A stretch of DNA of 64,000 bases from Rhizobium sp. SG_E_25_P2. Its GTDB lineage: Bacteria > Pseudomonadota > Alphaproteobacteria > Rhizobiales > Rhizobiaceae. Location: positions 124,001 through 188,000 of the forward strand of contig NZ_JARXVM010000002.1 of assembly GCF_029892285.1 (NCBI RefSeq), read 5' to 3'. Under the pieces are notes generated by a model that was given only the letters and a program-made list of their open reading frames with translations, had not been told where the DNA came from and did not search any database. How positions within the stretch are numbered: position 1 is the stretch's first letter; the number at the start of each line of letters is the position of its first letter. Made by a program: the position numbers and the translations under genes. This document shows, piece after piece, positions 1-64,000 of the stretch.

Positions 1-641
1 TTTTTCTTCGTGCCGATGATATCGTCGCCGAGTTCATAGACGTCCAAAATATTGATCGACATCGTCTGGAGTGATGTCTGCCCTAGCTCATCGGTCGCCG
101 AGATCGTTATTTTGTACGTTGATTGTTTCTCGTAATCGAATTTTGTGGTGGCGGAAATGCGGTCGCCATCAAGTTTGAACCTTCCGTTCGCCGAGTCGAC
201 CAACGAAAACGATATGTCGCCACCCTCCGGATCCGTCGCCGACACCTCAGCGAATGAAGAGCCGGGCTTTTCATTTTCATTGATATCGTACTTGTTGAGG
301 GCGATGTTTCGAGGGCGATAATTGAGTGTCGTGCCATCGCCGTCATCGACATCCCATACCCCGTTAGAGAACTGCAAATGCTCAACGAAGCGGAATTCAT
401 CCTTTCCGTCAGGCTTGCCGTCGCGTAGATCGCTTGTCTTTACGGTGAAAAAATAAACACCATTGATGATCGATTTCGAAATCGAAACGGCGTAATCATA
501 GCTGGAGCCGGTCAATACTGCCGTGTCCGTCCCTTCCCCGCCAAGAACAAGGTCGTTGCCGCCGCCTGGGGTGAAATAGTCATCCGCAGCGCTGCCGTAC
601 AGTGTTTCGGAATTTCCGGTGCCGGGGATATCATTCGCCAT
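1..641 (-). CDS. RTX/cadherin-like calcium-binding protein (5' part only)
   Basis: The gene starts at 641 behind a good ribosome site (AGGGAGG) and runs off the left edge, so only about 213 N-terminal residues are visible. No signal peptide is present. Residues 5-40 hold an RTX-like stretch with GGGND and GGEGTD turns, typical of hemolysin-type Ca2+-binding nonapeptide repeats. Residues about 115-205 look like a cadherin-like beta-sandwich (ATDPEGGD; ITISATDELGQTS), as in large surface or type I secreted proteins. It lies on the repressor's strand, just beyond the repressor, and on the phage side of the predicted integration site. It is therefore probably a lysogen-expressed cargo gene. Host origin cannot be excluded because the left att is not visible. 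Confidence 0.8.
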   Translation of the reverse strand, partial: MANDIPGTGNSETLYGSAADDYFTPGGGNDLVLGGEGTDTAVLTGSSYDYAVSISKSIINGVYFFTVKTSDLRDGKPDGKDEFRFVEHLQFSNGVWDVDDGDGTTLNYRPRNIALNKYDINENEKPGSSFAEVSATDPEGGDISFSLVDSANGRFKLDGDRISATTKFDYEKQSTYKITISATDELGQTSLQTMSINILDVYELGDDIIGTKK

Positions 642-728
642 GGTTTGCCTCCCTGATTAAACCTGGGCGAGCGCGACAATGCCAGACCGCACAGCAAGAA
701 AGCAACCGCAAATATGTGAGCCGCCTTG

Positions 729-1415
729 TCATTCCCGCGTGACGGAAAACACAACGCGACCGATAATGCGAATGGTGTCGCCATCGCTTGCGCCGTCTTC
801 AATCGAAATCGGCGACTGGTAGCGAGGATCGTCAGATTCCGGCAGCAGCCACGGCTTGCCCTCCTCATCAACGAAAAGTGTCTTCACCGTGTGCTCACAC
901 TCGCCGCCCGGCTTGCAGCGCTCAACTATATATCGCTTTCCGGGCACAGGCTCTTCATGCGTCTCAGACACATCCGCGAAGATAAGGACTGTGCGCTCTG
1001 GATACCGGCGGTTCATAGAGGGGCCACGAGTTTCTGCGCCGAAAAGTTTCACATGGGCGTAAAGTTTATCATTCGGAACGTAGACGGGGTATTGATCGTC
1101 TTCGGGCCATTCCCATGATTCAGACCATTGGCCGGCTTGCACATGGGCCGCCACAACAACGCGCCTGAAGTCGCCTTCCGGCTCGAAAACCTCTTGATCG
1201 CCGACGCCGTTCAAGAGCCAGGATGTCGTCGTCTTCAAGACGGGAGCGAGTTTGTCGAGCGTGATGGTGGAGACACCCACTCGCTTGCCGCTCTTGACGC
1301 TGCGTTGAATATTACGAATTGCATCCTTGCTGAGACCCGCTTTTTGCGAGGCAGAGGCGGCAGATATGCCGAGCGCGTCGAGGCGCTCTTCAATGCGGCT
1401 AAGTACTTCTATCAT
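729..1415 (-). CDS. Phage repressor, HTH + S24 (LexA/CI-like) peptidase
   Basis: This 228-residue protein has an N-terminal helix-turn-helix (about residues 10-70) and a C-terminal S24 autoprotease domain. The likely self-cleavage site is Ala94-Gly95 in HVQAGQW. The nucleophile is Ser133 in GPSMNRRYP, and the general base is Lys178 in TVKTLF. This is the arrangement of lambda CI and LexA, where RecA-triggered cleavage lifts repression. It keeps lytic genes off and faces the rightward gene at 1,502 across three operator-like sites. Operator 1 ends just upstream of its own start codon, which suggests autoregulation. Function is confident; SOS inducibility is inferred from the intact catalytic residues. 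Confidence 0.93.
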   Translation of the reverse strand: MIEVLSRIEERLDALGISAASASQKAGLSKDAIRNIQRSVKSGKRVGVSTITLDKLAPVLKTTTSWLLNGVGDQEVFEPEGDFRRVVVAAHVQAGQWSESWEWPEDDQYPVYVPNDKLYAHVKLFGAETRGPSMNRRYPERTVLIFADVSETHEEPVPGKRYIVERCKPGGECEHTVKTLFVDEEGKPWLLPESDDPRYQSPISIEDGASDGDTIRIIGRVVFSVTRE

Positions 1416-1417
1416 GG

Positions 1418-1489
1418 CGGTATTATTACCGTTTATGGAAATGTGAGTAAGCGGTAAAATAACCGTTGACGATGGCGGTTATTTAACCG
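1418..1489. promoter_or_regulatory. Three repressor operators (OR-like)
   Basis: Three 14-bp sites share the form CGGT-N6-ACCG: CGGTATTATTACCG (1,418-1,431), CGGTAAAATAACCG (1,452-1,465) and CGGTTATTTAACCG (1,476-1,489). They fill the gap between the divergent repressor and Cro-position genes. Start-to-start spacings are 34 and 24 bp. Binding by the repressor is inference from position and symmetry. Confidence 0.85.
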
Positions 1490-1494
1490 ATATT
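1466..1494 (+). promoter_or_regulatory. Candidate early rightward promoter (PR-like)
   Basis: A TTGACG box (1,466-1,471) is followed after 17 bp by GATATT (1,489-1,494). Operator 2 abuts the -35 box and operator 3 fills the spacer, so repressor binding would block it. The predicted transcript start is near 1,501, next to the ATG at 1,502, so the first message may be leaderless. Confidence 0.55.
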
Positions 1495-1501
1495 GCCGCT
1501 C

Positions 1502-1753
1502 ATGTTAGAGATCAGCCAACTTCTCACACTTGCCGATGAATATGCGCGGCTTTGCGTGGTCGAGGAAAAGACCGTGAGCAGCCGCGTGTTTGATGATGGC
1601 AAAAAGCTGCGCGCACTTCGCGGCGGCTCCGACATTACCGTTGGTCGCTTTAATGCGGCCATGCAGTGGTTTTCCGACAACTGGCCTGAGGGCGCTGACT
1701 GGCCTGCCAGCGTGGCGCGGCCTGCGCCGCGCGCGCTGGAGGCCGCGGAATGA
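1502..1753 (+). CDS. Small early phage protein in the Cro position
   Basis: This 83-residue protein is the first rightward early gene and is divergent from the repressor. It has an N-terminal helical part with a possible helix-turn-helix (about residues 20-55, ending DITVGRFNAAMQWFSDNWP) and a short Pro/Ala tail. An upstream TTG at 1,493 could add three residues. ATG at 1,502 was chosen because it fits the predicted promoter. No clear Shine-Dalgarno sequence precedes it, which fits a leaderless message. By position it may act as Cro or as a replication activator; the sequence does not prove either. Confidence 0.75.
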   Translation: MLEISQLLTLADEYARLCVVEEKTVSSRVFDDGKKLRALRGGSDITVGRFNAAMQWFSDNWPEGADWPASVARPAPRALEAAE

Positions 1754-1768
1754 AACAGGAGAGAGACG

Positions 1769-2065
1769 ATGCCGGAATGGGTGCTGCATGCCGCGATGGC
1801 GGTGAAACATTCGCGTATGGACTGGTTGGGTCTTTCCAACCTGATCTTGATTTCTTCCGCCCCGCCCTTGATGCTCGCGGCGATGACGAATTTTGGATTG
1901 TGGATGCTGACGGACTGGCGACTGTTCGAGTGGCTTCTGCGCCTTGCGCTCGGCGTCGCGGCGATCAGCGTTTACTGTGCGTTTCTGTGCACCAACATGT
2001 GGCTGATGAACTGCCTCGGGATTGTTTCGTCGCTGAACGCATATGCGACCTGGATCGCGGGGTAA
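1769..2065 (+). CDS. Small membrane protein, early phage region
   Basis: The 98-residue product starts at ATG 1,769, preceded by AGGAGAG. It has two or three hydrophobic segments (about residues 20-45 and 52-75) and Trp-rich loops. Its last 94 bases overlap the end of the convergent gene at 1,972-2,559. I do not recognise a family. It is probably an inner-membrane protein made early; a role in host takeover or exclusion would be a guess. Confidence 0.6.
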   Translation: MPEWVLHAAMAVKHSRMDWLGLSNLILISSAPPLMLAAMTNFGLWMLTDWRLFEWLLRLALGVAAISVYCAFLCTNMWLMNCLGIVSSLNAYATWIAG

Positions 2066-2559
2066 CGGCGGCTGCGGAACAGCCGGATGCGCGCGGGGAG
2101 CATGAACAGGGCGACGGTATGCCGCGTCGCCGCGACCTGTACGCCGGGCCCGGCGGGCGGACTGATCGCCGCATCGAGCGGCAGGGTCTTTTGGGCCTGA
2201 TTCTGCGGGAGCGGGTTCTGCGGGCGGCGTCCGCCATATCCGTCGGTCAGCATATACTTTTCCTGCGCAAGGAGCGCGCCCCGGACTGCGGAGACGCTCA
2301 AAAGACGCAATTGCGCATCGGCGCGATTGTGGACCGTGACGCTCAGAGCGATCCATTGCGGCTGGCCTTCTATCGGCGTCTCGACAACCTCCAGTATGGG
2401 AAGCTTTCGCGCATTGGCAGCCTCGGCGGCGCGCGCCTGACGGCGGGCATAGCAGGCCGACAAGAGCGCGCCGATGGCCGAGAGAGCGGACAGTCCGGCT
2501 GTGATGTTCGCCAGCGCCGTGTCCGGGTTGGAAAAGACGGCTGCAAGACACTCCTCCAT
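1972..2559 (-). CDS. Membrane-anchored hypothetical protein on the repressor strand
   Basis: This protein has 195 residues. The start at 2,559 is set by AGGAG six to seven bases upstream; the upstream in-frame extension has no comparable site. A single transmembrane helix lies at about residues 17-36 (NITAGLSALSAIGALLSACY) and is followed by a basic stretch (RRQARAAEAANARK). The rest is a soluble domain with beta-rich character. It is the only large minus-strand gene inside the early region, so it could be transcribed in the lysogen. That context fits a superinfection-exclusion or other lysogenic-conversion protein, but no family is recognised. Confidence 0.65.
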   Translation of the reverse strand: MEECLAAVFSNPDTALANITAGLSALSAIGALLSACYARRQARAAEAANARKLPILEVVETPIEGQPQWIALSVTVHNRADAQLRLLSVSAVRGALLAQEKYMLTDGYGGRRPQNPLPQNQAQKTLPLDAAISPPAGPGVQVAATRHTVALFMLPARIRLFRSRRYPAIQVAYAFSDETIPRQFISHMLVHRNAQ

Positions 2560-2656
2560 TCTCTTTCTCCTGTGTGGGTTGCATCCGCAGGAGACCATGC
2601 GCGCCGCCGGCTGTCCAGCGGGCGGCGGCGCGCCTTTGCACAGAAAGGCGCAATCC

Positions 2657-2875
2657 ATGGATAGACGTTTTGACATGGGCGATTTCCGTGAGGTCGCCAC
2701 CACCGGTCAATTTGGCCAATGGCTCGAAGGCAAGGATGTGCTCGACGGCTGGAGGCGCATCGGCGCGTTTCGCGATGCGCGCGGCGTTTACCTGGTGAGC
2801 GTCGAGCCGCTGATGCTGCACGGTCGGCCCGTGCGATTTGCGGACGACGCCCGGAGCGGCGAGGCCTCGACATGA
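2657..2875 (+). CDS. Hypothetical early phage protein (72 aa)
   Basis: ATG at 2,657 is preceded by AGAAAGG. The product is a small, mixed-charge soluble protein with no recognisable domain (motifs FGQWLEGKDVLDGW and GVYLVSVEPL). It is the last gene before the long-hairpin terminator at 2,922-2,995. An ATG overlapping its stop opens a 52-codon frame that runs through the terminator stem and is probably not a gene. Confidence 0.6.
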   Translation: MDRRFDMGDFREVATTGQFGQWLEGKDVLDGWRRIGAFRDARGVYLVSVEPLMLHGRPVRFADDARSGEAST

Positions 2876-2921
2876 ACAGGTTGCCTTCTCGCCGTTACCA
2901 TTCCCTCGGCGGCGAGCGCCT

Positions 2922-2995
2922 GCCCCCAGCCATTGCAGCGTTAGGCGGACCTTCCGCCAGAGCTGGCGGACCTTCCGATGGCTGGGGGCTTTTTT
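2922..2995 (+). terminator. Intrinsic terminator with a structured 44-nt loop
   Basis: GCCCCCAGCCAT (2,922-2,933) pairs perfectly with ATGGCTGGGGGC (2,978-2,989), and TTTTTT follows. The loop holds two copies of GGCGGACCTTCCG (2,944-2,956 and 2,965-2,977). The first copy forms its own 6-bp hairpin with the following CC. The element ends the first early transcript. Confidence 0.85.
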
Positions 2996-3115
2996 ACTGC
3001 TCATGTCGCGGCTCTCCTTACGTGAGTTGATGGCGGCATAAATCCCGGCCTCGCGGGGAAAAGCGAGGAATCACGGCAGACGGTTTTTTCCTTGACCTTG
3101 GCGCAGGGGGTTTTC

Positions 3116-3583
3116 GTGCATTCTATCAGGACCATTTCCGATGAAGAGCGCCGGGCGCTCAAGGGCATGACGGCGGCGGCGCTGAAATTCGTGGGGCTCT
3201 CCGCCTTTCAGTTTCTGACCCGCGTGAAAGTGTCGGCGCTGTCGAAATACGGCTCCGCCGGCGAAGAGCATCGCGACGATTTCATCCCTGTTGACGTAGC
3301 TGTCGAGGCGGACCGGGCCTGCGGCGAGCCGCTGATCATCGGCGAGGCGGCGCGCATGCTCGGCTATCGGCTGGTGAAGGATGACGGCGCTGAAGACAGT
3401 GTCTCGCCGGCGCAGGTGGTGGCGCTCGGCGCGCAGGCCAGCCGGACGATCGAGGCGGCGTATCGGGCGGTCGAAGATCTGCGCATCGACGCGCGCGAGC
3501 GGGCGGAGCTGACGCCGATGCTGATCGAGCTGCAGCGCAAGACGGCGGATATGCTGAGCCGCGTGGCGGGAGGGGCGCGATGA
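3116..3583 (+). CDS. Phage hypothetical protein, possible regulator
   Basis: GTG at 3,116 was chosen because AGGGGG ends five bases upstream; a TTG at 3,092 has no such site. The 155-residue product has a conserved-looking core, FIPVDVAVEADRACGEP (about residues 57-73), followed by a region predicted helical (AARMLGYRLV; QASRTIEAAYRAVEDLRIDA). This layout recalls phage CII-type regulators that handle chromosome copy control, but the similarity is by eye and weak. It opens the second early operon, whose genes overlap by ATGA from here to the replication protein. Confidence 0.65.
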   Translation: MHSIRTISDEERRALKGMTAAALKFVGLSAFQFLTRVKVSALSKYGSAGEEHRDDFIPVDVAVEADRACGEPLIIGEAARMLGYRLVKDDGAEDSVSPAQVVALGAQASRTIEAAYRAVEDLRIDARERAELTPMLIELQRKTADMLSRVAGGAR

Positions 3584-4122
3584 GCAGCCTGGCCCTGGAG
3601 CGCGCGCGCGCCAAAAATCGCAAAATTCCCGACGACGAGGTGATCTACGCCGCCATCAAGGCCGGGCACGATCATTTCGAGATTGCCGCAGCGCATGGCG
3701 GCGAACCGGGGCTCATTCGCATGCATATCAAGCGCAAGGGATGGGACAAGGGCGCGCCGCTCGAACTGGGGATGCGGGTGTGGCCATCGGATGCGCAATT
3801 CTCCGCATGGATCGATGAGGGGTTGAGCCATTTCGACATGGCCGGGGCGACCGGATTTCACTGCGACACGATCCGTCAGCGCCTGAAAATGCGCGGGCTT
3901 TGGGAGGCCTATCAAGCCAAACAAAGCGCGATCAAGGCTATCGCGCGCCCATCGCGCAGCCAGCGGCGACCGGAAAATGACGGCAGGCGCGTGGTGCTGG
4001 ACGGGATCACCAGACCTGACGGGACGCGGATCGCGGCGACGGTGTCGCTGCCGCGCGTGAGCATGATTGCGGGCTGGAAAGGCAAGCCGGACTGGCGGGA
4101 CGGCGAGGGGGCGGGGGTATGA
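3580..4122 (+). CDS. Hypothetical HTH-like early phage protein
   Basis: The start overlaps the upstream stop (ATGA, 3,580-3,583). The 180-residue protein contains two helix-turn-helix-like segments: DDEVIYAAIKAGHDHFEIAAAHG (given as about residues 19-41) and FSAWIDEGLSHFDMAGATG (about 72-90, followed by CDTIRQRLKMRGLW). The second resembles the recognition part of Gcr/homeodomain-like DNA-binding folds. The C-terminus is basic and probably disordered. A DNA-binding role is likely but the target is unknown. Confidence 0.65.
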   Translation: MSSLALERARAKNRKIPDDEVIYAAIKAGHDHFEIAAAHGGEPGLIRMHIKRKGWDKGAPLELGMRVWPSDAQFSAWIDEGLSHFDMAGATGFHCDTIRQRLKMRGLWEAYQAKQSAIKAIARPSRSQRRPENDGRRVVLDGITRPDGTRIAATVSLPRVSMIAGWKGKPDWRDGEGAGV

Positions 4123-4868
4123 ATGCGCTCACGCCACTGGATAGTTCCGGCACCATTACGCTCGTCGACATGGATAGTTCCGGCATCGTCGCGCTCATCG
4201 ACCGGGCGCGAAGCCTTTTTGACGAGGGCGATGTGATGAATGCGCGGCTGATGGCTGGCGCTGCCTATGACCAGGCGGCGCAGGCGGTGAAGCTGGCGGA
4301 AAAGGTGCAGGCTTCAGAACGGCTGCTGGAGAAATCGCGGCGGATGCATGCGGACGCCTTGATTATAGAGTCCCAGTGCAAGATCCGGATTGCCGAACTT
4401 TGGAATGCCGCGAAGGCTGAAGGGAAAGTCTCGCCAGGTGGGCGCCCAAAGGCCGGGAAACAACGCCTTCCTACGGCGGTGGATTTTGGGGCCACTCGCA
4501 AGGAGTTGCATGAATTCAACATCATCCGCAGCGCGGAAGAGAGATCGCCGGGCCTGATCTCTAGACTGGTCAGTGAACGGCTCAAAATGAGGCTTGCCCC
4601 AAGCAGGGCGGATATTGTCAGAGCGGCAAAAAGCTGCGCCTCACAGGCTAAAAATAACCCATTTACCGGCCTGAAGTTACGCTCTGGCGAGAGGATCGCC
4701 GAATTGTCGTGGCGAGAAATTGAGCGTGTTTTGAAAGATCACGAAGAGGACATTAAGCTTCTTCGGCGTGTGATGGCGATCGGAGTTCCCGCCTCAGAAG
4801 AAGTCAAGGTTCGCGAGATCATCAGCGCCGACAAGCTACGCGAGATCGTTGGCGAGGTGCGCCGATGA
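4119..4868 (+). CDS. Paralogue of the methylase N-terminal domain
   Basis: The 249-residue protein overlaps its neighbours by ATGA on both sides. Residues about 25-180 align by eye with residues 20-170 of the next gene product (shared FDEGDV/FDDGDL, AR..A...Y..A.QA..LA.K, IES.C.I.IA, K.LHE...IR, L.PSRA). It lacks the methylase and FtsK-gamma parts and instead ends in a charged helical tail. The shared domain is largely alpha-helical and its role is unknown. A tandem duplication followed by fusion or loss explains the pair. It may serve as a partner or competitor of the longer protein. Confidence 0.7.
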   Translation: MNALTPLDSSGTITLVDMDSSGIVALIDRARSLFDEGDVMNARLMAGAAYDQAAQAVKLAEKVQASERLLEKSRRMHADALIIESQCKIRIAELWNAAKAEGKVSPGGRPKAGKQRLPTAVDFGATRKELHEFNIIRSAEERSPGLISRLVSERLKMRLAPSRADIVRAAKSCASQAKNNPFTGLKLRSGERIAELSWREIERVLKDHEEDIKLLRRVMAIGVPASEEVKVREIISADKLREIVGEVRR

Positions 4869-6496
4869 ACGCGCCAGCCATTGTGACCAACCAAGATTTC
4901 ATTGCCAAGCAAGACGATATCGAATGCGCCATTCGCGAAGTGCAGCGCCTGTTCGACGACGGCGATCTGGCGCGCGCGCGGCACTTGGCGCGTCGGGTTT
5001 ACAACGAGGCGGTTCAAGCGTCGGACCTGGCGAACAAGGCCAAAGTATCCGAAGAGCTGCGGGCAAAGGCGCGGCTGTTGCGGGCCAATGCCGTGCGGAT
5101 CGAATCTCTCTGCACGATCTCGATTGCCGACTATGTCGACGATGCGCAGGCCAAAGGGATGATGCCGAAAAAGGGTAGGCCGAATAATATTTCCGTTGGA
5201 AATATTTTCACGCTGGACGATCTCGGCATGTCGCCGAAACAGCTGCATGAGGCGCGCGCGCTGCGCGACCATGTGCGCACACAGCCGGGCTTTATCGATG
5301 CGGTTATCCAGACGCAGCTTGACCAAGGGCTGGAGCCGTCACGCGCCGCCGTAAAGCATGCGATCGGCACCAAAACCGCCAGCAAGGAGGATCGCGGCGA
5401 CAATCTTTACCAGACGCCGATCGAGGGCATTCGCACGCTGATGGCGCGTGAGCGGTTTTTGCCCATCGTGCTGGAGCCTTCCTGCGGGCGCGGGGCGATT
5501 TCCGGGCCGATGGGGGAGGCGGGGTATGACGTCATCCTCTCCGATCTCAATGATTACGCGACAGCGGACAGGCATGGCGAGCTGCAGCATGTGGCGGATT
5601 TCCTCAGCCTGACGCGCGACCAGGTGCTGGGCTGGACAGGGGGCGACGACTTCGACCTGGTGACCAATCCGCCCTATGGCGATGTGCTCAACGGCTATAT
5701 CGCGCATGCGCTGAAGCGCATCAAGCCGCGCAAGATGGCGCTGCTGCTCAACCTGAATTTCCTGTGCGGCCATACGAGCGAGGACCGCAAGCTGGCGCGG
5801 GAGACGGCGAGCCGGATCATCGTGCATGTGCGGCGCCTGCCGATGATGCATCGCGACGGCTGGGAGGGCAAAGAGGCCACCAGCCAGATGAACACGATGT
5901 GGCTGATCTGGGAGCGCGACGCGGAGGGCGGCTATAGCGGGCCTGCCGTGACCGAATATGCCGATTATGAGGACTATGCCTCCGGGCCGGTGATGTCGCC
6001 GCTCGGCTGGGCGGATGTCGTGAGGGCCGGCGAGATCCCGATCGAGGAGGATGACGAGGATTTCACGCGTGAGACGCCGCGCGTGGCGATGGAGGACCGT
6101 GTGGCGGAGTTTCGTGCGGCCGCTGAGGCTTTCGTCGCGGCGCGCGACAGCGTGACGATGGTGGAGCTGCGCAAGGCATTGAGCGTGCGGCAGCTGCTTG
6201 CCGAGGCGCTGATTGCCGATCTCATCGAACGCGGTTTGATTTTAACGCCTGACGGCGATGGGTGGTGTTTGCGCGCCTTGCCTGGCGGCATTCAGCCGTA
6301 CCCGGCGCAGGTCGACGACGAAGGCTATGCGCAAGCGCTGGTGCTGGTGCGCAAGACGGGCAAGGCGAGCGCGGCGATGCTGCAAAAGGCCATGCAGATC
6401 CGCTGGTATACGGCCAATGCGCATGTGGAGCGGATGGAGCGCGACGGCGTGGTGAGCGCCAAGAATGCGGCCGGGCGGCGGCAGGTGCTGGCATGA
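4865..6496 (+). CDS. N6-adenine-type DNA methylase fused to an FtsK-gamma DNA-binding domain
   Basis: This 543-residue, four-part protein starts with a domain (residues 15-170) shared with the upstream gene. The methyltransferase core follows: SAM motif I LEPSCGRG (203-210), the acidic end of strand 2 (ILSDLND, 224-230), and catalytic NPPY (268-271). A winged-helix-like segment lies at about 395-450. The last ~65 residues match the FtsK gamma domain (YAQALVLVRKTGKAS, ending GVVSAKNAAGRRQVL), which in FtsK reads KOPS sequences. The probable role is phage DNA modification with sequence targeting through the gamma domain. Methylation at adenine N6 is inferred from NPPY. The fusion is unusual. 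Confidence 0.8.
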   Translation: MNAPAIVTNQDFIAKQDDIECAIREVQRLFDDGDLARARHLARRVYNEAVQASDLANKAKVSEELRAKARLLRANAVRIESLCTISIADYVDDAQAKGMMPKKGRPNNISVGNIFTLDDLGMSPKQLHEARALRDHVRTQPGFIDAVIQTQLDQGLEPSRAAVKHAIGTKTASKEDRGDNLYQTPIEGIRTLMARERFLPIVLEPSCGRGAISGPMGEAGYDVILSDLNDYATADRHGELQHVADFLSLTRDQVLGWTGGDDFDLVTNPPYGDVLNGYIAHALKRIKPRKMALLLNLNFLCGHTSEDRKLARETASRIIVHVRRLPMMHRDGWEGKEATSQMNTMWLIWERDAEGGYSGPAVTEYADYEDYASGPVMSPLGWADVVRAGEIPIEEDDEDFTRETPRVAMEDRVAEFRAAAEAFVAARDSVTMVELRKALSVRQLLAEALIADLIERGLILTPDGDGWCLRALPGGIQPYPAQVDDEGYAQALVLVRKTGKASAAMLQKAMQIRWYTANAHVERMERDGVVSAKNAAGRRQVLA

Positions 6497-6798
6497 GCGC
6501 GGCGCTGCCAATCATCGACGAACTCAACGACATGGGCGCGCGGATGACCGTGGCGGCCTGGCTGCAGCGCTGCCCGCTCGGGTTGATCGCCCTGCATCAC
6601 GACAAGATCCGCAAGCTGCTGATCAAGAAGGGCTTTGCCGAGGCGGTGACATGCCTGGAGGCGGAGCTGGCGCTGTCCATGAGCGTGCGCGCGCCGGACG
6701 GGACATTTCAACAGGGGCCGAATTTCAGCGCGCATCTGGCGCGGGGGGAAATGCGGATTGCGGCCAAGGGGCCGGAGAGGGACGGGGGGCTGGCATGA
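6493..6798 (+). CDS. Hypothetical early phage protein (101 aa)
   Basis: The start overlaps the upstream stop (ATGA) and the stop overlaps the next start in the same way, so it is translationally coupled between the methylase and the replication gene. The product is predicted helical with an MTVAAWLQRCPLG segment and no recognised domain. It is small enough to be an accessory factor of the replication protein, but nothing in the sequence proves this. Confidence 0.6.
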   Translation: MSAALPIIDELNDMGARMTVAAWLQRCPLGLIALHHDKIRKLLIKKGFAEAVTCLEAELALSMSVRAPDGTFQQGPNFSAHLARGEMRIAAKGPERDGGLA

Positions 6799-8162
6799 GC
6801 CAAGTCAGATTTTCAGTGATCCCCGCTTGGGTGGTGACGGATCCGCGCCTGAAAGGGCGGGATTTGCAGGTGCTGTGCCTGCTGGGCCGCCATACCGATC
6901 GCGGCGGATGGTGCCGGCGCAGCCAGGTGAAGATGGCCGGTGAAATGGGCGTGGCGCGCTCTACGGTGCAGGCGTCGCTCGATCGGCTGTATGGTCTCGG
7001 CGTCGTAGAGAAACATCAGCAGCAAAGCGCCGATGGCCGCGACAGCGCGCATTGGTATCGCGTCATTCTTGACCAGCCGCCGCCGGCGGGCTTTGCATTT
7101 GCTGCATGGCTGAATGAGGACGGTGAGAATGATATTTCCGAGACTGAGGACGTTGCCGAAAATGCTGGCTCCACCCCTGCCGATATATCGGCAGGGGGTG
7201 CCGGTCCAGAGCTGGCACCCCCTGCCGGCTCTGGACCGGCACCTATTAACGTCCCCTCTTTAACGCCCCCTGATCAACGAAAAGAGAGAGAGGGCGCGAG
7301 CGCGAGGTCTGGAGGAGCGAGAGCAGAGACGGCTGTGGATGACGAGGGCGACGACGAGGCGCGGCTCTTGCGCCGGGTGAAGGCGATGGAAGTTGGGCGC
7401 GGCGGCGGACAGGCCTGGCCGGGATGCATCGGATCATCGACGAGTTGGGCGGCGGGACATTTCGCCAAGCTGACGCCTGAGGAGCGGCGGACGGCCGAAG
7501 AACGGCGCGACGCCTATCTGGCGCTCTGTGCTGCGCAGAAGGTGAAGCCGGTGGCGCTGGGCGTGTATTTCCGCGACCGGAAATGGGAGGGCGTGGCGGA
7601 TGCGACGATTGCAGCGCGGGCCGCGTCGCGCATCAAGGCCGCGCCGTTCGGGCCTGTGTGGGCAGGCATGAAGGCGCTGGCGCTGGCGGCGGGGCCGAAG
7701 CGGATCGAGCTTCCTGATGATGTGCAACGCGAGGTGACGGCGGCCTATGAGGCGTTTGCGTCGCGCTCAGCGACGACAGCGAGCCGCTATCTGATCAGCA
7801 AAGGCCTGCGGGTTGAGGGCGGCAGGCTGGTGTTTCCGGCTGATTTTCGCGAGCGGGAGATTGCGCGGCGGGTGACGAGCCAAGGATATCCCGAGGTGAA
7901 CCATCTGCATGACGAGGCGGGAAAGCGCGAGGCCGTGGTGTGTGAGGCGCGGTTTGCGGGGCTCAAGGATCTCTGCGAGCCGGTTCCTGTCGGCTCGGCG
8001 CTCTATGAAGCGTGGCGGGCTGAGCATGAGCGGCGCGGCTGGCCTTGGCATCCGGACCCCGGCGGCATGCGGGTGGTGTATTTCCCCAAAGGCGGGCCGG
8101 AGGGATTTGACGCTTGGTCTGAGGCGGCGAAGTCGGCGGTGGATGGAGGCGAGGGATGCTGA
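6795..8162 (+). CDS. Phage replication protein with N-terminal winged helix
   Basis: The protein has 455 residues and starts at the ATGA overlap at 6,795; the frame is open farther upstream but that part lies over other genes. Residues 1-95 form a winged helix of the HTH_36 type (PRLKGRDLQVLCLLGRHTD; SQVKMAGEMGVARSTVQASL), as in many phage and plasmid initiators. Residues about 110-170 are a Pro/Gly/Ala linker. The C-terminal part holds amphipathic helices and no visible helicase motifs. The linker DNA contains a dense inverted-repeat block at 7,174-7,243. The lambda O gene carries its origin in the equivalent place. It probably starts phage replication and recruits host helicase; this is inference. 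Confidence 0.7.
   Translation: MSQVRFSVIPAWVVTDPRLKGRDLQVLCLLGRHTDRGGWCRRSQVKMAGEMGVARSTVQASLDRLYGLGVVEKHQQQSADGRDSAHWYRVILDQPPPAGFAFAAWLNEDGENDISETEDVAENAGSTPADISAGGAGPELAPPAGSGPAPINVPSLTPPDQRKEREGASARSGGARAETAVDDEGDDEARLLRRVKAMEVGRGGGQAWPGCIGSSTSWAAGHFAKLTPEERRTAEERRDAYLALCAAQKVKPVALGVYFRDRKWEGVADATIAARAASRIKAAPFGPVWAGMKALALAAGPKRIELPDDVQREVTAAYEAFASRSATTASRYLISKGLRVEGGRLVFPADFREREIARRVTSQGYPEVNHLHDEAGKREAVVCEARFAGLKDLCEPVPVGSALYEAWRAEHERRGWPWHPDPGGMRVVYFPKGGPEGFDAWSEAAKSAVDGGEGC
7174..7243. repeat. Nested inverted repeats, candidate phage replication origin
   Basis: A perfect 24-bp palindrome (7,174-7,197, centre GATATATC) runs into two mutually exclusive hairpins. The first pairs GGCAGGGGGTGCC (7,190-7,202) with GGCACCCCCTGCC (7,214-7,226). 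The second pairs GGTGCCGGTCCAGAGC (7,197-7,212) with GCTCTGGACCGGCACC (7,228-7,243). All lie in the low-complexity linker of the replication gene. Confidence 0.7.
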
Positions 8163-8797
8163 TGATGGCGCATATCCAGATCGACAAGGGCTTCGACATC
8201 CGCGCCATCAAGGACAGAATGACTGCTGAGGAGGCGACGATTGCGGTGTCGCGGATCGCCATGGCGAGCGAGACGGTGGCGGAGGAGTGCGACAGGCGGG
8301 TGTGGATCTGCCTGCATGTGCGCGCCGGTCGCGAGAAGATTGTGGAAAACCTCCTGATCAAGGCAGGCGTGAAGGCGCTCTCGCCGCGCTATGAACCAGA
8401 GGAAGTGGTGCGTCGCGGACGTAAGATCATCAAGCCTGGCGGGCCGATGTTGCCGGGTTATGTGATGGTGCATTGCGGGTATTTGTGGCAGGCGTTCGCC
8501 GGGCTTGAGGCGATCGAGCATGTGCATGGCGTGGTGGGCGGCGTGATGAAGCCGCTTGTGGTGAGTGAGAGAAGCCTGAATGATTTCATTGATTTGGCGG
8601 CTAAATCCGCCAAGGCGAAAGAGACGCCTTTGAACGGGTGGATGGTGGGCGAGACGGCGCGGATCAAGGCCGGGCCTTTCGTTTCTTTCGAGTGCAACAT
8701 TGTGACGCTGACCAAGAAGAAGGCGGAGGTGGAGGTCAGTATTTTTGGCCGTGCGAACAAGATGACATTGCCGCTTGCGACTCTCGAAAAACTGTGA
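8156..8797 (+). CDS. Phage NusG/RfaH-like transcription antitermination factor
   Basis: This 213-residue protein starts at ATG 8,156, seven bases inside the replication gene. After a ~47-residue extension comes an NGN domain (about 48-145: WICLHVRAGREK; MLPGYVMV at 98-105 in place of the usual FPGYVLV). A KOW domain follows at 161-213 (VGETARIKAGPF; ending MTLPLATLEKL). NusG paralogues bind the RNA polymerase clamp and make it ignore terminators. Immediately downstream lie a multi-hairpin RNA segment and an intrinsic terminator before the packaging genes. It is therefore likely to switch on the late operon. The family assignment is firm; the target is inference. Confidence 0.9.
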   Translation: MLMMAHIQIDKGFDIRAIKDRMTAEEATIAVSRIAMASETVAEECDRRVWICLHVRAGREKIVENLLIKAGVKALSPRYEPEEVVRRGRKIIKPGGPMLPGYVMVHCGYLWQAFAGLEAIEHVHGVVGGVMKPLVVSERSLNDFIDLAAKSAKAKETPLNGWMVGETARIKAGPFVSFECNIVTLTKKKAEVEVSIFGRANKMTLPLATLEKL

Positions 8798-8845
8798 GAG
8801 TCATTTGTCACTAGGACGAGTTGAGATCCCTGTGCATCCTTTGAC

Positions 8846-8995
8846 GCCATGGCAGGACCATGGCGGAGCGAGGCGAAAGCCTCCAGGCGGGTAGCCGGTC
8901 AACCCCTTTCCTGAGCCCCTCGGATGAGGGCAGCGATTCAGGGACAGTGCGTAAGCTATGAGATGATGACAGATGAGCCGGCGGAGACGCCGGCT
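8846..8995 (+). ncRNA. Structured leader RNA before the late operon (or cos region)
   Basis: The 214-bp gap between the NusG-like gene and the HNH gene holds no open frame but several hairpins. These are GCCATGG/CCATGGC (8,846-8,864), GAGGC-GAAA-GCCTC with a GNRA loop (8,870-8,883), GGGT/ACCC (8,889-8,905), CCTGA/TCAGG (8,910-8,942) enclosing GCCC(C)TC-GGAT-GAGGGC (8,916-8,931), and a terminator hairpin (8,976-8,995). It could be the loading site of the NusG-like protein, a small RNA, or the cos site of the terminase. Confidence 0.65.
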
Positions 8996-8998
8996 TTT
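8976..8998 (+). terminator. Intrinsic terminator upstream of HNH/terminase
   Basis: An 8-bp stem AGCCGGCG/CGCCGGCT with a GAGA loop is followed by TTTTGTGTGTTT. It lies only about 15 bases before the HNH gene, so late transcription must either pass it or start between it and the gene. Confidence 0.8.
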
Positions 8999-9011
8999 GT
9001 GTGTTTAGAGT

Positions 9012-9395
9012 ATGGTTCTCAAGTCTCTGCCTCCGCGCCTTGGCCCTGATCGTTCGCGCTCTGGCGGAAACTCAAGACAAGAGGCGGAAGCCGAGCGCTT
9101 GAGAGAGCGCGACCGTTCGGTCAAATGGCGCGGTTGGTATAAGACCGAGAGATGGCGCAGGCTGCGCGAAGAGGTGCTTATCCGTGATGGATACATCTGC
9201 CAACAAACGGGCGTGATCTGCTCGGGCAAGTATCCTGCGCGGAACAGTCCCGTCGCTGACCACAAAGAGCCGCATCGTGGCGATGAGGCGTTGTTCTGGG
9301 ATATCAACAATATCCAGACCGTCAGTAAGGAATATCACGACACGGTCAAGCAGAAGCAGGAGCGCGCCCAACCGCGCGGCATTCTCGACTTCTGA
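9012..9395 (+). CDS. HNH endonuclease of the packaging module
   Basis: This 127-residue protein has an HNH fold. A Cys pair (Cys63, Cys70) and the beta-beta-alpha core VADHKEPHRGDEALFWDINN (with His84 and Asn100) are followed by IQTVSKEYHDTVKQK (His109). The N-terminal ~40 residues are basic and charged. Genes of this type next to terminase are common in HK97-like phages, where the HNH protein (for example HK97 gp74) assists terminase cutting at cos. The ATG at 9,012 has only a weak ribosome site (AGAG). A cos packaging strategy is inferred from the pairing. Confidence 0.9.
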   Translation: MVLKSLPPRLGPDRSRSGGNSRQEAEAERLRERDRSVKWRGWYKTERWRRLREEVLIRDGYICQQTGVICSGKYPARNSPVADHKEPHRGDEALFWDINNIQTVSKEYHDTVKQKQERAQPRGILDF

Positions 9396-9474
9396 TCAAA
9401 GGGAGGGGGAGGGTCGAAACCTCAGACCCCTCATCCTATGGACCCGCGTCCCCCACATTCAGAGATTTTTTCCT

Positions 9475-9990
9475 GTGGTGAGCGAAATTTCTTCGGAGGC
9501 CAAGATCTTCGACCTCTTTGGAAAAGAGGTTGAGCCGATCCGTGACCGGCGTGGTCGTCCGTCGTTTAAGAAAGACAAGGCGAATCAAGACTTTGTCATG
9601 GTGCGCGTTGCTGCGGGCTGGACGCATAAGCGCATTTCCGAAGACATGGGCATCGACGAAAAGACTTTGCGCAAACATTTTTCCCGTGAGCTGGAAATGG
9701 GGGCGGTCTTTGTGGATGGGCTTATCCTTGATGTCCTTATGAAGCGTGTTCGTGATGGACATACGCCTTCGATCAAAGAACTGCGGGCAAGGCTGCAAGA
9801 GGCTGGGCCGCAAGCGCCTCGCAATCGGCCTGGTCATGGCAAGAATGAAGCCGATGACGAAAGCGAAGAGGACGCCGATGTCGCTGAAGTCGCCGCGCCG
9901 GTTGGTAAAAAGGAGCAGCGCATTCAGGACGCGCAGATGATCCCCGAAGATTACGGCGATATCTTCGAGCGCATGAACAGGCGGCATTGA
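9475..9990 (+). CDS. Terminase small subunit-like protein
   Basis: The protein has about 171 residues from GTG 9,475 (a second GTG at 9,478 is equally possible, and neither has a strong ribosome site). An N-terminal helix-turn-helix is visible (FVMVRVAAGWTHKRISEDMG, then IDEKTLRKHF), followed by a helical oligomerisation region and an acidic tail (DDESEEDADVAEV). This layout fits a small terminase that binds cos/pac DNA and hands it to the large subunit. The stop overlaps the large-subunit start (TGATG). Confidence 0.75.
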   Translation: MVSEISSEAKIFDLFGKEVEPIRDRRGRPSFKKDKANQDFVMVRVAAGWTHKRISEDMGIDEKTLRKHFSRELEMGAVFVDGLILDVLMKRVRDGHTPSIKELRARLQEAGPQAPRNRPGHGKNEADDESEEDADVAEVAAPVGKKEQRIQDAQMIPEDYGDIFERMNRRH

Positions 9991-11726
9991 TGAGCGGGGT
10001 TTCCTTTGCTTGTCCAGACTGGTTTGACCGGCTCAAGGATGGACGGACGCCTATCCCTGATCTTCCGCTCGATCCGGTTCTCGCTGATTGCGCTGTGGCG
10101 TTGTTCAACAAATTGCGAGTGCCCGATATTCGCGGCATGCCGACGATGGAGGAGGTCGCCGGTGAATGGATGCGTGACATCGTTCGCGCAGCATTCGGCT
10201 CCATAGACGCTGTCACCGGAAAGCGGTTTGTCGGCGAGGTCTTTAACCTGGTGCCGAAAAAGAACGGCAAGACGACAAACGCGGCAGCTCTCGGGTTGAT
10301 TGCGTTGATGATGAACCGGCGCCCGAACATAGACGGGATGATTGTTGGGCCGACGCAGGAAGTGGCGCAAAAATGCTTTGAGCAGGCAAGCGCCATGATC
10401 GCCGCCGACGAATATCTGAACCGGCGTTTTCGCGTTATCGAGCATAAAAAGACAATACTGGATTTGCATGTGGATCCCGAAACCGGCGTTCGCATGAATG
10501 CGAAGCTCAAGATCAAGAGCTTTGATCCAAAAGTGGTGACTGGCTCCATTCCTGCCTTCGCCATTCTCGATGAGCTGCATGTCATGGCGCATGCGAGCTT
10601 TGCCAGCCGCGTCATCGGGCAGATCCGGGGTGGGATGATCACGAATGAAGAAAGCCTTCTGATCATCATCACGACGCAATCCGAGGTGCCGCCGTTCGGT
10701 GTTTTCAAAGATGAACTGAATTATGCGCGGGGCGTTCGCGATGGCAGGATCACCCAAGACGTTCGCATGTTGCCGATCCTCTATGAATTCCCCGAGGCCA
10801 TGCAGATATCGCGCGACAAGCCCTGGCGCGATCCGGCGAACTGGCCGTTGGTGCTGCCGAATCTAGGACGATCGGTAACGGTTGATCGCCTTCGCTCGGA
10901 ATGGAACACCGCGCAGGAAAAAGGTGAGTCGAGCGCGCGTGAGTGGGCCTCGCAGCATCTCAATGTCCAGATCGGACTAGCGCTGCATTCTGATCGCTGG
11001 ATCGGAGCGGATTATTGGGAGGCGGCGGCGGATCGGCGCATCACACTCGACTATATCAAGCAAAACTCCGATGTTGTCGTTGTGGGCGGGGATGTCGGAG
11101 GTCTTGAGGATCTTTGGGGGCTTGCTGTTCTTGGCCGGCATAAGGTCACGCGCCACTGGATGCTTTGGGTGAAGGCTTGGTGCCAGCCGATCGTTCTTGA
11201 GCGGCACAAGGAGATTGCCGAAAAGCTGCGGGGGTTTGAGGCTGATGGCGATCTCGTCATTTGCGACCGCGTCACGCAGGACGCCGAGGAGGCCGCCGCC
11301 ATCATTGTTGATCTTCGTGATTGCGGCCTCCTGCCGAACGAGGGCGGCATTGGGCTCGACCCTGCTGGCGTTCCCGCGTTGCTCGAAGAGTTGGCGCTTT
11401 ATGGAGTTGGGTCGCCTTGCACGGCGTCTGTCAGCCAGGGTTACCGGCTTTCTGCGGCAATCTTCGGCACGGAACGGAAGCTGGCCGATGGAACTTTTAA
11501 GCATTGCGGATCTCCTTTGCTGCTTGATTGCGTTGGCAACGTCATGGCTGAAGCGCGGGGGCAGAACATCTATCTGCAGAAGCGTTCGGCTTCTGCAAAG
11601 ATTGACCCGCTGATGGCGGGATTCAACGCCGTCGAGATGATGAGCCGGAACCCGGACGCCGCAGTCGCTGCGACATCGCCCTGGGATGACCCCAATTTTT
11701 CGCTGTTAGGATCGCTCAATGGGTAA
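9990..11726 (+). CDS. Terminase large subunit
   Basis: This 578-residue packaging motor has an ATPase with Walker A VPKKNGKT (88-95) and Walker B AFAILDE (189-195), then a coupling region LLIIITTQSE. The C-terminal RNase H-like nuclease carries Asp in VVGGDVGG, with further acidic positions in VICDRVTQDAEEAA and IGLDPAG. It cuts concatemers and pumps DNA into the prohead through the portal. Length and motif order are those of HK97-family TerL. ATG 9,990 overlaps the upstream stop; an adjoining TTG three bases earlier is less likely. Confidence 0.95.
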   Translation: MSGVSFACPDWFDRLKDGRTPIPDLPLDPVLADCAVALFNKLRVPDIRGMPTMEEVAGEWMRDIVRAAFGSIDAVTGKRFVGEVFNLVPKKNGKTTNAAALGLIALMMNRRPNIDGMIVGPTQEVAQKCFEQASAMIAADEYLNRRFRVIEHKKTILDLHVDPETGVRMNAKLKIKSFDPKVVTGSIPAFAILDELHVMAHASFASRVIGQIRGGMITNEESLLIIITTQSEVPPFGVFKDELNYARGVRDGRITQDVRMLPILYEFPEAMQISRDKPWRDPANWPLVLPNLGRSVTVDRLRSEWNTAQEKGESSAREWASQHLNVQIGLALHSDRWIGADYWEAAADRRITLDYIKQNSDVVVVGGDVGGLEDLWGLAVLGRHKVTRHWMLWVKAWCQPIVLERHKEIAEKLRGFEADGDLVICDRVTQDAEEAAAIIVDLRDCGLLPNEGGIGLDPAGVPALLEELALYGVGSPCTASVSQGYRLSAAIFGTERKLADGTFKHCGSPLLLDCVGNVMAEARGQNIYLQKRSASAKIDPLMAGFNAVEMMSRNPDAAVAATSPWDDPNFSLLGSLNG

Positions 11727-12978
11727 GACCAAGGCCGCCAGGCGTGAACAGCGTAGCGCCACGATAGAGAACCCGACAGTTCCCGTGAGCGCCGAGAATT
11801 TCATGGCGTTTTTCGGGATCGCGACTGCGGATCTACCGCATGTGACGGTTGACTCTGCGCTGTCTGTTCCGGCTGTGCTGGCAGCGGTCACTTTTCTTTC
11901 TCGCACGTTGGCGGCCCTGCCGAAGCGTGTGAAGCGCGAAGCAAAAGATGGAGAGGAACTCGTCGGGGGACGTATCCAGGCGCTGGTCGATGATGCGCCA
12001 AACGACGAAGAGGGCGCATTCAAATTCTGGCAGTATTTTTGGCAGCAGGTGTTTACTGGCGGACGGGGATTGGCCTGGATCGAGAGAAGCGGCAATACCG
12101 TTCTCAATCTTTGGGCGCTTGACCCAAATCGAACAACGATTTCCCGCATTGGCGGAAAGCTCCGTTATAGCTGTGACGGTGTGACCTACGATGCCTCGGA
12201 AGTCATCGATATTCCGTTCATGCTCCGCCATGACCGCACGTTGCACTATGGTCCGATCGGGCGTGCCGCAAAAGCTATTCAGCTTGCTCTTGCGATGAAC
12301 GATTATGGGTCGAACTTCTTCGCCGGCGGCGGTGTTCCACCGCTTTCGCTTGAAGGGCCTTTGCCTGCGGGCGGCGATGCTCTTAAGCGCGCGCAGTCGG
12401 ATATCAGGCGCTCGATCGATGCGGCCAAGAGCAGCAACGACCCGGTGTTTCCGATTCCGGCTGGCTACAAGCTCAACCCTGTGGGCTTCGATCCGGCCAA
12501 GGGGCAGATGGTCGAAGCGAGGCTATTTCAGATTCAGGAAATCGCGCGTGCATGGCAGATCCCGCCCAACTTCCTACAGGATCTCAGCAAGGCGACGTTT
12601 GCTAATGTCGAGCAGGGCGATCTCTATCTGGTGAAGCATCTGATCGGGCAATGGGCGCAGGCGGCTGAAGACGAACTTAGCCTCAAACTGTTTGGCCGGT
12701 TTTCGAACCGCTATGTCGAGCACGATCTCGATGGATTGATGCGCGGTGACTTCCTGTCGCGCATGAATGGTCTTGCCCAAGCAATCCAGACCGCGCAGCT
12801 GACACCAAATGAGGCGCGCGCCGCGAATGGCCGGTCGCGGCATTCAAACCCGAAGGCAAACGATCTCTTGATTCAGGGGGCGACGGTTCCGCTCGGGACA
12901 TCGTCACCGTCTGGCGGCGGCAATCCGCTGGGCGCCGATTCAAACGCAAATGGTGGGGATGGCAATGTCAGCCAATGA
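11719..12978 (+). CDS. Portal protein (HK97 family)
   Basis: The 419-residue protein overlaps the terminase end by eight bases. It has the HK97 gp3-type fold: an early VDSALSVPAVLAAVTFLSRTLA helix region, a middle wing (AWIERSGNTVLNLWALDP), and the late IARAWQIPPNFLQDLSKATFANVEQGD segment typical of this family. The C-terminal tail is Ser/Gly-rich and disordered. Twelve copies form the DNA gate at the capsid vertex and dock the terminase. Confidence 0.95.
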   Translation: MGKTKAARREQRSATIENPTVPVSAENFMAFFGIATADLPHVTVDSALSVPAVLAAVTFLSRTLAALPKRVKREAKDGEELVGGRIQALVDDAPNDEEGAFKFWQYFWQQVFTGGRGLAWIERSGNTVLNLWALDPNRTTISRIGGKLRYSCDGVTYDASEVIDIPFMLRHDRTLHYGPIGRAAKAIQLALAMNDYGSNFFAGGGVPPLSLEGPLPAGGDALKRAQSDIRRSIDAAKSSNDPVFPIPAGYKLNPVGFDPAKGQMVEARLFQIQEIARAWQIPPNFLQDLSKATFANVEQGDLYLVKHLIGQWAQAAEDELSLKLFGRFSNRYVEHDLDGLMRGDFLSRMNGLAQAIQTAQLTPNEARAANGRSRHSNPKANDLLIQGATVPLGTSSPSGGGNPLGADSNANGGDGNVSQ

Positions 12979-13573
12979 GATCGAACATCGCAGCGTTGTA
13001 ATTCCCGTCGAGTATAGGGACGCTGATGGCGAGAAATCTATGGCCGTGGCTGGCTATGCTGCTGTCTTCGGTCAGAAGGCGCAGATCTGCGCTGATTTTG
13101 TCGAAGTTTTTGCGCGGGGCGCGTTTCAGAATTCTTTGCGTTCGGCTGATGTCAGAGCTTATTTCGGCCATGATCGCTCTCGCGTCCTGGGTCGCGCTAA
13201 GGCGCGGACGTTGCGCGTCAAGGAGGACAGTAAGGGCCTCGCTGTAGAAATTGATCTGCCTGATACAACGGATGGACGCGACGCGCGCACGCTAATTGCG
13301 CGCGGCGATATCTCCGGTATGTCGATCGGTTTTCGGACTGTTCGCGACGAGTGGGATATGTCGCAACAGCCGGCGCTCCGCACCATCCACGAAGCGACAT
13401 TGCTCGAAGTCTCCATTGTGTCCGAGCCGGCCTATGACGGCACGTCCATCGCTCTCCGCTCGCTCGACGCTGCTCGCAGTGAGCAGCGGCAGAAGAATTT
13501 CAGCGCCGCCGCGCGTCGCGTCGGTATGAAAATTTCCCTCGACCTGACCACCAGGCTGAGGAGTAAAGCCTAG
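12965..13573 (+). CDS. Prohead serine protease (S78, HK97 gp4-like)
   Basis: The protein has 202 residues. ATG 12,965 was chosen because TGGGG sits six bases upstream; in-frame ATGs at 12,950 and 12,959 are alternatives. Family motifs are AYFGHDRSRVLG (with His69) and GDISGMSIGF (about 114-123, with the catalytic Ser), followed by LLEVSIVSEPAYDGTSI. It cleaves the scaffold domain of the capsid protein during maturation, then itself. It lies directly before the capsid gene. Confidence 0.95.
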   Translation: MSANEIEHRSVVIPVEYRDADGEKSMAVAGYAAVFGQKAQICADFVEVFARGAFQNSLRSADVRAYFGHDRSRVLGRAKARTLRVKEDSKGLAVEIDLPDTTDGRDARTLIARGDISGMSIGFRTVRDEWDMSQQPALRTIHEATLLEVSIVSEPAYDGTSIALRSLDAARSEQRQKNFSAAARRVGMKISLDLTTRLRSKA

Positions 13574-13619
13574 GCTCCCGCCGAAGCCCAATCCCTTCAA
13601 CCCATCGAAAGGAAATGCG

Positions 13620-14912
13620 ATGTCTGTTCGCATCAAGGAACTGCGGGAAAAGCAGGCGACCCATGTCGCCGAAGCCCGCGAACGTCTGGATCAGATCGGC
13701 AAGACCACCGACGAGGCCCGCGCCAAGGAGCTCGAAACTCAGCATGACGCCGCCATGGCGGAATATGACCGGCTGGAAAAGCTGATCGAGCGCGAAGAGC
13801 GCTTCGCCGTGATCGAGAAAAGCGTCGCTGAACGCGAAGAGGAAAGCCGCGCCGCGCGCCGGCCTGGCTCGAAAGCGAGCATCGAAGGGCGCGGCACCGA
13901 CGAGGGCGAGAGCAAGCTCGAATATCGCTCCGTGTTTCACAAATTTCTGCGCGAGGGCGCCGATATCAGCGCTATGAGCACCGAAGAGCGTGCAGTGCTC
14001 AAATCCGGCATCGACGAGCGGGCGGCTGTCGAATTGCGCGCGCAGACTGCTGGCACCACGACCGCCGGCGGCTTCACCGTGCCGACTGAGCTGGACGCCA
14101 ACATCATCCGGTCGATGAAGGCCTGGGGGCCGATGTATGACGAGGACATCTGCACGACAATTTCGACGGCGTCTGGCTCGGCGCTCAAGCTCCCGACGGT
14201 CGATGATACGGCGGTGACTGCGGTGTCGCACACCGAAGCAACGGCGCTAACCGATACCGGCGCAAAGGATGTCACTTTCGGCCAAAAGTCTCTCGACGCG
14301 TATGTGTTCGACACGCAGTTCGTGCGCTGGTCGATGGAGCTGTCGCAGGACTCGATCATCAATGTCGAGGCGCTGCTGGCCTCGCTCCTGGCCGAACGCC
14401 TTGGTCGCATTGCCAATAGCCAGTTGACGATCGGATCTGGCTCAAGTGCGCCGAATGGCGTCGTCACCGCTGCTACCCTCGGCAAGACGGCGGCAGCGAC
14501 CGGGGCGATCACCTGGGATGAAATCATCGATCTCGAGCACTCTGTCGACCCCGCCTATCGGACTTCGCCGAAGGCCCGCTACATGTTCAACGATTCTACG
14601 CTGCAGGCTTGCCGGAAGCTCAAGGATGGCCAAGGCAATTATCTCTGGCAGATGGGCGATGTGCAGAAGGGCGTTCCGGGCTCGTTCAATGGTCGGCCCT
14701 ACAGCATCAATCAGGCGATGGCGCCGATCGCCACCGGCGCCAAAACCGTGCTGTTTGGCGACTTCGGCAAATATTTCGTTCGCAAGGTCGGTGGCATCAC
14801 CATCGGCGTGTTGCGCGAGCGCTTCTGGCCGGATCTCGGTATTGCCGGCTTGATCCGCTTCGACGGCGAATTGGGCGACAGCGCCGCCATCAAGTATTTG
14901 CAGCAGGCCTGA
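13620..14912 (+). CDS. Major capsid protein (HK97 gp5-like)
   Basis: This 430-residue protein is preceded by AAAGGAAA. Residues 1-~105 form a charged coiled coil, the delta/scaffold domain that the protease removes. The shell domain starts around the TAGTTTAGGFTVP stretch (about residues 143-155), and the E-loop, P- and A-domain pattern follows to the C-terminus (DGELGDSAAIKYLQQA). There is no separate scaffold gene, which agrees with scaffolding by the fused delta domain. It forms the icosahedral head. Confidence 0.95.
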   Translation: MSVRIKELREKQATHVAEARERLDQIGKTTDEARAKELETQHDAAMAEYDRLEKLIEREERFAVIEKSVAEREEESRAARRPGSKASIEGRGTDEGESKLEYRSVFHKFLREGADISAMSTEERAVLKSGIDERAAVELRAQTAGTTTAGGFTVPTELDANIIRSMKAWGPMYDEDICTTISTASGSALKLPTVDDTAVTAVSHTEATALTDTGAKDVTFGQKSLDAYVFDTQFVRWSMELSQDSIINVEALLASLLAERLGRIANSQLTIGSGSSAPNGVVTAATLGKTAAATGAITWDEIIDLEHSVDPAYRTSPKARYMFNDSTLQACRKLKDGQGNYLWQMGDVQKGVPGSFNGRPYSINQAMAPIATGAKTVLFGDFGKYFVRKVGGITIGVLRERFWPDLGIAGLIRFDGELGDSAAIKYLQQA

Positions 14913-14971
14913 GATTGGCTTGTATCGGCGGGCGCTGTCTGCGCCCGCTTCACAAACCAATGGAGTGGATC

Positions 14972-15334
14972 ATGAAAATCAAGATGCTTGAAAGCATGGC
15001 GGGCGTCGGATTTGCGCTCGCGATCGGTGAAGAGACTGATCGGTTTGGCGACGAAGAGGCCAAGCGGATCATCAAGGCCGGCTTTGCCGAAAAGGCAGCT
15101 CCCCCTGTTGTCAAGAAGCCGGCAACCAAGGCGGAATGGGATGCAGAGCGCGAAACGCTGCTTGCCGATCGCGCCAGCGAACAGGAGGAGCTTGCCATGC
15201 TTAAGGAGCAGCAGGCGGCTCTTCAGGCTCGCCTTGATCAACTGGAGGGCTTCCACGCTTCGGTGATCGCGTCGCTTCCGGCGACGGCGGGCGTCGAAAC
15301 GACCGAAGCCGCTGCTGCTCCCGAGATCCGCTGA
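14972..15334 (+). CDS. Head-region hypothetical protein with coiled coil
   Basis: The product has 120 residues from ATG 14,972, preceded by TGGAG (an ATG at 14,960 would add four). The N-terminal ~38 residues resemble a small fold with KMLESMAGVGFALAIGEE. The middle is a charged coiled coil (about 50-95) and the tail is Ala/Glu-rich. Genes of this kind often sit between capsid and connector in alphaproteobacterial siphophages. It may be a head decoration or completion factor, but no function is established. Its stop overlaps the next start. Confidence 0.65.
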   Translation: MKIKMLESMAGVGFALAIGEETDRFGDEEAKRIIKAGFAEKAAPPVVKKPATKAEWDAERETLLADRASEQEELAMLKEQQAALQARLDQLEGFHASVIASLPATAGVETTEAAAAPEIR

Positions 15335-15885
15335 TGGCCTGGTTGGCGGCAAAGGTTACCACACCGCCAAGCGGCGAGCCGGTGTCATTGGCGCAGGTTC
15401 GGCAGCGGCTGCGCATCGACGCGACCGACGATGATAATGATATCGAGAGCATGATCCGCGAGGCGCGAGATCATGTGGAGCGGTATTGTAACCTCCGGCT
15501 TTCGCCGCAGGTGATGGAATTGCAGTGCGATAGCTTTGGCGATTTCAACAGGATCTCCGTCAGTCCTATCCGCGGTCTTGGGGCAATTTCTTACATCGAC
15601 GCCACGGGATTAGAGCAGACGCTCTCCAGCGATGTCTATGAGTTGATCTCGCCGATGGATCTTGAATTTGCCATCACGCTCCGCAGGCTGCGGGCGTGGC
15701 CGCAAATTGAGTCAGGGTCGCGGATCACAGTTGTTGTGAATGCCGGATTTAGCGACGTGCCGCCCGCCATTCGTTCGGCAATTTATCTTCATGTAGCCGC
15801 TGGATTCGAGAAGCGAGAGGATGCACCCGATCAGGGTGCGACAACCTTTGATCGTCTTCTCTCAAATTTTCGGCGCAGCTTTTGA
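15334..15885 (+). CDS. Head-tail connector protein (HK97 gp6-like)
   Basis: The 183-residue protein opens with the family signature PPSGEPVSLAQVRQRLRID and continues with a helical DIESMIREARDHVERYC segment. Its strands include an ITVVVNAGFSDVPPAIRSAI stretch near residues 129-148. Connector proteins of this family form a ring under the portal and start the neck. The downstream genes follow the usual order of gp7 (closure), gp10 and terminator proteins. Confidence 0.9.
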   Translation: MAWLAAKVTTPPSGEPVSLAQVRQRLRIDATDDDNDIESMIREARDHVERYCNLRLSPQVMELQCDSFGDFNRISVSPIRGLGAISYIDATGLEQTLSSDVYELISPMDLEFAITLRRLRAWPQIESGSRITVVVNAGFSDVPPAIRSAIYLHVAAGFEKREDAPDQGATTFDRLLSNFRRSF

Positions 15886-15889
15886 CGCT

Positions 15890-16090
15890 GTGGCGCGGGT
15901 TCGGTTCCTTGAGGATTTTGATTACCGACCGTCCGCGTTTTGCGGGCGGGTGGATATTGCGTATCTGGCCGGGATGGAATTGCCGGTGAAGCGCGAATGT
16001 GCGGATGCCGCGATTGCGGCGGGCAAGGCTGTCGAGATCAAGGGGCATCGACGCGATGAGCGGAAAGACTGGCGGCGGGGCGTTGAATGA
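15890..16090 (+). CDS. Small phage protein of the connector region (66 aa)
   Basis: The frame is open from 15,821, but the likely start is GTG 15,890, giving a protein that begins MARVRFLEDFDYRP. Small proteins with this F..DFD and AGM..V...CADAAIAAGKA pattern are common between connector and closure genes of alphaproteobacterial phages. Their function is unknown. The reading overlaps the next gene by 35 bases. Confidence 0.65.
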   Translation: MARVRFLEDFDYRPSAFCGRVDIAYLAGMELPVKRECADAAIAAGKAVEIKGHRRDERKDWRRGVE

Positions 16091-16403
16091 GCGGGTGACG
16101 CTGTCGCGGCCTGTCGCTCAAGAGAATGACTATGGCGGCTCTGTGGATGGCTTTGAGACCGTGACGACGGTCGCGGCCAAATTCACGCCGATGCGCGGCG
16201 GCGAGACGCTGATTGCGGCGCGGCTGACGGGGCGGTCGGTGGTGGTGGCGCGCATCCGCGCATCGACCTTGACGCGGCAGGCGCGGCCTGACTGGCGGTT
16301 GACCGACGCGCGCGCTGCGACAGTCTATAACATCCGTGATGTTATCTTGTCTGACGATCGCGCCTATCTCGATCTGCTGTGCGAAAGCGGGGTTGCGTCA
16401 TGA
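16056..16403 (+). CDS. Head closure / head-tail adaptor protein
   Basis: The 115-residue protein starts at ATG 16,056 behind AAGGGG. It is beta-rich with the family pattern LNERVTLSRPVAQENDYGGSV near its start, AKFTPMRGGETLIAARL in the middle, and DWRLTDARAATVYNIRDV near the end. This matches the SPP1 gp16 / Phage_H_T_join family, which forms the ring that closes the neck after DNA filling. Its stop overlaps the next start (ATGA). Confidence 0.85.
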   Translation: MSGKTGGGALNERVTLSRPVAQENDYGGSVDGFETVTTVAAKFTPMRGGETLIAARLTGRSVVVARIRASTLTRQARPDWRLTDARAATVYNIRDVILSDDRAYLDLLCESGVAS

Positions 16404-16903
16404 GCATGAAGATCAAGAACCGCGACCGGCTGATCCGCAAACTGGCGATGATTCCGCAGGTCGTGCGCGATGAGCTGACCAAAGCGCTCGACAAGTCTGG
16501 CAAGGAAATGAGCGACCTGGCGCAGCGGTTTGCCCCTGTCGACAGCGGCGCGCTCAAGGCCTCGATCGGTTACCAGTTCGGCGACTATGCGGCCGACAAC
16601 GCCAATGTGCGCGGGGTCAATTCCGGCGGTGGCGGCCATGATCTGGCGGTGACCGTTCATGCCGGATCGAAAGACGCATGGTATGCCTCGCTCGTCGAAT
16701 TCGGCACATCGTCGCATGAAATCACGGCAAAGAATTCGGCAGTGCTGGCCGATGGCGTCAAGATCTATGGACGCAAGGTCAAGCATCCCGGCTCCAATGC
16801 GCAGCCGTTCTTTTTCCCCGCCTATCGGCTTACCAAAAAGCGGGCCAAGGGCCGGCTAAAGCGGGCCATGTCGGCAGGCTGCAAAAAAGCGGTGCAGGGA
16901 TGA
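16400..16903 (+). CDS. HK97 gp10-like neck/tail completion protein
   Basis: This 167-residue protein starts at the ATGA overlap. The family signature is clear: an N-terminal helix (LIRKLAMIPQVVRDELTKAL), then LAQRFAPVDSGALKASIG, AWYASLVEFGTSSHE, and AQPFFFPAYRLTKKRAKGRLKRA near the end. Proteins of the HK97 gp10 / putative tail-component group act at the head-tail joint. It is followed by the DUF3168 tail terminator in the usual order. Confidence 0.9.
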   Translation: MSMKIKNRDRLIRKLAMIPQVVRDELTKALDKSGKEMSDLAQRFAPVDSGALKASIGYQFGDYAADNANVRGVNSGGGGHDLAVTVHAGSKDAWYASLVEFGTSSHEITAKNSAVLADGVKIYGRKVKHPGSNAQPFFFPAYRLTKKRAKGRLKRAMSAGCKKAVQG

Positions 16904-17295
16904 TCGGGCCTGAATTTCAGAAGGTGGTGCGTCTGGCGCTCGTCGCTGGCGATGTATGCGGCGGGCGCGTTCATGACCGCGTGCCGAGCACTGCCGTGTT
17001 TCCCTATGGGCAACTCGGCGAAGAGCAGGTGATCGACGACGGCAATTCCTGCGGCGATGCATGGGAGGTCTATCTTGACCTGCATTTGTGGTCGCGGCCT
17101 GACGACGGCTCCAAGCGTGAGCTGAAGGACCAGGCCAAGGCTGCGGGCGCCGCCATCAAGGGCATTGGGGCAAGCGCCATCGCAGGCCTGCGCATCACCG
17201 ATATTGTGGCGGAATCTTTTCGGGCGATCGATGACCCGGACGGAATTACCAAGCACGGAATTCTCACTATCCGGGCGCTCGTTGACGAGGCCTGA
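16900..17295 (+). CDS. Tail terminator-like protein (DUF3168)
   Basis: The protein has 131 residues and overlaps the upstream stop (ATGA). It follows the DUF3168 pattern: GGRVHDRVPSTAVFPYGQLGE near the start, a WEVYLDLHLWSR strand pair in the middle, and a C-terminal HGILTIRALVDE strand. Members form the hexameric ring that ends tail-tube growth and joins the tail to the head, as lambda gpU does. Confidence 0.9.
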   Translation: MIGPEFQKVVRLALVAGDVCGGRVHDRVPSTAVFPYGQLGEEQVIDDGNSCGDAWEVYLDLHLWSRPDDGSKRELKDQAKAAGAAIKGIGASAIAGLRITDIVAESFRAIDDPDGITKHGILTIRALVDEA

Positions 17296-17310
17296 CAAAG
17301 GAGCGGACAG

Positions 17311-17760
17311 ATGACTGCAGTCAAGACCATGAATGGCACCAGCCTTTTGGTGCAGATCAGCGACGGGGGCTCTCCGGAATCCTTTGTCCATGATTGCCTT
17401 GTAAACGCAGAGCGTTCGATCCAATTTTCATCCGATGGCGACGCCGTCACCATTCCCGATTGCGACGAGCCGGACAAGCCCGGCTGGAAAGAGCAGTTCA
17501 AGGACGGCCTGCAGGCAACCATCGAAGGGGCCGGCATGCTGCACACTGCGTCTGTCGAGAAGTGGTTTGACTGGTTTCGCTCCGGCGACCTGAAGCGCGT
17601 GCGCGTCCGCGTCGATGTAACCGCCGCCAATGGCGGCGGTTATTGGGCCGGCGACTGGCACCTGATGTCGTTCGGAGTCAGCGGCGCCCGTAAGAGCAAA
17701 AGTCAGGTGTCACTAACGCTTATGTCGAGCGGACCTGTCAGCTGGACGGACGCCACCTGA
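17311..17760 (+). CDS. Major tail tube protein
   Basis: ATG 17,311 is preceded by AAGGAG, the strongest ribosome site of the tail module, as expected for a high-copy structural protein. The 149-residue product has the beta-sandwich layout of siphovirus tube proteins (GTSLLVQISDGGSPESF; VTIPDCDEPDKPGWKEQ; GYWAGDWHLMSFGVSG; SQVSLTLMSSGPVSW). It stacks as hexamers around the tape measure. The gene order between terminator and tail chaperones supports the call. Confidence 0.9.
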   Translation: MTAVKTMNGTSLLVQISDGGSPESFVHDCLVNAERSIQFSSDGDAVTIPDCDEPDKPGWKEQFKDGLQATIEGAGMLHTASVEKWFDWFRSGDLKRVRVRVDVTAANGGGYWAGDWHLMSFGVSGARKSKSQVSLTLMSSGPVSWTDAT

Positions 17761-18131
17761 TGCATGGTCTTGTTTCCCTGCCATTCGGGTCAGATGGCGT
17801 TGATCATGACTTCCGGTTGACGCTGTCCTGTCTTATCGCGGTTGAAGATGAAACCGGCGAGGCGATCACCGTTACGGCGGCGAAGCTGCACACCGCTACG
17901 GCGACTACAAAAGAGATCATGTCGGTGCTTGTCTGGGGGTTGGTCGGCTCTGGCCGCAATCTATCAGAGGCTCGCGACCTGGTGCGACTGGCGTTCGACG
18001 CCTGGCCGCGCGATGGTCTGACCAAGGTCGCCTATATGGTTGCAGTCGCAGGGTTGTCCCGCGCTTATTCTCCCTCGCTTTCGGGGGAGGCGGAAGCGCC
18101 AGCGAGCCAGAGCGGATCGACGCTGGCGTGA
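17760..18131 (+). CDS. Tail assembly chaperone (GTA-gp10 / TAC_11-like)
   Basis: The 123-residue protein starts within the stop of the tube gene. Its helical core (KEIMSVLVWGLVGSGRNLSEA; LVRLAFDAWPRDGL) matches the Phage_TAC_11 group seen also in gene transfer agents. These chaperones coat the tape measure before tube assembly. Near its end a GGGGGAG heptamer (18,083-18,089) precedes a -1 frame that stays open into the next gene, so a longer fused chaperone may be made by frameshifting. Confidence 0.8.
   Translation: MHGLVSLPFGSDGVDHDFRLTLSCLIAVEDETGEAITVTAAKLHTATATTKEIMSVLVWGLVGSGRNLSEARDLVRLAFDAWPRDGLTKVAYMVAVAGLSRAYSPSLSGEAEAPASQSGSTLA
18083..18089 (+). promoter_or_regulatory. Candidate -1 ribosomal frameshift site
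   Basis: The zero-frame codons are TCG GGG GAG. Slipping back one base lets the GGG codon re-pair fully, while the next codon re-pairs in part. The -1 frame has no stop from here into the gene at 18,128-18,304. Tail chaperone pairs in lambda-like phages are made this way. Confidence 0.4.
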
Positions 18132-18304
18132 TCTTCTCAAGATCCGCACTGATGGGCGTCGACTGGCGCTCACTCACACTTTCGGAATTCAACCTGATCT
18201 CGCGAGGTTGGGCTCGCGCCAATGGCGTGGATACATCCGAACCTCCGGACGAAGATGAATTCGAAGCGGCGCTCGCCGCTGTTAAAGCACTGGATGGCGG
18301 TTGA
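18128..18304 (+). CDS. Second tail assembly chaperone (58 aa)
   Basis: GTG 18,128 overlaps the upstream stop (GTGA); ATG 18,152 is an alternative inner start. The product has MGVDWRSLTLSEFNLISRGW followed by an acidic helical tail. This position and size match the small protein between the TAC_11 chaperone and the tape measure in gene transfer agents (TIGR02216-like, rcc01693 position), and the WRSLTLSEF part resembles it loosely. It may be translated on its own or as the -1 frameshift extension of the upstream chaperone. Confidence 0.7.
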   Translation: MIFSRSALMGVDWRSLTLSEFNLISRGWARANGVDTSEPPDEDEFEAALAAVKALDGG

Positions 18305-18306
18305 TC

Positions 18307-20274
18307 ATGGCGATCGAAGCGGAACGGCTGGTGGCGGTGCTGGAAGCGCGGTTCACCGAATTTGAAAAAGCGGTGGATCGCGCGCAGCAGAAATTTGCCG
18401 GAACCAGCGCCGCTATCGAGCAGCGCGGCGATGCGTTGGCGGCAAATATCACGCGCTCTGCAGCGCGCGGCGCTAGCGGGCTGGAGCGGTTGTCAAAGGC
18501 GACGCGCGACACGCAGGTGAATACTGGAAGCCTAACGGCGCAGTTTCAGGATATTGCCGTGCAATTGGCCGGTGGTCAGTCGCCGTTTCTCATCGCTTTG
18601 CAACAGGGGACGCAGGTTACGCAGGCGTTCGGCAATTCCGGCGTGCGCGGCGCAATTGCCGGCGTGGGCGGCGCGCTTCTTGGGTTGATTAATCCGGTGT
18701 CGCTGGTGACTTTGGGGTTGATCGCCGCCGGGGGCGCGGCGCTTCAGTATTTCATGAGTTCGGAAAATGGCGGCGCACAGACAGAGGACAGTCTTCGCCG
18801 GCAAGGCCAGCTCATCGACGATGTTGTACAGAAATATGGCGACGCGCTTCCGAAGCTGCGTGCCTATCGTGAAGAGCAGGCAAGGGCAGTGGAGGCGTCC
18901 AATTTGACTGCCGCTGCCGAAGGCCCGGCGCAGGCTGAGGCAAAAAAGATCGAGGACGTTCTCGCTACGATCAACCGTGAATATTCTGCCGCCATGCAAG
19001 ACTTGCGGTCATATGGCGACGACACCAAAACGGTCGTTGCGGATCTCGCAAGCGCATTTTCAAGTCTGCAAACCAAGATCCAAGACGGCAAGGCGACCAC
19101 AGAAGATCTGACTTCGGCGCAGAATGCGCTGCAAGCGGCGCTCGACAATTATGGAAAGCCTTCGGTGATTGAGTTCGGAAACGCCTTTGCCGGCATTCTT
19201 CCGCAGATTCAGGCGGCCATTTCTGCTGTATCTGACTTTCGGGCGGAAGCTGCCAATGCGGTTGGCGGGCTGTCGTTTGATAAGGCAATCAAGAATTCAA
19301 CACTGCCGCAGCTTGATCCGCTTGGTTTTATCAACGAGGAACGCGACCGGCAGGCGCGGGCCAATGCGACCAGGTCGCAATATGAGATCGAACAGGAGCG
19401 GCTTGCGCGATCGGCGTCGCGCGGCGGCGGCGAAAAGACCAATTCTTACGAGAGCGCCACAGAATCCGTGAAGGAGCGGATAGCAACGCTGACGGCGGAA
19501 ACGGATGCGTTGTCGCAGCTCAATCCGCTTGTCGAGGATTATGGCTATGCGCAGGAAAAGGCCCGCACCGAGGCGGATTTGCTTAGTTCAGCGCAGAAGG
19601 CAGGGCTGGCGATCACGCCAGAACTCAGGGCGGAAATTGCGCAACTGGCGGATGGATACGCCTCGGCGACGGTCGCATCCAAGCAGCTCGCCGAGCAAAG
19701 CCAGAAAACCAAAGCAGCGATGGCTTTCGCGAAAGATCTGACCTCTGGCGCTCTCAGCGACATGCGCTCCGCATTGGAGGACGGCAAGATCTCCTGGCAG
19801 GAATTTGGCGACATGGCGATCAATGTGCTCAACAAGATCGCCGATAAGGCGCAAGACGCGCTGGTCGACGCGCTGTTTTCCGGCGCGTCCGGTACGGGAG
19901 GTTTCAGCCTCTTGTCGCTCTTCGGACTTGGAAGTTCGGCCTCGACTGTGGCGACTAGCGGCGGCGGCGTGTTTTCGGCGACTGGCGCCGCCGCCAGCTC
20001 GGCGCGCGTCGCGAGCGGATTGCCTAGCGATCTTGTAAGTTCGGCGTCGGTGAACCGCCTCGGCGCGGCAAGCCTGAAGCCCACTTCTCAGCGCGTCGAT
20101 GTGAGTGTCGGCGTCGATATGGATAGCGATGGAAATTGGAAGAGCCATGTAAAAAACGTCGCCCGCAGCGCCGCAGCGCCCGTGGTGCGCGACGGCATCA
20201 ATCTCTACCGCAAACACCAGTTTCACGATGATGTGGCGCGGCATGCTGCCCGGCCGCGCGTGAGGGGCAAATGA
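18307..20274 (+). CDS. Tail tape measure protein
   Basis: This 655-residue protein is predicted mainly helical. An N-terminal region (about 1-105) has AQFQDIAVQLAGGQSPFLIA, the tape-measure signature of lambda-H type proteins. A hydrophobic segment follows at about 115-150 (AIAGVGGALLGLINPVSLV). Long coiled coils extend to ~490, then Gly/Ser/Ala-rich sequence and a basic end. At about 1.5 angstrom per residue of helix it would set a tail near 100 nm. It follows the chaperones and precedes the distal tail genes, as usual. Confidence 0.93.
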   Translation: MAIEAERLVAVLEARFTEFEKAVDRAQQKFAGTSAAIEQRGDALAANITRSAARGASGLERLSKATRDTQVNTGSLTAQFQDIAVQLAGGQSPFLIALQQGTQVTQAFGNSGVRGAIAGVGGALLGLINPVSLVTLGLIAAGGAALQYFMSSENGGAQTEDSLRRQGQLIDDVVQKYGDALPKLRAYREEQARAVEASNLTAAAEGPAQAEAKKIEDVLATINREYSAAMQDLRSYGDDTKTVVADLASAFSSLQTKIQDGKATTEDLTSAQNALQAALDNYGKPSVIEFGNAFAGILPQIQAAISAVSDFRAEAANAVGGLSFDKAIKNSTLPQLDPLGFINEERDRQARANATRSQYEIEQERLARSASRGGGEKTNSYESATESVKERIATLTAETDALSQLNPLVEDYGYAQEKARTEADLLSSAQKAGLAITPELRAEIAQLADGYASATVASKQLAEQSQKTKAAMAFAKDLTSGALSDMRSALEDGKISWQEFGDMAINVLNKIADKAQDALVDALFSGASGTGGFSLLSLFGLGSSASTVATSGGGVFSATGAAASSARVASGLPSDLVSSASVNRLGAASLKPTSQRVDVSVGVDMDSDGNWKSHVKNVARSAAAPVVRDGINLYRKHQFHDDVARHAARPRVRGK

Positions 20275-20924
20275 CAACGCTTCTTTATATCGCGACAGAG
20301 TTCTGGCGGCGTATTCGCTTTGCGGATCGTCCTGCATTCCAGTTGATGGAATATCGATCGGAATCCATGGACGGAGCCGGGAACGTACTCGGGTCGCGGC
20401 GTGGGCAGCCGAAGTGGATGGTTTCCGTCAAAACGCGCTCCGGCATGCATGACGATGATGTCTATGTCCAGGGATGCTGCGAGGCGCTGCTTGCGCGTAG
20501 CGGCGGATTTCTTGCCTATGACATCAGGCGGCCTTGGCCTGTTGGCGATGCTGACGGTGCGCTATCGCAGGGTCACGCGGGCACGATCCGGATCAATTCA
20601 AAAGGCAGCGACAATCGCAGTTTGTCGCTCAAGAATATGCCGCTAATCACCTTGCAGCCTGGCGATCTTTTTTCGGTGCGCAATAACGATGGCTATCGGC
20701 AGCTGTTTCGCGCGGCTGAAGAGGCGGGCATTACGAGCGCAAATACAACAGGACTTTTCCAGGTGCGGCCCTTCCTGCCTTCGTGGGTGCAGGTCGATGA
20801 CGAGGTCGCAATTTTCCGCCCGCAGATGATGTTTAAAATCATGGCGGACAGTTATTCCGTCTCGCCCGGCGCGGGCAACGCCTCGGGCGGGCTGAGTTTT
20901 ACGGCGATCTCGGTGTCGAAATGA
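20271..20924 (+). CDS. Distal tail protein-like (217 aa)
   Basis: The start overlaps the tape-measure stop (ATGA). The 217-residue protein is beta-rich (FWRRIRFADRPAFQLMEYRS; LSLKNMPLITLQPGDLFSV; QVRPFLPSWVQVDDEVAIF). No named family is recognised with certainty. Being first after the tape measure, it occupies the place of the distal tail hexamer that caps the tube and holds the hub. Confidence 0.6.
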   Translation: MTTLLYIATEFWRRIRFADRPAFQLMEYRSESMDGAGNVLGSRRGQPKWMVSVKTRSGMHDDDVYVQGCCEALLARSGGFLAYDIRRPWPVGDADGALSQGHAGTIRINSKGSDNRSLSLKNMPLITLQPGDLFSVRNNDGYRQLFRAAEEAGITSANTTGLFQVRPFLPSWVQVDDEVAIFRPQMMFKIMADSYSVSPGAGNASGGLSFTAISVSK

Positions 20925-21562
20925 AAGTCTATTCGACGGCGACAACGAATTATCGGGAGGCGTTGCGGGATTTCTGGCCTGTGCATCTGCTGTCGTTCCG
21001 GGTTCGGGATCGCGAGACCAGCGCTCACGTCTGGTATCACTTTTCGACCCGCGACGACGATGAGGAAATCGCGGTGGTGGATCCCGATACTGGCAATACA
21101 GTGCTGCGCAGCTATCGCGGCGGCGGGCATATCGTCTCGGTCGATCCGATCGTGCGGTACGAGGGTGTATCGATCCGCAATGTGAGCGTGCGGATGTCGG
21201 CGGTCTCGGACGCCGTTCGCGAGATGCTGTATGGCTATGACGCGCGCGATGCGCATGTGGAATGGCATATCGGCGAGACCGAGGAAGGGACGGGGCTGCT
21301 TGTCGATACGCCCAATCTCGAATTCGAGGGGCTGATCGACGAGGCGAACCGGGCCGACAGCGCGCTGTCGATCTGGGCGCAATCGCCGCCGGTATCAGAC
21401 AGCGATTTCACGCTGTCGCTCGCGCCCTGGCATTCGGTGCTGCAGCGGGCCAACGCCGCCAAGCGGACGCTGGCCGTGGGGCAGGAGCGCGGCGGCGACG
21501 GGATATACCGCTATGCCGATGCGGCGCATCGCTGGAATGATCTGACATGGGGCAAAGTGTGA
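20921..21562 (+). CDS. Tail hub-region protein (213 aa)
   Basis: This protein overlaps both neighbours and has 213 residues. Strand-rich segments include HLLSFRVRDRETSAHVWYHF, GGGHIVSVDPIVRYEGVSIR and GLLVDTPNLEFEGLIDEANR. Size, strand pattern and place recall DUF2163-type hub proteins of gene transfer agents (gp13 position), but the defining motifs are not clear. It is probably part of the baseplate hub between the distal tail protein and the peptidase-like gene. Confidence 0.55.
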   Translation: MKVYSTATTNYREALRDFWPVHLLSFRVRDRETSAHVWYHFSTRDDDEEIAVVDPDTGNTVLRSYRGGGHIVSVDPIVRYEGVSIRNVSVRMSAVSDAVREMLYGYDARDAHVEWHIGETEEGTGLLVDTPNLEFEGLIDEANRADSALSIWAQSPPVSDSDFTLSLAPWHSVLQRANAAKRTLAVGQERGGDGIYRYADAAHRWNDLTWGKV

Positions 21563-21993
21563 TGGGCGGATCGATTGTTTCGCGCGCCGGCTGGCCTGAT
21601 GACTGGCGGTCGCGGCTGATCCGTTTTCTCGAGAGCCGTGAGCGCGCCGGGTTCGAATGGGGCTCGCGCGACTGTTTCCTGATGGTGGCGGATGCTGTCA
21701 TGGCGATGACTGATCGTGATCCGGCGGCTGAATTGCGTGGGCGCTATCGCACCGAGACGGGCGCGGCAAGGATGCTGCGCAGCGCTGGCTGCGCCGATAT
21801 GCGCGATGCCGCCTTGATTTTGTTTCGCGCCATTGATGTCGTCGACGCCACATGCGGGACGATCGGGCTGATCGAGCAAGACGGGCGCTGGAGCCTCGGG
21901 ATCTTCTGCGGATCGTATTTTTACGTGCAATCATCGCTTGGGCTTGGCATCCTGCCGCGCTCGGCGGCGGCTCTGGCTTTCGAGGTGATCTGA
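21562..21993 (+). CDS. DUF6950 / NlpC-P60-like tail peptidase
   Basis: ATG 21,562 overlaps the upstream stop; ATG 21,547 would add five residues. The 143-residue protein has the signature FEWGSRDCFLMVADAVMAMT (about residues 30-49), with Cys in the papain-like nucleophile place, then DPAAELRGRYRTETGA. Members sit before the tail tip gene and are thought to trim cell wall during DNA entry. A matching His is less obvious (none in the usual G-H-V context), so activity is uncertain. Confidence 0.8.
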   Translation: MGGSIVSRAGWPDDWRSRLIRFLESRERAGFEWGSRDCFLMVADAVMAMTDRDPAAELRGRYRTETGAARMLRSAGCADMRDAALILFRAIDVVDATCGTIGLIEQDGRWSLGIFCGSYFYVQSSLGLGILPRSAAALAFEVI

Positions 21994-24356
21994 TGCCGCA
22001 GGTGTTTGCGCCGCTCGTCGCAGCGATCGGGATCACGGGCACGGCTGCGACGGTTGTGTCGTCGGCGTTGGCGCTGGGCGCCACGACGGCGGCGCAATAT
22101 GTCATTGGCCAGGCGACGACGCAAAAGCCGGAGAGCGGCACAAAGCTGCAGGCGGTCGGCGGCGGCACCATCAATCAGGCGATCCTTCTCGGCGAAAAGG
22201 AAACGGCGGGATCGCTGATCTATCGCGGCTCCTATGGCTATGAGAACCGCACGCCCAATTCGCATCATGTGCGGGTCTATGCCTGTTCGGATGCGCCTGC
22301 GGACGGAATGATGACGCATGTGTGGGCGGATGGCGGCAAGCGGGCGCTCGGCGAGACTGAGGAATATGAGGGCTATCCGGTTCCCTATTTCGATGAGGAT
22401 GGCGCAAACCGGCTGTGGATCAAGGCGTTGACCGGATCGCAGACCACGGCGAATGGCTATCTGCGCGCAAAATTCGGCGAGGACGCATCGCGGCCCTGGA
22501 TGGACGATATGATTGGCCGCCAGCGGACAATCGTGATCGTGACGCAGCGGCTCTACAAGAAAAAGCCGCGCGGGCTGATCGACTGCCGGTTCGTGTTTCG
22601 CGGCATGCCTGTCTATGACTGGCGGCAGGATTCGACCAATGGCGGATCCGGATCGCAGCGTTGGGGCAGCGAGGCGACCTATGTGCTTCGCCGCAACGCG
22701 ATCGTGCTCGCCTATAATATCGCGCGCGGCGTGATGGTCGCAGGCGAGGTGATTTATGGCGGGCCGAACTTTCCGGCGCGGCGGTTTGACCGCGACAGCT
22801 GGACGGCGGCGGCAAATGTCGCCGACGAAGATCTTGAGCTTGCCAGCGGCGGGACCATCAAGCGCGGCGCGGGGGGCGCGGAGATCAGCCTTGACGAAGA
22901 GCCGTTGACGGTGATCGAGCGGCTGCTGGCGTCGGCGGGATACCGGATGGTGATTTCGGGCGGGGTGATGAAGCTTGCATCCATGGCGGCGGGCGCCAGC
23001 GTGATGTCGTTTACCGACGATGATGTGGTGGTGACGCAGGATGCGACGCAACGGCTTTTCCCGGCGCGCGAGGATATCGCCAATGTGATCACCGGCGCCT
23101 ATACGTCGCCCGAGGATGCGGGGGAGTCTAAACCGTATAGGGAGCGCTCGCGCCCGGCCTATGTGACTGAGGATGGCGGCGAGCGGCGGGCGCGGGAGCT
23201 GAACCTGCCTTATGTGCGGCACGGCGTGCAGGCGCAGAAACTGGCGTCGCTGGCGCTCAATGACAACAGGCGGTTTCGCAGTCATGTGGTCTATCTGCCA
23301 TCGATCGCGCGCAAGCTTGAGCCGGGCGATGCGGTGACATTCACCAGCGACGAATACGGCTATTCAGCCAAAAAATTTCTGCTCGGCGATGTGGTTCTGA
23401 ACGATGACGGGCTGGTGTCGGCAGCCATTCGCGAGGCGGATGCGACGGATGCGGATTTTCCGACCTCCGACCAGCAGGTGGACACAGCAGGCGTCTATGG
23501 CGACATCGTTGCCGAGACGCAAGTTGCGGTGTTTACGGCGTCGCCGGCGGTGGTGAAAAACGCCAGCGGCAAGGCGCGGATCCCGGCGATCCGGCTGGCA
23601 TGGGAAACCGAGGCCGACGATGTCGACGCCCGGTCCATGCGCTACTGGGTGCGGCGGCTTGGCGATACAGACATCATCGACTCGGGGCGGTTCGATTTCG
23701 AGGATGGGACCGGGTTGATTTCCGGTCGCCTGATCGATGCGCTGGTCTATGAGGTGCAATGCCAGATCGCGCCCTATTCGGATCGCGACACCGATCGCAG
23801 CGACTGGGTGACGGTGGCGGCGGGGTCGGTCAAGGGCCGGGCAAGCCGGATCGCCTCGTCGGGCTTTGCGCTGATGGCGCGGAAATCGCCGGCGCTCAAC
23901 TGGTCCGGCGACACGGTTGGACAGACCTATGTCGAGACGATCTCGGTGACCCGGGCGATCCGCGTCAGCAATGACGACGCCAATCCGGTGCGGCTGCAGC
24001 TGTCTGGCCGGCTGCGGCTCAATTGCCAGGACGACGGTTCAAACGGCGACGGCGCAAGCTTTTTAATAGCCGTGCTGAAAGTGGAAGCGCGCGCGCCCGG
24101 CGCGAGCGACTGGCGCGATATTCGCAACGGCAAATCGCTGCGGCTGGAAAGCCGGGCGGCGGGCCGGGCGAATGTGAAGCCGAAAAACGGGACGATCCGC
24201 GAAGTGTTTTCGCACCTGCCCGGAAAGAAGGATGGCGGCGACTGGCGCTATCGCGTGACGCTGATCGTGCGGCACAAGCGCGGGGCGGGACGGGAATGGG
24301 ACCGGGCGGCGGTGCTGGCCGGGGCGACGCTGGCGGCGAGCTGGGAGCGGGATTGA
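21993..24356 (+). CDS. Tail tip / host specificity protein J-like
   Basis: The 787-residue protein starts at the TGATG overlap. An N-terminal hydrophobic stretch (VAAIGITGTAATVVSSALAL) is followed by domains typical of central tip proteins: TINQAILLGEKETAGSLIYR in the first 100 residues, then YGGPNFPARRFDRDSW, VIERLLASAGYRMVISGG, a fibronectin-like beta region at about 540-660, and a C-terminal strand-rich part. It forms the trimeric plug at the tail end and is followed by fibre genes. Confidence 0.85.
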   Translation: MPQVFAPLVAAIGITGTAATVVSSALALGATTAAQYVIGQATTQKPESGTKLQAVGGGTINQAILLGEKETAGSLIYRGSYGYENRTPNSHHVRVYACSDAPADGMMTHVWADGGKRALGETEEYEGYPVPYFDEDGANRLWIKALTGSQTTANGYLRAKFGEDASRPWMDDMIGRQRTIVIVTQRLYKKKPRGLIDCRFVFRGMPVYDWRQDSTNGGSGSQRWGSEATYVLRRNAIVLAYNIARGVMVAGEVIYGGPNFPARRFDRDSWTAAANVADEDLELASGGTIKRGAGGAEISLDEEPLTVIERLLASAGYRMVISGGVMKLASMAAGASVMSFTDDDVVVTQDATQRLFPAREDIANVITGAYTSPEDAGESKPYRERSRPAYVTEDGGERRARELNLPYVRHGVQAQKLASLALNDNRRFRSHVVYLPSIARKLEPGDAVTFTSDEYGYSAKKFLLGDVVLNDDGLVSAAIREADATDADFPTSDQQVDTAGVYGDIVAETQVAVFTASPAVVKNASGKARIPAIRLAWETEADDVDARSMRYWVRRLGDTDIIDSGRFDFEDGTGLISGRLIDALVYEVQCQIAPYSDRDTDRSDWVTVAAGSVKGRASRIASSGFALMARKSPALNWSGDTVGQTYVETISVTRAIRVSNDDANPVRLQLSGRLRLNCQDDGSNGDGASFLIAVLKVEARAPGASDWRDIRNGKSLRLESRAAGRANVKPKNGTIREVFSHLPGKKDGGDWRYRVTLIVRHKRGAGREWDRAAVLAGATLAASWERD

Positions 24357-24751
24357 TGGGCATGATCAGCATTTACCAGATCAGCGACGGGCGCGTGCTC
24401 TATAGCGAGGAAATCGGCGAGGATGAGACGCCGGAGCTTGAGGCGGGCGAGGCCTGGCTCGACGGGGAATATGACGGGGCGCTGTATTATGTGGTGGATG
24501 GCGCGGCGACCGATCGCCCGCAGCTGGTGGATGACGACCGCGATTACACGCTCGACGCCGATGGCGTCACGGTGCTGACGATCCCGCTCGTCGATGGCAC
24601 GACAGTCTATTACGGGGATACGGAAAGCGTGTCTTCAGGGACCGAAAGCCTGCAGGTGCGCAGCGCCATCGCCGGCGATTTTACTTTCCAGATCCTGCCG
24701 CCATGGCCCTATGTCGAGGCCGAAATCGTGGTGACATCCGATGTTGTTTGA
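24356..24751 (+). CDS. Tail protein A of a paralogous pair flanking the fibre gene
   Basis: ATG 24,356 overlaps the tip gene stop. The 131-residue acidic protein has an N-terminal strand pair (IYQISDGRVLYSEEI), a middle DYTLDADGVTVLTIPL strand, and a C-terminal FTFQILPPWPYVEAEIVV strand. The gene after the fibre (27,833-28,228) has the same length and the same landmarks (DGR near the start, Y...ADGV...IPL, and L.PPWP near the end), so the two are paralogues. They may be fibre-collar or fibre-chaperone proteins; the function is unknown. Confidence 0.65.
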   Translation: MGMISIYQISDGRVLYSEEIGEDETPELEAGEAWLDGEYDGALYYVVDGAATDRPQLVDDDRDYTLDADGVTVLTIPLVDGTTVYYGDTESVSSGTESLQVRSAIAGDFTFQILPPWPYVEAEIVVTSDVV

Positions 24752-27700
24752 TTTTTCGCAAAAGCCGGCGCCGACAGGATTTTCGGTGACAGCCAAGCCG
24801 CTCGGCAATGTGGCGGGCTGGGCTGCGGTCGATGACAGCCTACATGAATTCTACCGGCTTTACCGCTACGCCTCGGCTGAGGATGCGGATAATGACGCCG
24901 ATGGCGAGGCTGTGGAAGAGACGGCGCGGCTGACGGTGCGCGACGACGCGCCGCTGACGGCGGGCCATGAATATGGCTATCGGGTCACCAGCGTCGACAG
25001 GTTTGGCAATGAGAGCGCGAAAAGCGCCGTGCGGACTGCGACGGCGCGGCTGGTGACGGATGCGGATCTGGATATCGACAGCACGCTCGGCAGCATTTCC
25101 ACCGATATCGGCGCTGCGGTGGCGGCGGAGGCGGCGGCCAGGGCTGCGGAAATCGCGGCGGAAGCCGAGGCGCGCGCGGCGCAGGATATCGCCACCTATC
25201 AGGATCTCAGGGCGCAGGCGGAGGTGAATGCGGAGACCGCCTCCTATGTGATCGAACTGGCGATGATCGCCAGCGACGCGCAACAGAGCCTGCGGCGCGA
25301 GGTGGTGACGCAGGCGAATAGCGACCGGGCGTCATTTGTCGAACAGATCTCGACAGCGGTCAGCGCCAATGCGGCGCTGGCGTCGCGCGTGACGACGGTG
25401 GAAGCGGAGACGGCAACGCTTTCGGCGTCGATCGAAACGATCGAGCTTGCCTATGTGGCGGGCGACGAGGCGCTGGCGCAGACGATCGAATCGCTGGCGG
25501 TGGGCACCAATACGCAATTCGATCCGGTGGCGAGCTGGTATTTCGACGCGAGCGCCGATGGCTGGAGCGGCAACGGGACGCCTGTGGTGACAGACGGATA
25601 TCTGGTTCCCGCTGCGCATGCGTCCGACCCCTATGTGGTCAGTCCGGAGGGGTTGACGGTTGCGGGCGGCAGCTATCGCCAGGTGCGGGCGCGGGCCAAA
25701 AAGACCGGCGCGCCCGCCTGGGAGGGATGGCTGTGGTGGAAGGGCGCCAGCGATACGACCTGGGACAGCGGGCGACGGGCTGCGATCACGGAGCCAGCCT
25801 GGGACGGTGCGGGGTTTGGCGAGATTACCGTCAATACCGGGTGGTCAGGCACGATCGCGCAGATCCGGCTCGATCTGACGGCTGCGGCGGATGCGTCCAA
25901 TCTTGTGGCGCTGGACTGGGTGTCGGTGGGGCGGCCTTCGCCTGGCGCCAGCTCGGCGGCGCTGACGGCCGAACAGACGGCGCGGATTGCGGCGGATTCG
26001 GCGCAAGCGGGGCAGATCACCTCGCTGACCAGCCGCATGACCTCGGCGGAAAGCGGGATCACCGGCACGGCTGGCGGGCTTTCGGCGCTGACGGGGCGGG
26101 TGGAGACGGCGGAGGATGCGATCACGGCGCAAGCTGTCAGGATCGATGGCGTCGAGGCCTCGCTTGATGACAAGGCGTCGGTGACGGCGGTGGATGTGCT
26201 GACGGCGGAGGTGGCGGCGTTTGGCGGCGAGGACGGCGTGGCCAGTATCGGTCAGGCGACGCGGACGATCCGAAACGAGCTTGATCTCGCAGCGTCGGAA
26301 GCGATCGAGGCCAGCGTCGCCGACTTTCTGGCGCGGGAGGAATTGCGCCAGGCGACGGCGACAGCGACGCAAGGGTTGGGCACGCGGATCGACGCGACAC
26401 AGACATCGCTGACTGTGCTGTCGGAAAGCGTCACCAGCCTGTCGACGGCGGTGGCCGGCAAGGCCAGCACGACAGCGGTGGAGACGCTGACGAGCCGGGT
26501 GACGGTGACGGAAGGCGCGATCGATGCGCTGAATGAGTCGGTGACGGCGCTCGACACAGAGGTCGATGGCAAGGCTTCGGCCTCCTCAGTGACGGCGCTC
26601 GGTAATCGGGTGACGGTGACCGAGAGCGGTATTACGACACTCAACAGCGCGGTGACGGCGCTTGGTACCGAGGTTGACGGCAAGGCGTCAGCCTCGTCGG
26701 TGACGGAAATCGGCAATCGGGTGACGGTGACCGAGAGCGGGATTACAGCGCTCAATTCGTCAGTGACGTCACTGACGACCACTGTTGCTGGCAAGGCGTC
26801 CGCCTCGTCGGTGACCTCGCTTGGCAACAGGGTTACGGAAACGGAGGATGGTCTTGAGAGCGTCGCGAATGCGACGACCAGTCTTTTTGCTGGCGACGAC
26901 GCCGGCAACATCGCCTCGGCGCGGATGCGGATGGCGGCGGTGAGCGGACCATCGGGCTGGGCGCGCTTTGCAATACAGGTGCGGGCGCAATCGGATGACG
27001 ACTGGAACAGCGCTGGATTTTTTCTTGATGTGCGCAATGACGGCTCCGATTCTCGCATCGTGCAAATCGCGGATCGGTTCGTGTTTCGCAATGGCGACGA
27101 TGTGACGAGCGCGGTCATGCGGGTCGCCAGCGGCGTCATCTATCTCAATGAGGTCAATATTTCCGACGCGATCATCGGGACGCTGCAAGTCGGCGGCGCC
27201 AATATCGCGGATGGCGTGATCAAGGCGAGGCATATCGATGTCACAAGACTGTCGGCGCTGGCCGCCACCCTGGGCAATGTCGATATTTCCGAGGCTGATA
27301 TCGGGAACCTCACGGTCAAGAACGCCAATATCGAGAGCCTGAACGGGTCAAAGCTGGTCGATCTGACGGTCGGGACCGGCAAGATCGAGAATGGCGCAAT
27401 CACTGAAGTCGATTCGATCGCGCAGTTTTCTGATCTGGTGCAAAGCAACGATAATCCGGCGGCGAAAACGATCACGCTGGCCAATCCGTCCAGTTCGACT
27501 GTGTTTATCTGGCTTGAATTGCCGATCAGTCTTTTTGTGGAGGCTGGCGGCGCGAACGGAGCCGACACCCAAGGCAGCATGAATGCCAACTTCTCCTTGA
27601 TCCGCAACTTTGGCGACAGCAATGCTTATGCACTATTCTCAAAAAGCTTCAGTCTGCTTGCGCAAGGCGGCGGCAATACAGATTTCGCTACCGAGTATGT

Positions 27701-27836
27701 CCGGGTCTTGGTTGCCGACATCGCTGCGCCAGCCAATGCGAGCTACCGATTCAAGTCAACATTCACCAACCTTGAGGGCACCAAAACCGGCGGTGTGACC
27801 AGCGGTCGAATTCGGTTCGGATATCCAAAAAAATGA
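24741..27836 (+). CDS. Central tail fibre with 37-residue repeats
   Basis: The 1,031-residue protein starts inside the upstream gene. Residues 10-115 resemble a fibronectin-like domain. A long Ala/Glu-rich coiled coil follows, then a beta-sandwich (about 250-395) of carbohydrate-binding type (WYFDASADGWSGNGTPVV). Next comes a coiled coil with three full 37-residue repeats and one partial (GKASASSVTALGNRVTVTES unit, 573-703). The C-terminal part holds short strand repeats (NVDISEADIGNLTVKNANIE), as in phage side fibres, and a globular tip. It probably reaches the receptor. Confidence 0.85.
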   Translation: MLFDFSQKPAPTGFSVTAKPLGNVAGWAAVDDSLHEFYRLYRYASAEDADNDADGEAVEETARLTVRDDAPLTAGHEYGYRVTSVDRFGNESAKSAVRTATARLVTDADLDIDSTLGSISTDIGAAVAAEAAARAAEIAAEAEARAAQDIATYQDLRAQAEVNAETASYVIELAMIASDAQQSLRREVVTQANSDRASFVEQISTAVSANAALASRVTTVEAETATLSASIETIELAYVAGDEALAQTIESLAVGTNTQFDPVASWYFDASADGWSGNGTPVVTDGYLVPAAHASDPYVVSPEGLTVAGGSYRQVRARAKKTGAPAWEGWLWWKGASDTTWDSGRRAAITEPAWDGAGFGEITVNTGWSGTIAQIRLDLTAAADASNLVALDWVSVGRPSPGASSAALTAEQTARIAADSAQAGQITSLTSRMTSAESGITGTAGGLSALTGRVETAEDAITAQAVRIDGVEASLDDKASVTAVDVLTAEVAAFGGEDGVASIGQATRTIRNELDLAASEAIEASVADFLAREELRQATATATQGLGTRIDATQTSLTVLSESVTSLSTAVAGKASTTAVETLTSRVTVTEGAIDALNESVTALDTEVDGKASASSVTALGNRVTVTESGITTLNSAVTALGTEVDGKASASSVTEIGNRVTVTESGITALNSSVTSLTTTVAGKASASSVTSLGNRVTETEDGLESVANATTSLFAGDDAGNIASARMRMAAVSGPSGWARFAIQVRAQSDDDWNSAGFFLDVRNDGSDSRIVQIADRFVFRNGDDVTSAVMRVASGVIYLNEVNISDAIIGTLQVGGANIADGVIKARHIDVTRLSALAATLGNVDISEADIGNLTVKNANIESLNGSKLVDLTVGTGKIENGAITEVDSIAQFSDLVQSNDNPAAKTITLANPSSSTVFIWLELPISLFVEAGGANGADTQGSMNANFSLIRNFGDSNAYALFSKSFSLLAQGGGNTDFATEYVRVLVADIAAPANASYRFKSTFTNLEGTKTGGVTSGRIRFGYPKK
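26457..26849 (+). repeat. Tandem 111-bp repeats in the tail fibre gene
   Basis: Units start at 26,457, 26,568 and 26,679, with a partial fourth at 26,790. Each encodes 37 residues starting GKAS and containing (G)NRVTVTE and LN..VT.L. Copies two and three are the most alike. Such repeats can change fibre length by recombination. Confidence 0.85.
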
Positions 27837-28228
27837 CCCATGTCACATTTTACGATCGGGACGGGCGTATCACGCGCTCGAAAACATGCGGCGTCGAGGA
27901 CGATCTTGCTGCGTTTACGCCAGAGGGCGGAGGCGCATGGCCGGACTGTCTCGACGACGATCTGTGGATGTTTGTTGATCACGCGCCGACGCTGCGGCCG
28001 GAAATCGCGGCGAGCGCGACCTATGAGATCGTTGCCGATGGTGTGGCTGAGATCGCCATTCCACTGCCGGCGGGGACGATGGCGGATTGTGGCGGACGCG
28101 CTGTTGTGACCGATGTGGATGAGGACTTGCAATACACCACCACCATCGCCGGTACGCATGAGCTGACGCTCTCGCCGCCCTGGCCGTGGCGACGGAAGGT
28201 CATCACGGTGATTGCGCATGCGGTTTGA
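27833..28228 (+). CDS. Tail protein B of the paralogous pair
   Basis: The 131-residue protein starts at the ATGA overlap with the fibre stop. It shares length and landmarks with the protein of 24,356-24,751: a strand with FYDRDGRITRS, a central YEIVADGVAEIAIPL strand, and a terminal LTLSPPWPWRRKVITV strand. Duplication of an ancestral gene around the fibre is the simple explanation. It may chaperone or cap the fibre. Confidence 0.65.
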   Translation: MTHVTFYDRDGRITRSKTCGVEDDLAAFTPEGGGAWPDCLDDDLWMFVDHAPTLRPEIAASATYEIVADGVAEIAIPLPAGTMADCGGRAVVTDVDEDLQYTTTIAGTHELTLSPPWPWRRKVITVIAHAV

Positions 28229-28595
28229 TGATCGACCCACGACGGCGGCGCTTTTGGCAGCGATCGAGGCGGAGCGCGACCGGCGGCTGGCGGGCGGGTT
28301 CGACTGGGATTTCGGCGCGCAAGGCGTCCACCACATCGCAACAACAGCAGCGGATATGGCGGGCTGGGAGATTGTGACCAGAGCGGCGACAGCGCTGGCG
28401 CTGGCGGGATCCGACGCCACGATCGAGATCCATACCGAGACCGGGACGGCGCATGTGACCGGGCCGCAATGGAATGCGGCGATGCTGCATTACCGCATGA
28501 CGATCGAGCAGCCGACACTGCTGGCGGCGCTGAAACTGCAGGCCATGCGGCCACTGCCGCAGGATACAGCCAACCCGGCGCACTGGCCGGCCTGA
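28218..28595 (+). CDS. DUF4376-like fibre-associated protein
   Basis: ATG 28,218 was chosen; a TTG at 28,212 would add two residues. The 125-residue product is mainly the DUF4376 domain: LLAAIEAERDRRLAGGFDWD near the start, FGAQGVHHIATTAADMAGW, and IEIHTETGTAHVTGPQWNAA. This domain occurs in tail fibre assembly proteins. It lies between the paralogue pair and the second fibre gene, which agrees with that role. Confidence 0.8.
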   Translation: MRFDDRPTTAALLAAIEAERDRRLAGGFDWDFGAQGVHHIATTAADMAGWEIVTRAATALALAGSDATIEIHTETGTAHVTGPQWNAAMLHYRMTIEQPTLLAALKLQAMRPLPQDTANPAHWPA

Positions 28596-28666
28596 CCTGA
28601 CCCTATCGAGATGAGACGCGCCGCCCGGCCTGCCGGGGCGATGGCGCATGGCCTATGGAGAGACAT

Positions 28667-29704
28667 ATGGCGCAGCAGCCAACCTATAATGACGGCACGG
28701 TGACGGTGGGGGCGGGCGCCACGACCGTGACCGGCGTGGGCACCGCATGGACCACCTATGTCAAAGCGGGCGATTATTTCTGGGCGCAGGGGCGCTCGGT
28801 GCGGATTGCAACCGTCAACAGCGCCACGCAGCTGACGCTCGCTTATGGCTGGCCGGGCGACGCGATCAGCGCCGGCAATTACGAAATTATCTATACGCCG
28901 GCGCAGCAGGTGGCGCAGGCCAAGACGACGGCGCTTTTGGGGCAGCTGTCGAATGGCAATCTGTCGTCTATTGCTGGGCTGACTACGGCGGCCAATAAAC
29001 TCTCCTACTATACCGGCGTCGGCGTGGCGGCGCTGGCGGATTTCAGTGCGTTCGGTCGATCGCTGGTGGATGACGCCGATCAGGTTGCGGCGCGGACGAC
29101 GCTGGGACTGGTGCTGACAACGAGCGCCACTGACGCCACAGCGGGGCGGGTGCTGAAATATGGAGATTTTGGCGTCGGCACGCCGCTGCCAACGGCGTCC
29201 GGCGTAGATTATTCAAGCTTTTCGACATCGACGGGCTTCATTCATAACTCGTCGACATCCAATGCGCCCTCCGACGTGCCTGGCAGCGGCGAGAGCTGGT
29301 ATGGATTTGCGGCCAACACATCCGGCGGCGGGCGCGGCGCGCAATTGCTGATCGGCAATGTGACGGGGCGGGCCTATGTGCGGGGGCACACGTCTGGCGC
29401 CTACACATCATGGGGTGAGCTTGCGCAGGTGGAGCGGGCGCAGACGCTGATCAACAAGACGCTGACCAATCCGACGATCAACGCCGCCACGATTTCCGGC
29501 ACGATCGGCGGCGGCGCGACCTTCAGCGGCGCGCTGTCGTTCGACCTGCCGCCCCGGCTGCCGAGCTACACGGTGTCAACGCTGCCTTCCGCCTCCGCCT
29601 ATTCGCGCGGACTGATCTATGTGTCCAATGGCGCATCCAACAAAAGACTGGCGATTTCGGACGGGACCGCCTGGCGGTTCCCGGATGGCGCCGTCGTATC
29701 CTGA
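28667..29704 (+). CDS. Second tail fibre / receptor-binding protein
   Basis: The 345-residue protein starts at ATG 28,667, preceded by GGAGA (ATG 28,655 would add four residues). The N-terminal ~75 residues form a beta domain (GTVTVGAGATTVTGVGTAW; VRIATVNSATQLTLAYGWPG) common at the base of tail spikes. A pyocin-knob-like stretch follows (about 165-265, SWYGFAANTSGG; YVRGHTSGAYTSWGELAQ). The C-terminal part carries INKTLTNPTINAATISGTI and a terminal cap that often occurs in fibres (RGLIYVSNGASNKRLAISDG). Confidence 0.8.
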   Translation: MAQQPTYNDGTVTVGAGATTVTGVGTAWTTYVKAGDYFWAQGRSVRIATVNSATQLTLAYGWPGDAISAGNYEIIYTPAQQVAQAKTTALLGQLSNGNLSSIAGLTTAANKLSYYTGVGVAALADFSAFGRSLVDDADQVAARTTLGLVLTTSATDATAGRVLKYGDFGVGTPLPTASGVDYSSFSTSTGFIHNSSTSNAPSDVPGSGESWYGFAANTSGGGRGAQLLIGNVTGRAYVRGHTSGAYTSWGELAQVERAQTLINKTLTNPTINAATISGTIGGGATFSGALSFDLPPRLPSYTVSTLPSASAYSRGLIYVSNGASNKRLAISDGTAWRFPDGAVVS

Positions 29705-29721
29705 TCTAACGGAGCTGACCC

Positions 29722-30087
29722 ATGCCTGTATTTACAGAAGAGACGCATCCTTACGAAATTCTCATCCGCTTCGACGAGGCGACGGGCGCGCTCAAAGGCG
29801 CGCATCAGCAGCGCATCACTGTCGTCAAGCGCGACGGCGCGGTGATTCAGGCGGTGATCGGCGAGGCTGCGCCTGTCGATCTTGTCGATTTCGGCGCATC
29901 CGGGCTGATGAGCGAGGCCATGGCGGCGGCGCTGGCGGCCAACGCCAATCTGCAAGGCCAGGTGGCGGCGCTGACAGCGGAGCGCGACGGGCTTGCTGCG
30001 CTGGCGTCGGCGCTGACGGTGGAGCGTGATGCGCTGACAGCCGAGCGTGATGCGCTCGCCGCCCGCGTGGCGGCGCAGGACGCCTGA
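29722..30087 (+). CDS. Hypothetical fibre-region protein with coiled-coil tail
   Basis: The 121-residue protein has a compact N-terminal half (ETHPYEILIRFDEATGALKG; KRDGAVIQAVIGEAAPVDL) and a C-terminal coiled coil made of repeated AERDALTAERDALAA-like heptads. A similar N-terminal layout is seen in small proteins after fibre genes. The function is not known. Confidence 0.65.
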   Translation: MPVFTEETHPYEILIRFDEATGALKGAHQQRITVVKRDGAVIQAVIGEAAPVDLVDFGASGLMSEAMAAALAANANLQGQVAALTAERDGLAALASALTVERDALTAERDALAARVAAQDA

Positions 30088-30174
30088 TTACCTGCCGCGC
30101 CAGATGAACCAGCCGGCGGCGATCAGCGCCAGCGCGGTGAAAATGGTCATGGCCTGATCGAACATCTCAAACAT
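30088..30174 (-). CDS. Tiny single-span membrane protein in the lysis module
   Basis: A 28-codon frame on the minus strand starts at 30,174, with GAGGG six bases upstream, and ends in TAA. The product is one hydrophobic helix (AMTIFTALALIAAGWFIW) with a basic end (RGR). It lies between the fibre block and the endolysin, and is the only minus-strand frame there. It could be a holin-like or regulatory peptide, or chance. Confidence 0.4.
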   Translation of the reverse strand: MFEMFDQAMTIFTALALIAAGWFIWRGR

Positions 30175-30234
30175 CGCGCGCCCTCACGCCTGCAACCGTC
30201 AGGATAGGCCGCGCTTTCCAGAAAGGAAAGATAC

Positions 30235-30873
30235 ATGGATCGCTCGAAACTTTTCGACGCCGTGCGCGACCCGCTGTTTGGCGGGCGCTTTACGCAGCCG
30301 CAGGTGGATGGCGTCGACGCCATTCTTGACGCCTGGGATGAGCAGGGCCTCACCGATGGGCGCTGGCTGGCCTATATGCTGGCGACCGCCTATCACGAAA
30401 CCGGCCGCGCCATGGCTCCGGTGGTGGAAAACCTCAATTACTCGGCGGTTGGGCTGCGCAAAGTCTTTCCGAAATACTTTCCGACTGCCGAGATCGCCGC
30501 CGCCTATGCGCGCCAGCCGCAGCGCATCGCCAACCGCGCCTATGCCAATCGCATCGGCAATGGCGACGAGGCCTCTGGCGACGGCTGGACATTCCGCGGA
30601 CGCGGCATGGTGCAGCTGACCGGACGGCGGAACTACGAAATCTATGGAGTGGCCAACCGGCCCGACATCGTGCTGGAGCTGGATTTTTCGGCGCGGATCC
30701 TGGTGCTCGGCATGCGCGACGGCGTGTTCACAAGCCGCAAGCTGGAGCAGTTCATCACCGGCGCGCGGTGCGACTATGTCGGCGCGCGCGCCATCATCAA
30801 CGGCAGCGACAAGGCGCGCGAGATCGCGGCTTACGCCCGCGTGTTCGAGCGCGGCGCGGCCAAGGCGCTGTGA
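30235..30873 (+). CDS. Endolysin, glycoside hydrolase family 19
   Basis: The 212-residue protein starts at ATG 30,235 behind AGAAAGGAAAG. It has the chitinase-like GH19 fold: the catalytic Glu55 in MLATAYHETGRAM and the substrate loop GWTFRGRGMVQLTGRRNYEI. It cleaves the glycan strands of peptidoglycan at the end of the lytic cycle. There is no signal peptide, so it needs a holin; the small membrane protein that follows is a candidate. Confidence 0.93.
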   Translation: MDRSKLFDAVRDPLFGGRFTQPQVDGVDAILDAWDEQGLTDGRWLAYMLATAYHETGRAMAPVVENLNYSAVGLRKVFPKYFPTAEIAAAYARQPQRIANRAYANRIGNGDEASGDGWTFRGRGMVQLTGRRNYEIYGVANRPDIVLELDFSARILVLGMRDGVFTSRKLEQFITGARCDYVGARAIINGSDKAREIAAYARVFERGAAKAL

Positions 30874-30898
30874 CGACCAACCTCAGAAGGAGAGCGAG

Positions 30899-31075
30899 AT
30901 GAAAACCTATTCGAAAGCGATCGGGGCGGGCATCGGCGGCGGACTGGCGGGCGCGGGCGTGAGCATCGCCGGGCTGCCGCCTGGATCGCCCTGGTACGCC
31001 TATGTGATCATGACCGTGGTGACCACAGTCCTGCCGGCTTTGATCACCTATTTCGCGCCGCAGAACGCGAAGTGA
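30899..31075 (+). CDS. Holin-like small membrane protein (58 aa)
   Basis: ATG 30,899 is preceded by AGAAGGAGA. The 58-residue product has two hydrophobic segments (AIGAGIGGGLAGAGVSIAGL and YAYVIMTVVTTVLPALITYF) and a short charged end. Its place right after the endolysin and its two-span layout fit a class II holin. No sequence family was recognised. Confidence 0.7.
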   Translation: MKTYSKAIGAGIGGGLAGAGVSIAGLPPGSPWYAYVIMTVVTTVLPALITYFAPQNAK

Positions 31076-31099
31076 CTTCAAGCTTCAAAGGAGAGCAGC

Positions 31100-31369
31100 A
31101 TGCCCTATGACCGCAAAACCGCCGGCGCGGGGCCGGGAACATTCGGCCTCGACGGCGCGGCGATCAATCTCGCTGGCGGCGATTACACCGTGCCGGATAC
31201 GGTGAAGGCGATTGCCGTCATCAACGCCGGCAATGTCGTCTGCCGCCCGCTGAATGCGAGCGCGGACATCACCATCACCGGCGCGCCGGTGGGGATGCTG
31301 TTGCCCTGGCATTGTAGCGCCATCCGCCAGACCGGCACGACAGCCACGCTTGCGACGGTGCTGGGCTGA
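31100..31369 (+). CDS. Spike-/decoration-like small protein (89 aa)
   Basis: The 89-residue beta-rich protein (GGDYTVPDTVKAIAVINAGN; ITITGAPVGMLLPWHCSAIR) starts behind AAAGGAGAG. This pattern is frequent in small phage proteins that carry a VINAGNV..RPL strand and is seen near the lysis genes of rhizobial phages. It could decorate virions; the role is unproven. Its stop overlaps the next start. Confidence 0.55.
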   Translation: MPYDRKTAGAGPGTFGLDGAAINLAGGDYTVPDTVKAIAVINAGNVVCRPLNASADITITGAPVGMLLPWHCSAIRQTGTTATLATVLG

Positions 31370-31587
31370 TGAGCGCGCTGCCGCAATTGGGGCTGGGGCA
31401 GCTTGGGCTGGGGCACACCCTTCCGCCGGGTGGTTCCCCTCGCGGGCTCAGCAACTGGATCTTTGCCGCAAGCACCTGGTCTGATGCTGGCTACTGGCAG
31501 GACTTCCGCAACTGGTCCGCGACCGGGCTTTTCATCAACAGCGAATATTGGGGCGGCGGGTCGTGGTCCGACGCGGCGGTGTGGTAA
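31369..31587 (+). CDS. Trp/Gly-rich small phage protein (72 aa)
   Basis: The start overlaps the upstream stop (TGATG). The 72-residue protein has a Leu/Gly-rich head with a repeated LGLGQLGLG pattern and an aromatic tail (STWSDAGYWQDFRNWSATGL; EYWGGGSWSDAAVW) that looks like paired short beta hairpins. It has no known family. Its stop abuts the next start, so it is translated as part of the same block. Confidence 0.55.
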   Translation: MSALPQLGLGQLGLGHTLPPGGSPRGLSNWIFAASTWSDAGYWQDFRNWSATGLFINSEYWGGGSWSDAAVW

Positions 31588-32535
31588 ATGACATATAACA
31601 TCCTCACGCCTATCGCAGATGGTGACGCCTATGACAGCGTCAAATCCCGTCTCGTTACGCTGGCTGAAACCTTCCTGGGCTCCGGTCAGGCATCTGGCGG
31701 CAATGCGCCTTCGACTTGGGCCGATATGCGGGCCAAGCTTAATTTGATTCTTGCAGCATTCGGTAAAACGCTGATTTCGGCTGGAGACAGTGGCGCGATC
31801 GCCAAGGCAAAGATCAACGGCATCGTGAATACCGAGGCGCTTCTCACCAGCGTCGCTATCCTCTGGTGGAACGCGGATAGGGCCGATCTGGTCAGCCTTT
31901 CTGGATCACAGGTCACGAACTGGACCGACAGCATGTCGGGAGCAACCGTTTCACAGGCATCGAGCTCCCTTCGGCCAATCTATTCCGCCACCTCATTCAA
32001 CGGGTCTCCAGGCCTCACGTTTGACGGCGTTGATGATTATCTCGCCTTCACTTCAGGCGTCTTGGGCGCTCCCGTTGGCGGCAACCCAAGTGAGGCATTT
32101 GCTACCGTACAGCAGACTGCGCTGGCGGCCGACACCGGCAACCGGACAATATTGCAGTGGGGTGGCACGGACGGGTTCACACGCCGTTCTGTTCAAAGAG
32201 CGGTCGTAACCGGCGTCAATCGTGGACAGGCTGGCGTTGGCAAGGGGTCGTCACCAACCGCTCTTGTTACCGACACATCTGTGGACTTCTCAAGCCGACA
32301 CGTCATCCGACAGAAAGTATCGGCAACCGATACTGGCGTCGATGTGGACGGCGGCTCCTTGGTAACGGCGGCTGTTGTCCCTGCGACTGCGGCTGAACGG
32401 ATCGTTGTTGGCGGAGCATTCGCCGGCAACTCGGTCTGGTCTGGCCTGATCCGCGACGTAATCATCACCGGCGCTCTTTCCGGTGATGCGCCAACCTACA
32501 TCGAAAACTTTCTCAAGACACGGAGAGCCCTCTAA
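31588..32535 (+). CDS. Lectin-like (concanavalin fold) phage surface protein
   Basis: The 315-residue protein has an N-terminal helical stretch (VKSRLVTLAETFLGSGQASG), a middle joint, and a C-terminal beta-sandwich from about residue 105. The latter has the landmarks of LamG/concanavalin-like domains: LRPIYSATSFNGSPGLTFDG, VDDYLAFTSG, GVDVDGGSLVTAAV and a last VWSGLIRDVIITGALSGD strand. Such domains bind surface sugars. It is probably a late receptor-binding or decoration protein. Confidence 0.7.
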   Translation: MTYNILTPIADGDAYDSVKSRLVTLAETFLGSGQASGGNAPSTWADMRAKLNLILAAFGKTLISAGDSGAIAKAKINGIVNTEALLTSVAILWWNADRADLVSLSGSQVTNWTDSMSGATVSQASSSLRPIYSATSFNGSPGLTFDGVDDYLAFTSGVLGAPVGGNPSEAFATVQQTALAADTGNRTILQWGGTDGFTRRSVQRAVVTGVNRGQAGVGKGSSPTALVTDTSVDFSSRHVIRQKVSATDTGVDVDGGSLVTAAVVPATAAERIVVGGAFAGNSVWSGLIRDVIITGALSGDAPTYIENFLKTRRAL

Positions 32536-32807
32536 TGGCAAACAAGGTCGTCATTTTCCCAGAATCCAAAGAGGCTGAAGCGCGGGCATATGTTGCCGCG
32601 TGTGATGCCCACTTCGCCGCCACCTTCGAGCCGGGCGGCATTTTCGGATATGTCCGCAACGATGCGTTCGGTCAGTGGGTTGCCCCGCTGTACGGCCCGC
32701 CGTGGGAGTTCATTACCGGCGAGCCTTTCGCCGAGCCCGCCGAATGCGCTGCGCTGCGCGTGGATGGCGTGTTGCACGATTACGCGGTTTGGCCGGAAGA
32801 CGAGTGA
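32535..32807 (+). CDS. Hypothetical phage protein (90 aa)
   Basis: The start overlaps the stop of the lectin-like gene. The 90-residue acidic protein (AYVAACDAHFAATFEPGGIF; YVRNDAFGQWVAPLYGPPWE) is conserved-looking, with many aromatic residues, but is not recognised. It may be a chaperone or partner of the preceding protein. Confidence 0.55.
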   Translation: MANKVVIFPESKEAEARAYVAACDAHFAATFEPGGIFGYVRNDAFGQWVAPLYGPPWEFITGEPFAEPAECAALRVDGVLHDYAVWPEDE

Positions 32808-32852
32808 TGCACACCCCTGCATAAAATGATTCCGTGAACAGAAGGAAAACCA

Positions 32853-33050
32853 ATGACCAGCAACATCCATGCATTCACCGCGCCAGGCGCGAGCTATCCG
32901 GAATACATCTCTGTGAACAAGTCTGGCGACAGCTATTCTGTTTCTGTGCGAAGCCCGCGCAAGGAAGATGGTTCAGTCGGGGATGCTGCGACCATCACGT
33001 TGGACGGTGATCAGTTCCGCGCCTTGGCAAAAGCGCTGCAGAAGGCCTGA
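32853..33050 (+). CDS. Hypothetical phage protein (65 aa)
   Basis: ATG 32,853 is preceded by AGAAGGAAA. The 65-residue product looks like two beta hairpins (SGDSYSVSVRSPRKEDG; AATITLDGDQFRALA) with a short C-terminal helix. It is unrelated to its neighbours and its function is unknown. A strong bidirectional terminator follows 75 bases later. Confidence 0.6.
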   Translation: MTSNIHAFTAPGASYPEYISVNKSGDSYSVSVRSPRKEDGSVGDAATITLDGDQFRALAKALQKA

Positions 33051-33125
33051 CCCACTCTGAATCACCTGGGTCAAAACAGTACACCTCAAATCGAATTGCG
33101 GGGGGGTGTCAGATTCTCCAAAAAA

Positions 33126-33153
33126 GCCCGTCAGGATCCTGGCGGGCTTTTTT
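33126..33153. terminator. Bidirectional intrinsic terminator
   Basis: GCCCGTCAG pairs with CTGGCGGGC around a GATC centre (33,126-33,147), with A-runs to the left and T-runs to the right. It ends the late operon. Confidence 0.88.
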
Positions 33154-33194
33154 CGTCTCTAGAGTATAGCCAGCGCCATACCCATGAGGCATCG

Positions 33195-33578
33195 ATGACC
33201 ATCGAACAGGACCGCATCCAATCGCTCATTCTCGATCGCCTGACGCAAATCGACAGCCGGATGAACCGCATGGAAGAGAGGATGGATGATGAGAAGGATG
33301 CGGCGAGCGAGAGCAGGCGGCGCATCTATGATCGCCTGGAGCAGCAGGGCTCGACGCTGATCACGGTGTCGCACCGGATGGAAGGGCTTGAAAAAGCGGT
33401 GGCCGCCGACAGCGTGACGTTGTCGGATTTTCGCGAGACGCGCGCCAAGGCGGCGGCGGCGGGATGGGTCGGCGGTTGGTTGTGGCGCACCGGCAAGTAT
33501 GTCCTGGGCGCCGCAGCAGCACTCTATGCCATGCGCCAGGACGTGGCGGCGTGGTGGCACTGGTTTATCGGGCGGTGA
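33195..33578 (+). CDS. Coiled-coil protein with C-terminal membrane helix (127 aa)
   Basis: ATG 33,195 lies behind GAGG. The protein is a long charged coiled coil (about residues 5-75, LTQIDSRMNRMEERMDDEK) and a C-terminal hydrophobic segment (YVLGAAAALYAMRQDVAAWW). Proteins of this shape are common next to phage ends and lysis genes and could act as spanin-like or superinfection proteins. It lies downstream of the strong terminator, so it needs its own promoter. Confidence 0.65.
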   Translation: MTIEQDRIQSLILDRLTQIDSRMNRMEERMDDEKDAASESRRRIYDRLEQQGSTLITVSHRMEGLEKAVAADSVTLSDFRETRAKAAAAGWVGGWLWRTGKYVLGAAAALYAMRQDVAAWWHWFIGR

Positions 33579-33580
33579 TA

Positions 33581-33736
33581 TCAGCGCTGCAGTGCGGCCA
33601 AAATGCCGAGGAACGCAGCAACCAATGTCGCGAAACAGATAGCGACCCATGGCTGGTTTTGTTGACACGCGCCGTTGATAGCGTTGATCGTTCTCGAAGC
33701 TTCCCAAGCTGAATACGAGGGTTCGATTCCCTTCAC
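33581..33736 (-). CDS. Possible small membrane protein reading out of the att core
   Basis: A 51-codon minus-strand frame starts at GTG 33,736 inside the tRNA-Gly fragment and ends at 33,581. The N-terminal third is antisense tRNA (a well-known source of false proteins). The phage-encoded part has a convincing membrane helix (PWVAICFATLVAAFLGILAA). No ATG lies between. It is either a true small phage gene with an unrecognised start or chance. Confidence 0.3.
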   Translation of the reverse strand: MKGIEPSYSAWEASRTINAINGACQQNQPWVAICFATLVAAFLGILAALQR

Positions 33737-33744
33737 CCGCTCCA
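33698..33744 (+). other. attR: 3' part of a tRNA-Gly(CCC) gene
   Basis: The segment holds the anticodon loop TTCCCAA (33,701-33,707, anticodon CCC), the T arm GAGGG-TTCGATT-CCCTT, the 3' acceptor strand CACCCGC (33,734-33,740), discriminator T, and encoded CCA (33,742-33,744). The 5' half is missing; phage sequence stands in its place. This is the usual scar where a phage has integrated into the 3' end of a tRNA gene and rebuilt a whole copy at its other end. A complete tRNA-Gly is therefore expected left of the window. Confidence 0.9.
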
Positions 33745-33893
33745 AATTTCCGCTGTTGTCTGTCTTATGATTGTCGGGTCAACTATGCCTGCGGGCCCAT
33801 TCTGTGGGCGGCTTCACGTATTCGTGAATGCGAATTTCTTCGCGCTGCAAAATAATCTCTTGATTTTTGTGCGACGCAACATTACCTTGATAC

Positions 33894-34009
33894 TTGTCAG
33901 ACGGTTACTCCTCCTCCCAAACCCCTGACGACGACGGATAGCACTCCTCCTCCCAAGCTGTCTGTCATGATCAAGCCCGGCGCACCTCCTCCCGCGCCGG
34001 GCTTTTTTT
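33894..34009 (+). ncRNA. Cuckoo/alpha-r14-type small RNA with three anti-SD loops
   Basis: Three hairpins expose CCUCCU-type motifs in their loops. The first (33,896-33,929) pairs GTCAG/CTGAC and GGTT/AACC around CTCCTCCTCCC. The second (33,933-33,966) is a 10-bp stem GACGGATAGC/GCTGTCTGTC around ACTCCTCCTCCCAA. The third (33,974-34,003) is AGCCCGGCGC/GCGCCGGGCT around ACCTCCTCCC, followed by T7. This is the layout of the cuckoo family, which includes CcsR and alpha-r14 RNAs that bind ribosome sites of target messages. A CTTGATT box at 33,859-33,865 may be its -35 element. No DUF1127 gene is next to it. Confidence 0.85.
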
Positions 34010-34030
34010 ATCTCACAGAGTAAATTTCGG

Positions 34031-34720
34031 TCAGATGCGGCGCAGCGCCTCGGCGTCGGTGATCTGCACCATGCGGCCGCGGATCGAGACGCCCGACGTC
34101 TTGAGCATGGAGAAGGCGCGGGAAAGAGCTTCCGGCGCGAGACCGAGCTTGCCCGCCAGAAGACTCTTCTGGAACGGCAGACGGAAGGAGTTGGAATTTC
34201 CGGCGCCGCTGTGCTGCAACATCTCCAGCAGATAATTGGCGACGCGTTGCGGCGCGGTGTGCAGCCGGTCATTGGCGACATTTTCGCGGGCGTCATGCAG
34301 GTGGTGCGCCAGCACACCCATCAGCGCCATCGAAAATTCCGGCTCTTCGGTCATGATCTGGCGGATTTTCGCGACGTCGAAACGGGCCAGCGTGACCGGT
34401 TCGGCGGCCTGGGCGTTGAAGGAATATTTGCAGCCGAGAAACATCGCGCATTCGCCGAAGGTCTCCCCGGGACCATAAACGCCGATATCGGCTTCCCTGC
34501 CTTCGCGCGACAGCCGAAACAGCCGGACATAACCCGACAGAACGACGTAGAAATTCTCGGCCTCCGCGCCTTCGCGAAACAGGACATCTTTCGCCTCTGC
34601 GCCAAAAACTGCCGCACTTTCCATGACCCGGCGGCCAAGCGCGGGGTTGAGCCCCGACATGAGCGGCGTCGACAGCAGGATCTCCCGGTCACGGTGATTC
34701 ATTTTCAGCATCTTGTTCAC
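34031..34720 (-). CDS. Crp/Fnr family regulator (DNR/NnrR-like)
   Basis: GTG 34,720 was chosen because GGAGG lies six bases upstream; the frame is open to 34,804 without such a site. The 229-residue protein has a cyclic-nucleotide-type sensor domain (about 10-125, FYVVLSGYVRLFRLSREG; GPGETFGECAMFL), a dimer helix, and a C-terminal winged helix with the recognition part LAGKLGLAPEALSRAFSMLK. There is no Fnr-type cysteine cluster. The LPFQKSLLAGKLG...LSRAF pattern recalls DNR/NnrR regulators of nitrogen oxide genes; none lie nearby, so the target is unknown. Confidence 0.88.
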   Translation of the reverse strand: MNKMLKMNHRDREILLSTPLMSGLNPALGRRVMESAAVFGAEAKDVLFREGAEAENFYVVLSGYVRLFRLSREGREADIGVYGPGETFGECAMFLGCKYSFNAQAAEPVTLARFDVAKIRQIMTEEPEFSMALMGVLAHHLHDARENVANDRLHTAPQRVANYLLEMLQHSGAGNSNSFRLPFQKSLLAGKLGLAPEALSRAFSMLKTSGVSIRGRMVQITDAEALRRI

Positions 34721-34825
34721 GATTGTCCTCCGGAGTTGAACCGAAAATCTTTCCCTTTCATCAAGTGTAGCCAAATGGCCGGATTGGGAATTGATTTCGA
34801 TCAACGGGCCAGAGCCGGAACAGCA

Positions 34826-34849
34826 AAAACCCGGCCGAAGCCGGGTTTT
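34826..34849. terminator. Bidirectional terminator after the RND operon
   Basis: AAAACCCGGC (34,826-34,835) and GCCGGGTTTT (34,840-34,849) form a 10-bp stem with a CGAA loop. It lies just past the stop of the efflux transporter gene on the minus strand. Confidence 0.88.
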
Positions 34850-34857
34850 AGAGGGGG

Positions 34858-37800
34858 TTATTCCGCCGCGAGCGGCCTGTCGCCGATATCATTGGCCGGC
34901 GGCGAGGCTTTCTTGGCGGTTGTTCGCGTCGTTCCGGCATCGAGAATGTTGAGACGTTCCTCGATACCTGACAGCGCCCGACTGTTCTCGGTGAGGATGC
35001 GGGTGAGTTCGGCAGGCTCCAAAGCTTCTGGTTCCGGCTCGCGCTTGCCCACCAGCCGGCCGAAAACCCAGCCGAGAAGGCGCGAGACGTCGTCGATGAT
35101 CAAAAAGACGCTCGGCACCACCACCAGGGAGAGCACTGTGGAGACGATGATGCCGCCGATCACCGCGATCGCCATCGGCGCGCGGAACGCGCCGCCTTCG
35201 CCGACGCCGAGCGCGGATGGCAACATGCCCGCTGACATGGCGATCGAGGTCATGATGATCGGCCGGGCGCGCTTGCGGCCAGCCTCGACCATGGCGTCCG
35301 AACGCTTCATGCCCTGATGGATCATCTCTATGGCGAAATCGACCAGGAGAATGGCGTTCTTCGCGACGATGCCCATGAGCATGAGAATGCCGATCAGCAC
35401 CGGCATGGACAAGGCGTTGTTGGTGACGAGCAGCGCCACCGCCACGCCGCCGGTGGCGAGCAACAGCGAGAAGATGATGGTGATCGGTTGCAGCACGTTC
35501 TGGAACAGAACCACCAGCACGGCGAACATCAGCAGCAGGCCGAGCAGCATGGCGTTGCCGAAGCTCGCCACCATTTCCTTCTGCACCTTGGCGTCGCCGC
35601 TTTCGACGATCTTGACGCTGGGCGGCAGATTGGCGTCTGTGACGGCTTTCTTGAAGGCGTCCGTTGCAGGATCCAGCGCCACGCCTTTCGGCAGGCTGGC
35701 GCCGACGGTGACCACGCGACTGCGGTCATAGCGCTTGATGACGCTCGGTCCTTCGGAATAGGCGATGTTGGCCACAGACGACAGCGGCACCGAGGCGCCG
35801 GATGCTGTCGGAACCCTGATCGCCCGCAGTTCCGCCATGTTGCGACGGACGGAGAGATCGAGCTGCACGCGGATCGGGATCATGCGATCATCGAGGTAAA
35901 CCTTCGAAAGCGCCGTATCGACATCGCCGATGGTCGCCACGCGCACGGTTTCCGACAGGGTTGCCGTCGTGATGCCCAGACGCGCCATGCGCACGGGATC
36001 CGGCTTGATCTGGATTTCCGAACGCGGCAGAGCGCCTTCCGAGCCGACATTCTGCAGTTTTGGCTCCTGGCGCAGCTTGGCTTCGAGCACGGCCACCGCA
36101 TTGTCCAGGTCGTCGGCGTTCGACGAGGTGAAGTTGAAGGCGATGTCGCGCTCGCCGCGGTCGTTCAGCTTGAGCACCCGGGCGTCGGGGATGTCGGCGA
36201 TCTTCTGGAAAATCTGCTCCTCAATCTCCCATTGCGGGATGGTGCGGCCCTGGATCTCCATCTTCGGCACGAATTGGCCGATGAGCGGCAGGCGCCCGGC
36301 GACGTCGTTGACCAGTTTCTTCAGAAGCGAATGTTCGATCTTCCTGAGATTGACATAGACCGCAGCGCGGCGCCGTTCGAGGTCGCCTTTGGGGGACGAG
36401 CCGCCAAGCACGAAGATATTCTCGATCGTCGGCATGTCCTTGATGCGCTTGTAAATCTCGGAGGTCGTGGCGTCGGTTTCCTCGAGCGAGGCGCTCGGCG
36501 GCAGTTCCAGCGACAGGATCACGCGGCCGGAATCTTCCGGCGGCATGAAGCTGCCCGGCACCTGCATCAGAAGGAAACCCGAGCCGAACAACAGGCCGAG
36601 CGTCACCACGAACGTGCCGTAGCGGCCATACCAGCGGCGAGTGAGCGCCCGGACGACGGCGGAGTAGCCGCGCATGATCCAGCCGTCGCCGTCATGCTCG
36701 TGACCGACGTCGGCATCGGAGGCGCGCATCAGATAGGCCGCCATCAGCGGCGTGATCAGTCGCGCCACTGCGAGCGAGAAAAACACCGAGATCGCCACCG
36801 TCAGGCCGAACTGGATGAAATACTGTCCGGCGATACCGCCCATGAAGGAGACGGGCGCGAAGACGGCGATGATGGTGAAGGTCGTAGCGATGACGGCCAG
36901 GCCGATTTCGTCCGCGGCCTCGATGGCCGCCCGATATGGCGTCTTGCCCATTTTGATATGGCGGGCAATATTCTCGATTTCGACGATGGCGTCGTCGACA
37001 AGAATGCCTGTGGCCAGAGTCAGCGCCAGGAAGCTGACGAGATTGAGCGAGAAGCCCAGCATATCCATGACCCAGAAGGTCGGGATGGCCGACAAAGGCA
37101 GGGCCACCGCCGAAATCAGCGTTGCGCGCCAGTTCCTCAGGAACAGGAACACCACGATGATCGCCAGGATCGCGCCTTCGATCAGCGTATGCATGGCGGC
37201 TTCGTAATTGCCATAGGTGAAATAGACGGCGTCATCCACCAACTCGATCCGCACCTGCGGGTCGGCCTTGCGAATGGCGTTCAGTTCCTGCGCCACCGTT
37301 TCCGCAACCGTCACTTCGCTGGCGCCCTTGGAGCGGAATACCGCGAAAGACACCACCGGGCTGCCGTTGAAGCGCGAAAAGGAGTCAGGCTCCTCATAAG
37401 CGTCGCGGATGGTTCCGAGATCCGCAAGCTTCACGAAGCGGCCATTGCCGACGGAAATCGTGGTGTCTGCGAGTTGCTTGACGTTGCGCTGGTCGCCCAG
37501 CGTGCGGATCGCCTGTTCCGCGCCCGCCAGCTGGCCGCGGCCCGAGCCGAGATCGGCGTTGGTGCTGCGCAACTGCGCGTTCACATCCGCTGCGGTTACG
37601 CCAAAGGCGTTCAACTTGTCCGGGTCAAGATCGATCTGGACCTCACGGTCAACGCCGCCATAGCGGTCGATACGGCCGACGCCCGGCTTGCCCTGCAGCG
37701 CGCGCTTGATCGTGTCTTCGACGAACCAGGACAGTTCCTCGAGCGTCATATCCGGCGAGGAGACGGCGAAGGTCTGGATCGCCGAGCCTTCGACGTCGAT

Positions 37801-38190
37801 CTTGGTCACTTCGGGCGTGTCGGCGGTCGCCGGCAGATCCGCCTGGATGCGATCGACCGCGTCCTTGACATCCTGCAGCGCCTTGTCGGTCGGCACTTCC
37901 AGCTTGAACACCACGCTGGTGGTGGACACGCCGTCATTGACGGTGGATTGCATGTAGTCGACGCCGGTTATGCCGGCGACGGCATCTTCGATTTCACGCG
38001 TGACCTGCGTCTCGAGTTCGGAAGGCGAAGCGCCGGATTGGGTGACGCTGACCGAGATGACGGGGACGTCGATATTCGGAAAGCGCGTGATCGGCAGATC
38101 GTAGAACGCCTTCACCCCAAGAAACATCAGCAGGAAGAAGGCGAGGATCGGCGCAATCGGATTGCGGATGGACCAGGCGGAAAAGTTCAT
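34858..38190 (-). CDS. RND efflux transporter, inner membrane permease (HAE1)
   Basis: The 1,110-residue protein has the AcrB layout: a first membrane helix (APILAFFLLMFLGVKAFYDL), two large periplasmic loops, and two sets of membrane helices. The fourth helix carries the proton-relay acids in GILVDDAIVEIENIARH. It pumps hydrophobic drugs or lipids out of the inner membrane and periplasm using the proton gradient. A ~75-residue cytosolic tail (LLGWVFGRLVGKREPEPEAL) is longer than in AcrB. It is encoded 15 bases after the adaptor; no outer-membrane channel gene is nearby, so a TolC from elsewhere is probably used. Confidence 0.95.
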   Translation of the reverse strand: MNFSAWSIRNPIAPILAFFLLMFLGVKAFYDLPITRFPNIDVPVISVSVTQSGASPSELETQVTREIEDAVAGITGVDYMQSTVNDGVSTTSVVFKLEVPTDKALQDVKDAVDRIQADLPATADTPEVTKIDVEGSAIQTFAVSSPDMTLEELSWFVEDTIKRALQGKPGVGRIDRYGGVDREVQIDLDPDKLNAFGVTAADVNAQLRSTNADLGSGRGQLAGAEQAIRTLGDQRNVKQLADTTISVGNGRFVKLADLGTIRDAYEEPDSFSRFNGSPVVSFAVFRSKGASEVTVAETVAQELNAIRKADPQVRIELVDDAVYFTYGNYEAAMHTLIEGAILAIIVVFLFLRNWRATLISAVALPLSAIPTFWVMDMLGFSLNLVSFLALTLATGILVDDAIVEIENIARHIKMGKTPYRAAIEAADEIGLAVIATTFTIIAVFAPVSFMGGIAGQYFIQFGLTVAISVFFSLAVARLITPLMAAYLMRASDADVGHEHDGDGWIMRGYSAVVRALTRRWYGRYGTFVVTLGLLFGSGFLLMQVPGSFMPPEDSGRVILSLELPPSASLEETDATTSEIYKRIKDMPTIENIFVLGGSSPKGDLERRRAAVYVNLRKIEHSLLKKLVNDVAGRLPLIGQFVPKMEIQGRTIPQWEIEEQIFQKIADIPDARVLKLNDRGERDIAFNFTSSNADDLDNAVAVLEAKLRQEPKLQNVGSEGALPRSEIQIKPDPVRMARLGITTATLSETVRVATIGDVDTALSKVYLDDRMIPIRVQLDLSVRRNMAELRAIRVPTASGASVPLSSVANIAYSEGPSVIKRYDRSRVVTVGASLPKGVALDPATDAFKKAVTDANLPPSVKIVESGDAKVQKEMVASFGNAMLLGLLLMFAVLVVLFQNVLQPITIIFSLLLATGGVAVALLVTNNALSMPVLIGILMLMGIVAKNAILLVDFAIEMIHQGMKRSDAMVEAGRKRARPIIMTSIAMSAGMLPSALGVGEGGAFRAPMAIAVIGGIIVSTVLSLVVVPSVFLIIDDVSRLLGWVFGRLVGKREPEPEALEPAELTRILTENSRALSGIEERLNILDAGTTRTTAKKASPPANDIGDRPLAAE

Positions 38191-38205
38191 GTCCCATGGT
38201 CCTCG

Positions 38206-39399
38206 TCAGTTGGAAGCGGTTTGCTGGGCGCGAACAGGGGCGATATGGTCGCCGTCGCGGACGAAGACGCCTGCTTTCTCGACCACCACATCCTTGTCCT
38301 TCAGGCCCGACGCGATCTCGACAAAATCCCCATCGGCGACGCCGATGACGACTTTGGTCATGTCGACCTCTCCGTTCACGACCTTGCGGACGTAATCGCC
38401 GTCTTTCTCCGCTGTTACGGCCGTCAGTGGCAGCGACAGCACCTTGCGGCGGGAAATGATGATCTCGGCAGAGGCGAACATGCCCGCGCGCGCCAGGGAC
38501 GCATCGGCGATGGAAATCTTCACCTTGCCGAGACGGCTCGTCTGATCGACGACCGGGTCGATGACGCGCACCACGCCTTCGACCTGCGTCGACGTGCCAG
38601 CGATCGCCAGAATGGCGGTCTGCCCCGGTTTCAGCTTCAGCAAGTCTCCTTCCGCGACATCGGCTTGAAGCTCGATGGCGCCGTCACGGATCAGAGTGAA
38701 AAGCGGATTGCCCGAGGCGCTGGCGATCGCGCCGACCTTGGCGTTGCGCTCGGTGACCAGCCCGGCCACCGGCGCCTTCACCTCGGTGCGGGAGAGGGAC
38801 AAGTCGTTGTCGGCAAGCTGGCTTCTGGCGACATCCAGATCAGCCTTGTTGGCGGCGATTGTCTGCTCGGCGGCGCGGGTTCGGGCGCGGGCCGCATCGG
38901 CCTCCGACCGGAGCTGTTCCAGTTGCGTTTGGGAAACCGCTTTCGTTTTGATCAGCGTTTCCGCCCGCTCGGCCTGGCGGACCGCCTCAGCTTCGTTTGC
39001 TTTGGCTTCGGCGAGTTGGGCTTCCGACTGGAAGCCGACGGCTTGCGTCTTGGCGATCGTCGCGAGATATTGCTGCTTCTGCAGCTTCAGAGCGTCACGG
39101 CTGAGCGTGGCGAGCACCTGTCCCGCGTTCACGCGGTCGCCGACATCCGCCTTCAATTCCTCTATGCGCACGCCTTCGATCTGTGGTTGGACATAGACGG
39201 TTTCCACCGGCTGGATCGTGCCCGAGGCGATCACCCGATCGGTCAACTCGCGCAACGCGACGTCGGTGACGCGAATGGCGGGCAGATTTTGCGACGCCGG
39301 CGCCGCGACTGCGGCTGGCGTTTCCGCCCCCCAGGCAAAACCGCTCTGCACAAGCGCCGACGACGCGATCAAGGCGGCGAATAAGATGTTTCTAGGCAT
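38206..39399 (-). CDS. RND efflux periplasmic adaptor (membrane fusion protein)
   Basis: ATG 39,399 was chosen; AGGAAAG lies upstream and a signal peptide follows (NILFAALIASSALVQSGFAWG). The 397-residue protein has a lipoyl-type domain split around a long helical hairpin (about 100-190, LAEAKANEAEAVRQAERAET), a beta-barrel (LFTLIRDGAIELQADVAEGD) and a membrane-proximal domain (VLSLPLTAVTAEKDGDYVRK). It links the permease encoded just downstream to an outer-membrane channel. No lipobox Cys is seen. Confidence 0.93.
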   Translation of the reverse strand: MPRNILFAALIASSALVQSGFAWGAETPAAVAAPASQNLPAIRVTDVALRELTDRVIASGTIQPVETVYVQPQIEGVRIEELKADVGDRVNAGQVLATLSRDALKLQKQQYLATIAKTQAVGFQSEAQLAEAKANEAEAVRQAERAETLIKTKAVSQTQLEQLRSEADAARARTRAAEQTIAANKADLDVARSQLADNDLSLSRTEVKAPVAGLVTERNAKVGAIASASGNPLFTLIRDGAIELQADVAEGDLLKLKPGQTAILAIAGTSTQVEGVVRVIDPVVDQTSRLGKVKISIADASLARAGMFASAEIIISRRKVLSLPLTAVTAEKDGDYVRKVVNGEVDMTKVVIGVADGDFVEIASGLKDKDVVVEKAGVFVRDGDHIAPVRAQQTASN

Positions 39400-39716
39400 T
39401 GCTGAACTTTCCTGGCCGGTTGTCGCCGCGAGCCCCAACTTCAAGAGGCTTTACCGCATTCAATACGCATCCTGGATGAACCGGGATTGAATCATCCCCG
39501 ACGCCTTGAATATCATGGGCGTGTCATGATCCTCCGCGCCGCGCATCCTCCTCGCGGTCGCATTCCTTCGACGCCTATTTGCCCACGGATTTGTTCCCGC
39601 ACAAGAGACGCGACGATGGCATGGACGGCAAAAAATTGATCCACTTACAAAGAATGGCCGCCGATGTCGCCATTATGTCACGTTCAGCTGTGAATTGCGA
39701 GATGCGGCGGCTCTCG
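39400..39716. other. Intergenic region upstream of the RND operon
   Basis: These 317 bases separate the start of the adaptor gene from the end of the cyclodeaminase gene, both on the minus strand. They must hold the RND operon promoter. No convincing gene, terminator or RNA structure was found, and short frames here have no ribosome sites. Confidence 0.6.
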
Positions 39717-40763
39717 TCAGGCGACCGAACGGAGCAACATGCCGTAGAGATCACGCGGTTCGTCCGGATCGGCGAGCAGGTCTAGTTCCTCGTAGACGCC
39801 ATTGGCGGCCAGTTGGTCGCGCACATAGCGCAGAGCCGAGAAATCCTCGATGGCGAAGCCGACGCTATCGAACAGCGTGATCTGGCGGTCGCTCTTGCGT
39901 CCCTCGGTCTGGCCCGAAATGACCCGCCAGATCTCGGTGATTGGATGATCGCGGTCGAGCTGCTGGATCTCGCCTTCGATCCAGGTCTGGGGCGGATATT
40001 CCACAAAGATGTCGGCCCGCATGACGATGTCGCGGGCGAGTTCGGTCTTGCCCGGGCAATCGCCGCCCACCGCGTTGATGTGGACGCCTTCGCCGACCAT
40101 GTTGTCATGCAGCACCGTCGCGCTCTTCTTGTCGGCGGTGACGGTGGTGATGATGTCGGCGCCGGCCACCGCTTCTTCCGCCGTCTTGGCCTGCACGATG
40201 GCAAAGCCGCGACCGGCGAGATTGGCGGCGCATTTGCGCGTGGCGGCGGGGTCGATGTCGTAAAGCCGAAGCTTGTCGATGCCGAGCACGGCCTTGAAGG
40301 CCAGGGCCTGGAATTCCGATTGCGCGCCATTGCCGATGATCGCCATGGTCTTTGCACCCTTGGGGGCGAGATATTTCGCCGCCATGGCCGAGGTCGCCGC
40401 CGTGCGCAGCGCGGTCAGGATGGTCATTTCGGTGATCATCAGCGGATAGCCGTTGGACAGATCCGACAGCACGCCGAAGGCGGTCACGGTCTGGCGGCCG
40501 CTGCGGGTGTTGGAGGGGTGGCCGTTGACATATTTGAAGCCGTAAAGCGCGCCGTCGCTGGTCGGCATCAACTCGATGACGCCGTCAGCACAGTGCGAAC
40601 CCACGCGCGGGGTTTTGTCAAACACTTCCCAGCGGCTGAAGTCCTCCTCGAGATAGGCGACAAGCTCGGTGATGAAACGTTCGACGCCGATCTTCATCAC
40701 CAGCTTCATCATGCTGTCGACGCTGACGAAAGGCACGACATTCAGTTTGGGCATCGCGTTCAT
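39717..40763 (-). CDS. ocd: Ornithine cyclodeaminase
   Basis: The 348-residue protein starts at ATG 40,763, with AGGAG six bases upstream, and overlaps the arginase stop by one base (TGATG). It has the ornithine cyclodeaminase / mu-crystallin fold: substrate-binding KYVNGHPSNTRSG, and the NAD-binding loop MAIIGNGAQSEFQALAF. It converts L-ornithine to L-proline and ammonia. Coupled to arginase upstream, it completes arginine to proline conversion and frees nitrogen. Identity as Ocd rather than another member rests on length and the arginase partner. Confidence 0.93.
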   Translation of the reverse strand: MNAMPKLNVVPFVSVDSMMKLVMKIGVERFITELVAYLEEDFSRWEVFDKTPRVGSHCADGVIELMPTSDGALYGFKYVNGHPSNTRSGRQTVTAFGVLSDLSNGYPLMITEMTILTALRTAATSAMAAKYLAPKGAKTMAIIGNGAQSEFQALAFKAVLGIDKLRLYDIDPAATRKCAANLAGRGFAIVQAKTAEEAVAGADIITTVTADKKSATVLHDNMVGEGVHINAVGGDCPGKTELARDIVMRADIFVEYPPQTWIEGEIQQLDRDHPITEIWRVISGQTEGRKSDRQITLFDSVGFAIEDFSALRYVRDQLAANGVYEELDLLADPDEPRDLYGMLLRSVA

Positions 40764-41683
40764 CAAAAGCTCCTTGTGGGTCTGTCCATCACCTGCTTGC
40801 CGAGAAGGCTTGCGGCGAGATCGGCCATCAGGATCGCGGTGCGACCCCGTTCATCGAGAAAAGGGTTGAGTTCGACCAGATCGAGGCTGCTGACGAGACC
40901 GCTGTCATGCAGTAGCTCCATCACCAGATGCGCCTCGCGGAAGGTTGCGCCGCCGGGAACGGTGGTGCCGACGGCGGGCGCGATCGACGGATCGAGAAAA
41001 TCGACGTCGAGACTGACATGCAGCATGCCGTCTGCGTCCTTCACCTTTTTCAGGAAGCGCTTCAGCGGCGCGGCGATGCCTTCCTCGTCGATCATGCGCA
41101 TGTCAACGATGTCGACGCCGGCGGCGGTGATCAACCGGCGTTCTTCGGGATCGACGCTGCGAATGCCGATCATCGACACATGGTTCGGGTCGACAGGGGC
41201 GACGACTTCGGGGAAGCTGCCGGCAAAGCCAGCTTGGCCGGTAAAATAGGCCACCGGCGTGCCGTGCAGATTGCCGCTTTCCGTTGTCTCCAGCGTATGG
41301 AAATCGGTATGCGCGTCGAGCCAGAGCACGAAGAGCGGCCGGCCCAAGATTTGCGCTCGTCGGGCCATGCCGGTCACAGTGCCTGCCGACAGGCTATGGT
41401 CGCCGCCCATGAAAACGGGGAACCCGTCTTCGCTCGCCTCGAAAGCGGCGGCGTCCAGCGCCTCGATCCAGGCGATGGTCTGGTCGAGCTTCTTGATTGC
41501 TTTGTTGGTGTGGCTGTGCTGGCGCGGCGCCATGGGCTTCACGTCGCCCGTGTCAACAACCTGATGGCCGAGTTCGGTCAGGCTTTCGGCCAGACCTGCC
41601 GCCCGATAGGCCGCCGGGCCCATGTCGCATCCTTTGCGTCCAGCGCCATCCTGCACAGGCGCGCCAACGAGTTTCACCAGCAT
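40763..41683 (-). CDS. Arginase
   Basis: ATG 41,683 was chosen because AGAGGGG lies upstream; the earlier ATG at 41,707 has none. The 306-residue protein carries the three metal-binding motifs of arginases: GGDHSLSAG, LDAHTDFHTLE and SLDVDFLDPSIAP. It hydrolyses L-arginine to ornithine and urea with a Mn2+ pair. It is co-transcribed with ocd and divergent from an Lrp-type gene that is the likely regulator. Confidence 0.95.
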   Translation of the reverse strand: MLVKLVGAPVQDGAGRKGCDMGPAAYRAAGLAESLTELGHQVVDTGDVKPMAPRQHSHTNKAIKKLDQTIAWIEALDAAAFEASEDGFPVFMGGDHSLSAGTVTGMARRAQILGRPLFVLWLDAHTDFHTLETTESGNLHGTPVAYFTGQAGFAGSFPEVVAPVDPNHVSMIGIRSVDPEERRLITAAGVDIVDMRMIDEEGIAAPLKRFLKKVKDADGMLHVSLDVDFLDPSIAPAVGTTVPGGATFREAHLVMELLHDSGLVSSLDLVELNPFLDERGRTAILMADLAASLLGKQVMDRPTRSF

Positions 41684-41804
41684 CGCTAACCCCTCTTCAT
41701 TCTCCATGATTTGACCATCGTCATCTGGCGAAGTGAACAGAGAGAATTGGCAAAAGAGCTGCTATGGCTTATCAAATTGGAAATTCAAACCGACAGGTTC
41801 CGCC

Positions 41805-42242
41805 ATGGACGAGCTAGACCAGAAACTCATCACGCTTCTTCGGCACAATGCGCGGCGCAGCATTTCCGACCTCGCCATAGAACTGGGCGCGGCGCGGGCC
41901 ACTGTGCGAAGCCGCATGGAGCGACTGGAAGCGATTGGCGAGATCGTTGGCTATACGGTGATCCTGCGCTCGGACACCAGCGCGCTGCCGGTGCGCGGCA
42001 TCATGATGATCGAGGTCGAGGGCCACAAGACAGAGCGCGTGCTCAAGGCGCTCAACGGTTTTTCGGAAATTTCCGCCGTTCACACCACCCATGGCCAGTG
42101 GGATCTGGTGGCGGAACTGGGCGCCGCCGACCTGCCTGGCTTTGACGAATTGCTCAAACGCATCCGTCTCGTGCCGGGGGTGGCGAGCAGCGAGACGACG
42201 CTCTATCTCACCACGCCGCGCAGCACCCGCGCGCGGCTTTGA
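41805..42242 (+). CDS. Lrp/AsnC family regulator of arginine catabolism
   Basis: The 145-residue protein starts at ATG 41,805 (the frame opens at 41,733, but only from here does the Lrp fold begin). An N-terminal winged helix (LDQKLITLLRHNARRSISDL; AARATVRSRMERL) is joined to an RAM effector-binding domain (RGIMMIEVEGHKTERVLKAL; HGQWDLVAELGAADLPGFD). It is divergent from arginase-ocd with about 120 bases between, so activation of that operon by arginine or ornithine is likely by analogy with rhizobial and agrobacterial systems. Confidence 0.9.
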   Translation: MDELDQKLITLLRHNARRSISDLAIELGAARATVRSRMERLEAIGEIVGYTVILRSDTSALPVRGIMMIEVEGHKTERVLKALNGFSEISAVHTTHGQWDLVAELGAADLPGFDELLKRIRLVPGVASSETTLYLTTPRSTRARL

Positions 42243-42283
42243 GGCGGCAGGGCTTTATGTGTTTCTTCACGTCAGGTGGATCT

Positions 42284-43066
42284 ATGTTGGTAAGTTCGAG
42301 ACGGTGGATGATGTGGTTCGCCAGACGTTTAGGTGATGTTTTCTCCCTGGCGCTCGTCATCAGTCTGTGCTGCCTCGCAGCAGATCGATCGCATGCCGAG
42401 GACGAAGAGCGACACCCAGTTTCAAAAGGGAAGACGGTCTATATTGACGGGGCCGCCAACATTCTAGCGGAGGTGGAAAACCCGAAAGGAAGTCTACTTC
42501 TTTTAGCCGGCGGCAGCGAGCGTCTGAATGTTCGCGCGGATGGATCTTTTACCGATCAAACACTGAGTGCGTTTGTGAGAAACCGAGACAGATTTGCAAA
42601 GAGTGGCTTCAACACGTTGCTCGTCGACAAGGAAACCAATCTCCGCGAAGCCGTTGAATATATGAAGCGTCTCAAGCGTCCGGTCACCATTGTTGCTATC
42701 AGCAACGCTACGCGACGGACGGCAAAAGCTCTTGTTCAGGGTGCAAAACCTGATCGGGTCGTTCTGGCCTCAGGCGAATTAAACGCGCAATCAGGGCCGT
42801 TGGTCGGAGTTGCAGATATTCTTCAAGATCCTGGGCGCTTGCCCCCAACATTGGTGATTCATCACCGGAAAGACGCATGCCGCGTTACAAATCCTGCGGG
42901 CGTGGCTCCATTTCACGCTTGGGCTGGGGACGGTGTGCGGAAAGTCTTTTGGATCGACGGAGGAGCCGAAGGAACAGGAGGATGTGCGTCCTTGGGTTAT
43001 CATGGTTTTGGTGGGCGAGATGCAGAACTGGTTGCGGAAGTTGTCAACTTCGCTGCTGGAGAATGA
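42284..43066 (+). CDS. Secreted alpha/beta-hydrolase-like protein
   Basis: The start is uncertain; ATG 42,284 behind GGTGG gives a twin-Arg-like N-terminus (SSRRWMMWFARRLGDVFS) and a signal peptide to about residue 38. The 260-residue protein looks like an alpha/beta hydrolase: KGSLLLLAGGSERLNVRADG near the oxyanion place, FNTLLVDKETN, PTLVIHHRKDACRVTNP, and a final GYHGFGGRDAELV. The usual nucleophile elbow G-x-S-x-G is not seen (there is VLASGELNAQ), so catalysis is in doubt. It is convergent with the MDR gene. Confidence 0.7.
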   Translation: MLVSSRRWMMWFARRLGDVFSLALVISLCCLAADRSHAEDEERHPVSKGKTVYIDGAANILAEVENPKGSLLLLAGGSERLNVRADGSFTDQTLSAFVRNRDRFAKSGFNTLLVDKETNLREAVEYMKRLKRPVTIVAISNATRRTAKALVQGAKPDRVVLASGELNAQSGPLVGVADILQDPGRLPPTLVIHHRKDACRVTNPAGVAPFHAWAGDGVRKVFWIDGGAEGTGGCASLGYHGFGGRDAELVAEVVNFAAGE

Positions 43067-43187
43067 CCGATCCGGCAGAGGATTGTCGCCAAAGTCCAAA
43101 CCAGGTTGGCTGCAAAATCGCAATCACCAACTTTCTCTGAAGTAACTGGCGAAAAATTCCCTCCCATCAGACATGCTTCCGCCAAAT

Positions 43188-44135
43188 TCAGCTGAAAACC
43201 AGAACGGGCTTCTGCCTGCGGCCAGATTCTCTGACGAATGCGAGCGCGTCCCGCCAATCAAGCAGGTCGAAGCGTCGAGAAGGGCCCATGATCCGTTCAT
43301 CGAGTTTGGGCCAAAGTTCGTCGAAGCGCTGCCTCCACTCCAAGGGGGATAGCCCGACCAGAGTGTCGCGGAGGTGAAAGCGCTCCAGCCGTCCGCCTTC
43401 GCCGACAGGAGTGACCGGCATTCCCGACAGCAGACCATAACCGACAAAAGGGACGCCGGGCCTAAGCGACGCCAGAATGAGCGAGGCGATCGGACCGCCC
43501 AGCGCATCGAAGACAATATCGGCGCGCCCGGCTGTCGACTTGATGCCGTCGAGCGCATCCTCCGACAGTGGTTGAACGCCGAGAGTGTTCAGACGGTCGA
43601 TATGAACCGGATTTCTGTAGACGCCCGAAACGCTATCGGCGCCTTCTCGAAAGGACCAGTCAGCCAGAAGATTCGCGCAGACTGATCCAGCGCCGGTCAA
43701 CAAAACTGTCTTGCCCCGCACCGGCCAAGTCTTGAGCAATATCTGCGCCGCCATGGGATTTATATAGGCGCGAGCGGCAATGTCGTCGGGGACGTCATCC
43801 GGGACCGGGATCAGCAGGTCCGGGTCGCAATCGAGATATCGTTGCCACGTTCCACATCCGCGCAATGGCAGGACGCGTCGACCGAGAAGATGTTTCGCTG
43901 AGACCGGCGCGGCGGTGACGACGCCAACCCCTTCATAGCCTGCTGTGCAGGGCAAGCGCGTCCGGTGCCTATAGGCTCCGGTTATCGGAATGAGGTCTGA
44001 CGGATTGATAGGGGCGAACAACATCCGCACACGCGCCAGATGGCGCGGCAATGGGGAAAGATCTTCATCCTGCAGATGCAAAACGACGTCCGGCGGGCCA
44101 AAACTGCGATAGGCGAGCGCCGTGTTGATCGACAC
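43188..44135 (-). CDS. MDR oxidoreductase, 2-enoyl thioester reductase-like
   Basis: The 315-residue protein has the medium-chain dehydrogenase fold without zinc ligands. An N-terminal GroES-like part (MLFAPINPSDLIPITGAYRH; LPCTAGYEGVGVV) is followed by a Rossmann domain (VLLTGAGSVCANLLADWSFR; ADIVFDALGGPIASLILASL). NPSDL..I.G.Y and the Tyr within it match enoyl thioester/trans-2-enoyl-CoA reductases and quinone oxidoreductases; which one cannot be told. The dinucleotide loop is GAGSVCAN instead of the usual GAxSxVG. Confidence 0.85.
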   Translation of the reverse strand: MSINTALAYRSFGPPDVVLHLQDEDLSPLPRHLARVRMLFAPINPSDLIPITGAYRHRTRLPCTAGYEGVGVVTAAPVSAKHLLGRRVLPLRGCGTWQRYLDCDPDLLIPVPDDVPDDIAARAYINPMAAQILLKTWPVRGKTVLLTGAGSVCANLLADWSFREGADSVSGVYRNPVHIDRLNTLGVQPLSEDALDGIKSTAGRADIVFDALGGPIASLILASLRPGVPFVGYGLLSGMPVTPVGEGGRLERFHLRDTLVGLSPLEWRQRFDELWPKLDERIMGPSRRFDLLDWRDALAFVRESGRRQKPVLVFS

Positions 44136-44170
44136 CTTACACTCTTTGATCGAGACGGACCTTGGAATAG

Positions 44171-44194
44171 AAAAGCCGGCGCTAGGCGCCGGCT
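44171..44194 (-). terminator. Terminator of pgk
   Basis: On the minus strand AGCCGGCGC (44,194-44,186) and GCGCCGGCT (44,182-44,174) form a 9-bp stem with a three-base loop, followed by TTTTCTATT. It lies just after the pgk stop. Confidence 0.88.
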
Positions 44195-44211
44195 CCGATC
44201 ATGTGCGGTGT

Positions 44212-45408
44212 TCAGGACTTCAGCACATCCACACCCGGCAGCGGCTTGCCTTCCATCCATTCCAGGAAGGCGCCGCCGGCGGTGGAGATATAGGTGAAGT
44301 CGTCGGAGACACCGGCATGGTTGAGCGCCGAGACGGTGTCGCCGCCGCCGGCGACGGAGACGAGCTTGCCGGCCTTGGTCTCTTCGGCAGCGAATTTGGC
44401 GACCGAGACAGTGGCGGTGTCGAAAGGCGCGATTTCAAAAGCGCCGAGCGGGCCGTTCCACACCAGCGTTTCGGCCTTGGCGATCCAGTCGTTCACGGCC
44501 TTGATCGAGGCGGGACCGACGTCGAGCGCCATGGCGTCGGAGGGGATTGCCGAGACATTGACGGTTTCATTGGCGGCATGCGCCTTGAATTCGCGCGCCA
44601 CGACCACGTCTGACGGCAGCACGATGGCGCAGCCTGTCGAGGCGGCTTCGGCGAGAATAGCCTTGGCCGTGTCGGCGAGATCATGCTCGCACAGCGATTT
44701 GCCGACGTCGATTCCCTGTGCGGCGAGGAAAGTGTTGGCCATGCCGCCGCCGATCACCAGCGCGTCGACCTTGTGCACGAGATTCTTGAGGAGATCGATC
44801 TTGGTGGAGACTTTGGCGCCGCCGACGATCGCCACGACTGGACGCTTCGGGTTGCCGAGGCCGGCTTCCAGCGCTTCCAGTTCCGCCTGCATGGTGCGAC
44901 CGGCATAGGCCGGCAGGTGATGGGCAAGGCCTTCGGTTGACGCATGCGCCCGATGGGCGGCCGAGAAAGCGTCATTGACGAAAATGTCGCCATTGGCGGC
45001 CAGTGCCGTGACGAAATCGGGGTCGTTCTTTTCTTCGCCTTTGTGGAAGCGGGTGTTTTCGAGCAGAAGGATGCCGCCGTCTTCGAGCGCGGCGACGGCC
45101 GAATTCGCGGCCTCACCAATGCAGTCGCTGGCGAAATGCACGCGGCGGTCAAGCACGGCTTCGACGGCGGACTGGATGACGGCAAGCGAGAATTCCGCTT
45201 CCGGACCGCTCTTGGGACGGCCGAAATGGGCGAGCAGGATCACCTTCGCGCCCTTGTCCGAGAGTTCGAGGATCGTCGGGGCGACGCGTTCGATGCGGGT
45301 CGCATCGGTGACTTTGCCGTCCTTGCAGGGCACGTTGAGATCAACGCGGACCAGAACGCGCTTGCCGGAAATGTCGGTGAGATCGTCGAGGGTCTTGAAG
45401 GACGCCAT
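44212..45408 (-). CDS. pgk: Phosphoglycerate kinase
   Basis: The 398-residue protein starts at ATG 45,408, behind GGAAAC. Signature parts are [48 protein letters not shown] and the C-terminal [18 protein letters not shown] nucleotide loop. It transfers phosphate between 1,3-bisphosphoglycerate and ADP in glycolysis and gluconeogenesis. It belongs to a tkt-gap-pgk group of Rhizobiales, here split by the antiporter gene. A strong terminator follows. Confidence 0.97.
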
Positions 45409-45477
45409 GTTGTTTCCATTCGCTTGGGTGGGGTTTCCGGTGGGGACCATACACCGCCGAGCGCTGGATTCAAGCGC

Positions 45478-47283
45478 TCATTGACCGGCCCTGATTTCGT
45501 TCGACCGCGCCTTGATACGCGACCACAGATCGCGAAAATTGAGGAAAATCGGAAGCTTGCCGCCAGGCTCAACCGCTTCCATCGAAATTCCGATGGAGGA
45601 AATATGATTGTGCTCGTCGATATCGCGCACAATCAGGATGATCGAGCCAAACCGGACGCGATCGGCATATTCGGCGCGTCCGCCGAGCCGCGCCATCATC
45701 AATTCGCCCACGGTCATCGATTTTTCGATTTCGGTCAGAAGACCGGGACCATAGGCGGCGTCGAGTTCGCGGGCGGGGCGGCCGGGCGAGATGGAGAAGG
45801 TGCCGAAAAACTGTTCGTCCTCCGGGTCCAGTTCTGCCTTGTCGGCAAAGAGTTTGTCGAGCAGAGGAATGAAGGCGGGTGTGACGAAGAGGTAGACAAT
45901 GTCGTTCTCTTTCAGCCGACCCGCATATTGATAGCGCATCGACCTGCTGTCGCGGATGATCAGCGATGGCATCGCCCAACGCGGCAGGCGCGCGCCGGTG
46001 GCCACCGGACTGCCGGGGATGACGCGATAGGAGACGAGTTCGTGATTGACCGCGCGAGGCAGGTCGAGTTCGAGCTTGTCGACCGAGCCGACCTGCTTGG
46101 GAATCAGCAGTCCCAGCCGCTTGGCGATCGGCTTGATTGTCCAGCCTTGCACGATCAGCGACACCAGCACGATGATGAAGGTTATGTTGAAGAAGGCCTG
46201 GCCGTTTTCCAGGCCATTGATGATCGGCAGGATCGACAGGAGGATGGACACGGCGCCGCGCAGGCCCACCCAGGCCACGAAGGTGATTTCCTTCTGCTGG
46301 AAATCGAAGGGCAGCATGCAGAGCCAGACGGCGATCGGCCGGGCGAACAGGATCAGGAACAGACCGAGCAGCACCGCCGGAATCGCGATGATGTGGAACT
46401 CCGACGGGGTCGCCAGAAGCCCGAGCATCACGAACATGATGATCTGGGCGAGCCAGGTCATGCCCTCCTGGAAACGCTTGATGGCGAGTTTGGCCTGCAT
46501 GTCGCGATTGCCGGCGAACAGGCCCGCCACATAGACGGCCAGGAAGCCGCTGCCGCCGACCACGCCGGTGAAGGAAAACACCAGCAGCGACAGCGCCAGC
46601 ACCAGGATCGGCGCGAGGCCCTTGTCCTGCACGAAACGATTGGCGACGGTGACGATGATCCAGCCGCCCGCCAGCCCGCAGATCACGCCGATGCTCATTT
46701 CCTCGAAGAAGCTCACCAGAACGCGCCAGTCGAGTTCGGAAACGCCGTGCCCAGACGCCACGAGTTCGACCAGCGTCACCGTCAGGAAAATCGCCATGGG
46801 GTCGTTGGTGCCTGACTCCACTTCCAGCGTCGAGGTGATCTGGTCGCGAATGTTGACGCCGCCGATCCGGAGCAGGAAGAACACCGCCGCCGCGTCCGTC
46901 GACGCCACGATCGAGCCAAGCAACAGTCCTTCAAGGAACGAGAAGCCCAGAAGGGCCATGGCGCCAAGCGCGAACAGCCCCGCAGTGATCAATACGCCCA
47001 AGGTCGCAAGCGACATTGCCGGCAGGGCGGCGATGCGGAAGGCGCGGCCGGGCGTGCCGAAACCGGAATCGAACAGGATGACCGCGAGCGCCAGCGAGCC
47101 GAGCCAATAGGCGGCCTGATTGTTGGAAAAGTTGATCCCGAGTCCATCCACGCCCGTCAGAAGGCCGATCCCCAGGAAGAGCAACAAAAGGGGCGCGCCG
47201 AAACGGAAGGCGATCAAGGAAGACATGGCGGCGATAAGCACCAGCGACGCGCCGACCAGAACGACCAGGTAAAACCCTTCCAA
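45478..47283 (-). CDS. K+/H+ antiporter of the NhaP2/CvrA type
   Basis: TTG 47,283 was chosen because GGAGAAG lies six bases upstream and the protein then begins as family members do; GTG 47,298 or longer starts are possible. The 601-residue protein has about 12-13 membrane helices (LLFLGIGLLTGVDGLGI; LLGSIVASTDAAAVFFLLRI), with the CPA1 ion-binding acids in STDAAAV and ESGTNDPMAI. A TrkA-C domain (about 405-480) and a CorC-type domain at the C-terminus follow. It exports K+ in exchange for protons. It stands between gap and pgk. Confidence 0.93.
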   Translation of the reverse strand: MEGFYLVVLVGASLVLIAAMSSLIAFRFGAPLLLLFLGIGLLTGVDGLGINFSNNQAAYWLGSLALAVILFDSGFGTPGRAFRIAALPAMSLATLGVLITAGLFALGAMALLGFSFLEGLLLGSIVASTDAAAVFFLLRIGGVNIRDQITSTLEVESGTNDPMAIFLTVTLVELVASGHGVSELDWRVLVSFFEEMSIGVICGLAGGWIIVTVANRFVQDKGLAPILVLALSLLVFSFTGVVGGSGFLAVYVAGLFAGNRDMQAKLAIKRFQEGMTWLAQIIMFVMLGLLATPSEFHIIAIPAVLLGLFLILFARPIAVWLCMLPFDFQQKEITFVAWVGLRGAVSILLSILPIINGLENGQAFFNITFIIVLVSLIVQGWTIKPIAKRLGLLIPKQVGSVDKLELDLPRAVNHELVSYRVIPGSPVATGARLPRWAMPSLIIRDSRSMRYQYAGRLKENDIVYLFVTPAFIPLLDKLFADKAELDPEDEQFFGTFSISPGRPARELDAAYGPGLLTEIEKSMTVGELMMARLGGRAEYADRVRFGSIILIVRDIDEHNHISSIGISMEAVEPGGKLPIFLNFRDLWSRIKARSNEIRAGQ

Positions 47284-47540
47284 ACCCGTCTTCTCCACAC
47301 ATTGCGCCCGTTCGAGCGGGGCGCGCTCGTCACCATGTTCTTGTCGAAACCATTGAGCCGCAGCCGAAAATCCGGGCGGTGACACGAACGGCGATCAACG
47401 CCGACGGCAAATCATCAAATGCATATTGGACGACAATGAGGCTGATGTCACACGCAAAGAGGAAAATTTTGCGCTGCAAAAATGATCGCGATCAAGACGA
47501 TCTTCCAGGAGGAACGCCCATCGCCAAGGATATCCCGAAA

Positions 47541-47569
47541 ACAAAATGCCCGCGGCCTGGGCCGCGGGC
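47541..47569 (-). terminator. Terminator of gap
   Basis: On the minus strand GCCCGCGGC (47,569-47,561) pairs with GCCGCGGGC (47,556-47,548) around a four-base loop, followed by ATTTTGTTTT. Confidence 0.88.
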
Positions 47570-47601
47570 TGATGTCATTGCTCGGATCCGAATAATCGGG
47601 A

Positions 47602-48612
47602 TCAGATGAGCTTGGCGAAGGCTACCGCCGTGTCGCACATACGGTTGGAGAAGCCCCATTCATTGTCGTACCAGGTCAGGATGCGCACGAAATTGCCTTC
47701 CATGACCTTGGTCTGGTCGATCGCGAAGATCGAGGAATGCGAATCATGATTGAAGTCGCGCGACACCAGCGGCTCTTCGGTGTAGCCGAGCACGCCCTTG
47801 AGCGAGCCATCAGCGGCGGCCTTGATGGCGTCGTTGATTTCCTGAACGGTGGTGTTGCGCTTGGCGACGAATTTCAGGTCGACGACCGAGACGTTCGGGG
47901 TCGGCACGCGGATTGACGAGCCGTCGAGCTTGCCCTTGAGTTCCGGCAGGACGAGGCCGACAGCCTTGGCGGCGCCGGTCGAGGTCGGGATCATCGAGAG
48001 GGCAGCTGCGCGGGCGCGGTACAGATCCTTGTGCATCTGGTCGAGCGACGGCTGATCGTTGGTGTAGGAGTGGATCGTGGTCATGAAGCCATGATCGACG
48101 CCGACGAGATCGTTGAGCACCTTGACGACCGGCACCAGGCAGTTGGTGGTGCAGGAGGCGTTGGAGATCACCAGGTGATCCTTGGTGAGCTGGTCATGGT
48201 TGACGCCGAAGACGACGGTCAGGTCAGCGCCGTCAGCCGGTGCAGACACGATGACGCGCTTGGCGCCGGCCGTCAGATGGGCTGCGGCCTTGTCGCGGCT
48301 CGTGAAGATGCCGGTGCATTCGAACGCGATGTCGACGCCCAGTTCCTTGTGCGGCAGGGTGGCCGGATCCTTGATCGCGGTGACCTTGATCGGCTTGCCG
48401 CCATTGATGATGATCGAATCGCCGTCGACCTTCACCTCGGCCGGGAAGCGGCCATGGATCGAATCGTAACGCAGGAGATGCGCATTGGTCTCGACCGGGC
48501 CGAGATCGTTGATGGCCACGACTTCGATGTCGGTCCGGCCCGACTCGATGATGGCGCGAAGGATGTTGCGGCCGATGCGGCCAAACCCGTTGATACCTAC
48601 CTTGATAGCCAT
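47602..48612 (-). CDS. gap: Glyceraldehyde-3-phosphate dehydrogenase
   Basis: The 336-residue protein has the NAD-binding N-terminus [17 protein letters not shown] and the catalytic Cys in [13 protein letters not shown]. Its substrate-binding part includes [16 protein letters not shown] and the end [12 protein letters not shown]. It oxidises glyceraldehyde 3-phosphate with phosphate to 1,3-bisphosphoglycerate. It lies downstream of tkt on the same strand, each with its own terminator. Confidence 0.97.
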
Positions 48613-48654
48613 TGCTTTATATCTCCGCTTGGAAGTCTCAGAAGAAGTTTTTGA

Positions 48655-48683
48655 AGAAACAAGACCGGCGCTGGGGCCGGTCT
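48655..48683 (-). terminator. Terminator of tkt
   Basis: On the minus strand AGACCGGC (48,683-48,676) pairs with GCCGGTCT (48,669-48,662) around a six-base loop, followed by TGTTTCTTC. It separates tkt from gap. Confidence 0.8.
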
Positions 48684-48690
48684 GTCTAGA

Positions 48691-50667
48691 TCATGCAAGC
48701 TTTGCGCTGACCGCGTCGACCACGGCTTCCGGCGTGATGCCGAAATAGCTGTAAAGCTCCTTGTAGGGGCCCGATGCGCCGAAGCCCTTCATGCCGATGA
48801 ACACGCCGTCGGAACCGATGAAGCGATCCCAGCCCTGGCGGATGGCGGCTTCGATGCCGACCTTGACCTTGGCGGAGCCGAGCACGGAGGCCTTGTATTC
48901 GTCCGACTGGGCTTCGAAGAGTTCGAAGCACGGCACCGAGACGACGCGGGCGGCAATGCCCTTGGCGGCCAGCTGTTCCTGCGCCTTTACGGCGATCTCG
49001 ACTTCCGAACCGGAAGCGAACAACGTGGCGCTGGCGTTTTCAGCGTCACGCAGCACATAAGCGCCCTTGGCCGACAGATTTTCCGCCGAATAGGTCGTGC
49101 GCAGCGGCATCAGGTTCTGGCGCGTGAGCGCGATACCCGACGGATGATCCTTGGCTTCGATCGCCGCCTGCCAGCACTCGACCGTTTCGGTCGGATCGGC
49201 GGGGCGGAACATTGCGAGGTTCGGGATGGCGCGCAGCGCGGCCATCTGTTCCACCGGCTGGTGGGTCGGGCCGTCTTCGCCGAGACCGATGGAGTCATGC
49301 GTCAGCACATGGATGACGCGGATGCCCATCAGCGCGGCCAGGCGGATCGACGGACGGCAATAGTCCGAGAAGATCAGGAAGCCGCCGGAATAGGGGATCA
49401 GGCCGCCATGCAGCGCAATGCCGTTCATGGCCGCGGCCATGCCGTGTTCGCGAATGCCGTAATGCAGGTAACGGCCCGAGAAATCGGTCGGCGTGATCGA
49501 GGCGGTCTGGCTGGTCTTGGTGTTGTTGGAGCCGGTCAGGTCGGCCGAGCCGCCGATCGTTTCGGCGATGACGCCGTTGAGCACTTCCAGCGCATCTTCA
49601 GAGGCCTTGCGGGTGGCGAGCGTCGGCTTGCCGTCGGCGAGCTTCTGCTTGTAGGCGGCGATCGCGGCGTCCAAGCCAGCCGGCAATTCGCCGGCGAAGC
49701 GGCGGTTGAACTCGGCCTTCTTGTCGGATGCCTGCAGACGACCCGCCCATGCCTTGTGCGCGTCGGCGGAGCGGACGCCGGATTCGCGCCAGGCGGTCAG
49801 CACATCGGCGGGCACCACGAAGGCTTCCGATTCCCAGTTGAGCGCCTTGCGGGCGGCGGCGATTTCGTCGGCGCCGAGCGGCGAGCCATGGACCTTGTGG
49901 GTGCCGGCCTTATTGGGGGCGCCAAAACCGATCACCGTCTTGCAGGCGATCATGGTCGGCTTGTCGGACTTCTGGGCGGCTTCGATCGCGGCGGCGATTT
50001 CTTCCGGCTCATGGCCGTCAACGGCGATCGTGTTCCAGCCCGACGCGCGGAAGCGCGCATGCTGGTCGGTGGAGTCGGCCATGGAGACCGCGCCGTCGAT
50101 GGTGATGTTGTTGTCGTCCCAGAAGACAATCAGCTTGTTGAGCTTGAGATGGCCGGCCAGCGAAATCGCTTCCTGGCTGATGCCCTCCATCAGGCAGCCG
50201 TCGCCGGCGAGCACATAGGTGAAGTGGTTCTGCAGGTCTGCGCCGAATTCCTGCTCAAGCTTCTTTTCGGCAATCGCCATGCCGACAGCTGTGGCGATGC
50301 CCTGGCCGAGCGGGCCGGTGGTGGTCTCGATGCCTGAGGCATGGCCATATTCCGGATGACCGGCGGTCTTGGCGTGCAACTGGCGGAACGACTTGATGTC
50401 GTCGATGGTCATGTCCTCGTAACCCGTGAGGTAGAGGAGCGAATAGAGCAGCATGGAGCCGTGACCGGCCGACAGCACGAAGCGGTCGCGATCCGGCCAG
50501 TTCGGAGCCTTCGGGTCGAATTTCAGATAGCGGGTGAACAGCACGGTCGCCACATCGGCAGCGCCCATCGGCAGGCCAGGATGACCCGAATTGGCCTTTT
50601 CCACGGCGTCCATGGAGAGGAAACGGATCGCATTCGCCATCCGGTCGTGTGTTTCGCGTGAGATCAT
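48691..50667 (-). CDS. tkt: Transketolase
   Basis: The 658-residue protein starts at ATG 50,667; upstream frame to 50,802 has no support. Thiamine diphosphate-binding features are [20 protein letters not shown], the [13 protein letters not shown] loop with [12 protein letters not shown], and the pyrimidine-domain [18 protein letters not shown]. It shuttles two-carbon units in the pentose phosphate pathway. The order tkt - gap - pgk is a usual Rhizobiales arrangement. Confidence 0.97.
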
Positions 50668-51021
50668 GTCGTCGACGGCTCCGGAAAATGGAAGGAGGCA
50701 GCCTTGTCGACTGCCGTCAAAGCAGGGGACACATAGCAGTTGGGCAGACTGAGTCAACAAAGACGCTGAAAATACGCGCATATGCGCGAGGCTTGCGGCC
50801 AATATTTGTGCGTAGGCGGGATTCGTTTGGCAGACCCGTCTTGGGCGCTATAGCAAGCGGCACTGCAACTCTTCCACAGAATAGCCTGATTTACCGACAT
50901 TTTGATCGATTGACGGATCAAGCAGCCTTCCCTTACTATTGGGCCTCTCGCACGGTGAGCGTCGCTAGCGCGATTCGCAGCTTTTTGGATGACAGGGACG
51001 ATGCAAGCAGGGCCAGCAGTC
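50668..51021. other. Divergent intergenic region tkt / DUF4164
   Basis: These 354 bases must hold the tkt promoter leftward and the DUF4164-zapA promoter rightward. The frame over the left part on the minus strand is just an extension of tkt. No RNA gene or repeat was seen. Confidence 0.6.
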
Positions 51022-51273
51022 ATGTCGGCTTTCGAGGAGTTGCGCCGCGCGCTCGGAGACCTCGACCGCGCGATTGACCGCCGGTTCGATCGCGAACGAG
51101 ACTCCGCCGAACTCGAGGCGGAAGTCAGGCGCACGCATGCCGACCGATCGCGTCTGGCGCAGGAACTCGATCACGCCCAGTTCCGCGCCAATCGCCTTGA
51201 GGAGGTCAATCGCGAAGTCTCGAGACGTCTCGTGACAGCCATGGAAACAATCAGGGCGGTTCTCGACCGCTGA
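51022..51273 (+). CDS. DUF4164 coiled-coil protein upstream of zapA
   Basis: ATG 51,022 was chosen by comparison with the family's usual start (MSAFEELRRALGDLDRAI) and an AGGG nine bases upstream; ATG 51,001 would add seven residues. The 83-residue protein is one charged coiled coil (FDRERDSAELEAEVRRTHAD; ANRLEEVNREVSRRL). DUF4164 genes precede zapA in many Rhizobiales and resemble ZapB-like or cell-division-associated coiled coils. A role in division is inferred from this link only. Confidence 0.85.
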   Translation: MSAFEELRRALGDLDRAIDRRFDRERDSAELEAEVRRTHADRSRLAQELDHAQFRANRLEEVNREVSRRLVTAMETIRAVLDR

Positions 51274-51296
51274 CAGACCGGTATGGGTGCGTAGGC

Positions 51297-51668
51297 ATGG
51301 CTCAAGTCACAGTAACGATCGACGGCAAGTCCTATCGCATGGCTTGCGAGGAAGGGCAGGAAGCGCATCTGACGGGCCTCGCTCAAAATTTCGATCACTA
51401 TGTCATCCATCTCAAACGGCAATTCGGCGAAATCGGTGATCTCCGGCTGACGGTGATGGCGGGCATCATGATCATGGATGAACTGTTCGAAGCTAACCGC
51501 GCCCGTGTCGAGCTTCAGGACGAACTCGACGCGTTGCGCAAGAGCCGTGACGGCGCCAACGCCTCTGCTGAACGCAATGACGCGGCGGTTGCCGGCATGA
51601 TCAGCGAGATCGCCCAACAGGTGAAAGAGATTTCAGCCAAGCTGGAAGGGCCGCGCGAGCCTGCCTAA
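51297..51668 (+). CDS. zapA: Cell division protein ZapA
   Basis: The 123-residue protein has the ZapA N-terminal domain (VTVTIDGKSYRMACEEGQEA; LTGLAQNFDHYVIHLKRQFG) and a long C-terminal coiled coil. It bundles FtsZ filaments in the division ring. It lies 23 bases after the DUF4164 gene and probably shares its message. The 6S RNA gene follows, as in many proteobacteria. Confidence 0.95.
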   Translation: MAQVTVTIDGKSYRMACEEGQEAHLTGLAQNFDHYVIHLKRQFGEIGDLRLTVMAGIMIMDELFEANRARVELQDELDALRKSRDGANASAERNDAAVAGMISEIAQQVKEISAKLEGPREPA

Positions 51669-51719
51669 GGTTTTTTGACGCGGTCCCTTTTGTTTGCTCA
51701 GAAAATCACTATATTACGT

Positions 51720-51903
51720 CTGCGGTCTGCGCCTCTCGGCAGGAAAAATTTTCCTTGGGGCCATACTCGATCTTATGGGAGCTGTCCCTGTTTTGGCCTG
51801 TGGGCTGGAGCACATGGCGCCCACCTACTTTTGTAGGCGCCCAGGATCGAACTTCCACCGGTTGCCGTGGATCGTACTCTTCCCCAGATCCTCACCCGCA
51901 GAT
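51720..51903 (+). ncRNA. ssrS: 6S RNA
   Basis: A TATATT -10 box (51,710-51,715) lies behind the zapA stop. The predicted transcript is a long rod. It closes with CTGCGG (51,720-51,725) against CCGCAG (51,896-51,901), and continues with CGGCA/TGCCG and CCTTGGGGCC/GGCGCCCAGG pairs. Inner hairpins include GTGGGC/GCCCAC and CCTAC-TTTT-GTAGG. About 184 nt and the place after zapA fit 6S RNA, which binds RNA polymerase in stationary phase. The ends are estimated. The usual downstream gene ygfA is not here. Confidence 0.75.
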
Positions 51904-52104
51904 GCGGGATTTCCTCAGATAGGGATTGCCATGGAAATCGGTCGCCCAGTCGCGACGGATCGCGCATTTTTTGTCGCTTGCCGAGACTGCTTCCGATTTG
52001 ATTGCGACGCCGTCGCCTGGTGATATGCTTGAATGGCTGCCTGTCGCGGTGGCCGCGACAAGAAAAGCAAGAATAGTCATCGCCGTCATGACGAAGTATT
52101 GCAT
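51892..52104 (-). CDS. Small secreted hypothetical protein (70 aa)
   Basis: ATG 52,104 is preceded by GGGGAGG. A signal peptide is clear (FVMTAMTILAFLVAATATGS). The mature ~48 residues are polar with two Cys (KKCAIRRDWATDFHGNPYL; ending SRICG). It overlaps the far end of the 6S RNA gene by 12 bases on the other strand. No family is recognised. Confidence 0.65.
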   Translation of the reverse strand: MQYFVMTAMTILAFLVAATATGSHSSISPGDGVAIKSEAVSASDKKCAIRRDWATDFHGNPYLRKSRICG

Positions 52105-52241
52105 TGCAGGAGCCTCCCCTCAACTGATCATGCAGTTGATTAGGATGCTTTTAAGCATAGGTCTGTTCCCAAGGAAACAGGTTTCTTCTGGGGTTTCTTA
52201 ATCCTTTTTGACGCAGCGCAGCAAAAAAGTATGAACAAGTC

Positions 52242-52682
52242 TCAGATATCGAGCATTTTCTTTTGCAAATCCGTGGGTAAGCGCCGGGGGCGACCTGCCG
52301 TGTTGATCAGCGCGATGGTCACCGTCGCCTCCATCAGGCGCTTCTGATCGATGAAGATCGTTTGGCGCAAAGTCATGCGCGCGCCGGTCACTGTATCAGT
52401 TCGGGTCAGGATCGTCAGAATATCGTCCATGCGCGCTGAGGTGAGGAAATCGATTTCCATGCGCCGGACCACGAAAGCGGCTTTCTCACCCTCAACCGTC
52501 ATTTCCGATTGCTCGACGCCGAGGCAACGCAGAAAATCGGTGCGTCCGCGCTCCAGAAAATGCAGGTAGCGGGCGTGATAGACCACGCCCGAAAAATCCG
52601 TATCTTCGTAATAGACGCGCTGGGTGAGGCGGTGGCCATCCTTGGCCAGTTCACCGCCGAGCGGGATCATCTGCTGGGTCAT
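52242..52682 (-). CDS. ybgC: Acyl-CoA thioesterase YbgC
   Basis: ATG 52,682 was chosen (AAGGA upstream). The 146-residue protein has the hotdog fold with the YbgC signature RVYYEDTDFSGVVYHARYL, including the catalytic Asp, then FLERGRTDFLRCLG. It hydrolyses short-chain or polar acyl-CoA esters. In many bacteria it heads the tol-pal operon; no tol genes are in this window. Confidence 0.93.
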   Translation of the reverse strand: MTQQMIPLGGELAKDGHRLTQRVYYEDTDFSGVVYHARYLHFLERGRTDFLRCLGVEQSEMTVEGEKAAFVVRRMEIDFLTSARMDDILTILTRTDTVTGARMTLRQTIFIDQKRLMEATVTIALINTAGRPRRLPTDLQKKMLDI

Positions 52683-52820
52683 TTGGCCATCCTTCGTGCT
52701 ATCCACCGCCCTCTACACGGCCTCTGTCGAGAGTCCAAGACGGGAACGCGGCGTCTTCGCCCTTGTTTGGCCCCGGCGCCGACGATAGAGCTAGCTGCGC
52801 CAGCATGAAGGAGGAGCGCC

Positions 52821-54602
52821 ATGTCCGGTCACCACGAGAAGCGTCGTCTGAGGTCGCAGGACTGGTTCGACAATCCCGACCATATCGATATGACCGCGCT
52901 CTATCTCGAGCGTTTCATGAATTACGGCGTCACGCCCGAAGAGCTTCGGTCCGGCAAACCCATCATCGGCATTGCGCAATCGGGCAGCGATCTCACGCCG
53001 TGCAACCGGCATCATCTCGATCTCGCCAAACGCGTTCGCGACGGCATTCGCGACGCCGGCGGCATCCCGATCGAATTTCCCACTCATCCGATCTTTGAAA
53101 ACTGCAAGCGCCCCACGGCCGCGCTCGACCGCAATCTCGCTTATCTCGGTCTCGTGGAAGTGCTTTACGGCTATCCGCTCGATGGCGTCGTGCTGACGAC
53201 GGGCTGCGACAAGACGACGCCGTCGGCGATCATGGCCGCCTCCACCGTCGACATTCCCGCGATTGTTCTCTCGGGCGGGCCGATGCTGGACGGCTGGCAT
53301 GAAGGGGAACTCGCAGGTTCCGGCACGGTCATCTGGCGCATGCGGCGCAAATTCGGCGCCGGCGAAATCGATCGTGAGGAGTTCTTGCAGGCCGCGCTCG
53401 ATTCCGCCCCTTCGATCGGCCATTGCAACACGATGGGGACGGCCTCGACCATGAACGCGCTTGCCGAGGCGCTCGGCCTGTCGCTGACCGGCTGCGGCGC
53501 GATCCCCGCCGCCTATCGCGAGCGCGGCCAGATGGCCTATCGCACCGGCCGCCGGGCCGTCGAAATCGTCTGGGAGGACTTGAAACCGTCCGACATCCTG
53601 ACGCGCGACGCCTTCCTCAACGCCATCAAGGTCAATTCCGCCATCGGCGGCTCCACCAACGCCCAGCCGCATCTCGCGGCCATGGCCAAGCATGCCGGCG
53701 TCGAGCTCTATCCCGATGATTGGCAGGTGCACGGCTTCGACATTCCGCTGCTCGCCAATGTCCAGCCGGCCGGCGCCTATCTCGGCGAGCGTTACCATCG
53801 CGCCGGCGGCACGCCCGCAATCATGTGGGAGTTGATGCAGGCCGGAAAGCTCTCGGGCGACTGTCGCACGATCACCGGCAAGACCATGGCGGACAATCTG
53901 GAGGGCCGCGAAGCGGTGGACCGGGAGGTCATTCGTCCCTATGCCGAGCCTCTGATAGACCGCGCTGGCTTTCTGGTGCTGAAGGGCAATCTCTTCGATT
54001 TCGCCATCATGAAAATGAGCGTGGTCTCCGAGGATTTCCGCAGCCGCTATCTCTCCGAGCCGGGCCGCGAAGGCGTGTTCGAAGGCAAGGCTGTGGTGTT
54101 CGACGGATCGGAAGACTACCACGCGCGCATAAACGACCCGGCGCTGGATATCGATGATCGTACGATCCTCGTCATTCGCGGCGCGGGGCCGCTGGGCTGG
54201 CCGGGATCGGCGGAGGTGGTCAATATGCAGCCGCCGGACCACATCCTCAAGCGCGGCATCAAGAGCCTGCCGACCATCGGCGACGGCCGCCAGTCCGGCA
54301 CCGCCGACAGTCCCTCGATCCTCAACGCCTCGCCCGAAAGCGCCGCCGGCGGCGGGCTGGCCTGGGTGCGCAGCGGCGATGTGATCCGCATCGATTTCAA
54401 TGAGGGTCGCTGCGACATGCGGGTGGATGAGGCCGAGATTGCCAGGCGCAAGCAGGACGGCATCCCCGCCGTGCCAGCCGACGCGACGCCCTGGCAGCGG
54501 CTCTACCGCCAGACGGTCACGCAACTGTCCGATGGCGCAGTGATTGAGGGCGCAGCGGACTTCCGCCAGATCGCCAGGACGCCGCCCCGGCACAATCACT
54601 GA
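52821..54602 (+). CDS. IlvD/Edd family sugar-acid dehydratase
   Basis: The 593-residue protein starts behind AAGGAGG. Fe-S cluster ligands are Cys61 (LTPCNRHH), Cys129 (TTGCDKTTP) and Cys202 (GHCNTMGTAST); the C-terminal catalytic parts include NEG and IARRKQDGIPAV. The length and the early NYGVTPEELRSGKPIIGIAQ match the sugar-acid branch (L-arabonate, D-xylonate or D-galactonate dehydratases) better than dihydroxy-acid dehydratase IlvD. Neighbours do not tell which sugar acid is used. Confidence 0.9.
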   Translation: MSGHHEKRRLRSQDWFDNPDHIDMTALYLERFMNYGVTPEELRSGKPIIGIAQSGSDLTPCNRHHLDLAKRVRDGIRDAGGIPIEFPTHPIFENCKRPTAALDRNLAYLGLVEVLYGYPLDGVVLTTGCDKTTPSAIMAASTVDIPAIVLSGGPMLDGWHEGELAGSGTVIWRMRRKFGAGEIDREEFLQAALDSAPSIGHCNTMGTASTMNALAEALGLSLTGCGAIPAAYRERGQMAYRTGRRAVEIVWEDLKPSDILTRDAFLNAIKVNSAIGGSTNAQPHLAAMAKHAGVELYPDDWQVHGFDIPLLANVQPAGAYLGERYHRAGGTPAIMWELMQAGKLSGDCRTITGKTMADNLEGREAVDREVIRPYAEPLIDRAGFLVLKGNLFDFAIMKMSVVSEDFRSRYLSEPGREGVFEGKAVVFDGSEDYHARINDPALDIDDRTILVIRGAGPLGWPGSAEVVNMQPPDHILKRGIKSLPTIGDGRQSGTADSPSILNASPESAAGGGLAWVRSGDVIRIDFNEGRCDMRVDEAEIARRKQDGIPAVPADATPWQRLYRQTVTQLSDGAVIEGAADFRQIARTPPRHNH

Positions 54603-54629
54603 TCCATTCGGTGGCCGATCCGGCTTTCG

Positions 54630-54662
54630 AACGCCTGCGTAGAAATAACGCAGGCGTTTGTC
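54630..54662 (+). terminator. Terminator after the dehydratase gene
   Basis: AACGCCTGCGT (54,630-54,640) pairs with ACGCAGGCGTT (54,648-54,658) around a seven-base loop. The following T tract is short (TTTGTC), so strength is uncertain. Confidence 0.65.
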
Positions 54663-54702
54663 ATCGCTTGCACTTTGAGTTTTCAGAACATAAAGTGAAC
54701 GC

Positions 54703-55938
54703 ATGGTTCAACTCAAGATTCGGGACAAGCTCGCGATCCTTTCGGATGCCGCGAAATACGACGCCTCCTGCGCCTCCTCCGGAACGACCAAGCGCAATTC
54801 GGCTGACGGCAAGGGGCTCGGCTCTACGGAAAGCATGGGCATCTGTCATGCTTACGCGCCGGATGGACGCTGCATCTCGCTGCTCAAGATCCTGATGACC
54901 AATTTCTGCATTTATGACTGCGCCTATTGCATCAACAGGGCGTCGTCGAATGTGCAGCGGGCGCGTTTCACGCCGGACGAGGTCGTCTGGCTGACGATCG
55001 AGTTCTATCGCCGCAATTATATCGAGGGTCTGTTCCTCTCCTCCGGTATCATCAAATCGCCCGACGACACCATGACGGATATGGTGCGCATCGCGCGCGA
55101 TCTGCGCCAGACGCACAGTTTCAGGGGCTATATCCACCTCAAGACCATTCCGGACGCCGCGCCGGCGCTGGTGGAGGAAGCGGGGCTCTATGCCGACCGC
55201 CTGTCGATCAACATCGAATTGCCGCAGGATCAGTCGGTCACGCGCTACGCGCCGCAGAAGAGCCCGGTGTCGATCCGCAAGTCCATGGCCGATCTCCGCC
55301 TCAAGATCGACGAGCATTCCGAACCAAGCCCGATCACGAAGAAGAAAAAGCGTTTCACGCCGGCCGGCCAGAGCACGCAGATGATCATCGGCGCCGACGC
55401 CAGCACCGACGAGGATATTCTCGTCCGCAGCGAGAGCCTCTATTCCGGCTATCAGCTGCGCCGGGTCTATTATTCCGCCTTCAGCCCCATTCCGGATTCG
55501 TCCTCGGCGCTGCCGCTGATCAAGCCGCCGCTCATCCGCGAACACCGTCTCTATCAGGCCGACTGGTTGACGCGGTTCTATGGCTTTTCCGCCCGCGAAA
55601 TCATGTCGGCGCAGCCGGGCGGCATGCTGGATCTCGACCTCGATCCCAAGCTCGCCTGGGCGCTCGCCAATCGCGGCGCCTTTCCCGTTGACGTCAACAC
55701 GGCGGCGAAGGAAACGCTTTTGCGCGTGCCGGGCTTTGGCTCCAAATCCGTTGGCCGCATCCTGACCTCGCGGCGCATCAAGTCGCTGCGATATGACGAT
55801 CTCGTGCGGCTCGGCGCTGTGATGAGCAAGGCGCGGCCTTTCATCGCCTGTCTGGACTGGAATCCGTCCGGGTTGACCGATTCCGAAGGGCTGAAGGCGA
55901 AGTTCCAGCCTGCGCCGCAGCAGTTGTCGCTGTTCTGA
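54703..55938 (+). CDS. Radical SAM protein paired with UdgX (putative DNA repair)
   Basis: The 411-residue protein has the radical SAM cluster motif Cys69-x3-Cys73-x2-Cys76 (FCIYDCAYC), the partial barrel that follows (YIEGLFLSSGIIKSPDDTM), and a C-terminal helix-hairpin-helix (VDVNTAAKETLLRVPGFGSK) suited to DNA binding. It matches the group known as the UDG-linked radical SAM protein (TIGR03916). Its stop overlaps the next start (TGATG). The pair is thought to repair or modify DNA, but the reaction is unknown. Confidence 0.92.
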   Translation: MVQLKIRDKLAILSDAAKYDASCASSGTTKRNSADGKGLGSTESMGICHAYAPDGRCISLLKILMTNFCIYDCAYCINRASSNVQRARFTPDEVVWLTIEFYRRNYIEGLFLSSGIIKSPDDTMTDMVRIARDLRQTHSFRGYIHLKTIPDAAPALVEEAGLYADRLSINIELPQDQSVTRYAPQKSPVSIRKSMADLRLKIDEHSEPSPITKKKKRFTPAGQSTQMIIGADASTDEDILVRSESLYSGYQLRRVYYSAFSPIPDSSSALPLIKPPLIREHRLYQADWLTRFYGFSAREIMSAQPGGMLDLDLDPKLAWALANRGAFPVDVNTAAKETLLRVPGFGSKSVGRILTSRRIKSLRYDDLVRLGAVMSKARPFIACLDWNPSGLTDSEGLKAKFQPAPQQLSLF

Positions 55939-57395
55939 TGGTTGCTGTGATCCTTCCGAAACTGGGCTTCGTCGAGACCTGGCGTGCGGAGGCGCGATCG
56001 CTGCTTCAGAGGGGCGTTCCGCCCGAAGCGGTGTCCTGGCGGCTGGACGGCGAGGGCGGCGATCTCTTCGGCGGATTCGACATGGACATTCAGGCGACCT
56101 GCAAGCCCATAGAGGCTCCGCGTATTCCCGCCGCTTTCCTGCCGCTTGCCGAGGCCGCGCTGTGTCATTCCGGCCCGGAGCGTTTCAGCCTGCCTTATCG
56201 CTTGCTATTTCGGCTGCAGGCCGATCGCATGATCCTGCAGGACCAGTCCGACCGTGATGTTGCGGCCCTCATGGCGATGGAGAAATCCGTCCGGCGCGAC
56301 AGTCACAAGATGAAGGCTTTCGTCCGTTTCCGCGAAGTTGGAGGGGAGGGGATCAGACGGCGTTTCGCCGCCTGGTTCGAACCAGACCATTTTATCCTCG
56401 AGCGCACGGCGCCCTTCTTCGCCCGCCGTTTCGCCGATATGGACTGGATGATCGTGACGCCCGGCGCGGCAGCGCTGTTTATCGACGGCGCGCTGTCGAT
56501 CTCCCCTTGCGAGGGCCAACCCGACATTCCCGACGATGCGGCCGACGAACTCTGGCTGACCTATTATCGCAACATCTTCAATCCCGCCCGGTTGAAAGTG
56601 AAGGCGATGAAAAGCGAAATGCCGGTCAAATACTGGAAAAATCTTCCCGAGGCCCGGCTGATACCCGAGCTCATCGCTGGCGCCGAACAACAGGTGCAGG
56701 CGATGCGCACGGCCATGCCGACGCTTCCGTCGCCGCGTGCGGAGCGCATTCTGAACCGGGTGGGACAGGCCGACACGCCGAAGACGGACAAAACTCCCGA
56801 AAGCCTGGACGAAGCGCGGACACAAGCGCGGCATTGCACCCGCTGCGACCTCTATTGCAACGCCACGCAGACCGTGTTCGGCGAAGGCAATCCGCGCAAT
56901 CCCCTGATGTTCGTCGGCGAACAGCCGGGCGATCAGGAAGATCTCGCCGGACGGCCTTTTGTCGGACCCGCCGGCAAACTGTTCGACGCTGCTCTTGCGG
57001 AAGCAGGCATCGACCGTGCCCAGGCCTATGTCACCAATGCGGTCAAGCATTTCAAATTCGAGCCGCGCGGCAAGCGTCGCATCCATAAACGGCCTGATAA
57101 AGGCGAGGTGAGCGCCTGCCGCTGGTGGCTGGATCTGGAACGTCAGTTCACCCGGCCGAAGATGATCGTGGCTCTCGGCGCCACAGCCGCCTACGCCGTC
57201 ACCGGGGATGGCGAGGATATCATCAAAAGACGCGGACGTGTAGAGCGCCTTGAAGACGAGACGCCCGTGTTCATCACCATTCATCCCTCGGCCGTGCTCA
57301 GGGCTGGGTCGCCTGACGCCGTGGCCGAAGCGCGCGACGCCTTCATTGCGGATATGACACGACTGGCCAGCGTTTTTTCCGATCTTGGCCCCTGA
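55938..57395 (+). CDS. UdgX-type uracil-DNA glycosylase fused to the rSAM-linked domain
   Basis: The 485-residue protein has two halves. Residues 1-~250 are the DUF4130/TIGR03915 domain always found next to the radical SAM partner (RVPP..VSWRL-like start; DSHKMKAFVRFREV; WLTYYRNIFNPARLKVKAMK). Residues ~288-480 are a uracil-DNA glycosylase of the UdgX type: Cys300/Cys303 for the Fe-S cluster, GEQPGDQED (327-335), the extra loop GKRRIHKRP with His383 that forms a covalent bond to uracil-DNA in UdgX, and the final HPSAVLRA. Confidence 0.93.
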   Translation: MVAVILPKLGFVETWRAEARSLLQRGVPPEAVSWRLDGEGGDLFGGFDMDIQATCKPIEAPRIPAAFLPLAEAALCHSGPERFSLPYRLLFRLQADRMILQDQSDRDVAALMAMEKSVRRDSHKMKAFVRFREVGGEGIRRRFAAWFEPDHFILERTAPFFARRFADMDWMIVTPGAAALFIDGALSISPCEGQPDIPDDAADELWLTYYRNIFNPARLKVKAMKSEMPVKYWKNLPEARLIPELIAGAEQQVQAMRTAMPTLPSPRAERILNRVGQADTPKTDKTPESLDEARTQARHCTRCDLYCNATQTVFGEGNPRNPLMFVGEQPGDQEDLAGRPFVGPAGKLFDAALAEAGIDRAQAYVTNAVKHFKFEPRGKRRIHKRPDKGEVSACRWWLDLERQFTRPKMIVALGATAAYAVTGDGEDIIKRRGRVERLEDETPVFITIHPSAVLRAGSPDAVAEARDAFIADMTRLASVFSDLGP

Positions 57396-57422
57396 AGGCC
57401 ACGACGCAGCGCCTTCGGCGGA

Positions 57423-58895
57423 TCAACGTTTCAGCGACAAGCCCACCAGCCCCGTCAGCGTTTCCTGTGACGCCGAGCCCTTCTGCGCCGAACGCTCCCA
57501 GGCGAGGTCAGCCGTCAGGTCGAGCGACCGGGAAAGACCCCAGGTGAGGCCGGTTCCGAGATCATAGACGGTCTGGTTGGCGGCTGCCGACTTGTAGTCG
57601 CGCCAGGTTGTTCCCGCCGTGAGCTTGCCGCTCAAATCGGCAATGATGACCTGCGTCAGCGCCATATCGGCGGTATAGGCGATGGAGCCGCTGGATCCTG
57701 CCGACGTCGAGGGTTCGACTTCGGTCTTTAGGCCAAGCGCGACATCGGTTCCGCGCTGCGGCGACCAGTTTGCCTCGCCGTTGACGGTGAGGCCCGACAA
57801 CGAATCGAGCCTGCCGTCCTCGAAATCGGCGATGGTATAACCAGCGCCGATTTCGCCGCGCAGCTTTTCGCCCATATCGAATTCAACACCGGTTTTGGCG
57901 GCGTAGAGATCGGCATCGCGCATATAGCCCGTGCTGTCGCGCTCATTGTCATAGATCATCCGGCCATAGGAAGCCTCAATGAACGGAATGAGCGCGGGCG
58001 ACACTTCATAGCCAAGCCGGCCTCTCAGTGTGGCCGTGTTCTGATTGCGGTCGGACTGATCCAGGCTCTGGCCGCTGGAGAGAGTGGCGTCGCCAAAGGT
58101 TTCGCGTTCGAAATCGACACCCAGCGTGCCGCGGATCAGGCCGAGGTCGCGGGTCACGGCGGCGCTCGCGGTCCAGGTGGACACTTCCGCCTGGTTGGTT
58201 GCCCCGTCAATGGCGTTGGCGTCGCCGATATCCTCGCGGCCGAGGCTGTAGCCGGCGCTCAGATTGGCGATCGTATCATTGGAAATGTCGAGCCGCAGCG
58301 CGGCATTGATGCTGCCTTCCGGATCGTCGCTCTCAAAGCCGCTCAGCGTCTTCTGCCAGCTTCCATTGGTGTCGATCCGCAATTGATGCTCGGACCAATT
58401 GGAGGTCAACGATCCCTTCAGGCCTGTCTGCAGATAGGACCGTGTCTTGGTCCTGTCGCCAGATTTTTCCCGTTCGAAACCCGCGCCGCCGGTGATGGTT
58501 GGCCTGAGAGTGAAGGTTCCCAACGGAATGCCCGGCGTATCCTCGCTCTCTGGGCGGGGAGCGCCCAATCCGTCGACATTCTGTTCCGGCAGGTTCTGCC
58601 GACCGAGATCCTGGCGCAGGGCGGCGTCGTCCACCGCATTCTGGTCGACATCTGGGTCCGGGGACGGTTGGATTTCCTGGCTGGCGTCAGCGTCGGTCTG
58701 CTGATCGTCATTGGTTTGAGCGGAGGTATCCTGGCTCGCTGACCATTGCTGGTAGGGGGAAGGATCCCTCTGGGGCGTCACCGGAGCGCTTTGGGCGACC
58801 GTTTCCGACGCGCAAACAAGCGAAGCGCCTGCCGCGATCAGCAGCAAAGAGAAAAGGCGCGTCGATGAGCGGGCGTCGTGGGCGCGTTTGGACAT
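57423..58895 (-). CDS. Outer membrane beta-barrel protein
   Basis: ATG 58,895 was chosen because a signal peptide follows (TRLFSLLLIAAGASLVCASE); the frame is open to 59,255 but overlaps the divergent gene. The 490-residue protein has a Gln/Asp-rich linker (about 40-105) and then 14-16 amphipathic strands ending TGLVGLSLKR, the aromatic/basic outer-membrane end. It resembles BBP2-type barrels, often linked to polysaccharide or surface layers. The function is unknown. Confidence 0.85.
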   Translation of the reverse strand: MSKRAHDARSSTRLFSLLLIAAGASLVCASETVAQSAPVTPQRDPSPYQQWSASQDTSAQTNDDQQTDADASQEIQPSPDPDVDQNAVDDAALRQDLGRQNLPEQNVDGLGAPRPESEDTPGIPLGTFTLRPTITGGAGFEREKSGDRTKTRSYLQTGLKGSLTSNWSEHQLRIDTNGSWQKTLSGFESDDPEGSINAALRLDISNDTIANLSAGYSLGREDIGDANAIDGATNQAEVSTWTASAAVTRDLGLIRGTLGVDFERETFGDATLSSGQSLDQSDRNQNTATLRGRLGYEVSPALIPFIEASYGRMIYDNERDSTGYMRDADLYAAKTGVEFDMGEKLRGEIGAGYTIADFEDGRLDSLSGLTVNGEANWSPQRGTDVALGLKTEVEPSTSAGSSGSIAYTADMALTQVIIADLSGKLTAGTTWRDYKSAAANQTVYDLGTGLTWGLSRSLDLTADLAWERSAQKGSASQETLTGLVGLSLKR

Positions 58896-59064
58896 GCGAA
58901 CCGGCTGATTGGCGTCAATGATTACCCATTGGTAAAGGAGCAAGGTTAACGAAGTGTTGCCAATTGGGCCTATGCCGGCGCATGCGCGCGGCCGACCACG
59001 CTCTAAATCGATTTTTTCCAGGAGGGTCTCTGGACAAGCGCGGCGGAGGGAGTAAACCACCGCC

Positions 59065-60060
59065 ATGAACGAGAACCTCTTGAAATTCACCGAGAGCGAC
59101 GCCGCGCGCTCCGCGATCCGCACCATCAAGGCCGAGAAATCGGGTCTCGCCGATCTCGAAAAGGCGCTCGCAAACGGCCTGTCCGAGAGCTTCACGCAAG
59201 CGATCGCCCGGTTGGCCGGCATATCAGGCCGTGTGATCGTGACCGGCATCGGCAAGAGCGGTCATGTCGGCGCCAAGATCGCCGCGACGCTCGCCTCCAC
59301 CGGCACGCCCGCCTTCTTCGTGCATCCGGTCGAGGCCAATCACGGCGATCTCGGCATGATCACGCCTGATGACGCCATCATCGCATTGTCCTGGGGCGGC
59401 GAAAGCACCGAGCTTCAAGGCATCCTCGCCTATTCCCGGCGCTTTTCGATTCCGTTGATCGCGGTCACGTCGGGGGCGGATTCGACATTGGCGCGCAGCG
59501 CCGACATCGTGCTGTGCCTGCCGAAATCGCAGGAAGCCTGTCCGCACGGTCTGGCGCCAACGACATCGGCGCTGATGCAACTCGCCATCGGCGACGCCAT
59601 CGCGGTGGCGCTTCTCGAGGACCGGGGCTTCACGGCGGGCGATTTCAAGACATTCCATCCCGGCGGCAAGCTGGGCGCGACGCTGTCTCATGTCCGCGAC
59701 GTCATGCATGCCGGCGAACGCGTGCCGCTGGTGCCCAAGGGCACGTCCATGCCGGAGGCGGTGCTGGTGCTGTCGCGCAAGCGGTTCGGTTGCGTTGGCG
59801 TCGTCGATGACGACGGCCGTCTCTGCGGCATCGTCACCGAAGGTGACATGGCGCGCAATCTGGCGCGTGATCTCTCGGTGCTTGATGTCGACGACGTGAT
59901 GACGCCCAATCCGAAAACGGTGAAGGAAACGGTGCTGGCCGCCACCGCCATGGCGCTCCTGGAGCAGCACAGCATTTCCGCGCTGATCGTCGTCAATGAG
60001 GATCAGCGTCCTGTCGGCATCGTCCACTTCCACGATCTGCTCAGGATCGGCGTGGCCTGA
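59065..60060 (+). CDS. kdsD: D-arabinose 5-phosphate isomerase (KpsF/GutQ family)
   Basis: The 331-residue protein has an N-terminal SIS domain (about 35-180: GRVIVTGIGKSGHVGAKIAA; LSWGGESTELQGILAYSRRF) and two CBS domains (about 212-330: GCVGVVDDDGRLCGIVTEGD; SALIVVNEDQRPVGIVHFHD). It converts ribulose 5-phosphate to arabinose 5-phosphate, the first step to Kdo of lipopolysaccharide. The SIS histidine of this family is visible in VEANHGDLGMI. Confidence 0.95.
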   Translation: MNENLLKFTESDAARSAIRTIKAEKSGLADLEKALANGLSESFTQAIARLAGISGRVIVTGIGKSGHVGAKIAATLASTGTPAFFVHPVEANHGDLGMITPDDAIIALSWGGESTELQGILAYSRRFSIPLIAVTSGADSTLARSADIVLCLPKSQEACPHGLAPTTSALMQLAIGDAIAVALLEDRGFTAGDFKTFHPGGKLGATLSHVRDVMHAGERVPLVPKGTSMPEAVLVLSRKRFGCVGVVDDDGRLCGIVTEGDMARNLARDLSVLDVDDVMTPNPKTVKETVLAATAMALLEQHSISALIVVNEDQRPVGIVHFHDLLRIGVA

Positions 60061-60074
60061 CGCATGGGCCGGCG

Positions 60075-60533
60075 CTAGCCGGCCTCCACCACCAGATCCG
60101 CACCGTCCGTGGCGATCACTTTCACTTTCGTTCCCGCCGGAAGTTCGGGTCCCTTGACGACCCAGATCGTGTCGCCGAGCTTGACCCGGCCAAAACCATT
60201 ATGGATGGGGTCGATGAGATCTCCCATGCGGCCGATCAGGCTTTGGGCGCGCCGGTTGAGCAGGGGTTCGTCCGTTTCCCCACCGCGGCGATGCAGCCAG
60301 CCGCGGCCGATGAACAGGAACAGACAGGACAGGGCGGCAAAGGTCAGCCACTGGATTTCCCAGGACCACCAGCGGGCGTCCCAGACCGCCAGCGACACGC
60401 CGCCGATCGCCGCAGCCGCCAGCCCGACCCAGATCAGGAAATTTCCGGGCAAGGCAATCTCCGCCGCCAGCAAGGCCGCGCCGAAGATAACCCAGCTCCA
60501 AGGCCCCAATGACTGGATGAGACCCAGAATCAT
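60075..60533 (-). CDS. NfeD-like membrane protein
   Basis: The 152-residue protein overlaps the stomatin-like gene stop (ATGA). Two or three membrane helices ([37 protein letters not shown]) precede an OB-fold C-terminal domain ([37 protein letters not shown]). NfeD proteins pair with SPFH/stomatin proteins in the membrane, as here, and may help organise membrane domains. Confidence 0.93.
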
Positions 60534-61543
60534 GACTGGCCGTCCGTGCGTGGCGCGAAGGGATTGACCACCGGCGTCGAAGCCGGCGCAGCGCGGGTGA
60601 GGGGCCGGGACGGAGCGCCGTCGGAGCCGAACACCTCTTTTGCAATTGCACCGATGCCGCCCAACGAGCCAATCAGCGAGGACGCTTCCATCGGCATCAA
60701 CACGATCTTCGAATTGCCGGCGGTGCCGATCGCAGTCAGGGCTTCCGTGTATTTCTGCGCTACGAAATAGTTGATCGCCTGCACGTCGCCGGCGGCGATG
60801 GCTTCCGACACCATCTGCGTCGCCTTGGCCTCGGCTTGCGCCATGCGCTCGCGGGCTTCGGCTTCACGGAATGCGGCTTCGCGTTCGCCTTCGGCTTTCA
60901 GGATCGCCGCCTGCTTGGCGCCTTCCGCCTTCAGGATCTGTGAGGCGCGGAAGCCCTCGGCTTCAAGCACCTGGGCGCGTTTTTCGCGCTCCGCCTTCAT
61001 CTGTCGCCCCATCGACTCAACGAGATCTGCGGGCGGAGTGATGTCCTTGATTTCGACGCGGGTGATCTTGATGCCCCAGGGATTGGCGGCGTCGTCGACG
61101 GTGCGCAGGAGTCGCTCATTGATCGTGTCGCGGTTGGAGAGAAGTTCGTCGAGATCCATCGAGCCCATGACCGAACGGATATTGGTCATGGTCAGGTTAA
61201 GGAGCGCCTGGTTGAGATTGGAAATCTGATAGGCGGCCTGGGCGGCGTTCAGCACCTGGTAGAAGGCCACTGCATCGGCGCGCACCGACGCGTTGTCCTT
61301 GGTGATCACTTCCTGGGTTGGAACGTCGAGGACCTGCTCCATCACATTCATCTTCGCGCCGATCGTGTCGATGAAGGGGATGATGAGGTTGAGGCCGGGA
61401 TGCAGCGTGCGTGTATATTTCTTAAACCGCTCGACGGTGTAGTTATAGCCCTGCGGCACAGTCTTGATGCCCGCGAACAGGGTGAGGATGATCAGGCCGA
61501 CCACGACGATGACGGCGATATCCATTCCGGACAGGAATTCCAT
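60530..61543 (-). CDS. SPFH/Band 7 (stomatin/QmcA-like) protein
   Basis: The 337-residue protein has one N-terminal membrane helix ([20 protein letters not shown]), the Band 7 domain ([60 protein letters not shown]), and a long Ala/Glu coiled coil ([20 protein letters not shown]). It forms large cages in the inner membrane with NfeD and is often linked to FtsH-type quality control. It is co-transcribed with the nfeD-like gene. Confidence 0.95.
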
Positions 61544-61636
61544 GGCGTGTGCGCTCCCTCTTGCTGTTCCGCTCCATCCTATACGTATACGTCGGACGGC
61601 GGATGTTTATTTGCAAGGGGAGCGCAGTTTCGGCCG

Positions 61637-62671
61637 TCAGACCCAGCCCATCAATTCGCGACGCACCTGCGCCTCAAGCGCGTCCATGCCTTCTTCGCTA
61701 TCGTTGAGGCAGGGGATATGGGTAAACTTGTCGCCGCCGGCGTGATGGAAGATCTCACCCGCTTCGCCGGCGATTTCCTCCAGCGTTTCCAGGCAGTCGG
61801 ACACGAAGCCGGGATTGATCACGGCGATGCGCTTGACGCCGTCCTGGGCGAGTTTTTCCACCGTCTTGTCGGTATAGGGCTGCAGCCATTCCTCCGGCCC
61901 GAAGCGGGACTGGAAGGTGACCATCAGTTTTTCCTTTTCCCAGCCCAGCCGCTCGCGCAGCAGCCGCGTCGTCTTGTAGCAGGCGCAGTGATAGGGGTCG
62001 CCCTTCTTGAAGTAGGATTGCGGAATGCCGTGATAGGAGGTCACCACCAGTTCCGGCTCCCAGTCGAGGCTGGCCAGATGCTTCTCGATCGATTTCGCCA
62101 GCGCGTCGATATAGGCGGGATGATCGTGATAGGGCGGAACGGTGCGGAGCGCCGGCTGCCAGCGCATCGCCTTCAGCGCGTCGAAGGCCTTGTCGTTGAC
62201 GGTCGCGGTCGTCGCCGCCGCATATTGCGGATAGAGCGGGAACAGCACAATCCGGTCGCAGCCTTGATCCTTCAGCGCGGTGATGCGATCCTTGATCGAG
62301 GGCTGGCCGTAGCGCATGCCCCAGTCGACCACCACATTGGGGAGGTCGGCGAGGCGGGTCTGCATCTTCTCAGCTTGCGACCGCGTATAGGTGCGCAGAT
62401 AGCTCTCATCGAGATCCTTGTTCCAAATCGCTTCATAGGCCTTGCCGACTTTTTGCGGACGCTTGTTGAGCACGATGCCGAACAGGATCGGATACCAGAA
62501 CCAGGGCGACCATTCGATCACCCGACGATCCATCAGGAATTCCTTGAGATAACGCCGCATCGACGTGTAATCGGTGCCATCGGGCGTGCCGAGATTGACG
62601 AGGAGAACCCCGACTTTTCCGATCTTGACCTGCGGATGGTTCGGCGGGAAGTGCTCTGGCGCGGCGCTCAT
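61637..62671 (-). CDS. hemH: Ferrochelatase
   Basis: The 344-residue protein has the HemH parts: VGVLLVNLGTPDGTDYTSMR at the start, VVDWGMRYGQPSIKD, LFPLYPQYAAATTATVNDKA, the catalytic His in LVVTSYHGIPQSYFKKGDPY, and the FQSRFGPEEWLQPYTDKT stretch with the family Glu residues. It inserts Fe2+ into protoporphyrin IX, the last step of heme synthesis. The cysteines in CACYKTTRLL lie near the active site as in many alphaproteobacterial forms. Confidence 0.96.
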   Translation of the reverse strand: MSAAPEHFPPNHPQVKIGKVGVLLVNLGTPDGTDYTSMRRYLKEFLMDRRVIEWSPWFWYPILFGIVLNKRPQKVGKAYEAIWNKDLDESYLRTYTRSQAEKMQTRLADLPNVVVDWGMRYGQPSIKDRITALKDQGCDRIVLFPLYPQYAAATTATVNDKAFDALKAMRWQPALRTVPPYHDHPAYIDALAKSIEKHLASLDWEPELVVTSYHGIPQSYFKKGDPYHCACYKTTRLLRERLGWEKEKLMVTFQSRFGPEEWLQPYTDKTVEKLAQDGVKRIAVINPGFVSDCLETLEEIAGEAGEIFHHAGGDKFTHIPCLNDSEEGMDALEAQVRRELMGWV

Positions 62672-62739
62672 ATCCTGTCCTTCACATTATTGTTGTTTTA
62701 CGCGGGGCGTCGCCCCTCGGATGAACCCGCATCGGATAT

Positions 62740-62775
62740 AGAAAATAAAGGCGGCCCGGAGAAGTCCGGACCGCC
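62740..62775 (-). terminator. Terminator of the 5'-nucleotidase gene
   Basis: On the minus strand GGCGGTCCGGA (62,775-62,765) pairs with TCCGGGCCGCC (62,760-62,750), with one G-T type mismatch, around a CTTC loop. TTTATTTTC follows. Confidence 0.88.
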
Positions 62776-62799
62776 TCGAATGCGCGCCGATGTCGCGGC

Positions 62800-64000
62800 T
62801 TACTTGGCCGGGACGGTCAACTCTCCACCGACGGGCAGGGCCCGCGGCTTGAGCGATTTGTTGGCCTCGGCGATCTTCTTCCAGTCGAAGCCGGTGCCAT
62901 AGAACTTCTCGGCCAGATCCCAGAACGTGTCGCCCTTGGCGATCACATGCTTGGTCTCGGTCGGTTTGGCGGCCTCAGTCGCAGCAGGGGCCGCAGCCGG
63001 TGCGGTCTCTGCGGCGGGCTTGGCTTCAGTTGCGGGCTTGGCTTCGGCAGCCGGCTTCACCTCTGCGGCCGGTTGGGCGACAGGCTTGGCGAGTTCGGTG
63101 ATGCGGCCGTCGAGATAGGGCTTGTAGGGCGAGTTCTTGCCGATGTAATCCGCGACCGTGTCTTCAAGGCTCGGACCGAAGTCATAGGCCTTGATTGCCT
63201 TTTCGGCGAAGACCTTGTAGCCGTCGCCGCCCTGGCGGGTGTAGTTGTTGGCCACAACGCCATAGGTCTTGGCAGGATCGATCGGCTTGAAGGCGTCGCC
63301 ATCCTTCACCTGCACGTCCGACACGCGCGAACCGGCGGGCTTTGAGGCGTCAAAGGCGAATTTCAGGCCTGCCACTTGCGGGAAACGGCCCTTGCCTTCT
63401 TCAACCTGGCTGACGCCGCTTTCAAGCGCCGCGACCACGTCCTCACCCTTGAGCTGGAAGGTGGCGATGGTGTTCTGGAAAGGCAGCACCGTCAGAACCT
63501 CGCCCATCGACACGTCTCCACCGTCGATCGAGGCGCGCAGGCCGCCGCCATTGGCGAAGGCGATCTCGATGCCCTGATCCTTGACGCGGTCAAGCATGGC
63601 GTCGGCGACGAGATTGCCCATCTCGCATTCGCGGGCGCGGCAATTGTCGCGGGATCCGTCGATCGCCGCTGTGCTCGCGCCGATCACCTTGGCTTTCAGC
63701 GCTTCGATCGGCGCGCCGAGTTCCTTGACCTTGGCCACATAGGCTTCGTCGGGCTTGACCGAGGCGTCGAGCAGCTTCGGCGCGCCCGTTGCCGATTTCA
63801 CCTTGCCGGCGTCGTCGAACACCAGCTTCAGTTCGCCGAGATATTTGGAATAGGCATAGGCCGTGACAACAGGCACTTCGATGCCAGCCGGATCCTTCAC
63901 CATGGTCGGGTAGGGGCCGGCGGCCTTCTCGTCGGTGTTGGACAGCAGCGTGTGGCTATGGGCTCCGACGATCACGTCGATGCCATCAACCGCTGCGGCA
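62800..64000 (-). CDS. 5'-nucleotidase/UshA-like phosphoesterase with LysM tail (3' part)
   Basis: The gene runs in from the right edge; about 399 C-terminal residues are visible. The start of the visible part holds the last metal-binding motif of the phosphoesterase domain (VIVGAHSHTLLSN). The 5'-nucleotidase C-terminal domain follows (MGNLVADAMLDRVKDQGIEI; FANGGGLRASI; NNYTRQGGDGYKVF). A Pro/Ala/Lys-Glu linker of repeated AEAKPA units (about 63,050-62,960) leads to a LysM domain (HVIAKGDTFWDLAEKFYGTG). The enzyme hydrolyses nucleotides in the periplasm, and LysM would anchor it to peptidoglycan. The LysM tail is unusual for UshA relatives. Confidence 0.92.
   Translation of the reverse strand, partial: AAAVDGIDVIVGAHSHTLLSNTDEKAAGPYPTMVKDPAGIEVPVVTAYAYSKYLGELKLVFDDAGKVKSATGAPKLLDASVKPDEAYVAKVKELGAPIEALKAKVIGASTAAIDGSRDNCRARECEMGNLVADAMLDRVKDQGIEIAFANGGGLRASIDGGDVSMGEVLTVLPFQNTIATFQLKGEDVVAALESGVSQVEEGKGRFPQVAGLKFAFDASKPAGSRVSDVQVKDGDAFKPIDPAKTYGVVANNYTRQGGDGYKVFAEKAIKAYDFGPSLEDTVADYIGKNSPYKPYLDGRITELAKPVAQPAAEVKPAAEAKPATEAKPAAETAPAAAPAATEAAKPTETKHVIAKGDTFWDLAEKFYGTGFDWKKIAEANKSLKPRALPVGGELTVPAK

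Follow-up and report, generated by a model that had tools for sequence, protein, structure and literature searches.

The 64,000-nucleotide stretch of Rhizobium sp. SG_E_25_P2 DNA analysed here (the window) raises the question of how RNA polymerase reaches the late genes of a phage when an intrinsic terminator stands directly ahead of them, behind a gene for a NusG paralogue. The window evidently contains a prophage, since its NusG gene is 100% identical in one viral contig. The original prediction, made from the letters alone, had proposed a NusG-type antitermination switch guided by RNA or DNA. The layout on which it relied, with hairpins and an intrinsic terminator ahead of an HNH gene, the terminase and the structural genes, was recovered, and comprises the following features:

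6465-8162, plus strand: replication-initiator-like gene (Rep; phrog_270, E 1.4e-38), directly upstream of NusG
8156-8797, plus strand: phage NusG paralogue (NGN and KOW; ORF calling, Pfam, PHROG, family profile)
8814-8962, plus strand: structured RNA element, conserved, starting at the GGAYGA box and ending shortly after P4 (alignment, covariation, model R1)
8820-8903, plus strand: helix P1, GUUGA (8820-8824) with UCAAC (8899-8903), around a variable domain (covariation and fold)
8908-8944, plus strand: helix P3, 8908-8914 with 8938-8944 (covariation and fold)
8917-8930, plus strand: inner hairpin P3b, CCCUC/GAGGG (covariation and fold)
8945-8960, plus strand: tetraloop hairpin P4, CAGUGC-GUAA-GCUAUG, strongly conserved (consensus pattern; without covariation)
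8975-9006, plus strand: intrinsic terminator, stem 8975-8996 followed by a T-rich tail (terminator scan)
9012-9395, plus strand: HNH endonuclease, the first late gene (ORF call, PHROG)
9987-11726, plus strand: terminase large subunit (TerL), among the late genes (Pfam, PHROG)

The HNH gene is followed by genes for TerL, portal, head protease, major head protein, tape measure, tail proteins and endolysin, all on the plus strand to about 31 kb, and from this common strand we infer that the late genes form one operon. On the other side of Rep, a phage DNA methyltransferase gene (phrog_799; 4865-6496) has a C-terminal FtsK gamma domain (Pfam, E 6e-13), and the ORF preceding it (4119-4868) likewise matches phrog_799. 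Rfam matches to ar14 sRNA and 6S RNA lie at 33890-34009 and 51721-51877, to the right of the phage genes.

The ORF at 8156-8797 encodes 213 amino acids; an in-frame ATG at 8162, which overlaps the stop codon of the preceding Rep-like gene, looks the likelier start (211 amino acids). Both an NGN and a KOW domain had been read into this protein. The former clearly exceeds its Pfam cut-off (45.8 versus 22.2 bits), whereas the latter falls below it (16.8 versus 22.3 bits) and is recognizable by the NusG family profile, whose positions 155-213 match the isolated C-terminal domain of NusG (PDB, 2kvq_G; E 5.3e-14). Residues 44-213 match PHROG 6386 (phrog_6386 'transcription antiterminator', E 3.5e-38), an entry that gives a family name only and has no RNA partner attached. 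Scores remain well below the cut-offs of the NCBIfam models for housekeeping NusG (TIGR00922; 54.4 bits, cut-off 135.7), LoaP (NF033641; 40.9 bits, cut-off 125), RfaH (TIGR01955; 21.4 bits, cut-off 144.5) and UpxY (NF033644; 44.3 bits, cut-off 100), and the host's own nusG sits on a different contig (G000:C19). The protein of the window carries an N-terminal extension of about 48 amino acids, which might confer specificity as the original prediction suggested. The whole phage NusG set forms 89 clusters under 80% identity, whose representatives have a median of 48 residues (range 22-65) ahead of the first NGN tryptophan; six housekeeping NusG proteins have 3 to 4. The protein alignment A3 holds 82 of the 89 representatives, those left out being the six named-phage proteins and L114.

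Between 2.8 and 20 kb, both strands together contain 31 terminator-like sites, compared with 15.0 in shuffled sequences (sd 4.1). Most of them are weak, and the terminator ahead of the HNH gene, with nine pairs of which seven are G-C, has the most G-C pairs of all. Only 15 nt separate its stem from the HNH gene, which is too short for a promoter; the late message should thus come from upstream and pass the terminator, and a separate late promoter between terminator and HNH gene, an arrangement in which the protein would be dispensable, is disfavoured. This position of the terminator is a recurrent one. At 73 of 107 distinct loci P4 is followed within 110 nt by a terminator that satisfies a strict rule, as opposed to 22 of 1967 control windows from the same loci, and none of the loci has one between the NusG stop codon and P4; the terminator stem begins a median of 17 nt after P4. 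At five loci (L031, L038, L047, L057, L092) the element is present and a terminator was not found within 110 nt, and several of the 25 loci inspected among the 34 lacking a strict terminator have a weaker or more distant one. In L067 (682-758, minus strand) and L163 (4494-4570, minus strand) a tRNA-Met (CAT) gene is located directly behind P4, in the terminator's usual place. The gap to the late genes was surveyed at 84 distinct loci whose downstream ORFs are homologous, and a less strict rule finds a terminator at 68 of them. There the first possible in-frame start codon follows the stem after 3 to 45 nt in 38 loci and after more than 45 nt in nine, and in the other 21 an in-frame start precedes the end of the stem, so that the gap is not measurable there. 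On the plus strand from 9012 to 20 kb there are six terminator-like sites with at most four G-C pairs, and between 17 and 35.5 kb there are 11 such sites versus 14.1 in shuffles. Because the sites among the late genes are weak, processivity is not demanded, and it may suffice for a switch to overcome a single strong terminator, whether or not it also protects against Rho.

We consider it probable that at this locus a NusG paralogue guided by an RNA brings about antitermination where the early genes give way to the late ones, the two parts making up a self-contained late-gene switch. An early transcript would run through Rep into the phage nusG as the last early gene, and with the protein absent polymerase would halt at the terminator behind it. 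The NusG paralogue would join the elongating polymerase while its cognate RNA (P1, P3/P3b, P4) emerges, and the polymerase thus modified would pass the terminator into about 22 kb of late genes. The predicted guidance by a nucleic acid signal is supported by the conservation of the element together with NusG, and covariation points to RNA as that signal; antitermination itself we infer, and read-through, direct contact between protein and RNA and processivity over the late genes would be parts of the same scheme. The opposite role, in which the phage NusG would keep polymerase at the element through pausing or stronger termination and so delay the late genes, seems improbable to us. NusG of Bacillus subtilis does strengthen many pauses (PMC12691694, in part), and cassette and terminator are placed equally well for such a role. 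However, a protein made after polymerase has passed its gene would presumably block its own late genes, and functional data for several specialised paralogues favour antitermination (PMC7819879, in part).

The proposed switch requires a signal in the leader, and the element has a constant order: a GGAYGA box, P1, the variable domain, P3 with inner P3b, and the CAGUGC-tetraloop-GCUAUG hairpin P4. The model R1 matches the window at 8892-8962 with 68 bits; its second-best match there has 9.5 bits, and a strong second copy is absent from the window. All four helices are present in the minimum-energy fold of this leader, whose own row in the alignment is badly aligned at P3b (variable loop). Folding energy contributes little: the 214 nt from 8798 to 9011 have a z score of -2.43 (4 of 200 shuffles fold equally well), and without the terminator (8812-8965) the score is -0.75 (47 of 200). 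As the latter region folds no better than shuffled sequences, energy is weak evidence and covariation has to carry the case. A peptide coded in the leader was also sought, and stop codons were found in all three plus-strand frames at 88 of 110 distinct loci (22 without).

The element was found by reading downstream of NusG genes from the family survey and from six named phages. Alignments A1 and A2 consist of 62 representatives drawn from 96 sequences; R1 likewise contains 62 sequences, 36 of them themselves found through the P4 pattern. Among the 62 representatives, changes on both sides occur in five of five pairs of P1 (90.2% of cells paired), six of seven pairs of P3 (94.7%) and five of five pairs of P3b (74.5%), and 94.6% of cells pair in P1, P3 and P4 together. 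For P1, P3 and P4 the covariation score of 0.319 exceeds both the mean of shuffles (0.118; 0 of 500 shuffles as high) and the maximum obtained with a slid partner (0.085); for P3, P3b and P4 it is 0.211, compared with 0.103 in shuffles (0 of 500) and no more than 0.099 when slid. Since kinship alone can beat shuffles in the absence of structure, more weight belongs to the slid control and to the pairs changed on both sides. By this evidence P1, P3 and P3b are conserved as RNA structure. What the original prediction had counted as at least four hairpins is structured RNA indeed, but not a loose set, since the hairpins are, as far as the alignments tell, parts of one multi-helix element.

P4 is without covariation because it varies too little. 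At the 27 P4-bearing loci reached from NusG the loop of P4 changes as a unit, with GNRA at 19 and UACW at eight, and its stem and flank depart singly in, for example, L007, L010, L020, L025 and L213; P4 could be read as RNA or as DNA. Its strong conservation without covariation would suit a late promoter inside the element, in which case P4 would be read as DNA (as a TATG box resembling a -10 element or as a site like ops) and the terminator would merely end the early message. We regard this as distinctly unlikely: P1, P3 and P3b covary as RNA, the P4 loop is swapped as a whole, and with transcription starting at P4, the terminator would fall within the first tens of nucleotides of the late message. 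A promoter scan from 2.8 to 20 kb, which knows E. coli-type sigma-70 sites only, gave numbers at chance (5 versus 4.2 in shuffles).

If RNA and protein are partners in antitermination, they should occur together, and the searches in related phages and prophages largely bear this out. The P4 pattern alone retrieved 118 stretches from 2.9 million viral contigs (IMG/VR). Upstream sequence of 700 bases or more is available for 102 of them, and in 88 of these a phage NusG stop codon lies 96-165 nt upstream of P4; the other 14 have no P3 arm, as judged by eye in the bases printed ahead of the motif, and among the 16 stretches with less than 700 bases a NusG tail is still visible in nine. An earlier count on 80 stretches had placed 62 of 67 behind a phage NusG. 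A longer pattern including the P3 arm gave 44 stretches in 84,980 genomes, 43 from Rhizobiales by genus name and one from a candidate-phylum MAG; 41 of the 42 with at least 700 bases upstream stand behind a phage NusG, and the single miss is the MAG, with its match in apparently coding DNA. Both patterns fix consensus letters, so that diverged members elsewhere would escape.

Starting from NusG, with loci taken from among the matches listed in the family survey (further second copies therein unexamined), the element was recognized at 20 of 23 phage-type loci that the survey supplied and at one (L209) of seven more picked by hand, including L210, which was chosen after R1 had no match at its place; L212-L214, fetched since an RNA match was already known there, bring the total to 24 of 33. 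It is present in all six named phages examined, four Listeria/Salmonella records and eight uncultured or faecal phage records (23-28% identity) being unexamined for it, and in none of seven housekeeping nusG loci. In 24 host genomes chosen for a phage NusG, the strong model matches number 24 and all stand behind such a gene, with one weak match elsewhere. A single strong copy is present in all 23 records of phages or viruses that had been chosen for the element, with an additional 15.7-bit match in one. Scans of large genome samples with R1 were positive in 4 of 397 and 1 of 289 genomes, scoring just 12-17 candidates per genome and thus being no census. Two weak R1 matches from these scans, L159 (26.9 bits) and L160 (25.6 bits), and the weak one from the 24 host genomes, L215 (25.2 bits), were set aside, a phage NusG ORF being absent nearby.

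By R1, the element is absent from nine of the 33 phage-type NusG loci. Seven of these (L017, L023, L205-L208, L211) carry, behind a diverged NusG subfamily, a variant RNA without P4 and with the same P1 (GCCGA/UCGGC or CCUGA/UCAGG; five of five pairs in six loci, four of five in one). L016 has the start of the leader only and is neither element nor variant, and in L210 neither is recognizable; the genome of the latter (G222) encodes another phage NusG that does have the element. The element accompanies both phage NusG genes of genome G113 and all three of genome G081. With these exceptions, the hairpin region is conserved with the NusG gene across about a hundred distinct phage loci, as had been anticipated.

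Besides P1, the variant leader has a long P3-like hairpin, and in L047 and L092 its 5' part is joined to an ordinary P3-P4. Gene order, NusG and RNA element of Nostoc phage Nsp-JY10 (PP395642.1, L037) are as in rhizobial phages; it was deposited with a cyanobacterial host, which may be misassigned. The 50-kb circular Sinorhizobium medicae plasmid pMl3 (L216), with genes for a methyltransferase, an HTH protein, NusG and a terminase in addition to the element, looks like a phage-plasmid.

The two partners are also inherited together. A first Mantel comparison on nucleotide flanks (94 loci, RNA-NusG 0.62) was possibly saturated and was redone with proteins. At 99 distinct loci, in all of which the upstream Rep belongs to one BLAST-linked class, the rank Mantel correlation is 0.646 between RNA and NusG (0 of 300 permutations as high) and 0.050 between RNA and Rep (52 of 300). 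At the 53 loci with an HNH-class gene behind the element it is 0.723 for RNA and NusG and -0.026 for RNA and HNH (193 of 300). The RNA thus tracks NusG but neither Rep nor HNH, which means that the two pass on jointly while the genes on either side are exchanged, and gene and element together are, by this comparison, a cassette. Adjacency may explain part of the co-inheritance, as neighbouring sequences can be co-inherited without physical contact. That the RNA alone modifies polymerase in the manner of HK022 put, with the NusG gene as a mere neighbour, is very unlikely; two neighbouring stem-loops (P3, P4) precede the terminator and put RNA works by itself (PMC9378689, in part), yet the element closely adjoins the phage NusG gene and stays with it while the flanking genes change.

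Two further readings have next to no probability. The closeness of the terminator stem to P4 would permit an attenuator, in which the leader pairs with a terminator arm in one state and the protein does not antiterminate, but over 84 loci the complementarity of a leader to its own terminator arm does not exceed that to the arms of other loci (equalled or surpassed in 799 of 1000 shuffles). At 93 of 104 distinct loci an ORF of 90 amino acids or more lies downstream, and a packaging (cos/pac) or other DNA site beside the terminase would fit the 53 of these with an HNH-class gene but not the other classes of 18, 11 and 2 loci and nine singletons (the 18-locus class is annotated as putative minor tail protein in PPF1, the 11-locus class as hypothetical in phi2LM21), nor covariation of the RNA type.

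Within the antitermination reading, each diverged phage NusG might read its own co-inherited RNA, giving cognate and perhaps orthogonal pairs in which P4 docks on polymerase and the variable P1 domain sets specificity. We offer this tentatively and hold it for possible rather than probable; if true, the many cognate protein-RNA pairs would represent a new class of RNA-guided NusG antiterminator. The proposed switch would show a branch of phages that controls the step from early to late genes not by an N- or Q-type protein but by a folded RNA together with a relative of NusG, and would add an unlisted RNA family. The diverged pairs would be a natural set from which to learn how a NusG paralogue selects its operon.

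RNA-reading NusG paralogues and phage antiterminators are already known, and what is new here is the RNA family. We call it so because no Rfam family, annotated RNA feature or paper was found for it. Rfam searches of 8500-9500 at E up to 5 gave two matches, both outside the element, and Rfam 15 matched none of six P4-bearing relatives at E up to 1. None of the six named phages has an RNA feature annotated at the element, and in PPF1 a hypothetical protein is annotated over it. The titles and beginnings of abstracts in the open-licence literature searched contain no description of a phage NusG with an RNA partner, and PMC5537653 makes no mention of NusG, antitermination, terminator, late gene or RNA structure.

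Among known systems, the gene order of phage lambda is similar, with an early antiterminator, its site, a terminator and the late genes. Lambda Q also controls late genes by antitermination, but is an unrelated protein that loads at a sigma-dependent pause with a DNA element (PMC7171158, in part). HK022 put acts as nascent RNA and suppresses pausing and termination; in contrast to the element described here, which is paired with a NusG gene, it needs no protein (PMC9378689, in part). RfaH is, like the protein of the window, a NusG paralogue working on chosen operons, but reads the DNA element ops (PMC12691694, in part), whereas here an RNA structure covaries. Closest is LoaP with the dfn and mln operons of Bacillus, where a NusG paralogue, guided at dfn by a small leader hairpin, is likewise paired with a cis leader RNA before an intrinsic terminator and a long operon behind (PMC12691694, in part); the terminator behind the RNA is a trait shared by the window and most of the related loci. 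The LoaP hairpin is small, of the UNCG type and found in antibiotic operons (PMC12691694, in part), whereas here a multi-helix RNA carries a GNRA or UACW P4, a UNCG-type loop being absent from P4, the one loop compared, at the 27 P4-bearing loci. Unlike in LoaP, the element occurs in phages found in Rhizobiales and adjoins the protein's own gene. LoaP is the RNA-reading NusG paralogue that we found described, and a second, differently built solution from phages would make the rules of recognition testable.
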